The notes under the pieces are model-generated. The model was given only the letters and a program-made list of their open reading frames with translations, was not told the origin of the DNA and did not search any database. Shown one piece after another: positions 1 to 33,916 of a stretch of 33,916 nucleotides of DNA (positions are counted from its first letter, which is position 1; each line of letters opens with the position of its first letter). A program made the translations under genes and the position numbers. Source of the stretch: Chloroflexota bacterium (GTDB lineage: Bacteria; Chloroflexota; Limnocylindria; Limnocylindrales; CSP1-4); assembly GCA_027364875.1 (NCBI GenBank), contig DAHXON010000035.1, positions 291 through 34,206 on the forward strand, written 5' to 3'.

Positions 1-33
<33 letters not shown>

Positions 34-73
34 ACTTCCGCGTTCGGCGGCGAGGCCCTCAGCCGCGAAGCCG

Positions 74-862
74 TCAGCCGCCGTAGCGCCCGAAACCTGA
101 GGTGGCGATCGTTCGGCCGTCCGCGGTGATGCCGAACGCCTCGTGGCTGCCCCGGCGGGCAACCCATGCCGGGCCCGCGTGGCCCATCGCGAACGCCGCG
201 GTGGCGAAGGCGTCGGCATAGGTCAGGCTCGACCCCACGATCGTCAGGCTGACCAGGTCTGTGGCCGGCAGCCCCGTGTGCGGGTCCACGACGTGGGCGC
301 CGCGCTCGTATGTCCCCGAAGTGGCGATGGCCGCGTCATGGACCTCGACCACCGTCGCGACCCTGTCGCGTTCGAGCGGATGCTGGATGCCGATCCGCCA
401 TGGCTTGCCCGACCCGGGTTCAGGCGAGCCACGGGTGACGATGTCGCCGCCGCCGTTGACCGCGAAGTTGGCGCCGCCGGCGTCGATCAGCAGGAAGGCG
501 GCTTCCTCGACCGCCCAGCCCTTGACCACCCCGGTCGGATCGGGCAGACCGTCCCGCCGAAAGCGGCGGGCGTCGAAGTAGCCGTCGGTCAGCCGGGCGA
601 GCTCGTCGCACAGTCCCATGATCCAGCGGACGTCGGCGCTCGCGCCGTCCAGGTCGAGCGCACCGCTCATGAGGCGGCTGACCTCGCTGTCGGGCTTGTA
701 GGGCGAGAAGCGCCGGTCGATGTCGTGCAGGTAGTCGACCGCCCGATCGATCGCGGCGGCCTCCACGCCGGGGTCCCGGACGTCGAAGGTCACGACGGTG
801 CCCATGACGTGCTCGACGTGAGACAGGCGACCTGCGTGCCCACTGGCGACGCCCTCAGACAT
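74..862 (-). CDS. apbE: FAD:protein FMN transferase (ApbE family)
   Basis: 262-residue ApbE-family protein. The family transfers FMN from FAD onto a Thr/Ser of a target flavoprotein outside the cytoplasmic membrane. Visible family features are the N-terminal GTVVTFDV strand, the central GVVKGWAVE motif, NGGGDIVTRG, and the C-terminal SGTYERG, HVVDPHTGLP and TYADAFATAAFAMG segments, the last carrying the metal-binding Asp. No lipobox or clear signal peptide is seen; family members are often lipoproteins, so a cytoplasmic form or a missed upstream start is possible. The ATG overlaps the 3' end of the upstream FMN-binding gene by 8 bases, so the two are probably translationally coupled and act as modifier and target. 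The product is slightly shorter than many homologues (about 300-350 residues). Confidence 0.9.
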   Translation of the reverse strand: MSEGVASGHAGRLSHVEHVMGTVVTFDVRDPGVEAAAIDRAVDYLHDIDRRFSPYKPDSEVSRLMSGALDLDGASADVRWIMGLCDELARLTDGYFDARRFRRDGLPDPTGVVKGWAVEEAAFLLIDAGGANFAVNGGGDIVTRGSPEPGSGKPWRIGIQHPLERDRVATVVEVHDAAIATSGTYERGAHVVDPHTGLPATDLVSLTIVGSSLTYADAFATAAFAMGHAGPAWVARRGSHEAFGITADGRTIATSGFGRYGG

Positions 863-1352
863 TTGCCTGGACCAGCGCCGACTGCAGCGACTGGGCGAAG
901 CCCTGGCTGGTATAGGTGGCGCCCGAGACGGCGTTGATCTGCGCGCTCTGAGCCTGGAGGGCCTCCTGGATCAGGGTGGGAATGGCTGCCTGGCTGATCT
1001 GCGACGAGCGGCCGCTCGTCGGGTACTGGAGCATCTGGATAGCGGTGAGCTTGCCATTCGAGACGGTGATCTGGACCTGGATCGTGCCGTCGTAGGTCTG
1101 GACGGCCGTGCCGGTGTAGGTCCCCGATTTGGCGGCGCCCGATGTCGTGCTCGACGTCGTCCCCTGTGACGTGGTCTGTGTCGAGGTCGACCCAACGGTG
1201 GTGCCCGTGATGGCGCCGGCCGAGCTCGGTGCCTGGGCGACGGTGGCGCCGAGGGCGAGGTTCGCCGGCGCAGAGGGGGTCTTGAAGTTGAGCAGCAGGA
1301 TCAGCCCTACGGCCGTGAAGATGAGCGCGAAGGCTCCGCGCCTGGGAAGCAT
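855..1352 (-). CDS. Membrane-anchored FMN-binding domain protein
   Basis: 165 residues. Residues about 7-22 form a hydrophobic N-terminal membrane anchor. A Ser/Thr-rich linker follows (about 40-75), then a C-terminal FMN-binding domain of the NqrC/RnfG/PplA type starting near SGTYTGTAVQTYDG. The motif SGATYTS near the C-terminus is the family's flavinylation site, in which a Thr receives FMN through a phosphoester bond made by ApbE. The gene directly after it is apbE with an 8-base overlap, which supports an enzyme-substrate pair. The protein would sit outside the membrane as a small one-electron carrier. The ATG at 1352 is preceded by AGGAG with 7 bases of spacing, so the start is secure. 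The electron donor and acceptor are not encoded nearby. Confidence 0.85.
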   Translation of the reverse strand: MLPRRGAFALIFTAVGLILLLNFKTPSAPANLALGATVAQAPSSAGAITGTTVGSTSTQTTSQGTTSSTTSGAAKSGTYTGTAVQTYDGTIQVQITVSNGKLTAIQMLQYPTSGRSSQISQAAIPTLIQEALQAQSAQINAVSGATYTSQGFAQSLQSALVQANV

Positions 1353-1535
1353 TTCGGATCTCCTATCGGTCCGCTGGGCGCTCGGGGGCTCGCGACGAGC
1401 GCGGTCGAGGTGTGCGGATGGTGGAGCTGGCGGATGACTCGCAAGGTGTCATGGCCCGGCAGGCTAGGGCCGTTTCCTGTCGGTCTGATTACGGCTCCGT
1501 CCGTTGAGTTGATCCCGCGGCGCAGCGGCGCCGGC

Positions 1536-1574
1536 ACGCGGCCCCGACACGCGGCCCCGACACTCGGCCCGAAC
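1536..1574. repeat. 13-bp tandem repeat, about three copies
   Basis: Two perfect adjacent copies of ACGCGGCCCCGAC (1536-1548, 1549-1561) are followed by a third diverged copy (1562-1574). They lie in the 250-base gap between the FMN-binding gene and the small Cys-rich gene. No gene or clear promoter was recognised in the rest of 1353-1603. Confidence 0.6.
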
Positions 1575-1603
1575 GTGGGGCAGGGGAGGAGCGGGCCGGC
1601 CGA

Positions 1604-1897
1604 CTAGATGGTCGAGCCGCAGTCGGGGCAGGTGAGCTTGCTCAGGGTGCAGTCGAGGCCGCAGCTCCCGCCTCCGGCGCAGACGTCGCATCTCGGCTTG
1701 GCGTGCTCGGCGATTGGCTGGCCGCCGCAGCGGCAGACCCACGTTCCCTTGCCAAAGCGGCGCAGACGCTCCCCATCGGTCTGCATCAACCGGAATGGGC
1801 CACGGAACTCGACGACGGTAGGCACCCGCGCACGATACCAGGCGAGGCGTGGCGGCGTGCGAAGATGCGGGGAGCGAGCTGGCTCGCTCCCCGCCAT
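1604..1897 (-). CDS. Small Cys-rich protein, degenerate CDGSH-like / zinc-ribbon
   Basis: Up to 97 residues from the ATG at 1897. The segment RGPFRLMQTDGE...WVCRCGG looks like the first half of a CDGSH iron-sulfur domain, which normally continues C-x-C-x2-S-x3-P-x-C-D-G-x-H. Here CRCGGQ is followed by a longer spacer, then KPRCD, with Val-Cys-Ala in place of Gly-x-His. A Cys-rich tail follows (CAGGGSCGLDC and a terminal CPDCG knuckle). It may bind a cluster with altered ligands, or zinc. The start is doubtful: the first 12 or so codons lie inside a perfect hairpin that looks like the terminator of the upstream gene, so the in-frame GTG at 1825 is a better start (about 73 residues, keeping the whole Cys region). 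No good Shine-Dalgarno is seen at either start. Confidence 0.55.
   Translation of the reverse strand: MAGSEPARSPHLRTPPRLAWYRARVPTVVEFRGPFRLMQTDGERLRRFGKGTWVCRCGGQPIAEHAKPRCDVCAGGGSCGLDCTLSKLTCPDCGSTI
1868..1893 (-). terminator. Perfect 12-bp stem hairpin, probable terminator
   Basis: Arms CGGGGAGCGAGC (1868-1879) and GCTCGCTCCCCG (1882-1893) are perfect inverted repeats with a 2-base centre. They lie 35 bases after the stop codon of the ArsR-SRPBCC gene. The stem is very GC-rich. No U tract follows on the minus strand, so it may work as a pause or mRNA-end structure rather than a classical intrinsic terminator. Confidence 0.6.
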
Positions 1898-1927
1898 GGC
1901 GCGTGAGGGGCTATGCCACGCCCGCGG

Positions 1928-2698
1928 TCAAGCCTGGGTTTCGACCGGCGCGGCGATGACCAGCGGCTGGCCGGTCTCGAGAAGTGTCTTGAGGCCGGAG
2001 AGGATTTCGGACCAGCCGAACTCGACCTCGCGGAAGGTCTTGTTCTCGCTCGGGAACTCGTCGTGGGTGATCCGGAGGCGGCAGGTTTCGCCCATCTGCT
2101 CAATCTCCCAGGTCACCCGCGTCGGAGGCTCGGCCGCGAGCTCGGGGTCGTAGACCGCGCGGAAGCTGTGGACGAGCTTCTTTTCGGGCTCGACCTCGAT
2201 GATTCCGCAGTCCAGATTGACCTCGCCGTTTCGCGAGTACTCGAGCTTGGAGCCCGGTTGCCAGTCCGATCGGACGTCGGACCCGTAGAAGTAGAGCCTC
2301 GTTTCGGCGGGGTCGGTGATGGCGCGCCAGAGTCGTTCCGGCGTGGTTCGGATGTGGACCTCGTAGACATGCTTGGGTGCGGCGCCCATTGGTTCCTCCA
2401 GTCGGGACTTCAGCGCGCTCAGACGCGCGACCATCGGTTGGGCATAGCGGCTGATCCAGCGGTCGTGAATGAGCCGGATCGGAACGGGGTTGAGGTAATG
2501 GAGCTTGCGCCGGCCAACCCGTCTGGTGGTGAGCAGGCCGGCCTCCTCCAGGATTCGGAGGTGTTTCATGACTCCGAACCGACCCATCGGCAGGCCGCCC
2601 TGGAGCTCGCCGAGCGACTGGCCATCTCGCTCGAAAAGCCTGTCCAGCAGCAGCCTGCGGTTTGGATCCGCCAGCGCCTTGAACACCTCGTCGTCCAT
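1928..2698 (-). CDS. ArsR-type HTH regulator fused to SRPBCC (AHSA1-like) domain
   Basis: 256 residues with two domains. Residues about 1-95 form an ArsR winged helix (FKALADPNRRLLLDRL, then the recognition-helix region MGRFGVMKHLRILEEAGL). Residues about 108-250 form a START/SRPBCC domain of the AHSA1 type (VYEVHIRTTPERLWRAITDP, followed by WEIEQMGETCRLRITHDEF), a hydrophobic cavity that in this family usually binds small ligands. A one-protein ligand sensor that represses its own gene is the likely role; the ligand is unknown. No metal-binding Cys pair typical of ArsR metal sensors is seen. The promoter directly upstream carries a perfect inverted repeat between its -35 and -10. There is no Shine-Dalgarno, and the predicted transcript starts at about the ATG, so translation may be leaderless. 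Confidence 0.88.
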   Translation of the reverse strand: MDDEVFKALADPNRRLLLDRLFERDGQSLGELQGGLPMGRFGVMKHLRILEEAGLLTTRRVGRRKLHYLNPVPIRLIHDRWISRYAQPMVARLSALKSRLEEPMGAAPKHVYEVHIRTTPERLWRAITDPAETRLYFYGSDVRSDWQPGSKLEYSRNGEVNLDCGIIEVEPEKKLVHSFRAVYDPELAAEPPTRVTWEIEQMGETCRLRITHDEFPSENKTFREVEFGWSEILSGLKTLLETGQPLVIAAPVETQA

Positions 2699-2705
2699 GC
2701 CGGGG

Positions 2706-2735
2706 ACAATATGTGACTAATCAGTCACGTGTCAA
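2706..2735 (-). promoter_or_regulatory. Sigma-70-type promoter of the ArsR-SRPBCC gene
   Basis: Read on the minus strand, a perfect -35 TTGACA (2735-2730) is followed after 18 bases by TATTGT (2711-2706), or after 16 bases by CATATT (2713-2708). Each -10 option matches the consensus at 4 of 6 positions. The predicted transcription start falls within a base or two of the ATG at 2698, which gives a leaderless mRNA and agrees with the absence of a ribosome binding site. Confidence 0.65.
2713..2728. promoter_or_regulatory. Inverted-repeat operator within the promoter spacer
   Basis: GTGACT-AATC-AGTCAC is a perfect 6+6 inverted repeat placed between the -35 and -10 elements of the ArsR-SRPBCC promoter. 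Binding there would block RNA polymerase. Given the ArsR domain of the adjacent gene, autorepression is the simplest reading. Confidence 0.65.
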
Positions 2736-2846
2736 GATGAGTCTCGCGGCTCGGCGCCGCAGCCGGTTGGTAACTCCCGCGAAGGCGGCTGTCCTCCGCG
2801 GGCTCTTCCTGGCCTTCCGGGATGTCGCCCGCCGACTTCGCGAACC

Positions 2847-3092
2847 CGACCGATTGGGGCCTGTTACTCACGTCCGAGGTAAGCACCCGGGCCGGACGCC
2901 GGAGATTTGCGCCCGAGGTAAGGTTTCGACCGGTCGGGGGCCAGTTGCTTACGCCCGAGGTAAGCATCCGGGCCGGGCGCCGGGAATCTGCGTTCGTCGG
3001 CGCCAGGCCCGCCGCCCGTCTTCTCCGACGTCCGGCGTCGATGCCCGGGCCGCCCGCGCCACGTCGACCTCGAGCGTCGGCGCCAGGCCCGC
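2847..3092. repeat. Degenerate ~80-bp tandem repeat, about three units
   Basis: Unit A (2847-2911) and unit B (2927-2992) align over about 65 bases with one indel and share the core CCGAGGTAAGCA. They start 80 bases apart. The 18-base word CGTCGGCGCCAGGCCCGC occurs perfectly at 2995-3012 and again at 3075-3092, also 80 apart, so a third, more decayed unit is present. An extra CGCCCGAGGTAAGG core lies at 2910-2923. Unit B contains the hairpin GCTTAC-7 bases-GTAAGC (2947-2965). This fills much of the 600-base gap between the ArsR-SRPBCC gene and lepB. No gene is supported there. Confidence 0.75.
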
Positions 3093-3222
3093 GGGCCCGC
3101 TGTGGCGCAGCCGCTGAAGCTCCATTCCGGCCAGCGCCCCCTGACGCTGGTCCCGGTCCGCCGCCGTAGCGGAGGTGTTACCTTCTACGCTCCAGGACGC
3201 CGCTCGGCGTTCGCCGGGCGAT

Positions 3223-3241
3223 GCGCACTCCCAGTGTGCGC
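3223..3241. promoter_or_regulatory. Hairpin upstream of lepB
   Basis: GCGCAC (3223-3228) and GTGCGC (3236-3241) form an inverted repeat with a 7-base loop, 59 bases before the lepB start. It could be an operator or an mRNA leader hairpin. No -35/-10 pair is clear around it. Confidence 0.35.
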
Positions 3242-3299
3242 GGCTCGGGCCGATGAGACATCGCGGATTTCTTCCGCCCGCTGAGGGAAGCTGTACCGG

Positions 3300-3938
3300 A
3301 TGGTCCTACGCTGGCGCGGCTGTCTGCTCGAGATCCTCGAGACCGTCCTCCTTACCGTTGTCATCTTCTTCGTGTTCCAGCACTTCGTCGCCCAGCCATA
3401 CCAGATCGAGCAGGTCTCGATGGAGCCCACCGTCGAGCCCGGCCAGTACGTGCTCGTCGACAAGCTTTCGCCCAACTGGAGCGACTACAAACGCGGCGAC
3501 GTGATCGTCTTCGAGCCGCCAGCCGGCTACAGCGAGCAGGACGGCCAGAACATCCCGTTCATCAAGCGCGTGATCGGGGTCGCGGGCGACCGGGTGGCGA
3601 TCAAGGACAACGCGGTCTACGTCAACGGCGTCCAGCTTCATGAGCCGTACGTCTTCGACGGTCAGCCGACCACGCCTCTCACAAATCAGTCGAGCTGGGT
3701 CGTCCCGGCAGGGGATCTCTTCGTCATGGGCGATCACCGCGAGCAGTCGCAGGACTCGCGGGTCTTCGGTCCGATTCCCAAGTCCACGGTCATCGGCCGG
3801 GCTTGGCTGCGCTACTGGCCGTTCGACAAGCTCGGCATCATCGGCTCCGCCTCCTACGGCGCCATCCCGGACGCTCCGCCGGCCGGCGCGCCGGCTGCCT
3901 CGCCTTCGGCGGCATTGATCGGAGTGCCGGGTAGATGA
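3300..3938 (+). CDS. lepB: Signal peptidase I (first copy)
   Basis: 212 residues, type I signal peptidase, which cleaves signal peptides of secreted proteins at the outer face of the membrane. One N-terminal membrane segment (about 9-30) is followed by the catalytic Ser40 in the box SMEPT. The general-base Lys89 lies in the box IKRVIGVAGD, and the C-terminal box MGDHREQSQDSRVFG is also intact. The last 30 residues are Ala/Pro-rich and beyond the conserved core. The ATG at 3300 follows a GAGGGA element by about 12 bases. The stop codon overlaps an ATG for the next gene (ATGA at 3935-3938), as expected for a coupled operon. Confidence 0.92.
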   Translation: MVLRWRGCLLEILETVLLTVVIFFVFQHFVAQPYQIEQVSMEPTVEPGQYVLVDKLSPNWSDYKRGDVIVFEPPAGYSEQDGQNIPFIKRVIGVAGDRVAIKDNAVYVNGVQLHEPYVFDGQPTTPLTNQSSWVVPAGDLFVMGDHREQSQDSRVFGPIPKSTVIGRAWLRYWPFDKLGIIGSASYGAIPDAPPAGAPAASPSAALIGVPGR

Positions 3939-5169
3939 GGAGACGCACAAGACGCGCCGCGTAGACGTTGCGATCGTCGGGGGAGGAATCGTCGGCCTGG
4001 CGACCGCCTACCGGCTCCTCGAGCGTTGGCCCAACCTGGCCGTCGCCGTCCTCGAGAAGGAAGCCGAGCTGGCGAGCCATCAGTCCGGCCACAACAGCGG
4101 TGTGATCCACGCCGGCCTCTACTACGCGGCCGGGTCCAGGAAGGCGCTGCTGTGCCGCGAGGGCAAGGCGCTCGTGGAGGCCTTCTGCGCCGGGCACGGC
4201 ATTCCGGTTGAGCGTTGCGGCAAGCTCGTCGTGGCCGCCGACGAGCGCGAGCTGCCAGGCCTGGAAGAGATCGCCCGACGAGCGGAGGCGAACGGCGTGC
4301 CCGGGATCGCCCGCGTCGGGCCCGAGCGTATGGCCGAGATCGAGCCGCACGTTCGCGGGGTGGCCGGGATCCATTCGCCCGAGACCGCTGTCGTGGACTT
4401 CCGGCGGGTATCGCTGGCGTACGCCGACGAGGTTCGCACTCGCGGCGGTGAGATCCGGACGACCTGGGAGGTTACCGCGATCGAGCGGCGTCGGGCCGGC
4501 GCAGGAGAGGAGTTGATACTTCGCTCGCCGGCCGACGAGCTGGCCGCGGGCGCCGTTATCAGCTGCGCCGGCCTCTGGTCGGATCGCGTGGCCGCCTTCA
4601 CCGGGTCGTCGGGAACGCAGCGGATCGTCCCGTTCCGAGGCGACTACATGAAGGTCAGAGCGGGCGCGCGCCATCTGGTCCGGGGATTGATCTACCCGGT
4701 CAACGACCCGCGCTTCCCGTTCCTGGGCATACACCTCACCCGCCGCATCGACGGCGAAATCTGGGCCGGTCCGAACGCGGTCCTCGCCTTTGCCAGGGCC
4801 GGCTACTCCATCGGCGACGTCGTTCCTGCCGACCTCCTCGACACCTTGAGCTACCGCGGCTTCCTGCGACTGGCCTTCCGCTACTGGCAATCGTGGGCGG
4901 CCGAGATGGTGCGCGACATATGGCGGCCGGCGTTCGCGGCCGCGGTTCGCCGTTACGTGCCGGAGCTCCGCGACGAAGACCTGGAACCCGGCCCGTCGGG
5001 CGTGCGGGCACAATCGGTCCGCCTGGACGGTGAGATGGTCGACGATTTCTCGTTCGGAGGGTCCGGGCGGGTGCTGCACGTCCGGAACGCGCCCTCGCCG
5101 GCTGCCACGGCCTCGCTGGCGCTCGGCCGCGTTCTCGCCGAAATGGCGGAGAAGCGCTTCGACCTCTGA
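3935..5169 (+). CDS. lhgO: L-2-hydroxyglutarate oxidase-like FAD oxidoreductase, frameshift near start
   Basis: The frame from about 3961 to 5169 encodes about 402 residues. It has an N-terminal FAD Rossmann motif (VDVAIVGGGIVGLATAYRL), the segment HQSGHNSGVIHAGLYY, the central HSPETAVVDFRRV, and the C-terminal NAPSPAATASLALG. These match LhgO/L2HGDH-type DAO-superfamily enzymes, which oxidise L-2-hydroxyglutarate to 2-oxoglutarate and pass electrons on through FAD. The length matches the family. No ATG, GTG or TTG opens this frame before the Rossmann motif: the frame is closed by a TGA at 3916-3918. The expected start, an ATG at 3935 overlapping the lepB stop, lies in the next frame and hits TAG at 3962. 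A single missing base between 3935 and 3960 would restore it. The in-frame GTG at 4102 would delete the FAD-binding motif and is unlikely. Confidence 0.8.
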
Positions 5170-5231
5170 GCGGTGCCGCGCGGCCGGCGAGGGCGCGTTC
5201 GGCCGAGTGGCCGAGAGGAGCGGCGGCCGCC

Positions 5232-5864
5232 CTACACGGCCTGGGCCAGGTCGTTGTCTTCCGGCTTGCGGGCGACCAGGCGTTCCACGAGGCCGAGCAT
5301 CCGCCGCTCCAGGTATTCGACCTCCCTCTCCTCCGCGAGGATGTGCTCGAGCGGGTCGCGCAGCAGGTGATCGCCCTGGCATCGCACCGTGAGGGGCTCG
5401 GCGATTCTCTCGAGGCCGCGGATCACGAGCCGCGGGCTGCGCACGTGCTCGACCAGCGCTATCCGGCCGAGCGGTCGGAGAACGCGAACCGCTTCGGCGA
5501 TCGCGGCGCGATCGTTGGGGATCGTGCACAGCGAGAACGAGAAGAGCACCGTGTCGAAGTGTTCGTCGGGGTAGGGGAGCTCCGTCGCGTCGCCCAGCCA
5601 CAGGTTTGCCTCGCGCCCCAGCTCGCGGGCCCGCCGCCGGGCGCCTTCCAGCGCCACGGGGCTCAGCTCGATTGCGCTGAGGTGCACGCTCGACGAGTAG
5701 AAAGGTAGCGTCCTGCCGCGTCCGATGCCGACTTCCAGCGTTTCGCCGTAGGCCTGGCTGCAGAGCCAGCGCAGGTCCGCGCCGCCGGCCCGGGATCGCT
5801 CGTCTCCCGACCTCCGGTCGTAGATGAGCCGGATTCGCTCCGTCTCCTTCTTCTCGTCCGTCAT
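5232..5864 (-). CDS. Class I SAM-dependent methyltransferase (Methyltransf_11/UbiE-like)
   Basis: 210 residues. The SAM-binding motif I is LEVGIGRGRTLP (about residues 43-54). An acidic motif II follows in the segment LSAIELSPVALEGA, then motif III GDATELPYPDEHFDTVLFSFSL, and the post-motif RVLRPLGRIALVEHVRSP. This is the fold of small-molecule and quinone-type methyltransferases; the substrate cannot be read from sequence. It is divergent from the lipoprotein gene and convergent with lhgO. There is no clear Shine-Dalgarno, and a TACCTT element ends 6 bases before the ATG, so a leaderless transcript is possible. The short convergent gap 5170-5231 holds nothing I recognise. Confidence 0.85.
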   Translation of the reverse strand: MTDEKKETERIRLIYDRRSGDERSRAGGADLRWLCSQAYGETLEVGIGRGRTLPFYSSSVHLSAIELSPVALEGARRRARELGREANLWLGDATELPYPDEHFDTVLFSFSLCTIPNDRAAIAEAVRVLRPLGRIALVEHVRSPRLVIRGLERIAEPLTVRCQGDHLLRDPLEHILAEEREVEYLERRMLGLVERLVARKPEDNDLAQAV

Positions 5865-5921
5865 GGTGCAAAGGTACGTGACTCGCTAGGCTGTGAACAG
5901 AGTCGCAAGGAGGGTGATGCG

Positions 5922-7133
5922 ATGAGGCTTCGAGTGGCCGGGTGGCTTCGAGGGACCGGCCTCGCGCGAGGCGTGGCTGCCGGCTCGATACTGGCGGTCG
6001 TCGCCGCTTGCACGGCCGCGGGAACCGGCGGCACACCTGTCTCCGTGCCGTCAGCCCAGGTCTCGCCGCCGCCGAGCCTTGGCTCGTCGCCGGGGACCGG
6101 CATCGTGGCTCGCCTGCCCATGCCCCAGTGGTCGAACTTCTCATGGTCTCCGGATGGCGCATACCTGCTGATCGCTAATGCCTCCGGCAGCCGGGTGTAC
6201 GACCGGCACGGAGCCGCGACATCGTCCTTCGCGGGCGACCTGGGCTGGCTCGACGCCTCCAGCTTGCTAGACACGAGCGGCTCGATCCGGCCCGTACGCG
6301 GAGGCAACGCGACAGGCTACGTAGCCAACGCCGGGGTCGTGGCCAGCGGGCATGGGTCCGCGGCGATCATCGTCGCCAGGCCTGCCTGCGAGGGCGACCC
6401 TCTGGTCGACTGGTATCGCGACGGCGCATACCGGCGGACCGGCGAGCAGGTGACCCCTTTCGGCTGGTCGGCCGACGGCCGGTACATCGTCGAGGGCCAC
6501 CTGACGTGCAGCTCGATGGACGCCGAGCTGCATGGCTGGAAGGGCAAGGTGGACGTGGTCGACTTCGCGTCCGGCAAGACCCTGGCGAGCGTCGAGGGCG
6601 TCCGAGGCGAGATGGCGCTCAACCCATCGGGCACTTGGCTCGCCGCGCAATCGGACTCGGACGTGGAGATCGTGGACCTCGGCAGCGGGACCGTCGCGGT
6701 CGCGAAGGGGGTGCGTCTCCTCGCATGGACGAGCGATCACACCCTCGCCCTCCGCGGCGGCGAGACGCTCGAAGTCGCGGAGCTTCTCGGCGGGCTGCAT
6801 GTGACCACGCCCGAGCCGAGCGAGGTGCTCATTCCATCGCCAATCGATGGCCTCGCGCTCGGTATCGACGTTCACGGGAAGGCGATCGAGGTAAGGGGGC
6901 CGAGCGAAAGCCTGCTAGGGCTGCGCGGAGCTGACCTGACGATCGACGCCAACCCCGACCCCGCAGCCGACGAGCACCAGTCGACCAGGCTGGCGCCCGC
7001 CTACTGGTCGCCGGACGGTCGATTGCTTGCCCTGCCGAGCGCCGACGGGCTATCGATCGCGCTCATCTCGGTCGATCCCGATCGGCCGGCGGCGCCGAGC
7101 CCCTACGCCTCCAGCTCCTCACCGAGCAACTGA
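5922..7133 (+). CDS. Lipoprotein with WD40/TolB-like beta-propeller repeats
   Basis: 403 residues. The N-terminus has basic residues, a hydrophobic stretch, and the lipobox VAAC with Cys30 as the probable lipidated residue. A Pro/Ser/Gly-rich linker follows (about 31-60). The body carries WD40-like blade signatures such as FSWSPDGAYLL, FGWSADGRYIVEG and YWSPDGRLLAL, so a beta-propeller anchored outside the membrane is likely. Ligand and role are unknown. The ATG at 5922 is preceded by AGGAGGG with 7 bases of spacing. The 3' end overlaps the convergent hoxW gene by 31 bases. The 57-base divergent gap upstream must hold promoters for this gene and the methyltransferase. Confidence 0.8.
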   Translation: MRLRVAGWLRGTGLARGVAAGSILAVVAACTAAGTGGTPVSVPSAQVSPPPSLGSSPGTGIVARLPMPQWSNFSWSPDGAYLLIANASGSRVYDRHGAATSSFAGDLGWLDASSLLDTSGSIRPVRGGNATGYVANAGVVASGHGSAAIIVARPACEGDPLVDWYRDGAYRRTGEQVTPFGWSADGRYIVEGHLTCSSMDAELHGWKGKVDVVDFASGKTLASVEGVRGEMALNPSGTWLAAQSDSDVEIVDLGSGTVAVAKGVRLLAWTSDHTLALRGGETLEVAELLGGLHVTTPEPSEVLIPSPIDGLALGIDVHGKAIEVRGPSESLLGLRGADLTIDANPDPAADEHQSTRLAPAYWSPDGRLLALPSADGLSIALISVDPDRPAAPSPYASSSSPSN

Positions 7134-7608
7134 ACGACCGTATCGACGACCTCCGGCAGCGCTCGTTCGACGCGGGCCGTCAGCGCCTCGCCGACCGCCA
7201 GGGACTCGGGCCCGACGCCGACGACGAAGACCTCCGGCGAACCGCCATACAGGTCCGCGGCCATGGCCGCGAGGCTCGCCACGTCGACGTGATGGGTCAG
7301 GCTCGCGCCGCCCGACGCAGCGGGCGCGAGGCTCGTCCGGCGCCGGGACACGACTCCGGGCGCCAGCTCGGCATCGGCATCCACGAGCACGACGACATCC
7401 GCGCCCGCGAAGTCGACCGCCAGCTCGGGCGTGAGCTGCTGGACCCAGAAGACTCGGAGTCGGCCGGACGCGATGGCGTCAACCAGTCGGGGGTCGGCCT
7501 CCAGGCGTTCGACCGCCCGCAAGCCGACCCCGTCGTCGGTTCGAAGTACGTTCCCGATGCCCACCACCAGGCCGCGCCGCCGGGGCTGGCCTCCGGTGGG
7601 ATCCGCCA

Positions 7609-7609
<1 letters not shown>
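7103..7609 (-). CDS. hoxW: [NiFe]-hydrogenase maturation protease
   Basis: 168 residues, peptidase family M52 (HoxW/HycI/HybD). After nickel insertion this enzyme removes the C-terminal extension of the large subunit. Visible motifs are VVGIGNVLRTDDGVG, where an Asp takes the place of the first nickel-sensing acidic residue (as in HycI), VVLVDADAEL with the second Asp, and LTHHVDVASL with the conserved His. The ATG shares one base with the hoxH stop codon (TGATG at 7611-7607). An upstream extension in the same frame is just the shadow of hoxH. Its single target is almost certainly the neighbouring HoxH, which carries a cleavable extension. Confidence 0.9.
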
Positions 7610-9030
<1,421 letters not shown>

Positions 9031-9042
9031 GTCTACTCCCCG

Positions 9043-9573
9043 TCAGCGACCGAACCGGGCGCCCGCCACGTTCGGGACGCGGCCGGCGAGCAGATCGTCG
9101 AGCATGTTGTAGATGAGGTCCGCGTCGGGTGGGCAGCCGGGCAGGAACACGTCGACCTTGACGACGCGGTGCACGGGCCGGGCCGTCGGCAGGAGCCTGG
9201 GCACTACCGATGAAGGCAGCTGCTTGTTGGTGGTGGCGTTCTCGATGTAGGCCCGCTCGAAGAGCGGCGGGACGCCGATCGGGTTGCGCATGCCCGGGAC
9301 GTTGGATGTCACCGCGCAGTCGCCGAAGGCGATCAGCGTCGTCGTCCGCTCGCGGACCATCTTGATCTTGTGGAGATCTTCCTCGCTCGAGACGGCGCCT
9401 TCGACCAGGCAGACGTCGACGTGCTCGGGGAACTCCTTCGTGTCCACGATCGGGCTGTAGACGAGGTCCGCCCGCTCGGTCAGCTCTAGCAGCCGCTCGT
9501 CGGTGTCCAGCAGGGACATGTGGCAGCCGGAGCAGCCATCGAGCCAGACGGTGGCCAAAGTTGGCTTGCTCAC
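9043..9573 (-). CDS. hoxY: [NiFe]-hydrogenase small subunit HoxY
   Basis: 176 residues, short small subunit without a Tat signal or membrane anchor, as in cytoplasmic group 3 enzymes. The proximal [4Fe-4S] cluster ligands are in WLDGCSGCHMSLLD, FGDCAVTSNVPG and FLPGCPPDADL. The start is the GTG at 9573, which shares one base with the hoxU stop (TAGTG) and is preceded by GAGGAG with 8 bases of spacing. It passes electrons from HoxH to the HoxU iron-sulfur clusters. Confidence 0.93.
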   Translation of the reverse strand: MSKPTLATVWLDGCSGCHMSLLDTDERLLELTERADLVYSPIVDTKEFPEHVDVCLVEGAVSSEEDLHKIKMVRERTTTLIAFGDCAVTSNVPGMRNPIGVPPLFERAYIENATTNKQLPSSVVPRLLPTARPVHRVVKVDVFLPGCPPDADLIYNMLDDLLAGRVPNVAGARFGR

Positions 9574-10286
9574 TACCCACGCTCCTCGCTGACGACCTTG
9601 AGGTATGGCAGATAGGGCCGGCGCGTCTTGCTGCCGCGCGCCACAGCCCGGCCCTTCTCGAAGAGCGCACCGGTGGGGCAGACCTGGACGCATTTGCCGC
9701 AGCTCGTGCAGGTGGTGGACTCGCCCCACGGCTTGCCCATGTCCGTGACGACCCGGGTTTCGATGCCGCGCTGCATCACGTCCCAGGTGTGGGCGCCCTC
9801 GATCTGATCGCAGACGCGGACGCAGCGCAGGCACAGGATGCAGCGGTTGTGATCTATCGCGAACAGCCGGTGACTCGCATCGATGCCCACGACCGGGCTG
9901 ATGGGCGGCAGGTCGAAGTGGGTGAGCCCGTGCTCCTCGGCCATCGACTGCAGCTCGCAGTGGTTGTTGGCCACGCAGACCGCACAGACGTGGTTGCGCT
10001 CCATGAAGAGCATCTCGATGATCGCCCGGCGGTACTCGAGTAGGCGATCGCTGTGGGCGGTGATCTCCATGCCCTCGGCGATCTGGGTGGTGCAGGCAGG
10101 CGCGAGCTTGTTGGAGCCCGCGACCTCCACCACGCACAGCCGGCAGGCGCCCCGGTCTTTGACACCGTCGAGGTGGCAGAGGGTGGGGATGTCTATCCCG
10201 TTCTCCTCGGCGACCTCCAGGATCGTCTGATCCTCGGATCCCGCGACGGCCTGGCCGTCGATCGTGAAAGTGAAGACTGTGGTCAT
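9573..10286 (-). CDS. hoxU: Hydrogenase diaphorase iron-sulfur subunit HoxU
   Basis: 237 residues, homologous to the N-terminal part of complex I NuoG. An N-terminal plant-type [2Fe-2S] domain has Cys in [15 protein letters not shown] and a later LAPAC. A His/Cys [4Fe-4S] site follows in [16 protein letters not shown]. Two 4Fe-4S ferredoxin motifs come next, [13 protein letters not shown] and [15 protein letters not shown]. It wires HoxF to HoxY. The ATG at 10286 overlaps the hoxF stop (ATGA, 4 bases) and the stop overlaps the hoxY start. Confidence 0.93.
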
Positions 10287-11947
10287 CGGGCCACCTCGGC
10301 GGGCTTGATCGTGCAGACGCCGGCCGGGCAGACGCGATCCACGATGTGGGCCACGTACTCGTCTCGGAAGTACCGCAACGTGCTGAAGATCGGGTTCGGA
10401 GCTCCCTGCCCGAGGCCGCAAAGGCTCGTCCGCTGGACGATCGCGGCGAGCTTCTCCATCTCCTCGAGGTCCTCCATGGTGGCCTCGCCGGAGCAGATCT
10501 TGTCGAGCATCCGGTACAGCTCGGTGGTGCCGACCCGGCAGGGCGGGCACTTCCCGCAGGACTCCTCGCGGCAGAAGTCCATGAAGTAGCGGGCCACGTC
10601 GACCATGCACGAGGTGTCGTCCATGATGATCATGCCGCCCGAGCCCATGAACGAGCCCACCTTGATGAGGGACTCGTAGTCGACGGGCATGTCCAGGTAT
10701 TCCGCGGGAATGCAGCCACCGGAGGGGCCGCCGGTCTGGACCGCCTTGAAGGGCCGCCCGTCGACGATGCCGCCGCCGATGTCGTAGACGATCTCGCGGA
10801 GGGTCATTCCCATCGGCACCTCGACGAGGCCGGTGTTGACCACGCGGCCCGCGAGGGCGAAGACCTTGGTGCCCTTGCTCTTGCCGCCGGCGGCGCCGAT
10901 GTTCGAGTACCACTGGGCGCCGTTGCGGACGATCGAGGAGACGTTGGCGTAGGTCTCGACGTTGTTGATCAGCGTTGGCTTGCCCCACAGGCCGGCCACC
11001 GCCGGGTAGGGCGGCCGGGGTCGCGGCGTGCCGCGGCGGCCTTCGATCGAGGCGATCAGAGCCGTCTCCTCGCCGCAGACGAACGCGCCGGCGCCGAGGC
11101 GGACCTGGATGTCGAAGCTGAAGTTGGTTTCGGCGATGGCCGAGCCAAGGAAGCCCGACCGCTGAGCGTTGCGGATCGCCGTTCGCAGGCGGGCAACCGC
11201 GAGCGGGTACTCGGCGCGGCAGTAGATGTAGCCCTCGCTCGCCTCGACGGCATAGGCCGCGATCGCCATGCCCTCGAGGACCCGATACGGGTCGCTTTCG
11301 AGGACGCTGCGATCCATGAACGCGCCCGGATCGCCCTCGTCGGCGTTGCAGATCACGTATTTGGGGCTGCCCTGCGCTTTGGCCACGGTGGTCCACTTGA
11401 GGCCCGTGCCGTAGCCGGCGCCGCCCCGGCCGCGAAGGCCGCTGCGGGTGATCTCGTCTCGGACCTCGGCCGGGGTCATGCTGGTCAGCACCTGGCGGAG
11501 CGCTTCGTAGCCGCCGTGGGCCTGGTAGTCGTCGATGTCCTCAGGATCGATCGTGCCCATGTTCTCGGTCGCGACGCGGACCTGCTTGGAGAAGAAGGGC
11601 TCCTGGGCTTCCTTGTGGCCGTTCGGCCTGGCGGACCGCAGCTCCTCGACCACGGGCTCGAGAGTGTCCGGTGTGACTCCTCGGAGGAGCCGGCCGGTCT
11701 CCGGGATCGCGATCAGCGGGCCGGCGGCGCATAGCCCGAGGCAGCCGACACGCTTGACGGCGACGTCGGACAGGCCGGCCTCGGCGACTTTCTCGCCGAG
11801 CTTCTTGAGGATGAGGTCCGACTGGGCGGACACGCAGCTGGCCGCGCAACAGACGCTGGCGGTGACCCTCGCCGGGCCCTCGGGCGCAGCGCCGCCGTGG
11901 CCGGTGACGGGACGCGGCCGGGGCCGCGCCGCAGGCATCTCGCTCAC
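10283..11947 (-). CDS. hoxF: Hydrogenase diaphorase NAD/FMN subunit HoxF
   Basis: 554 residues. Residues about 28-105 are a thioredoxin-like [2Fe-2S] domain (Cys33 and Cys38 in CCAASC, then CLGLC). The NuoF-like core follows, with the FMN site [13 protein letters not shown], the NADH site around [19 protein letters not shown], an SLBB segment and the [4Fe-4S] motif ESCGKCPPC. The C-terminus ends soon after [10 protein letters not shown], which looks like the start of the extra ferredoxin domain found in HydB-type proteins, cut short here. The GTG at 11947 overlaps the hoxE stop (GTGA); the ATG at 11938 is an alternative. The subunit is the NAD(H) entry and exit point of the enzyme. Confidence 0.93.
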
Positions 11948-12435
11948 ATTGCCTCCAGTCGAGCGATCAGCTCGTCGGGCTTGATCTTGCCCTGGGCTTC
12001 GCCGTCGATGATGACCGCCGGTGCCAGGCTGCAGGCTCCGACGCAACGCGCCGTGAGCAGGGACAGCTTGTTGTCCGCCGTGGTCTGGCGCGGCTTGATG
12101 CCGTACTTGTCGTGAAGCCCGGCCAGGATGTCCTTGGCCCCGTTGATGTAGCAGGCCGTGCCCATGCAGACCACGCAGGTGTGCTCGCCCTGGGGCTTGA
12201 GGGTGAAGAACGAGTAGAAGGTCGCGACGCCGTAGACCTTCGAGGGGGGCACGCCGAGGATGTCGCTCACGTACTGGAGAGCGTCGTCGTCCAGAAAGCC
12301 GAAGGCCTCCTGGGCGGCGTGGAGCGCCTCGATCAAGGCCTCCGGTCGGTCGCCCAGACGGCGCATCCGAGTCTCGACGATCTTCCAGCGTTTGTCGTCT
12401 GTTGGAGCCGATCTCTTGGCGTTGAGTACTGGCAT
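11944..12435 (-). CDS. hoxE: Hydrogenase diaphorase subunit HoxE (NuoE-like)
   Basis: 163 residues with a thioredoxin-like [2Fe-2S] fold. Cluster ligands are in VVCMGTACY (C-x4-C) and [10 protein letters not shown] (C-x3-C). The helical N-terminus [18 protein letters not shown] and the segment [11 protein letters not shown] are typical of NuoE/HoxE. It is the first gene of the hoxEFUYH-W operon, and its ATG follows GAGGAA. HoxE is found in many but not all group 3d enzymes and is thought to help connect the diaphorase to other electron carriers. Confidence 0.92.
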
Positions 12436-13015
12436 TTCTTCCTCGGGCGCGCGACGCCGGCGTCCCGCCGGTCAGGTGGCGTGGGTCGGGTCCTTGTGGC
12501 CGGGTCTGCGGGTGACCATCGGGCCGTCCGGTGTGGACGGCATTCGGTCGCAATTCCGGCCGGTGTGACGGTTCTCGCGCCCGGGCATCGACCCCGGCGC
12601 GATTGGCGATGTGCTGGGAGCGTTCGGCCGTGATCCAGCAGTGGACGAGGGCCTTCATGGGGATCGGCCGGATTCCCGGCCAGCCATAGGACAGGATGGG
12701 GGTCGGGGCCCGGCGGGGCGAGGTCCATCAGGTCCGGATACCCCGGGCCTCTGTCGCTAGATGCACGGTCCTACCGGCCCGTCCATCCGGACCAAGCGTC
12801 CGCGGCGCCTCGTGTCGCACCCGGTAGCCTCAGATGTGCGTCGCCGTCTCAAGCGGGCCTTTCGTCGCGCTGCCGGAGCGTTACACGTGCACGACGAAAT
12901 TTCGGGCAACCCACGTCTTCAGCAAATCCAAAGGTCAGGTTCAGGAAGCTGGTCGAGTCGGCTGAGACGAACAGAGGATCCGGGCGGATGGCCGGCCGGG
13001 TCCGGGAGTTGCGAG
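12436..13015. promoter_or_regulatory. Divergent control region between hoxE and second lepB
   Basis: 580 bases without a supported gene. Two symmetric sites lie on the hox side: the self-complementary 12-mer GACGCCGGCGTC at 12453-12464, just upstream of the hoxE ribosome binding site, and CCGTCC-5 bases-GGACGG at 12524-12540. Either could be an operator. I could not find a convincing -35/-10 pair for hox. The part nearer lepB (about 12895-12960) is less GC-rich than its surroundings and may hold that gene's promoter. Confidence 0.4.
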
Positions 13016-13573
13016 ATGGTCCGAGCTCAAGGTCAGCGGCGATTCGGGGTCCCGAGCCTGCGCCCCCGGTTGCGCCGCCGGTGGCTGGCATTGGCCGCCA
13101 CGGTCGCCGCGGTGGCCGCCGCGGTCGTTGTGTTTGCGTCGCCGTTCTTCATCTCGAGCATCAGCATGGCCTCGACCATCCAGCCGGGCGAAGTGGTGCT
13201 CGTGGACCGCATGAGCATGCCTCTCGGACTCCAACACGGGGAGGTCATCGTCTTCTACCCGCCGACCATCTCGTCGAACGTCCCGTTCATCAAGAGGATC
13301 ATCGGGCTGCCCGGCGACCACATTTCGATCGTTGACGGGCTCGTGTACGTCAACGGGACCAAGCTCGACGAGACTTATCTGGCCCCGAACACGCTCACGA
13401 CTACAAACGTCGACGATTTCGAGCTCACCGTTCCCGCCGGCACCGTCTTCGTGCTCGGCGACGATCGAACCAACTCCTGGGATTCCCGAGACTACGGTCC
13501 GGTTCCGGACTCCAGCATCATTGGGCGGGCGTGGCTGGTCGTGAGCCCCAGCTTCTCGCTGTCCGTGCTCTGA
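13016..13573 (+). CDS. lepB: Signal peptidase I (second copy)
   Basis: 185 residues from the ATG at 13016, which follows GGGAG with 7 bases of spacing; the frame is open further upstream but without family similarity. A basic N-terminus and one membrane segment (about 24-46) precede the Ser box, which reads SISMASTIQPG with catalytic Ser50. The usual SMxPT Pro is replaced by Ser. The Lys box FIKRIIGLPGD gives Lys93, and the C-terminal box GDDRTNSWDSRDYGPV is intact. All key residues are present, so it should be active. It differs clearly from the copy at 3300-3938, suggesting distinct substrate sets. It is convergent with gltD. Confidence 0.9.
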   Translation: MVRAQGQRRFGVPSLRPRLRRRWLALAATVAAVAAAVVVFASPFFISSISMASTIQPGEVVLVDRMSMPLGLQHGEVIVFYPPTISSNVPFIKRIIGLPGDHISIVDGLVYVNGTKLDETYLAPNTLTTTNVDDFELTVPAGTVFVLGDDRTNSWDSRDYGPVPDSSIIGRAWLVVSPSFSLSVL

Positions 13574-13643
13574 GAAACATACGAGCCCGCCGCGTGCCGC
13601 CGAACGGAGGAACAGGGGCCCGGATCGCGCGCGACCGGCTCGA

Positions 13644-15134
13644 CTAGTAGTCGGGCAGCATCGTCTCGCCGTACATGAGGAACTTGTCCACGGCCCGGGC
13701 CGCCTGGCGGCCTTCGTGAATGGCCCAGACGACGAGTGACTGTCCGCGCGAGCAGTCGCCGGCGGAGAAGACCCCGGGGACCGTGGTCATGAAGTCGCCG
13801 TCGTGGACGATGTTGCCCCGGTGGTCCAGTTTGCAGCCGAACGCGGCCGGCAGCTCCGGGGCGGGTCCCACGAAGCCCATCGCCAGCAGGACCAGGTCCG
13901 CCGGAAGAGTCTTCTCGGAGCCGGCCACTTCGCGCATCTCCGGCCTGGCTCCGGGAACATGGACCCACTCGATGTCCACGGTTTCGATGGCGGTCACCCG
14001 GGCCGAGCCATCCGTCCCCTCGCCGATGAACCGGCGGGTGTTGACCAGGTAGCGGCGAGGATCGGCGCCCCAGAGAGCGGCCGCTTCCTCCTGCCCGTAG
14101 TCCATCTTGTAGACCTTGGGCCACTGCGGCCAGGGGTTGTCCTTGGCCCGCGTCTCCGGCGGCCGTGGCAGGATCTCGAGCTGGGTGACGGTTTTCGCGC
14201 CCTGGCGGATGGCCGTCCCGACGCAGTCGGTGCCGGTGTCGCCGCCGCCGACGACGATCACGTTCTTGCCCGCGGCGGAGATCGACGTGGCCGGGCCGCC
14301 GAGCACCGCTCGGGTGTTCGCGCTGAGGAAGTCCATCGCGAAATGGACTCCCGGAAGCTCGCGCCCGGGCACCCGAAGGTCGCGCGGGACGGTTGAGCCG
14401 ACCGCCAGCACCACCGCGTCGAAATCGCGGACCAGCGCTTCGGGGGCGAGGTCGCGGCCGATGGCGGTGGAAGTCACGAACGAGACGCCCTCGGCCTCGA
14501 GCAGCTTGACGCGCCGCTCCACGACGCCCTTGTCCAGCTTCATGTTCGGGATGCCGTACATGAGCAGCCCGCCGACGCGGTCGTCGCGCTCGTACACGGT
14601 CACGGCGTGGCCGGCGCGGTTGAGCTGCGCGGCGGCCGAAAGGCCAGCCGGCCCCGAGCCGACCACAGCAACCTTGAAGCCGGTCCGCGACAGCGGCGGC
14701 TCGGGGACCACCCAGCCTTCGCGGAAGGCGCGGTCGATGATCTCGGCCTCGATGGTCTTGATCGTCACGGGCTCGGCGGTTCGGCCGAGGGTGCAGGAGC
14801 CTTCGCAGGGCGCGGGGCAGACGCGGCCGGTGAACTCGGGGAAGTTGTTGGTCTTGTGGAGGCGGATGATCGCCTCCCGCCACTGGCCGCGATAGACCAG
14901 GTCGTTCCACTCGGGGATGACGTTGTGGATCGGGCAGCCCATCGCCATGCCGGCCACGAGCTCGCCGGTGTGGCAGTAGGGGATGCCGCAGTCCATGCAG
15001 CGGGCGCCCTGCTGCTTGAGCGTGGCTTCGTCGTACGGCGGGTGCGACTCCTGCCAGTCCTTGATCCGCTCCAGTGGCGGGCGGGTGTGAGCGGGCTCGC
15101 GCTCGAACTCCATGAAACCGGTCGGCTTGCCCAT
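13644..15134 (-). CDS. gltD: Glutamate synthase small subunit
   Basis: 496 residues, the usual length. The N-terminal domain binds [4Fe-4S] clusters through [11 protein letters not shown] and [12 protein letters not shown]. An FAD site ([17 protein letters not shown]) and an NADPH site ([15 protein letters not shown]) follow, with [13 protein letters not shown] near the end. It feeds electrons from NADPH to GltB. The ATG at 15134 lies 2 bases after the gltB stop, so the pair is co-translated. A longer frame upstream is a shadow of gltB. Confidence 0.95.
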
Positions 15135-15136
15135 CT

Positions 15137-18100
15137 CTAGTTCCCTGCCACACGCTTGGCGTCGCGGACGTTGTCGTCGAAGGCGGCCATCTCGGCCTCG
15201 GCCTGCGAGAGGCCGCGCGCCCGCATCCGGGCCTGAGCCTCGACGACTCGCCGGTAGTCGTTGGGGACGATGCGAATGAACCTGTTGACGGTCGTCTGCC
15301 AGTCGTCGAGCAGCGCCTTCGCCCTCGGGCTGGCGGTGTATTCGGCGTGGCGCTCCACGAGCCGCCGAACGAGGGCAATCTCGTCGGGATCCGAGAGCGG
15401 GAACAGCTGGACCATCTCCTTGTTGCAGACCCGCTCGAAGCCGCCGCCCGCCGCTCCGCCTTCGCCGCTCTCGTCGAGGACGTAGGCGACGCCGCCGGAC
15501 ATGCCCGCGGCGAAGTTGCGGCCGGTCCGGCCGATCACGACGACGCGGCCGCCGGTCATGTACTCGCAGGCGTGATCGCCGACGCCCTCCACGACCGCGT
15601 GGACACCGGAGTTGCGGACGCAGAACCGCTCGCCGGCGATGCCGCGGATGTACGCCTCGCCGGACGTGGCGCCATAGAAGGCGACGTTGCCGGTGATGAC
15701 GTTCTCCTCCGCCACGAAGGCCGACTCGCGGGGCGGCATCAGGACGATCTTGCCGCCCGACAGCCCCTTGCCCAGGTAGTCGTTGGCGTCGCCTTCGAGG
15801 GTCAGGGTCACGCCGTTCGGGATGAAGGCACCGAAGCTCTGCCCGGCCGAACCGCGGAAGTGGAGCTTGATCGTGTCCTCGGGCAGGCCCTTGCCGCCGT
15901 AGCGGCGTGAGACCTCGGATCCGAGCGACGTGCCGACGACCCGGTTGACGTTCCGGATCGCCATTTCGGCCTCCACCTTCTCGCCCCGGGCGAGCGCGGG
16001 CTCGCACAGCGGGATCAGCGTCGTGGAGTCCAGGGAAGCCTCGACGTTGTGCTCCTGGCTGATCTGGCAGGTCCGGAGCGTCGTCTTTGGCACCGGCGGC
16101 TGGAAGAGGATCCGGCTGAAGTCGAGATTGTGGGCCTTCCAGTGATCGATCGCCCGCCGCATCTCCAGGCGCTCGGTGTGGCCGACCATCTCGTCGAAGG
16201 TCCGGAAGCCGAGCTCGGCCATGTACTCGCGGACTTCCTGGGCCACGAAGTTCATGAAGTTGACCACGTACTGCGGGTCGCCGTCGAAGCGCTTGCGCAG
16301 CTCGGGGTCCTGCGTGGCGATGCCCACCGGGCAGGTGTTGAGATGGCAGACGCGCATCATCACGCAGCCCAGAGTGACCAGCGGCGCGGTCGAGAAGCCG
16401 AACTCCTCCGCACCCAGGAGCGCCCCGACGACGACGTCGCGGCCGGTCTTCATCTGGCCGTCCACCTCGAGCGCCACGCGCGAGCGGAGGTCGTTCATGA
16501 GCAGCACCTGGTTCGTCTCGGCGATGCCGAGCTCCCAGGGGAGGCCGGCGTGCTTGATCGACCCGAGGGGCGAGGCGCCCGTGCCGCCGTCATAGCCGCT
16601 GATCAGGATCACGTCCGCGTGGGCCTTGGCCACGCCCGCGGCGATGGTCCCGACGCCCACCTCCGAGACGAGCTTCACGGAGATGCGCGCGTCGCGGTTG
16701 GCGTTCTTGAGGTCGTGGATCAGCTCCGCGAGATCCTCGATGGAGTAGATGTCGTGATGCGGTGGCGGTGAGATCAGGCCCACGCCCGGAGTGGAGTGGC
16801 GGACCCGGGCGATCCAGGGATAGACCTTGTGGCCGGGCAGCTGGCCGCCCTCGCCGGGCTTGGCTCCCTGGGCCATCTTGATCTGGATCTCGCGCGCGCT
16901 CACGAGGTACTCCGACGTGACGCCGAAGCGGCCCGAGGCGACCTGCTTGATCGCGCTCTTGAGCGAATCGCCGTTGGCCAGCGTCTCGAAGCGGGCCGGA
17001 TCCTCGCCGCCCTCGCCCGTGTTCGACTTGCCGCCGAGGCGGTTCATCGCGATCGCGAGCGCCTCGTGGGCTTCCTGGGAGATGGAGCCGTAGCTCATCG
17101 CCCCGGTCTTGAAGCGCTTGACGATGGACTCCACCGGCTCGACCTCGTCGATCGAGAGCGGCTGGCGGTGGTTCGACTTGAACTCCATCAGGCCGCGCAA
17201 CGTGCACAGGCCGTCGGACTGGTCGTCGATGAGCCTGGAGTATTCCTTGAACGCCTGGTAGCTGCCGCTCCGCGTCGCGTACTGGAGCTGCGAGATGGAC
17301 AGCGGCGTGAACAGGTGGTTCTCGCCCTCGGCCCGGTACTGGATGCTGCCGCCGACGCCGAGTTGCTTGTGATAGATCGGCCGCTTGGGCGGGTAGGCTC
17401 GGTCCTGGCGCATCTTCACTTCGCGCGCGACCACGTCGATGCCCACGCCGCCGATGCGAGTTGGCGTGCCGTTGAAGTACTCGTCGACGAAGTCCTGGTT
17501 GAGTCCGAGGGCCTCGAAGACCTGGGCGCCGTGGTAGCTCTGGATGGTGCTGATGCCCATCTTGGAGATGACCTTGACGATGCCCTTGGCGATGGCCTTG
17601 ATGTACTTCTTCTCAGCGTGTTCCGCGTCGCCGGCGAGCATGCCGAGGCGGACCTGATCGTGGACCGTCTCGAAGGCGAGATACGGGTTGATCGCGCTCG
17701 CGCCGTAGCCGATCAGCAGGGCGAAGTGATGGACTTCGCGAGGCTCGCCCGTCTCCACGACGAGCCCGACACGGGTGCGAGTGCCGGCCCGGACGAGGTG
17801 ATGGTGGACCGCCGAGACGGCGAGGAGGGCCGGGATGGGGGCGTCGGAGGCGTCGTGGCCGCGGTCCGACAGGATGATGATGTTGTAGCCCTCGTCGATC
17901 GCCTCGCTGGCCCGTTCGCGGACCTGCTCGATGGCCTTGCGAAGAGCGGCCCCGCCGCCGCCCACGCGATACAGGATCGGCAGGGTGATCGACTTGAAGC
18001 CATGAAGGTCGGCTCTGGCCGAGCCCTTGCCGGAGGCGTCGCCCGTAGAGAGGGCCCGGATCTTCTCGAGCTCCTCGTTGGTGAGGACCGGCGAGGGCAA

Positions 18101-19798
18101 CTCGAGCTGGTGGGCACAGTTGGGCTCCGGCTCCAGGAGGTTGCCCTCCGGCCCGATGGCCATCTCCGTGGCGGTGATGATCTCTTCGCGGATCGCGTCG
18201 ATGGGCGGGTTGGTGACCTGGGCGAAGAGCTGCTTGAAGTACGAATACAGGATCTGCGGCCGCTCCGAGAGGACGGCGAGGGCCTGGTCGTTGCCCATCG
18301 CGCCGACCGGGTCCGTGCCCGTGGAGGCCATCGGGTTGATGATCATCCGGACGTCCTCGGCGGTGTAGCCGAAGACCTCCTGGCGTCGTAGAACCGTCTC
18401 GTGGTCGGGCTCGATCACGCGGGCCGGGGGCGGCAGCTCGGTCAGGCGGACGAGCCAGTCGCGGACCCACTGGCCGTATGGATGCTCGGTCGCGACACGG
18501 CGCTTGAGCTCGTCGTCGGAGACGATGCGCTGCTCGGAGGTATCCACGAGGAACATCCGGCCCGGCTGAAGGCGCCCCTTGGAGACGATCTTCTCGGGCG
18601 GGATGTCGAGGACGCCGGCTTCGGAGGACATGATCACCCGGTCGTCCGATGTGACGTAGTAGCGAGCCGGTCGAAGGCCGTTTCGGTCGAGCGTGGCGCC
18701 GATGCGCAGGCCGTCCGTGAAAGCGATCGACGCGGGGCCGTCCCAGGGCTCCATCAGGCAGGAGTGGAACTCGTAGAAGGCCCGCTTGTCCGGCGCCATG
18801 GACTCGTGGTGCTGCCAGGGCTCCGGGACCATCATCATCAGTCCGTGGGCGAGCGAGCGCCCGGAGAGGTAGAGCAGCTCCAGGACGTTGTCCACGATCG
18901 CCGAGTCGGAGCCTTCCGTGTCGATCTCCGGAAGGGCTTTGGTCAGCTCTTCGCCGAAGAGCTTGGAGCTGAACTGGCTGCGGCGGGCGTGCATCCAGTT
19001 GACGTTGCCGCGGAGCGTGTTGATCTCGCCGTTGTGGGAGATGTAGCGGTACGGATGGGCTCGCGGCCAGGACGGGAACGTGTTCGTCGAGAACCGGGAG
19101 TGGACCATCGCGATGGCGCTCTCGACCCGCTCGTCGGCGAGATCCGGGTAGAAGACCCGCAGCTGCGAGGCGTTGAGCATGCCCTTGTAGACGATCGTCC
19201 GGCAGCTCAGCGATGGGATGTAGAAGTAGCCGCGGCTGGGGATGGCCGACCGTGAAACGGCCTTCTCGACGAGGCGGCGGACGACGTACAGCTTGCGCTC
19301 GAAGGCGAGGTCCTCGACGAGACCCTGCGGCCGGTCGATGAAGACCTGGCGGATCAGCGGCTGAGCGGCTTTCGCGCTCATGCCGAGGGTCGAGTTCTCG
19401 GTGGGGACGTCGCGCCAGCCTAGGAAGTGAAGGCCCTCTTCTTCGACGACCTGCTCGAAGAGCCTGAAGCAGTCGACCCGGCTGACCTTGTCCTGCGGCA
19501 GGAAGACCATGCCGACGCCGTAGCCACCCTTGCCCCGGAGTCTCACGCCGGATTTCTCCGCGACGTCGGCCAGGAATCGATGGGGGATCTGGATCGTGAT
19601 CCCGGCTCCGTCGCCGGTGTTCTTCTCCGACCCGCTCGCGCCTCGATGCTCGAGGTTCACGAGAACGGTGAGGGCGTCGCGGACGATGTCGTGGGAAGGC
19701 CGGCCCGGGATGTCCACGACGAAGCCGAAGCCGCACGCGTCATGCTCGAACCTGGGATCGTACAGACCCTGTGCCCGAGGAACGCCCGACTGCCTCAA
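15137..19798 (-). CDS. gltB: Glutamate synthase large subunit
   Basis: 1553 residues. It makes two glutamates from glutamine and 2-oxoglutarate. Cys22 in HDACGFGFV is the glutaminase nucleophile, exposed when the first 21 residues are removed. Domains in order are glutamine amidotransferase (about 22-400), central domain, FMN-binding synthase domain ([13 protein letters not shown], then [12 protein letters not shown]), the [3Fe-4S] cluster [12 protein letters not shown], and the GXGXG helix domain at the C-terminus. The only usable start in this frame is the TTG at 19798; AAGGA lies about 10 bases upstream. TTG may lower expression. GltD follows directly. Confidence 0.95.
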
Positions 19799-19929
19799 CT
19801 TGGTGCCGTCCTTGCTCGACTGCTCTCGTCGGCGCCCTACGCCGCCGACGCGACTACCGGCTCCACTGTATGGGAGCCCCTTTTCCTCCGCGGAAAGGCG
19901 AGTTTCGGTGAGGATGGCGGCTCAGGTCA

Positions 19930-19947
19930 AGGTTGCGAAGGTTGCGA
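19930..19947. repeat. 9-bp tandem repeat in the gltB upstream region
   Basis: AGGTTGCGA occurs twice in direct succession, 132 bases upstream of the gltB start, in the 336-base divergent region 19799-20134. A direct repeat here could be a regulator site for gltB or for the membrane protein on the other side. Nothing else was recognised in this region apart from the AGGAGG ribosome binding site at 20123-20128. Confidence 0.4.
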
Positions 19948-20134
19948 ATGAGTGACGAGGGGGTAGGCATCGGGAAACCCGCGCGGCGCCCCGGCCGTGG
20001 CCCCGATTGCGTTGTCGCGCTTCCAGCCGCCCACTCGCGCTAGACTTCGGTTGCCTCGTTCGAAGGCTTCGGAGGGGCCGGAGAGCCAGGCGGCGGGCTG
20101 TGCCCACCGAGCAGGCATCGTCAGGAGGATCGCA

Positions 20135-21058
20135 TTGTCTCCACAGTCGCGGCGCGGCCGAGCCGTACCGGCCGGCCACCACAAGACGTCGGCGCGCAAT
20201 GCCAGCCGAGCGGCCGCTCCGGACAAGGCCTCGACGAAGGCGGCCACGCCGGACAAGGCTTCGACCAAGGCGGCCGTGCCGGAGGAGACCCCAGTCGATG
20301 AAACAGAGCCGGTCGCGCAGGAGCTCACGCCCTCGCAGCGCCGGGTCCGGCGTCGCGCCCGCACCCACAAGAATCCGGTCGTTTCGGGATTCATGGGCTA
20401 TGTCGGTGCGTACCTGCCACTCCTCGCCGTGTTCATCGCCATATTCGCGGCGGTTTGGGCGTACAACAGCTTCGCGCCGCACACGCTCTCGCCGGTCGAG
20501 AACTTCAAACAGGCCGAAAACGCCTGGAAGCCCAGCTGGGACTCTGCTCGGGCGCGCGTCAATGGCGCCGACGGCAACTTTGCCGCACAGATGGCGGCGT
20601 ACAAGGACCTCTCCAAGGCGACCAAGGGCTGGATGGACGAACTGTCCAAGGTCCAGAGCTGGAATGACGGCGCGCACACGGACACCCAGAACCAGACCAC
20701 CGCGTCGCAGATGACCACGTTCATCCAGGATGGCCGCAACCTGGTCACGGTCATCGACGAGGTCACCACGGCGAATACGCCGGCGGCTCTGCTCGCCCAC
20801 GCGGCCGATCTGGAATCGATCGACAACTCGTTCACCGGCGACTACCGCCTCGCCGAGTACGACGTGCTGGGTGTGACCAGCGCCGTCACGCCGGTGCCCA
20901 CGCTGAACCTGCCTACGGGCAGCCTGGCGCCCTCCGCCGGACCTTCGGCCGAGTCGTCGGGATCTGCCGGGCCGTCGGCTTCGGCCGGCGTGTCCGAGGC
21001 GCCTTCCGCATCCACGGTTCCGTCGGCTTCGGTCGCGCCGAGCCCCTCGGCCAGCTGA
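20135..21058 (+). CDS. Single-pass membrane protein with low-complexity ends, unknown function
   Basis: 307 residues from a TTG start at 20135, chosen because AGGAGG (20123-20128) lies exactly 6 bases upstream. The N-terminus is basic and Ala-rich and holds a perfect-frame tandem repeat PDKASTKAA(T/V) (residues 29-48, two 30-base DNA units at 20219-20278). A basic patch (RRVRRRARTHKN) precedes one membrane segment (about 88-110). The C-terminal side is a helical, Gln/Ala/Asp-rich region (about 120-240), then a Ser/Pro/Ala tail. Topology is probably cytoplasmic N-terminus and external C-terminus. I do not recognise the family. It may be a surface or cell-wall-spanning protein. Confidence 0.7.
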   Translation: MSPQSRRGRAVPAGHHKTSARNASRAAAPDKASTKAATPDKASTKAAVPEETPVDETEPVAQELTPSQRRVRRRARTHKNPVVSGFMGYVGAYLPLLAVFIAIFAAVWAYNSFAPHTLSPVENFKQAENAWKPSWDSARARVNGADGNFAAQMAAYKDLSKATKGWMDELSKVQSWNDGAHTDTQNQTTASQMTTFIQDGRNLVTVIDEVTTANTPAALLAHAADLESIDNSFTGDYRLAEYDVLGVTSAVTPVPTLNLPTGSLAPSAGPSAESSGSAGPSASAGVSEAPSASTVPSASVAPSPSAS

Positions 21059-21265
21059 GGGGGCTCGCGCCCGCGAGGCCGCCTTACGACGGCCACGGCG
21101 TGCCGTCAGACCGGCACTGGTAGGTACCTTGACTACGTAGCCGGAAGTACGGCTTGTGGCAGTTGTGTGGAGTTCGTACGGTTCGGGTCGCCTCGGACAC
21201 GGTGCGGGACATTGCGGACAGGACCCCCACCTCTCCGTCGGCGAGTGCGATGCAGAGGATTTCCG

Positions 21266-21460
21266 ATGGCTGCCATGGCCGTGAACGAACTGGGTCCCAT
21301 GATGACGGCGACCGAGGTCGCCGAGATGCTCCACCTCCACGTGAACACGGTGAAGCGTCTGGGAGATCGGGGCGAGCTGCCCTTCTACCGCGTCTGCAAG
21401 CGGGGAGACCGCCGGTTCCGGCTCGAGGACGTCATGTCGTTCCTCGACAAGAACCGCTAG
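21266..21460 (+). CDS. Small excisionase-like helix-turn-helix protein
   Basis: 64 residues from the ATG at 21266, which follows AGAGGA with 7 bases of spacing. MMTATEVAEMLHLHVNTVKRLGDRGELPFYRV and RRFRLEDVMSFL are the HTH_17 (MerR/excisionase-family) pattern. Such stand-alone proteins are either excisionases of mobile elements or small chromosomal regulators. No integrase, att repeat or phage gene is next to it, so a regulator is as likely. A TTGACT element is present at 21129-21134 but lacks a convincing -10. Confidence 0.85.
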   Translation: MAAMAVNELGPMMTATEVAEMLHLHVNTVKRLGDRGELPFYRVCKRGDRRFRLEDVMSFLDKNR

Positions 21461-21529
21461 CCGGACACCTTCCTTCCGGTTCGCCGGAGGTCCGTCATCG
21501 GGCCAGGTGCCTGTTCCGTCGAACCTGAT

Positions 21530-21563
21530 CTGACGCCCCCGGCCGGGGGGCCGCTGGCGTCAG
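21530..21563. terminator. Bidirectional hairpin terminator
   Basis: CTGACGCC (21530-21537) and GGCGTCAG (21556-21563) form an 8-bp perfect stem with a GC-rich interior that can pair further. TGTTTCT follows on the plus strand. It sits between the convergent HTH and aminotransferase genes and could end transcription of both. Confidence 0.6.
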
Positions 21564-21631
21564 TGTTTCTGCGAGGGGTTCGGCCGGCTCGAGATTCCGC
21601 CGCGGGCCGCGCCGTCCGGCCGCCCGGAACC

Positions 21632-23026
21632 TCAGGAGTGCGGGATCGACTTGAGAGCGGCCTTGAACAGCTGCGCGCCGCGAGCGATCTCCTCGGGCGT
21701 GACGTCGATCGGGGGCAGGAAGCGGATGACGTTGTGATGCGTGCCGCAATTGAGAACCAGGAGCCCGTGATCCGCAGCCGCGGTGATCATGGCTTCGCTC
21801 GTCTCGGTGTCCGGCTCGCGGGTGGCGCGGTCCTTCACGAACTCCACGCCGACCATCAGGCCCTGGCCGCGGACGTCGCCGATGCGATCGTCTTCGGCCA
21901 TCACGTCGCGGAGGGCAACCTGGAGCTCCTCGCCCCGAGCTGCCGCGTTGGCGACCAGCCCCTGCTCATCGATGGTCCTCATGACCGCCACGCCCGCGGC
22001 GCAGCTCACGGGGTTTCCGCCGAACGTGGTCCCGTGGGCGCCCACGCCCCAGCGTTCCTGGAGCTCGCGGCGGGTCACGATCGCGCCGATGGGCATCCCG
22101 TTCGCGAGGGCCTTGGCCACGCACATGACGTCCGGAACGATGCCGGCGTGCTCGAAGGCCCACATCTTGCCGGTCCGGCCCATGCCCGTCTGGACCTCGT
22201 CGCAGACGAGCAGGATGCCGTGCTCGTCGCACAGCGCCCGCAGCTCGCGCAGGAACGCAGCCGGCGCGGGATTGAACCCACCCTCGCCCTGGATGGGCTC
22301 GATGACGATCGCGGCCACCGACGAGGCAGGTATCTCGTGGGCGAGGAGAGTTCGGAGCGCTCCCATGGCGCCGGCCGTGGCGGCCTCCTCGTCGTCGCCG
22401 AAGTAGCGGTAGACGTTGGGGAACGGGGTCAGGTAGACCGCGGGCAGCAGTGGCTCGTAGCCCAGGCGGTAGTTGATGCTCGAGCTGGTGATCGAGGCCG
22501 CTCCGAAGGTCCGGCCGTGGAACGCGCCACGGAAGGCGACGATTCCCGGCCTGCCCGTCACCCGGCGGGCGAGCTTCATGGCCGCTTCGATCGCCTCGGC
22601 TCCGGAGTTGCAGAAGAAGACGGTGTCGAGGGGATCCGGGCACGAATCGGCGAGCATCGCGGCCAGGCGCCCGACGGGTTCGAGATAGCCGAGCGCGTTG
22701 CAGATGTGCAGCAGCTTGTCGGCCTGGTCCTTGATCGCCTCGGTCACGGCCGGGTGGTGATGGCCGAGCGACGTGGTCGCGATGCCGCAGGCGAAGTCGA
22801 GGTAGCCGCGCCCGGCTGAGTCGTAGAGGATGTGGCCCTCGCCGTGCGACCAGTTCTGTTCGTAGTAGCGGCCCAGGATCGGCGAGAGGTACGGTCTGGA
22901 GATCCCGGCGTAATCGCCTGCTGCCGCGAGATCGTCGATCGCCGCCGGAGTCAGTGCCCCCGCTGATCCGCCCAGGTGGGCGATGGCTGACGCGGAGACG
23001 GCTGGTTGAGGTCCGGTGCGATCCAT
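21632..23026 (-). CDS. Class III PLP-dependent aminotransferase (4-aminobutyrate type)
   Basis: 464 residues. Typical class III aminotransferase features are FACGIATTSLGHHHPAV, FFCNSGAEAIEAAMKLAR, FRGAFHGRTFGAAS, the motif VIEPIQGEGGF, LLVCDEVQTGMGRTG and the PLP-binding Lys in CVAKALANGMPIGA. The sequence is closest in style to 4-aminobutyrate/acetylornithine-type enzymes, which transfer an amino group to 2-oxoglutarate. The exact substrate cannot be fixed from sequence. The ATG follows AGGAG with 8 bases of spacing. No succinate-semialdehyde dehydrogenase is nearby, so a GABA role is unproven. Confidence 0.88.
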   Translation of the reverse strand: MDRTGPQPAVSASAIAHLGGSAGALTPAAIDDLAAAGDYAGISRPYLSPILGRYYEQNWSHGEGHILYDSAGRGYLDFACGIATTSLGHHHPAVTEAIKDQADKLLHICNALGYLEPVGRLAAMLADSCPDPLDTVFFCNSGAEAIEAAMKLARRVTGRPGIVAFRGAFHGRTFGAASITSSSINYRLGYEPLLPAVYLTPFPNVYRYFGDDEEAATAGAMGALRTLLAHEIPASSVAAIVIEPIQGEGGFNPAPAAFLRELRALCDEHGILLVCDEVQTGMGRTGKMWAFEHAGIVPDVMCVAKALANGMPIGAIVTRRELQERWGVGAHGTTFGGNPVSCAAGVAVMRTIDEQGLVANAAARGEELQVALRDVMAEDDRIGDVRGQGLMVGVEFVKDRATREPDTETSEAMITAAADHGLLVLNCGTHHNVIRFLPPIDVTPEEIARGAQLFKAALKSIPHS

Positions 23027-23046
23027 GAATCGGGCTCCTACAGAGA

Positions 23047-23090
23047 CGGAATCGCCGGCAATGAGATTCCGGCGGGGCTTTTCGAGTATA
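23047..23090 (-). promoter_or_regulatory. Leader inverted repeat and possible -10 of the aminotransferase gene
   Basis: CGGAATC (23047-23053) and GATTCCG (23065-23071) form a 7+7 inverted repeat in the leader, 20 bases upstream of the ATG. On the minus strand a TATACT element lies at 23090-23085, just upstream of it. No good -35 is seen. The repeat would lie just after the transcription start, a usual place for a repressor site. Nothing else is recognised in 23027-23191. Confidence 0.4.
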
Positions 23091-23191
23091 GGCCCGCAGC
23101 TCCGCCGGCTGCTCTCTGAGGAATCCGTGAGTTACCCGTGGGCGGCGTGGTCATCCCGGCGCGGCACGCCAGACCGCGCCGCCCTGCGCGG

Positions 23192-24052
23192 TTAGCCAAC
23201 CGGCGCGGTCAGCCGCGGCGGACCCATCCTGACCCGCTCGAACACGTCCTCCAGGGCCATCGTCCGTGTTCCGAGGCCGTCCATGAACCAGGTGGCGCCT
23301 GCCGCGGCGAAGGCCTCCAGCCGGTCCGTGTCCAGGGCCGCCCTGGTGGCCTCTTCCGACAGCACGATCTCCGCCGGTCGCCCTTCGCGCAGCTCCTCCA
23401 GTCGGCCGCGAATCTCGGCCACGTCCGCGGGCTCGAGTGGATCGGCTTCGCCGTCGGGGCGCAGGCGGAGCGGGAAGTAGCCGTCCCACCGCGCCGCACG
23501 GCGCAATGGAGCGGCCACCGGCCACGTGCCCGCGACGATGATCTTGGGCCGCGGCTGCTGGACCGGGGTGGGGTGGAACGAGGTTCTCGCGACCTGATAG
23601 TGCCGTCCTGTGAACTCGAACGGGTTCCCGGACCACAGGCCAGTCAGGATCTCCAGGCCCTCGTCCAGCTTCTCAGCCCGGACCCGCAGATCAGGGTCCT
23701 CGCCAAAGGCGGCGAACTCGGTCTCGGGCGGAAGGCCAAGCCCGACGCCCATGACGAGCCTCCCGCCCGAGAGCCGGTCCAGGGTTGCCGTCTGCCGGGC
23801 GAGCACCCAGGGCCGCCGTCGTGGCAGCGGCGTCACCATCGGCCCGAGGGCAATTCTCTCGGTGGCCTGGGCCATCGCCGCAAGAAGGATCCATGGATCC
23901 GCGACCGGCACCGGCATCTCACCGAAGATGTTGATGTGGTCCCACACGAAGACGCCTTCCCAGCCCGCCCGCTCGGCTTCACGAGCGATGGAGACCGCGG
24001 TCGCCGGATCGGCGAACTCGGCGAAGTTGGGCATGTTGAGTCCGATGCGCAT
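23192..24052 (-). CDS. LLM-class flavin (F420)-dependent oxidoreductase
   Basis: 286 residues, bacterial luciferase-like TIM barrel. Markers are the N-terminal RIGLNMPNFAEFADP, EGVFVWDHINIFGE, IALGPMVTPLPRRRPWVLARQTATLDRLSGGRL, VMGVGLG and PKIIVAGTWP. This family uses F420 or FMN to reduce or oxidise varied substrates; cofactor and substrate are not readable here. It is slightly shorter than many relatives (about 300-340). The ATG at 24052 is the natural start, as the barrel begins at residue 2. It is a second member of the family in this window, distinct from the fusion protein at 25916-28030. Confidence 0.88.
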   Translation of the reverse strand: MRIGLNMPNFAEFADPATAVSIAREAERAGWEGVFVWDHINIFGEMPVPVADPWILLAAMAQATERIALGPMVTPLPRRRPWVLARQTATLDRLSGGRLVMGVGLGLPPETEFAAFGEDPDLRVRAEKLDEGLEILTGLWSGNPFEFTGRHYQVARTSFHPTPVQQPRPKIIVAGTWPVAAPLRRAARWDGYFPLRLRPDGEADPLEPADVAEIRGRLEELREGRPAEIVLSEEATRAALDTDRLEAFAAAGATWFMDGLGTRTMALEDVFERVRMGPPRLTAPVG

Positions 24053-24410
24053 CTGAGACTCCTTGTGGGCAGCGTCCTCGAAGCATGAGGCCTGCCCGTG
24101 CCACCTAGCCTGTCACGCGCTTTCGACGGGTCCCCTCGTATGGCGGGGAATTCGCCCGAACCGGCGGCCGAACGGCCGGGCCGGCACCCCCCGCACATTA
24201 GTGGTGCGTGCGCGCCACACCTGGGCCAGAAGTACCAGTGCCAGCCGCCGAAAGTCCCACCGGCACCCTTTCGAACGTGTAGTCTTGGGACGCCGGGTCG
24301 TGCCCGGAGCGTGCCTGTCGAACAAATGATCGACGGGGGCGGGAACCCTCACTAGGCCGGAGATCCTCCCGGGTGGCCGATGGAGGACTCAAGACAAGCG
24401 AGGTGGCGCC
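24053..24410. other. Gene-free divergent region
   Basis: 358 bases between the LLM oxidoreductase and the unknown protein that begins at 24411. Open frames here have no family signature. No RNA gene, riboswitch or convincing promoter was recognised. The last 20 bases hold the GAGGTGG ribosome binding site of the next gene. Confidence 0.5.
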
Positions 24411-25169
24411 ATGGACCGAGTCGCACTCGCCGTTGGCGAGGAGACCTTCGAGCTCGACGTGGATGGCCGGTCGATCCGGATCGTGACCAGATCCGCCGAC
24501 GACGAGCTCGCTCGACTATTCGATCTGGGAGCGACGCGATCCTGGACCGACGATTCGCCGCTCACCGACGAGGACGTCACCGCGGTGGTGCGGAGGTTGT
24601 TCGAATCGGCCGGCGACCAGCAGCCGATCGAGATCGTCGGCGTCGCTCCGACGGCGGCCCAATCGTTCCCCGATGAGTCGCGGATTTCGGTCTCCGTTAT
24701 CGAGCCGATGTCGTTCTCGCTTCCCGGTTCGCCGAACGGGATCGCGATCTCGATGGACGACCGCGGCGACGCTCACCTGTGGGCGGTCGGCGATGAGCGG
24801 GTCGCGCTGGGTTCCGATGGGATGTGGTGGATCGCGACCCAGCTGATCGACGCGCTCGAGGACCCGCCGAGGGCGGCGCGCTGGCCTCGAATACTCGTCC
24901 TCGGCACGAAGGTCGGCGGCCGAGCCGCCCAGGCCTCGATGGAAGCCGGAGACTGGGGGGTCGGCATCGTCTGGCGCGAGCTCGACAACGGCGTGGTTGG
25001 CAAGGTCCTGGCGGTCAACGAGCTCACCTACGAACGGGTGAACGGCTGGCTGACGATCCTGCGGCCGATCCGCGACGAGCTGACTCGCCAGCGCGCCCAC
25101 CGGCAGCGTTTGAAGGCCGCCCGAACCGCCGAGCGGTGGGCCCGAGCCATGGAGCGCTGGGGCAGCTAG
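24411..25169 (+). CDS. Protein of unknown function
   Basis: 252 residues, soluble, acidic N-terminal half and basic C-terminal helix (RQRAHRQRLKAARTAERWARAMERW). I do not recognise the family. No signal peptide or membrane segment is visible. The middle section alternates short strands (VSVIEPMSFSL, IAISMDDRGDAHLWAV), and LVLGTKVGGRAAQAS is Gly-rich but not a clear nucleotide-binding loop. The ATG is preceded by GAGGTG with good spacing, and codon use matches the neighbours, so it is a real gene. It stands alone between divergent and convergent partners. Confidence 0.75.
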   Translation: MDRVALAVGEETFELDVDGRSIRIVTRSADDELARLFDLGATRSWTDDSPLTDEDVTAVVRRLFESAGDQQPIEIVGVAPTAAQSFPDESRISVSVIEPMSFSLPGSPNGIAISMDDRGDAHLWAVGDERVALGSDGMWWIATQLIDALEDPPRAARWPRILVLGTKVGGRAAQASMEAGDWGVGIVWRELDNGVVGKVLAVNELTYERVNGWLTILRPIRDELTRQRAHRQRLKAARTAERWARAMERWGS

Positions 25170-25223
25170 CTGGCTTCAGCCGGCCGGCCGAAGCCGCCTC
25201 GGCCAGATCGCCCTGAGGCGAAG

Positions 25224-25919
25224 TCAGCCTCGGGCCAGGACGGTCACCTCGCCGGTCGGCTGGACCAGGAAGATCCAGACGTCCCAGGCGCAGTGGCTGA
25301 CCACCAGCGCCCCCAGCGGGACGCCCGCCGCGTAGAGGGCCGACCAGTGAGCGCCGGCGACTCCCGCCGCGCCCATGAGGGTGAAGTTACCCGTCGTGAC
25401 GTGGATCGCCGAGTAGGCCACCGACGCCATCGCCGCGCCCGTCCAACGCCCGTAGCGGCGCATCAGCGCCTCCTGGACCAGGCCCCGCCAGAAGAGCTCT
25501 TCCGCGGGCCCGATCACGGTCACGAGTCGAGCGGCCGTCTCGCCGCGCGGGGCCAGCTCCCGAAGCGTGTAGATGTCCGCGATCTGATCGGCGCCGCCCG
25601 GGACGAATCGCCGCGCGAAGCGGTCCCCGAGTCTGAACGTGCCGTAGAGGACTGCCGCCGAAACGGCGCCGACGAGGACCTCGCGCGGCCCGATCCTGGT
25701 GCGGCGAAGCTTCGGGTTGGCCGCCAGCGCCAGGCCGCCGAGCACCAGGCCCGTCGTTGTCATTCGGCTCCAGAAGCGCTCTCGCGGACCCCGGAACGTG
25801 GCGGCGAAGGCGGGAATGGCGGCGGCGAGGCCGACAGCCATACCGGCGTCGAGGCGCACGCCGGACACAAGCGGAACGTCGGCTTCCGGGCCGGAGCGGC
25901 TGTCCCCTCGCGTCGTCAT
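25224..25919 (-). CDS. CPBP-family (CAAX-like) intramembrane metalloprotease
   Basis: 231 residues with several hydrophobic segments. The three family motifs are present: EELFWRGL (EExxxR), YSAIHVTT (with the metal-ligand His) and SHCAWDVWIF (HxxxD). The family includes eukaryotic Rce1 and bacterial proteins linked to bacteriocin immunity or maturation. The ATG at 25919 overlaps the stop of the upstream LLM-UbiA fusion gene (ATGA, 4 bases), so the two are co-translated. That pairing with a prenyltransferase is notable because CAAX proteases act on prenylated proteins, but no prenylated protein substrate is seen. A longer frame upstream is a shadow of the fusion gene. Confidence 0.88.
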   Translation of the reverse strand: MTTRGDSRSGPEADVPLVSGVRLDAGMAVGLAAAIPAFAATFRGPRERFWSRMTTTGLVLGGLALAANPKLRRTRIGPREVLVGAVSAAVLYGTFRLGDRFARRFVPGGADQIADIYTLRELAPRGETAARLVTVIGPAEELFWRGLVQEALMRRYGRWTGAAMASVAYSAIHVTTGNFTLMGAAGVAGAHWSALYAAGVPLGALVVSHCAWDVWIFLVQPTGEVTVLARG

Positions 25920-28030
25920 CCGATGGCCAGGGACAGCAGGAGGCCCGCGACCAGCAGCGTGCCGAAGGCGAGGTGGAGATGGGCCGTCTGGAGGTCGATC
26001 CTGGCTATCGCGCGAGCCTGCCCCTGCGCCCCGAGCTCGGCCGAACCGATCACCTGGGCCAGGAACGGCAGCGACAGCATCGCCAGGACCGTCGTGGCCG
26101 GCAGGCCGCGGAACGCGATCGCCAGTCCGAGGCTGCCGTATGCGGCCAGGACGAGAGCCAGGTAGGCGTAGCGAGCCCAGTACCGTCCGATCCGGTTGGA
26201 GAGCGTTCGGATGCCGGCTCGGGTGTCGTCGCTGATATCGCGCCAGTCGTTGCCGTGGACGATAGCCGCCACGAGGAAACCGATCGGCAGCGAGAGGATT
26301 ATCGTGCGAGGCTCCCAGGTTCCGGTGACTGCCAGGTACGACCCGGTGACCATCAAGGGTCCCATCAATCCGAAGATGATCGGCACGCCAAGGGCCTTGT
26401 ATTTGTATTCGAACGGCGGCGCCGTATACCCGTAGCCGCCCATCAGGCCCAGGATTCCCAGGACGATGATGATCGGGCCGCGCAAGTAGGCGAGGAACAG
26501 TCCAAGCGCGATGGCGACGGCGAACATGCCGAGGGCGAAGGCGTACGCGCCTCGCTCGGTCATCCGGCCCTTGAGCACGGCGTGGCTGGCGCGCGGCGAC
26601 GTGATCGTATCGATGCCCTTGCGGACGTCGAAGACCTCGTTGACCACGTTGGTCCCGGACTGGATGAGCATCGCGGCCGCGAGCGCGGCGAGGAAGGGGA
26701 TCCACGAGAAGCGGCCGTCGACCACTGCCAGCGCTCCGCCCGCGGTGGTCGGAATGACCGAGACCGTGTAGGCGAACGGCCGGACTATCTCCCAGGCCGC
26801 GGTCACCCGGCGCCAGGCCTTGTCGAGGATGTTGAGGCGTCGATCGCCGGCAAGGCCGCTGCCGGAAGCCGCGGCAGGTGCGAGGGCAGGAGTCGCCGCT
26901 GATGCCCCCGCCACCGCAACGGGCGTGCTGCCGAGCGCGGTCGAGGCCGCGACGGCAACCGGCACGGCCGCAGGCGCGGGCGCGGTCTCGGCCGCCGGCT
27001 CCGGCAGAGCGGCGTAGATCTTCGCCGTCTCGATCAGCTCGAGAACCTGATGCCGTTCCTGGACCACAGGCTGGAGGAGCGGCAGCGCCAGACCCGTCTT
27101 GGAGTGGAACGCCATCGCCTGGGCCGCCACGTCGTCGCGGGTGCCGCACAGCATGAACGCGTCGAGCATCTCGTCCGGGATGAGCTTGCCGGCCTCGTGG
27201 TAGTCCTCGGCCTTCCAGGCGGCGGCGATGCGGTCGCGCAGCTCCATCTCGAAGCCTGCCCGGGCCATGGAGACCGGCGTCAGGATCGACATCATGTAGA
27301 TGACGAAAGGCTCGCGCTTGGCCCGGTTCAGGGCCTCGCGGCGGGTCTTGTCCACCAGCGAGAGCAGGTAGGCGGCGGTGTCGACGTCGTCCGGGTTCCG
27401 GCCCGCCTCCGCGGCGGCGGTTCGCAGCCGGCCGTGGATCGTCTGGAGCGACGGGATCGACTCACACGGCTTGGCGAGGTAGCCGTCCGCCTTGCGCCCC
27501 GCAAGCTCCACGAACTCGCGGCGGTTGGCGGCCACGTAGAGCGGAATCCGGTGCACCGGCGGGAACATGGGCTGGATCGGCGGGAGATCCTCGCGGCCGA
27601 TCTTGATGCGCTCGCCGGCCCAGAGCAGCCGCAGCTGGTCAATCGTGTCGCCGATGCGGGCGACGGCGTCGGCCGGGGTGTAGGGGATGCCCATCTGGCC
27701 CAGACGCACAGGCTGGCCGGAACCGATGGCCATGGTGATGCGCTCGGGCAGGAGATCGTCGAGCGCGGAGCCGGTCATTGCCAGGACGAGTGGGTGACGG
27801 GTGAACGGATTGACCGACCCGAGAGCCACTCGGAAGGAATCGTTGCCGTCCTCGGAGAGAGCCGTGGCCATTGCCGTGCCGTAGGTGACGGCGTCGCGCT
27901 CGAAGTACGAGTCGTGGACCCAGATCGCCTCGAGGCCGCCGTCCCTGGCGCGGCGCGCCCACTCGATGGCGTCGGATACGTCGCCTCTGGCCGCGATCCC
28001 AAGGCCGACGCGACGGGGAAGCGCTCTCAT
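25916..28030 (-). CDS. Fusion: LLM-class F420-type oxidoreductase + UbiA/MenA-like prenyltransferase
   Basis: 704 residues in one uninterrupted frame. Residues 1-342 form a luciferase-like TIM barrel of the F420-dependent type (VGLGIAARGDVSDAI, ITMAIGSGQPVRLGQMG, IPLYVAANRREFVELAGRKADGYL). Residues about 343-392 are an Ala/Pro-rich linker. Residues about 400-704 are a UbiA-superfamily membrane prenyltransferase with about eight or nine helices. Its first Asp motif is NVVNEVFDVRKGID (N464, D468, D474) and its second is GNDWRDISDD (D595, D598), in the MenA style. The membrane half would attach a prenyl chain to a quinone precursor; the barrel would do a cofactor-dependent redox step. Both halves keep their motifs, so a functional fusion is likely. 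The ATG follows AGGAGAGAC. The CPBP protease follows with an ATGA overlap. Confidence 0.88.
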   Translation of the reverse strand: MRALPRRVGLGIAARGDVSDAIEWARRARDGGLEAIWVHDSYFERDAVTYGTAMATALSEDGNDSFRVALGSVNPFTRHPLVLAMTGSALDDLLPERITMAIGSGQPVRLGQMGIPYTPADAVARIGDTIDQLRLLWAGERIKIGREDLPPIQPMFPPVHRIPLYVAANRREFVELAGRKADGYLAKPCESIPSLQTIHGRLRTAAAEAGRNPDDVDTAAYLLSLVDKTRREALNRAKREPFVIYMMSILTPVSMARAGFEMELRDRIAAAWKAEDYHEAGKLIPDEMLDAFMLCGTRDDVAAQAMAFHSKTGLALPLLQPVVQERHQVLELIETAKIYAALPEPAAETAPAPAAVPVAVAASTALGSTPVAVAGASAATPALAPAAASGSGLAGDRRLNILDKAWRRVTAAWEIVRPFAYTVSVIPTTAGGALAVVDGRFSWIPFLAALAAAMLIQSGTNVVNEVFDVRKGIDTITSPRASHAVLKGRMTERGAYAFALGMFAVAIALGLFLAYLRGPIIIVLGILGLMGGYGYTAPPFEYKYKALGVPIIFGLMGPLMVTGSYLAVTGTWEPRTIILSLPIGFLVAAIVHGNDWRDISDDTRAGIRTLSNRIGRYWARYAYLALVLAAYGSLGLAIAFRGLPATTVLAMLSLPFLAQVIGSAELGAQGQARAIARIDLQTAHLHLAFGTLLVAGLLLSLAIG

Positions 28031-28226
28031 GTCTCTCCTGCTCGAACGCCGGTCTACCGACGTAACGAGGCGGCGAGACCGGTGGCTGGAGATATCTTAG
28101 CGGCTGGGTATTAGTTACACGACCGGGTGGGTGCCGCGGCTCACTGGACGCAGCCGCAGGGGCGAGCGGCGCGCTGGGGCACGGCCCGGCGCTGAAGCTT
28201 CGGGCGGAATCGCCTATGGTGAGCTC
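28031..28226. promoter_or_regulatory. Divergent promoter region, fusion gene and GNAT
   Basis: On the minus strand a TAAGAT element near 28094-28099 within AAGATATCT could be the -10 of the fusion gene. On the plus strand TATGGT (28215-28220) ends 6 bases before the GNAT ATG, which would give a leaderless message and fits the lack of a Shine-Dalgarno. Neither has a good -35. Confidence 0.35.
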
Positions 28227-29087
28227 ATGACGCTGCCCGGTGGCCCCGCACCCTGGTTCGGGCTAGACGAGGAGACGTTGCGGTTCCTCGAGGTCCATCC
28301 TGCCCGCGCGATCTCGATCCCGGGCAGAGGCTGGCGCGATCTGGGCGACTCGGTGATGCTCTTCTCGGGCAGCGAGCGCGAACCATTCTTCAACCGGCTC
28401 ACCGCCGTCCGCTGGCCGGACGACCCGAGGGCGTTCGACGCCAGGCTCGAGCAGGCGTCCTCGCTGTTCGATGCTCTCGACCGCCGGCCATATCTGTGGG
28501 CAATTCCAGGGCTCAGCACGCCCTCGGACATCGTGGCGCGGCTTTCCGCCAACGGCTTCGTGGACCAGGGCGGCGGCTACGACATGATCCTGCTCCGCGA
28601 TCCGGCAGACACACACCTGCCCGGCCTCCCGGCCCAGGTAACGCTGGAACACTGGAACTGCCCGGACGGAGCCGACCGCGAGCGCGTGGCCCGCGACCTG
28701 GCCCTCGTCATAGGCGAGAGCTTCCAGATCCCCGAAGGCCGACGCGGCGGCCTGGTATCCGAGATCGATCTGACGCTCCAGCAGCCTCGCTTCCACGCGT
28801 ACCTGCTGCGGGTGGACGGCGAGCCGGCCGCGACCGGCGAGCGGTACACGTTCGACGGGGCGAGTCACCTCTCGTCCATCGGCACGCGGCCGTCCTTCCG
28901 AGGGCGCGGCTACGGCCGGTTGATCACCCACCAGCTGGCGGTGGATTCGGTCGCGGCGGGCATCGACCTCGTGTACCTGGGCGTCTACGCGGACAACACT
29001 CCGGCGATCCGGCTCTACGAGGGACTTGGCTTCGCGATCCTGGGGCCGCGCTCGTCGGACATGCTGCTCGAGCACCCGCGCTCCTGA
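28227..29087 (+). CDS. GNAT-family N-acetyltransferase
   Basis: 286 residues from the ATG at 28227; the frame is open upstream but that part has no family character. The C-terminal GNAT domain shows the acetyl-CoA loop RGRGYGRLITHQLA (RxxGxG pattern) after LSSIGTRPSF, then VYLGVYADNTPAIRLYEGLGF, the typical closing motif. The N-terminal half (about 1-150) may be a degenerate second GNAT fold or a substrate domain. The substrate is unknown. It lies 106 bases before the ABC exporter genes, on the same strand. Confidence 0.85.
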   Translation: MTLPGGPAPWFGLDEETLRFLEVHPARAISIPGRGWRDLGDSVMLFSGSEREPFFNRLTAVRWPDDPRAFDARLEQASSLFDALDRRPYLWAIPGLSTPSDIVARLSANGFVDQGGGYDMILLRDPADTHLPGLPAQVTLEHWNCPDGADRERVARDLALVIGESFQIPEGRRGGLVSEIDLTLQQPRFHAYLLRVDGEPAATGERYTFDGASHLSSIGTRPSFRGRGYGRLITHQLAVDSVAAGIDLVYLGVYADNTPAIRLYEGLGFAILGPRSSDMLLEHPRS

Positions 29088-29193
29088 GGTCGCGCGGTGC
29101 GTCATCCGCAAGTGGGACGCCCGCCTCGGAGCCGGCGGGGTAGAGTGTTCCGCGCGACACGGAGGATCGGCCGGCCCGGAGGCGAGGAGCGTG

Positions 29194-30123
29194 ATGGCGC
29201 AGACAAACGAGCCTGTGATCAGCGTCACCAACCTGTGCAAGTGCTATGGCGACGTCAAGGCGGTCGACGGCGTCAGCTTCACGGTTGGCAGAGGCGAGGT
29301 CTTCGGCATGCTCGGGCCCAACGGGGCCGGCAAGACGACGACGATCGAGATCCTCGAAGGGCTGCGAAAGCCCGATTCCGGCGATGCGAGCGTCCTCGGG
29401 ATGGACGTCACCAGGCACGCCGACTCGATCAAGCAGCGGATCGGCGTCCAGCTCCAGAGCGTCGCTCTCTTCCCGCGCCTGACGGTCACCGAGCTTCTCG
29501 ATCTCTTCGGCACCTTCTTCGCCCACCACGTGCCCACCAACCAGCTGATTTCCGACCTCGACCTGGGCGAGCGCGCTCACGCCCGGTCGATGAACCTCTC
29601 GGGCGGGCAGCAGCAGCGCCTTTCGATCGCCCTGGCCCTCGTCAACGACCCGGAACTGGTCTTCCTCGACGAACCCACCACCGGCCTGGATCCGGCCGCG
29701 CGCCGCTCCCTGTGGGAACTGGTCAAGCGACTCCAGGCGGAGGGCAAGTCCGTCATGCTGACCACCCACTACATGGAAGAAGCCACCGAGCTGTGCGATC
29801 GGGTCGCGATCATGGATCACGGCCACATCCTGGAGATCGGCACGGTCCAGGAGCTGATCAGGCGCCGCTTCAAGGAACGGGCCGTCTTCTTCGACTCCAG
29901 TGCGACGCTCCCGGCCGAAACCCTCGCCCACCTGGGCGGAGTCACTCGGGCCAGCCAGGAGAACGGCCAGACCGTCCTCTACTCGACTGACATACCGGGA
30001 ACCATCGGTGCGCTGCTCGCCGCGGCCGACGAGCGCGGCGTCGAGCCGCACGGCCTGGGCATCCGCCAGGCGACCCTGGAAGACGTCTTCCTCGACCTGA
30101 CCGGTCGAGCCCTGCGGGACTAG
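29194..30123 (+). CDS. ABC exporter ATP-binding protein (DrrA/NatA-like)
   Basis: 309 residues. Walker A GPNGAGKTT (41-49), signature LSGGQQQRLS, Walker B LVFLDEPTTGLDP and the switch His in TTHYMEEA are all intact. A C-terminal regulatory extension (about 215-309), with LEDVFLDLTGRALRD at its end, is typical of DrrA/CcmA-type exporters. It energises the permease that follows 9 bases later. The ATG at 29194 follows GAGGAG; an in-frame GTG lies one codon earlier. Substrate class (drug, lipid or peptide) is not readable. Confidence 0.93.
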   Translation: MAQTNEPVISVTNLCKCYGDVKAVDGVSFTVGRGEVFGMLGPNGAGKTTTIEILEGLRKPDSGDASVLGMDVTRHADSIKQRIGVQLQSVALFPRLTVTELLDLFGTFFAHHVPTNQLISDLDLGERAHARSMNLSGGQQQRLSIALALVNDPELVFLDEPTTGLDPAARRSLWELVKRLQAEGKSVMLTTHYMEEATELCDRVAIMDHGHILEIGTVQELIRRRFKERAVFFDSSATLPAETLAHLGGVTRASQENGQTVLYSTDIPGTIGALLAAADERGVEPHGLGIRQATLEDVFLDLTGRALRD

Positions 30124-30132
30124 GAGCCACCG

Positions 30133-31215
30133 ATGAACACACTGCTGACTCTCACGGTGGCCAACCTCAAGGGCCTGACCCGCGATCGCGCCGCTCTCTT
30201 CTGGACCTTCTTCTTCCCGGTGATGTTCGTCCTGCTGTTCGGCGTTATCTTCTCGGGGAGCAGCAACAGCAAGGTGGCGGTCGGCTTCGTCGATCTCAAC
30301 GGGTCGGTGGCCTCGCGCGGCGTCCAGACGGCGCTATCGGGCGACAAGGTGCCGCTGACGCTCCAGGTCGGCACGCTCGACGCCGAGAAGGCGGCCATGC
30401 AGCGCGGCGACGTGTCGGCGATCATCGTGATCCCGTCGGGTTTCCAGGATTCGCTGTCCGCCAAGAACCCGGTCGCGCTTCAGCTGTACACGGACCCGAC
30501 GAAGTCCACCACTTCGCAGGTCGTGCAGAGCGTACTGGGTGAGCTGGTCAACAACATGAACCTTGGGCTTGCCGGCGGCACGGCCCTCGTCTCCCTGAAG
30601 CCCGAGAGCCTGTCGTCCACCACGCTCAGCAACATCGACTACCTGGTGCCGAGCATCCTCGCCATGGCTCTGATGCAGCTCGGCGTGTTCGCCGCGATCC
30701 CGCTGGTGGAGCAGCGCGAGAAGGGCATCCTCAAGCGCATCGGTGCGACGCCGCTCGCCCGCTGGAAGCTGGTCGGAAGCAACATCCTGCTGCGCCTGAT
30801 AGTGGCGGCCGTCGACACGGTCCTCATCCTGGGGGTCGGGATGGTCGTGTTCAACGTCCAGATCACCGGCAACTTGCTCGCCATGGCGGGCTTCGTCTTC
30901 CTGGGCGCGGGTGCGTTCCTGGCCCTCGGTTTCGCTCTTGCAGCCTTCCTCAAGACTGAGGAGCAGGCCAACGGCGTGGTCCAGGTGGTCCAGATGCCGC
31001 TGATGTTCCTGTCCGGCATCTTCCCGTTCGACTTCATGCCGGAATTCCTGCGGAATATCGCGCGCCTGTTGCCGCTCACGTACCTCGGCGACGCTTTGCG
31101 CCAGGTGATGGTCAACGGCACTCAGGTGGCGCCGATCGGAGTGGATCTGGCGATCCTGGTTGGCTGGCTGGTGGTCTGCCTGGGCATCGCGGCCCGCTCG
31201 TTCCGGTGGGACTGA
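30133..31215 (+). CDS. ABC-2 type exporter permease
   Basis: 360 residues. One N-terminal membrane segment (FFFPVMFVLLFGVIFSG) is followed by a large external domain (about 45-165) and then five more hydrophobic segments, the ABC2_membrane_3 (YhgE/NatB-like) layout. EQREKGILKRIGATPLARWKLVGSNI is the conserved coupling region. TAGGAG at the end of the ATPase gene serves as ribosome binding site. With the ATPase it forms a two-gene exporter, working as a dimer of each. Confidence 0.92.
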   Translation: MNTLLTLTVANLKGLTRDRAALFWTFFFPVMFVLLFGVIFSGSSNSKVAVGFVDLNGSVASRGVQTALSGDKVPLTLQVGTLDAEKAAMQRGDVSAIIVIPSGFQDSLSAKNPVALQLYTDPTKSTTSQVVQSVLGELVNNMNLGLAGGTALVSLKPESLSSTTLSNIDYLVPSILAMALMQLGVFAAIPLVEQREKGILKRIGATPLARWKLVGSNILLRLIVAAVDTVLILGVGMVVFNVQITGNLLAMAGFVFLGAGAFLALGFALAAFLKTEEQANGVVQVVQMPLMFLSGIFPFDFMPEFLRNIARLLPLTYLGDALRQVMVNGTQVAPIGVDLAILVGWLVVCLGIAARSFRWD

Positions 31216-31337
31216 CGCTTCCCCGGCTCGGGTGAGAGGCCGCCGCTGGGTGAGTCGCGGCCGCGCCGCGCCGGTCAGGCCGCGGCGGTCCGCGTTGGCC
31301 GGGCCGGGCCGGGCCTGGCCGCCCGCTCGGGCCTCAA

Positions 31338-31497
31338 TTCCAGCGCCAGTGGAGTCTCGCGCCGTTTCGGGCCGCGTCTATGCCATTGCGGACCTCAATT
31401 CCAGCAGGAGTGGAAGACCGCCAGGAAGCGCGGCCCGCCTGTGCTCGCGGCGAGCGTCGCCCAGCTGAATGGCCACCGGGCTCCACTCCGGCTGGAA
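31338..31497. repeat. Three copies of a short TTCCAGC-type palindromic repeat
   Basis: TTCCAGCGCCAGTGGA at 31338-31353 and TTCCAGCAGGAGTGGAA at 31399-31415 are direct copies. TCCACTCCGGCTGGAA at 31482-31497 is the same element inverted. Each has a TTCCA/TGGA(A) stem and a variable centre, like REP-type elements. They lie in the 350-base gap after the exporter permease, next to the nitroreductase fragments. A further direct repeat, GGGGGCGTCGAACGG, occurs at 31521-31535 and near 31543-31557. Confidence 0.65.
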
Positions 31498-31568
31498 CAG
31501 AGGGAAGACTCGTTGGCGCCGGGGGCGTCGAACGGTGGCGTCGGGGGGCGTCGAACGGCCTGCGTCTC

Positions 31569-31607
31569 TTCGTAAACGATGGCTTCAAGCGGCTTGCGAC
31601 CCAACGC
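31569..31607 (-). pseudogene. Nitroreductase 3'-end fragment, third copy
   Basis: Read on the minus strand directly after the stop of the 98-residue gene, this encodes ALGRKPLEAIVYEE, matching the nitroreductase C-terminus GGRKPLEAVVHYERW. DNA similarity to the intact gene covers about 35 bases with a 3-base gap. It has lost the stop codon position and runs on into repeat sequence. It is too short to have a function of its own. Confidence 0.65.
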
Positions 31608-31904
31608 TCACCCGTACCGGAAGCGGCACCGATCCCCGTGCACGTAGAGTGCGAAGTCGTCGATGCTGCTGCCGTCGTCCGGCACCAGCCGAATTCCCAG
31701 GAGCCGCACTTGCCGGGAGGTGCCCTCCCATTCCTCGACGTCGAGATCTGGCTGGTCCAGCAGGGCACCCCATCGCTCGAACAGAGGTCTGACGTTCTCG
31801 AACGCGGGCGTTGGCTCGAAATGGCCCTCGAACCACGGCATATCCGGTTCAGTGTCGGTTATCCGAGCCAGCGCCGAGCCTTGTCGGTCCAACGTGAAGT
31901 TCAC
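31608..31904 (-). CDS. Small protein of unknown function, between nitroreductase tails
   Basis: 98 residues from the GTG at 31904, beginning MNFTLDRQGSALARI. The GTG overlaps the stop of the preceding nitroreductase fragment (GTGA, 31904-31901). The product is acidic and soluble, with a Trp/Phe-rich middle (MPWFEGHFEPTPAFENVRPLF) and an end VHGDRCRFRYG. It looks like a compact alpha/beta single-domain protein and resembles small accessory or immunity-like proteins in size and charge, but I cannot name a family. The frame is open upstream to 32051, where it reads the decayed nitroreductase copy out of frame. Confidence 0.6.
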   Translation of the reverse strand: MNFTLDRQGSALARITDTEPDMPWFEGHFEPTPAFENVRPLFERWGALLDQPDLDVEEWEGTSRQVRLLGIRLVPDDGSSIDDFALYVHGDRCRFRYG

Positions 31905-32051
31905 AGCGGGCTGCACCACTCGTAGATAACGACGGCCTCGAGGGGCTTGCGGCCGCCGGAGCGCTTGACCCAGGTGAGCGCGTCCGGCTTCTCCGGGTAG
32001 CCGAACGAGAGGAAGAACCGAATACCAGACAGCCTCATCCGACGGCCCCAT
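31901..32051 (-). pseudogene. Nitroreductase 3'-end fragment, second copy
   Basis: The 100 bases 31919-32018 match 32543-32642 in the intact nitroreductase with 8 mismatches by my count and no gaps. They encode FFLSFGYPEKPDALTWVK and then RSGGRKPLEAVVIYEW before a TGA at 31903-31901. Upstream, PSDEAVWYSV (from 32042) resembles the next part of a nitroreductase but is one frame off, so this is a frameshifted remnant. It begins within about 7 bases of the DUF4288-like stop codon. An internal ATG at 32038 could allow a 45-residue peptide. Confidence 0.75.
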
Positions 32052-32057
32052 CTGGCC

Positions 32058-32486
32058 CTACTTCCACAACTCTCCGGGCTTCACCACCGCGCAGTGGTAG
32101 CAGGCGGAGTATCCACGCGCTTTGTTGTAGTACCGGTGCTCGCGTCCCTCAGCCTCGCAGTCAAGTGGCTCCGGTGGATATCGGAGTGACAGGTACTCCG
32201 TGGGTCCGAGGTCGCTTTGGTCCATGTGTGAATAGACCTCGGCCCCGACCGCTACCTCATCAAAGGGTTGATAGATATCGACGAAGCCGGTGAAAGTCAC
32301 CGCGTCCAGCATCCCGGCATATCGGTTCGCCTCGCGCATGGCCAGCGCGATCGCCTTCTGACCGCTTCGGGCGCGCAGGAGGACGACGCGCTCCTCATAG
32401 AGCTGTCGGGGTCCAGAGCCTCGATCGGCATGCAGGAAGACGCTGTTTGCAGCGAACCACGTCTTCTTTCCCTTTCGCTTCGCCAC
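32058..32486 (-). CDS. DUF4288-like small protein
   Basis: 142 residues from the GTG at 32486, preferred over the GTG at 32492 because AGGAGG (32499-32494) then has 7 bases of spacing. The N-terminal TWFAANSVFLHADRGSG...LYEERVVLLRARSGQKAIALAMREANRY is the DUF4288 pattern (WxAAxxxF...EERxxLxxAxS...A). The C-terminus adds a Tyr/Cys-rich tail (YSACYHCAVV). Function is unknown; small proteins of this kind are often found among accessory or toxin-immunity genes. It sits 47 bases after the nitroreductase stop, and a nitroreductase remnant begins right after its own stop. Confidence 0.7.
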   Translation of the reverse strand: MAKRKGKKTWFAANSVFLHADRGSGPRQLYEERVVLLRARSGQKAIALAMREANRYAGMLDAVTFTGFVDIYQPFDEVAVGAEVYSHMDQSDLGPTEYLSLRYPPEPLDCEAEGREHRYYNKARGYSACYHCAVVKPGELWK

Positions 32487-32533
32487 TAACACTCCTCCTG
32501 CTCACGGGACGTTCGGCACCAAGTCTCCGCGTC

Positions 32534-33055
32534 CTACCACCGCTCGTAGTGGACGACGGCCTCGAGCGGCTTGCGGCCGCCGGCGCGCTTGGCCCAGGTG
32601 AGCGCTTCCGGCTTCTCCGGGTAGCCGAACGAGAGGATGAACTCGCACCAGTGGTCGGCGGGGTAGCCGAGGAGTTGCCGGGCAAGGGGCTGGTCGTAGA
32701 CCGTGGCGGGCACGGAGCCAATCCCGAGCTCCCAGGCGGCGAGGGTCATGTTCTGGGCGGCCCGGCCCAGGTCCCACATGATCGAGTACGGGGCGTCGTG
32801 CGTGGCCGGATCTGGCACGACCAGGGCGATGGCCGCGGCGGCGCCGGCGATGTGGCCGGCATAGGAACCCACGCCGGAGAGGTCCTGAAGGTGAGCCCGG
32901 TCCGTGCAGACGATGAAATCCCAGTTCTGCTGGTTCTTGGAGCTGCCGGATCGGCGGCCCGCGTCGAGGATGCGGCGAAGGTGCGCCGGCTCGAGGGGCT
33001 TGTCGAGGAACTTGCGAATGGCCCGGGTCCCGTCGATTGCCTGCCAGGTTTCCAT
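32534..33055 (-). CDS. Nitroreductase-family FMN oxidoreductase
   Basis: 173 residues, compact nitroreductase fold. Family marks are the N-terminal RAIRKFLDKPLEPAHLRRILDAG, the FMN-contact segment SSKNQQNWDFIV, WDLGRAAQNMTLAAWELGIGSVP and the C-terminal GRKPLEAVVHYERW. Such enzymes use NAD(P)H or reduced carriers to reduce nitro, quinone or related groups; the substrate is unknown. It begins 17 bases after the alpha/beta hydrolase stop and has GGAGGG just before the ATG, so the two are probably one operon. Its last 100 bases are repeated in a partial copy at 31919-32018 and more weakly at 31569-31602. Confidence 0.88.
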   Translation of the reverse strand: METWQAIDGTRAIRKFLDKPLEPAHLRRILDAGRRSGSSKNQQNWDFIVCTDRAHLQDLSGVGSYAGHIAGAAAAIALVVPDPATHDAPYSIMWDLGRAAQNMTLAAWELGIGSVPATVYDQPLARQLLGYPADHWCEFILSFGYPEKPEALTWAKRAGGRKPLEAVVHYERW

Positions 33056-33072
33056 TTGCCCTCCGATCGAAC

Positions 33073-33915
33073 TCAGGAGCCGGCAGGCTCAGTCGCCGTC
33101 TTGCCGGCCAGCCCGCCGAAGCCGTAGACGGGATCGTCGGGGCGCTTGACCTCGACGTCCGCCGCGCGCCGCCCGGCGAGATCCGGATCGAGTCCACCGA
33201 GCGCCTCGGCAAAGAAAGCCGCGGTCTTGCGCCGGCAGCCGGCATCCTCGTACAGCCAGCGATGCCCGAAATCGGGCAGGACGAGAGTCTCGACCACCGG
33301 GTCCACCTCGTCGCGCTGCCGGGTCGCGGCCCTGGCGATCATCTCCAGGTGGCTCACGGGGACGCCGTGATCCTGCGCTCCGTGGATCAGCAGAAGCGGC
33401 CCGCGGTACGTTGCCGCGGCCACGGTGGCGCTGGCTTCGTGGAGCCCGTGACGGCGTGGGGCGAGCAGCAGGGCGGCGGTGAACCACGCGAGAGGCGTCG
33501 CGATGGGCTCCGGGATGTTCATCTCGGCCATCTCGAACGTTTTGCGGGTGATCAGGACGATATCGGCCGGGGCCGAGACGCTCACGACCGCCTGGATCAG
33601 CGGCTCCCGAGCTGCGGCGACGATCGCCCCTGCGCCCCCCATCGAATGGCCGAGCACGCCGATGCTTTCGACTTCGGGCCGGCGGGCCAGCCAGCGGACG
33701 GCCGCGACCGTGTCCTCGGCGAACTCGGGGACGTTGACCGGCAGATCGTCGGTTGGGCTGTCGCCGTGGCCTCGAACGTCGAAGACCAGGCAATGGAAGC
33801 CTGCGGCGTGCAGATACCGGACGTGGGCGAACGTTCGACCGCGATTGGACTCCCAGCCGTGAACGACAACGACCGCGGGGCCGGCGACCCGCTCCGGCTC
33901 GCGGGCGGGCTCGGG
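33073..33915 (-). CDS. Alpha/beta hydrolase, 5' end cut by window edge
   Basis: 280 residues visible; the frame runs off the window end, so the N-terminus is missing. VVVVHGWESN is the oxyanion-hole region, FDVRGHGDSP follows, and the nucleophile elbow is GHSMGG. The catalytic acid is likely the Asp in GAQDHGVP and the His is in LPDFGHRWLYED. The order Ser-Asp-His and the spacing fit a serine esterase, lipase or peptidase-like fold of the Hydrolase_4/Abhydrolase_6 type. Substrate is unknown. Near the middle, IPEPIATPLAWFTAALLL is hydrophobic and may form the lid. It leads the operon with the nitroreductase. Confidence 0.88.
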   Translation of the reverse strand, partial: PEPAREPERVAGPAVVVVHGWESNRGRTFAHVRYLHAAGFHCLVFDVRGHGDSPTDDLPVNVPEFAEDTVAAVRWLARRPEVESIGVLGHSMGGAGAIVAAAREPLIQAVVSVSAPADIVLITRKTFEMAEMNIPEPIATPLAWFTAALLLAPRRHGLHEASATVAAATYRGPLLLIHGAQDHGVPVSHLEMIARAATRQRDEVDPVVETLVLPDFGHRWLYEDAGCRRKTAAFFAEALGGLDPDLAGRRAADVEVKRPDDPVYGFGGLAGKTATEPAGS

Positions 33916-33916
33916 C

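What the first reader, a model, noticed from the sequence alone, without database searches (positions are those of the whole stretch)
31569..33055. Small genes separated by repeated copies of a nitroreductase 3' end
On the minus strand the order is: intact nitroreductase, DUF4288-like gene, nitroreductase tail (100 bases, 92% identical by my count), 98-residue unknown gene, shorter nitroreductase tail. Each tail begins at the stop codon of the small gene before it, and the second small gene starts on the stop codon of tail 2 (GTGA overlap). This looks like a modular unit, small gene plus nitroreductase tail, added repeatedly at the 3' end of one gene. Options: an integration target at a gene 3' end that is restored on insertion; serial tandem duplication with decay and gene insertion; or recombination between tails that exchanges small genes. 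The small proteins look like accessory or immunity-type proteins, which is inference.
Basis: partly seen in the sequence, partly recalled or inferred. Interest (0 to 1): 0.75.

Follow-up and report, generated by a model that had tools for sequence, protein, structure and literature searches.

The report
Immunity-like gene cassettes behind a nitroreductase
In a genus of mostly peatland bacteria the end of an ordinary enzyme gene appears to act as a docking site where small genes, some of them immunity-like, are added one after another and passed between species, leaving copies of the enzyme gene's last 110 or so letters as scars.

Summary
On the minus strand: nitroreductase (NTR, 33055-32534), DUF4288 gene, a 105-nt NTR tail (91.4% identical), a 98-codon gene, and a 36-nt tail relic. 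It is not unique to this genome. In a Chloroflexi genus the site between NTR and a convergent ABC-permease gene is empty (7-110 bp) in 6 of 18 species and longer or rearranged in 12; 7 of the 18 carry 11 displaced NTR tails. Eight of the 11 start 103-117 nt before the stop. Two sister pairs match along NTR, then diverge in the last 50-60 nt. In four of nine tails scored, differences sit at third codon positions, so they evolved as coding NTR elsewhere. DUF4288, absent from a sister species, is shared with a distant one at higher DNA identity than flanking genes. Cargo includes an Imm5_like protein and relatives of genes at Rhs toxin loci. Best reading: a site where mostly co-directional, partly immunity-like cassettes are added by recombination in the NTR 3' end, newest next to NTR. 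It resembles rAID, Rhs-orphan and integron arrays, but no linked tyrosine recombinase was found. For the window's own tail 2, local duplication is not excluded.

The parts
32534..33055 (-). intact nitroreductase (NTR) gene, the docking gene; its last ~110 nt are the repeated 'tail'
   Evidence: PF00881 E 3.7e-21; NTR 3' end visible in 18 of 21 genus genomes, with conserved neighbours in most
32058..32477 (-). cassette 1: DUF4288 gene, 56 nt after the NTR stop
   Evidence: PF14119 E 6.9e-7; at E <= 1e-8 found only in G000 and, at the same place, G015 (83% aa), of 177 class genomes; dN 0.115 / dS 0.55 between the two
31914..32028 (-). displaced NTR tail 2, with left edge CTGGTATTCGG (32028-32018)
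   Evidence: 105 nt at 91.4% to the NTR 3' end; left edge with one extra base, as in tails of other species
31608..31904 (-). cassette 2: 98-codon gene (P98), GTG start overlaps the stop of the tail-2 frame
   Evidence: relative (52-53% over 49-58 positions) shortly upstream of an Rhs core fragment at G000:C37
31566..31604 (-). relic of an older, shorter NTR tail 1
   Evidence: 36 nt, 75-78%; nhmmer E 7e-4
33073..33915 (-). alpha/beta hydrolase gene, conserved left neighbour of NTR (cut by the window end)
   Evidence: PF00561 E 3.3e-19; upstream of NTR in 17 of the 18 genus loci, the exception (G005) being cut by its contig end there
30133..31215 (+). ABC-2-type permease gene, convergent, conserved right boundary of the docking site
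   Evidence: 7-110 bp from the NTR stop in six genus members with an empty site, 10 and 58 bp in two outgroup genera

Best explanation
The 3' end of this nitroreductase gene is a genus-specific docking site for small gene cassettes. A typical cassette is a co-directional open reading frame that starts within about 60 nt of an NTR stop (or its relic) and is followed within roughly 0-67 nt by a copy of the last ~110 nt of NTR. Incoming DNA, probably mostly from related species, recombines within the NTR tail. The recipient keeps an intact NTR, in some cases apparently with the donor's last bases. The new small gene lies next to NTR, and a displaced tail marks the join to the older cassette. Repeats of this give an array with the newest gene nearest NTR, probably transcribed with NTR (inference). 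The cargo includes genes that look like immunity proteins against Rhs-type polymorphic toxins, so the array may store protection against neighbours' toxins (inference). Shown: empty and filled sites, different cargo, clustered tail starts, mosaic 3' ends in some pairs, sharing of cargo between species. Inferred: order of events, co-transcription, immunity function, and that the enzyme is general recombination acting on tail homology.
For: Conserved neighbours with NTR-permease distances from 7 to >3064 bp. 11 displaced tails at E <= 0.005 in 7 of 18 genomes, all inside the inserts; the 5 weaker nhmmer hits (E 0.039-0.95) lie outside them. With the last 300 nt of NTR as query, 8 of 9 tails found start 103-118 nt before the stop end (the ninth at 67, placed at 103 by the profile). 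CTGGT lies one base further from the core than in intact genes in 5 of 10 tails, two more near-fits, three not. NTR 3' mosaics: sisters G010 (filled) and G020 (empty) 10% divergent before -52 and 33% after (1 of 300 permutations reach this); G015 and G011 8% then 24% (6 of 300); G000 and G006 98% identical in the last 58 nt against 67-93% in the other eight bins. Mismatches by codon position: G011 tail against own NTR 0,1,8 (P 0.001); against the nearest intact NTR, G012 tail 1 2,2,15 (P 6e-5), G002 4,4,13 (0.007), G017 tail 2 4,3,13 (0.004). DUF4288 is in G015 but not its sister G011, and its DNA is 82.6% identical to G000's while four flanking genes are 73-80%. The methyltransferase unit of G001 starts 3 nt after the NTR stop; in G015 it follows an 18-nt tail relic (seen by eye) behind Imm5_like. 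Cargo: Imm5_like E 1.3e-15, DUF7832 E 2.9e-21; a 37%-identical DUF7832 protein starts 62 nt after an Rhs tip gene in G001; Rhs cores in 16 of 21 genus genomes.
Against: In the window itself tail 2 differs from NTR by 3,2,4 (no third-position excess, P 0.35), as a local duplication would. Four more of the nine tails scored (G010, G012 tail 2, G017 tails 1 and 3) show no significant excess. The tail tree has weak support. Some inserts (G001, G010, parts of G011, G012, G015) hold genes on the opposite strand, G019 and G003 hold no recognisable cassette, and G016 has no ABC permease within 13 kb. Several cargo types have no family or toxin link; the closest extra copy of the Imm5_like gene (82% aa, G001:C9) is not beside an Rhs core, and Imm5_like and DUF7832 also occur widely elsewhere. 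P98 relatives in 6 opened Streptomyces plasmid regions (one without annotation) sit by no named polymorphic toxin; one is near an Imm21 gene, one beside an HNH endonuclease-family gene. 110 nt is short for homologous recombination.
Confidence: 0.57

Rival explanations
1. A site-specific recombinase encoded elsewhere (phage, plasmid or a free-standing tyrosine recombinase) integrates circular cassettes at an attachment core near CTGGTNNNCGGTTC...CTCTCGTTCGG (loose consensus by eye), so the tails are att sites, as in islands that use gene 3' ends or as in integrons.
For: Clustered left edge of the tails; one-base-shifted left-edge motif in tails of different species with different cargo; the window's tail 2 has the shifted left edge and then its own NTR sequence, as a crossover at the core would give; PF00589 recombinases occur in 21 of 21 genus genomes.
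Against: No PF00589 match on the NTR contig in 17 of 18 genomes; the one on G020:C32 is about 150 kb away (many contigs are short; serine recombinases and transposases were not searched by family). Inferred breakpoints in intact NTR genes vary. No viral contig encodes a close NTR relative.
Confidence: 0.2
2. Homology-facilitated illegitimate recombination with displacement, as proposed for V. cholerae T6SS immunity arrays and Rhs orphans: donor NTR plus new gene recombines in NTR and joins illegitimately to the recipient's NTR tail, pushing the old gene downstream.
For: Same architecture of conserved-gene 3' fragments between immunity-like genes; apparently foreign 3' end on intact NTR (G010, G015); the model is described in PMC5361080 (passages).
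Against: Independent illegitimate joins should start at many points in the 522-nt gene, yet 8 of 9 tails start within 103-118 nt of its end, and several share a left edge with one extra base.
Confidence: 0.15
3. Serial local tandem duplication of the NTR end with decay, and unrelated insertion of genes between copies.
For: Tail 2 of the window and the G011 tail are nearest to their own host's NTR (91-92%); the window's tail-2 mismatches show no coding pattern.
Against: Tails in G002, G010, G012, G014 and G017 are nearer to another species' NTR than to their own (for G017 tail 1 by 1% only); the G011 tail differs almost only at third positions (0,1,8); in 1.28 Mb of fetched, partly overlapping sequence the same filter gave such 3'-end repeats at NTR loci plus three other places.
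Confidence: 0.08

Closest known systems
rAID (recombinase-associated acquired interbacterial defence) arrays of Bacteroidales
   Same: short genes in a row, partly immunity-like cargo, repeated conserved sequence between genes (definition seen in passages of PMC12247911)
   Different: no tyrosine recombinase found at the locus; the repeated sequence is the 3' end of a housekeeping gene; Chloroflexi; immunity not tested
V. cholerae T6SS orphan-immunity arrays and Rhs/CDI displaced tips
   Same: old immunity genes pushed downstream, with 3' fragments of the conserved gene, newest nearest the conserved gene (passages of PMC5361080)
   Different: the conserved gene here is a nitroreductase, not the toxin/effector; no toxin tip in the unit; clustered tail start
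Integron gene cassettes (features recalled)
   Same: unit of one gene plus a recombination-type site; growth at the end nearest a fixed gene
   Different: no integrase found at the locus; the site is coding-derived NTR sequence; attC-type folding not assessed
Integrative elements using 3' ends of protein genes (recalled)
   Same: gene restored by an element-borne 3' end, direct repeat at the far side
   Different: small units without a visible integrase, stacked up to three tails deep

Membership tests
rAID | predicted tyrosine recombinase at the array | tested here: not met
   no PF00589 match on 17 of 18 NTR contigs; G020:C32 has one ~150 kb away; several contigs are short
[quoted passage not shown]
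   two co-oriented genes after NTR in each of G000, G015, G017 and G002 (sizes 93-370 codons); first genes of G001 and G010 are reversed
rAID | genes are orphan immunity genes | tested here: inconclusive
   Imm5_like met; P98 and DUF7832 by Rhs association; others unassigned
rAID | conserved intergenic sequence motifs | tested here: met
   NTR tails
Displacement arrays (T6SS/Rhs type) | genes separated by 3' fragments of the upstream conserved gene | tested here: met
Displacement arrays (T6SS/Rhs type) | conserved gene is the toxin/effector | tested here: not met
   PF00881 nitroreductase
Integron cassette array | integron integrase and attI | tested here: inconclusive
   no PF00589 at the locus; no integron-specific model was run
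Integron cassette array | attC sites with folded hairpin | not tested
   tail folding not computed
Polymorphic-toxin immunity genes | neutralises a cognate toxin | not testable with these tools
   needs bench work
Anti-phage defence genes (PADLOC) | match to a PADLOC model | tested here: not met
   0 of 6 cargo proteins given at E <= 0.1

The most novel reading that the evidence does not exclude
A housekeeping gene's 3' end has become the attachment site of an integron-like system: free immunity cassettes carry their own frame-shifted mimic of the last ~110 nt of nitroreductase (left edge roughly CTGGTNNNCGGTTC), insert next to the gene in order, restore it, and spread between species, using a recombinase encoded elsewhere or none at all.
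Probability: 0.3. Interest if true: 0.85.

Novelty: new variant of a known kind. Interest (0 to 1): 0.6.

Why it matters
Arrays of captured immunity genes are known where a toxin gene or a recombinase anchors them. Here an unrelated metabolic gene is the anchor, and the scar of each addition is a readable copy of that gene's end. If right, this gives ordered records of gene capture in uncultured soil bacteria, a way to find candidate immunity genes without toxin neighbours, and a test case for how very small gene units move without a visible mobility gene.

Tried and rejected
Simple duplication and decay: rejected as the general explanation, kept open for the window's tail 2. A genome-wide habit of 3'-end duplication: in 1.28 Mb of fetched, partly overlapping sequence (window, NTR loci, other-genus loci, Rhs loci, some G000 contigs) a filter for 50-300-nt repeats of ORF 3' ends gave 14 rows, 11 at NTR loci and 3 elsewhere: L153 (a contig with an Rhs core, not read further), L171 and L092, which were read and are repeats of similar coding segments. 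The filter misses weak tails (G012 tail 2, G014, G017 tail 1, tail 1 of the window), so it is no proof of absence. Outside the genus: 16 further loci were opened (two, G005b and G007, are contig-end pieces from the genus; 10 hold an NTR at 52-64% identity and 4 a paralogue at 34-48%); at E 1e-4 none showed a tail repeat of the 52-64% NTR; one 36-nt repeat by the G026 paralogue was not followed. In one search the outgroup G030 gave a 32-nt match 7.7 kb away (E 8e-5), taken as chance. Phage origin: no close NTR or DUF4288 relative in viral contigs. Anti-phage defence cargo: no PADLOC hit for 6 proteins. P98 relatives on plasmids: 16 records, 6 opened, no consistent toxin neighbour. DUF4288: no paper in the library holds the word; 12 of 301 phylum genomes match PF14119 at E <= 0.001, 9 over cut-off, contexts not opened; four plasmid records match weakly. 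Literature: the searches listed nothing on cassettes at a nitroreductase 3' end; 'not in print' rests on these alone. Structure prediction of P98 was not obtained. The tail-left-edge motif was not tested against a formal null. Dropped rows: G005 (partial NTR), G017 (frameshifted NTR) and the two outgroups were left out of the 120-pair tests; the window's tail 1 was left out of the tail alignments, and G014's partial tail out of the tests; one Imm5_like comparison was out of frame and is not used.

Full report
The observation. The minus strand of 33055-31566 reads NTR, DUF4288 gene, tail 2, 98-codon gene, tail 1. Tail 2 matches the NTR 3' end over 105 nt at 91.4% (E 4e-39). Tail 1 is a 36-nt relic (75-78%; E 7e-4 against a profile of 20 intact tails). 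In the whole assembly tail-2 DNA matches only itself and NTR at E <= 0.001.

The site in relatives. The window lies in a 3.8-Mb, 208-contig assembly. The 18 named loci that encode a relative are all Chloroflexi MAG records, 14 with 'fen' isolate names; the genus has 21 genomes in the collection. In 18 of them the NTR 3' end is visible. The usual neighbours are alpha/beta hydrolase, NTR and, convergent, an ABC permease. The distance from NTR stop to permease is 7-110 bp in six (G005, G006, G008, G009, G013, G020) and 10 and 58 bp in two other genera; it is 338, 502, 1129, 1322, 1322, 1698, 2323, 2336, 2350 and 2423 bp in ten; in G010 the contig ends after 3064 bp without it, and in G016 the permease is not within 13 kb. 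So the ancestral state is most simply an empty site (inference from the outgroups).

Tails in relatives. A profile of intact tails finds 11 displaced tails at E <= 0.005 in 7 of the 18 (G000 two, G002, G010, G011, G012 two, G014 partial, G017 three). All lie inside inserts; five weaker hits (E 0.039-0.95) lie outside. An 18-nt relic in G015 (after Imm5_like) was seen by eye only. By the profile, 8 of the 11 begin 103-117 nt before the end of the stop codon, two at 125-127 and tail 1 of the window at 46; the profile itself is only 135 nt long, but blastn with 300 nt gives the same picture (8 of 9 at 103-118). Anchored on CTCTCGTTCGG, 5 of 10 tails have CTGGT exactly at -17, one at -18, one has CTGGC at -17, and three do not fit (G011 is host-like, at -16); in the intact genes shown that have CTGGT it is at -16. 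This shared extra base suggests a common origin of these tail starts apart from present NTR genes; it was not tested formally.

Cargo. After NTR or a tail, co-directional genes often begin within tens of bases: DUF4288 (G000, G015), Imm5_like (G011; second in G015), a 128-134-codon unknown (G014, G016), a HEAT-like gene below Pfam's cut-off (G012), lipoprotein-like and zinc-ribbon-like genes by my own reading (G002), and others (G017). DUF4288 is found only in G000 and G015 of 177 class genomes (E <= 1e-8) and P98 only in G000 (E <= 1e-4). G015 and G011 are sisters that share Imm5_like (92% DNA), but only G015 has DUF4288, between NTR and Imm5_like. Its DNA identity to G000 (82.6%) exceeds that of four flanking genes (72.9, 76.9, 74.2, 80.3%). 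The methyltransferase unit is 91.7% identical in G001 and G015 while flanks are 75-82%. These point to transfer between species and to addition next to NTR. By contrast the G014/G016 gene (71% DNA) is less alike than two flanking genes (76 and 82%), as expected for inheritance in sister species. Cassette genes evolve as coding genes: DUF4288 dN 0.115 / dS 0.55, Imm5_like 0.041/0.24, methyltransferase 0.044/0.21.

Recombination in the 3' end. In 58-nt bins G015 and G011 are 88-97% identical until the last bin (76%); G010 and G020 84-95% until the last (69%); G000 and G006 are 67-93% and then 98%. G014 and G016, which share their first cassette, are 74-93% and then 72%; G019/G003 and G013/G019 change little (83 and 84% in the last bin). 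Two-segment tests put changes at -52 for G010/G020 (1 of 300 shuffles), -58 for G015/G011 (6 of 300), -276 for G000/G006 (0 of 300) and -121 for G000/G011 (16 of 300). These are among the 22 strongest of 120 pairs (16 of the 18 genomes), uncorrected; 9 of the 22 have the breakpoint in the last 125 nt and 13 in the body, so exchange is not confined to the tail. Averaged over the 120 pairs, tail identity (0.789) is close to body identity (0.797), so the end is not simply faster. The displaced G010 tail is closer over the last ~50 nt to the empty-site sister G020 (12 of 52 mismatches) than to its own NTR (20 of 52), as expected if it keeps the recipient's old end; it is about as close to G006 (11 of 52). 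Mismatches by codon position show third-position excess for G011 (0,1,8 against its own NTR), and, against the nearest intact NTR, G012 tail 1 (2,2,15), G002 (4,4,13) and G017 tail 2 (4,3,13), P 0.007 or less, but not for G000 (3,2,4), G010 (2,7,7), G012 tail 2, G017 tails 1 and 3. Older tails probably decayed; the window's tail 2 may come from its own species.

Mechanism. No PF00589 recombinase lies on 17 of 18 NTR contigs; G020 has one about 150 kb away. I favour recombination through tail homology, with a trans-acting recombinase as main rival. The steps shown are insertion, tail scars, 3' end exchange in some pairs and sharing of cargo; the order of steps, the enzyme, co-transcription and immunity function are inferred.

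Immunity link. One cargo is Imm5_like (E 1.3e-15). A P98 relative (52-53% over the part held at a contig end) lies some 150-200 nt before an Rhs-repeat and core fragment with a variable tip in the same genome. The DUF7832 cargo of G010 has a 37%-identical relative that begins 62 nt after an Rhs tip gene in G001. 23 hand-picked cargo ORFs were tested against 50 loci, 46 of them around Rhs-core matches; beside these two, only a partial Imm5_like match near an Rhs gene in G008, a zinc-ribbon match at two non-Rhs loci (on the NTR contigs of G011 and G015) and one marginal methyltransferase match (E 0.01) appeared. Rhs cores occur in 16 of 21 genus genomes, but DUF7832 (13 of 21 genomes) and Imm5_like (16 of 21) also occur widely at other places, so the link is suggestive only.

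Comparison with known systems. rAID arrays are defined by a tyrosine recombinase, co-oriented short orphan immunity genes and conserved intergenic motifs (PMC12247911, passages): the motif is met, gene order and immunity are open, the recombinase is not met. Displacement arrays in V. cholerae keep old immunity genes and shift back 3' ends of effectors, by a proposed homology-facilitated illegitimate recombination (PMC5361080, passages): same anatomy, different anchor gene. Loci made mainly of multiple immunity genes are described in PMC3482391 (passages). The 2019 Nature paper on AID systems is not held; I know it by recall and from citations. I therefore file the locus as a new variant of captured-gene arrays, not as a member of either family.

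Noticed in passing
L067 (G017:C69), NTR gene: The NTR of G017 aligns in two overlapping pieces in different frames (codons 1-43 and 23-173), so it looks frameshifted, or the assembly has an error; this genome has the most displaced tails (three).
   Followed up: no
L087 (G000:C37, 7316 bases): An Rhs core fragment with a variable tip follows a P98-like gene right at a contig end; several Rhs cores lie on short contigs, as repeats breaking an assembly would give.
   Followed up: partly
L164 (G001:C9, reverse strand 2-2316): Rhs tip ending in a VEVKFG stretch (nuclease-like, recalled) followed after 62 nt by a DUF7832 protein: a candidate toxin-immunity pair that would give DUF7832 a role.
   Followed up: partly
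L228 (G001:C9:9790-10377): A copy of the Imm5_like cassette gene (87% DNA to G011) away from NTR, homology limited to about the open reading frame, no tail repeat beside it.
   Followed up: partly
L052 (G016:C86): Behind the first cassette the usual ABC permease is missing and genes that look by eye like purine biosynthesis genes follow, so this side of the site was rearranged.
   Followed up: no
L064 (G003, 290-451 after the NTR stop): Part of the 502-bp insert of G003 is a direct repeat spaced about 64 nt, without a recognisable gene or tail.
   Followed up: no
window 31328-31414: Two copies (85% alike) of a 26-nt sequence 61 nt apart between tail 1 and the ABC permease.
   Followed up: no
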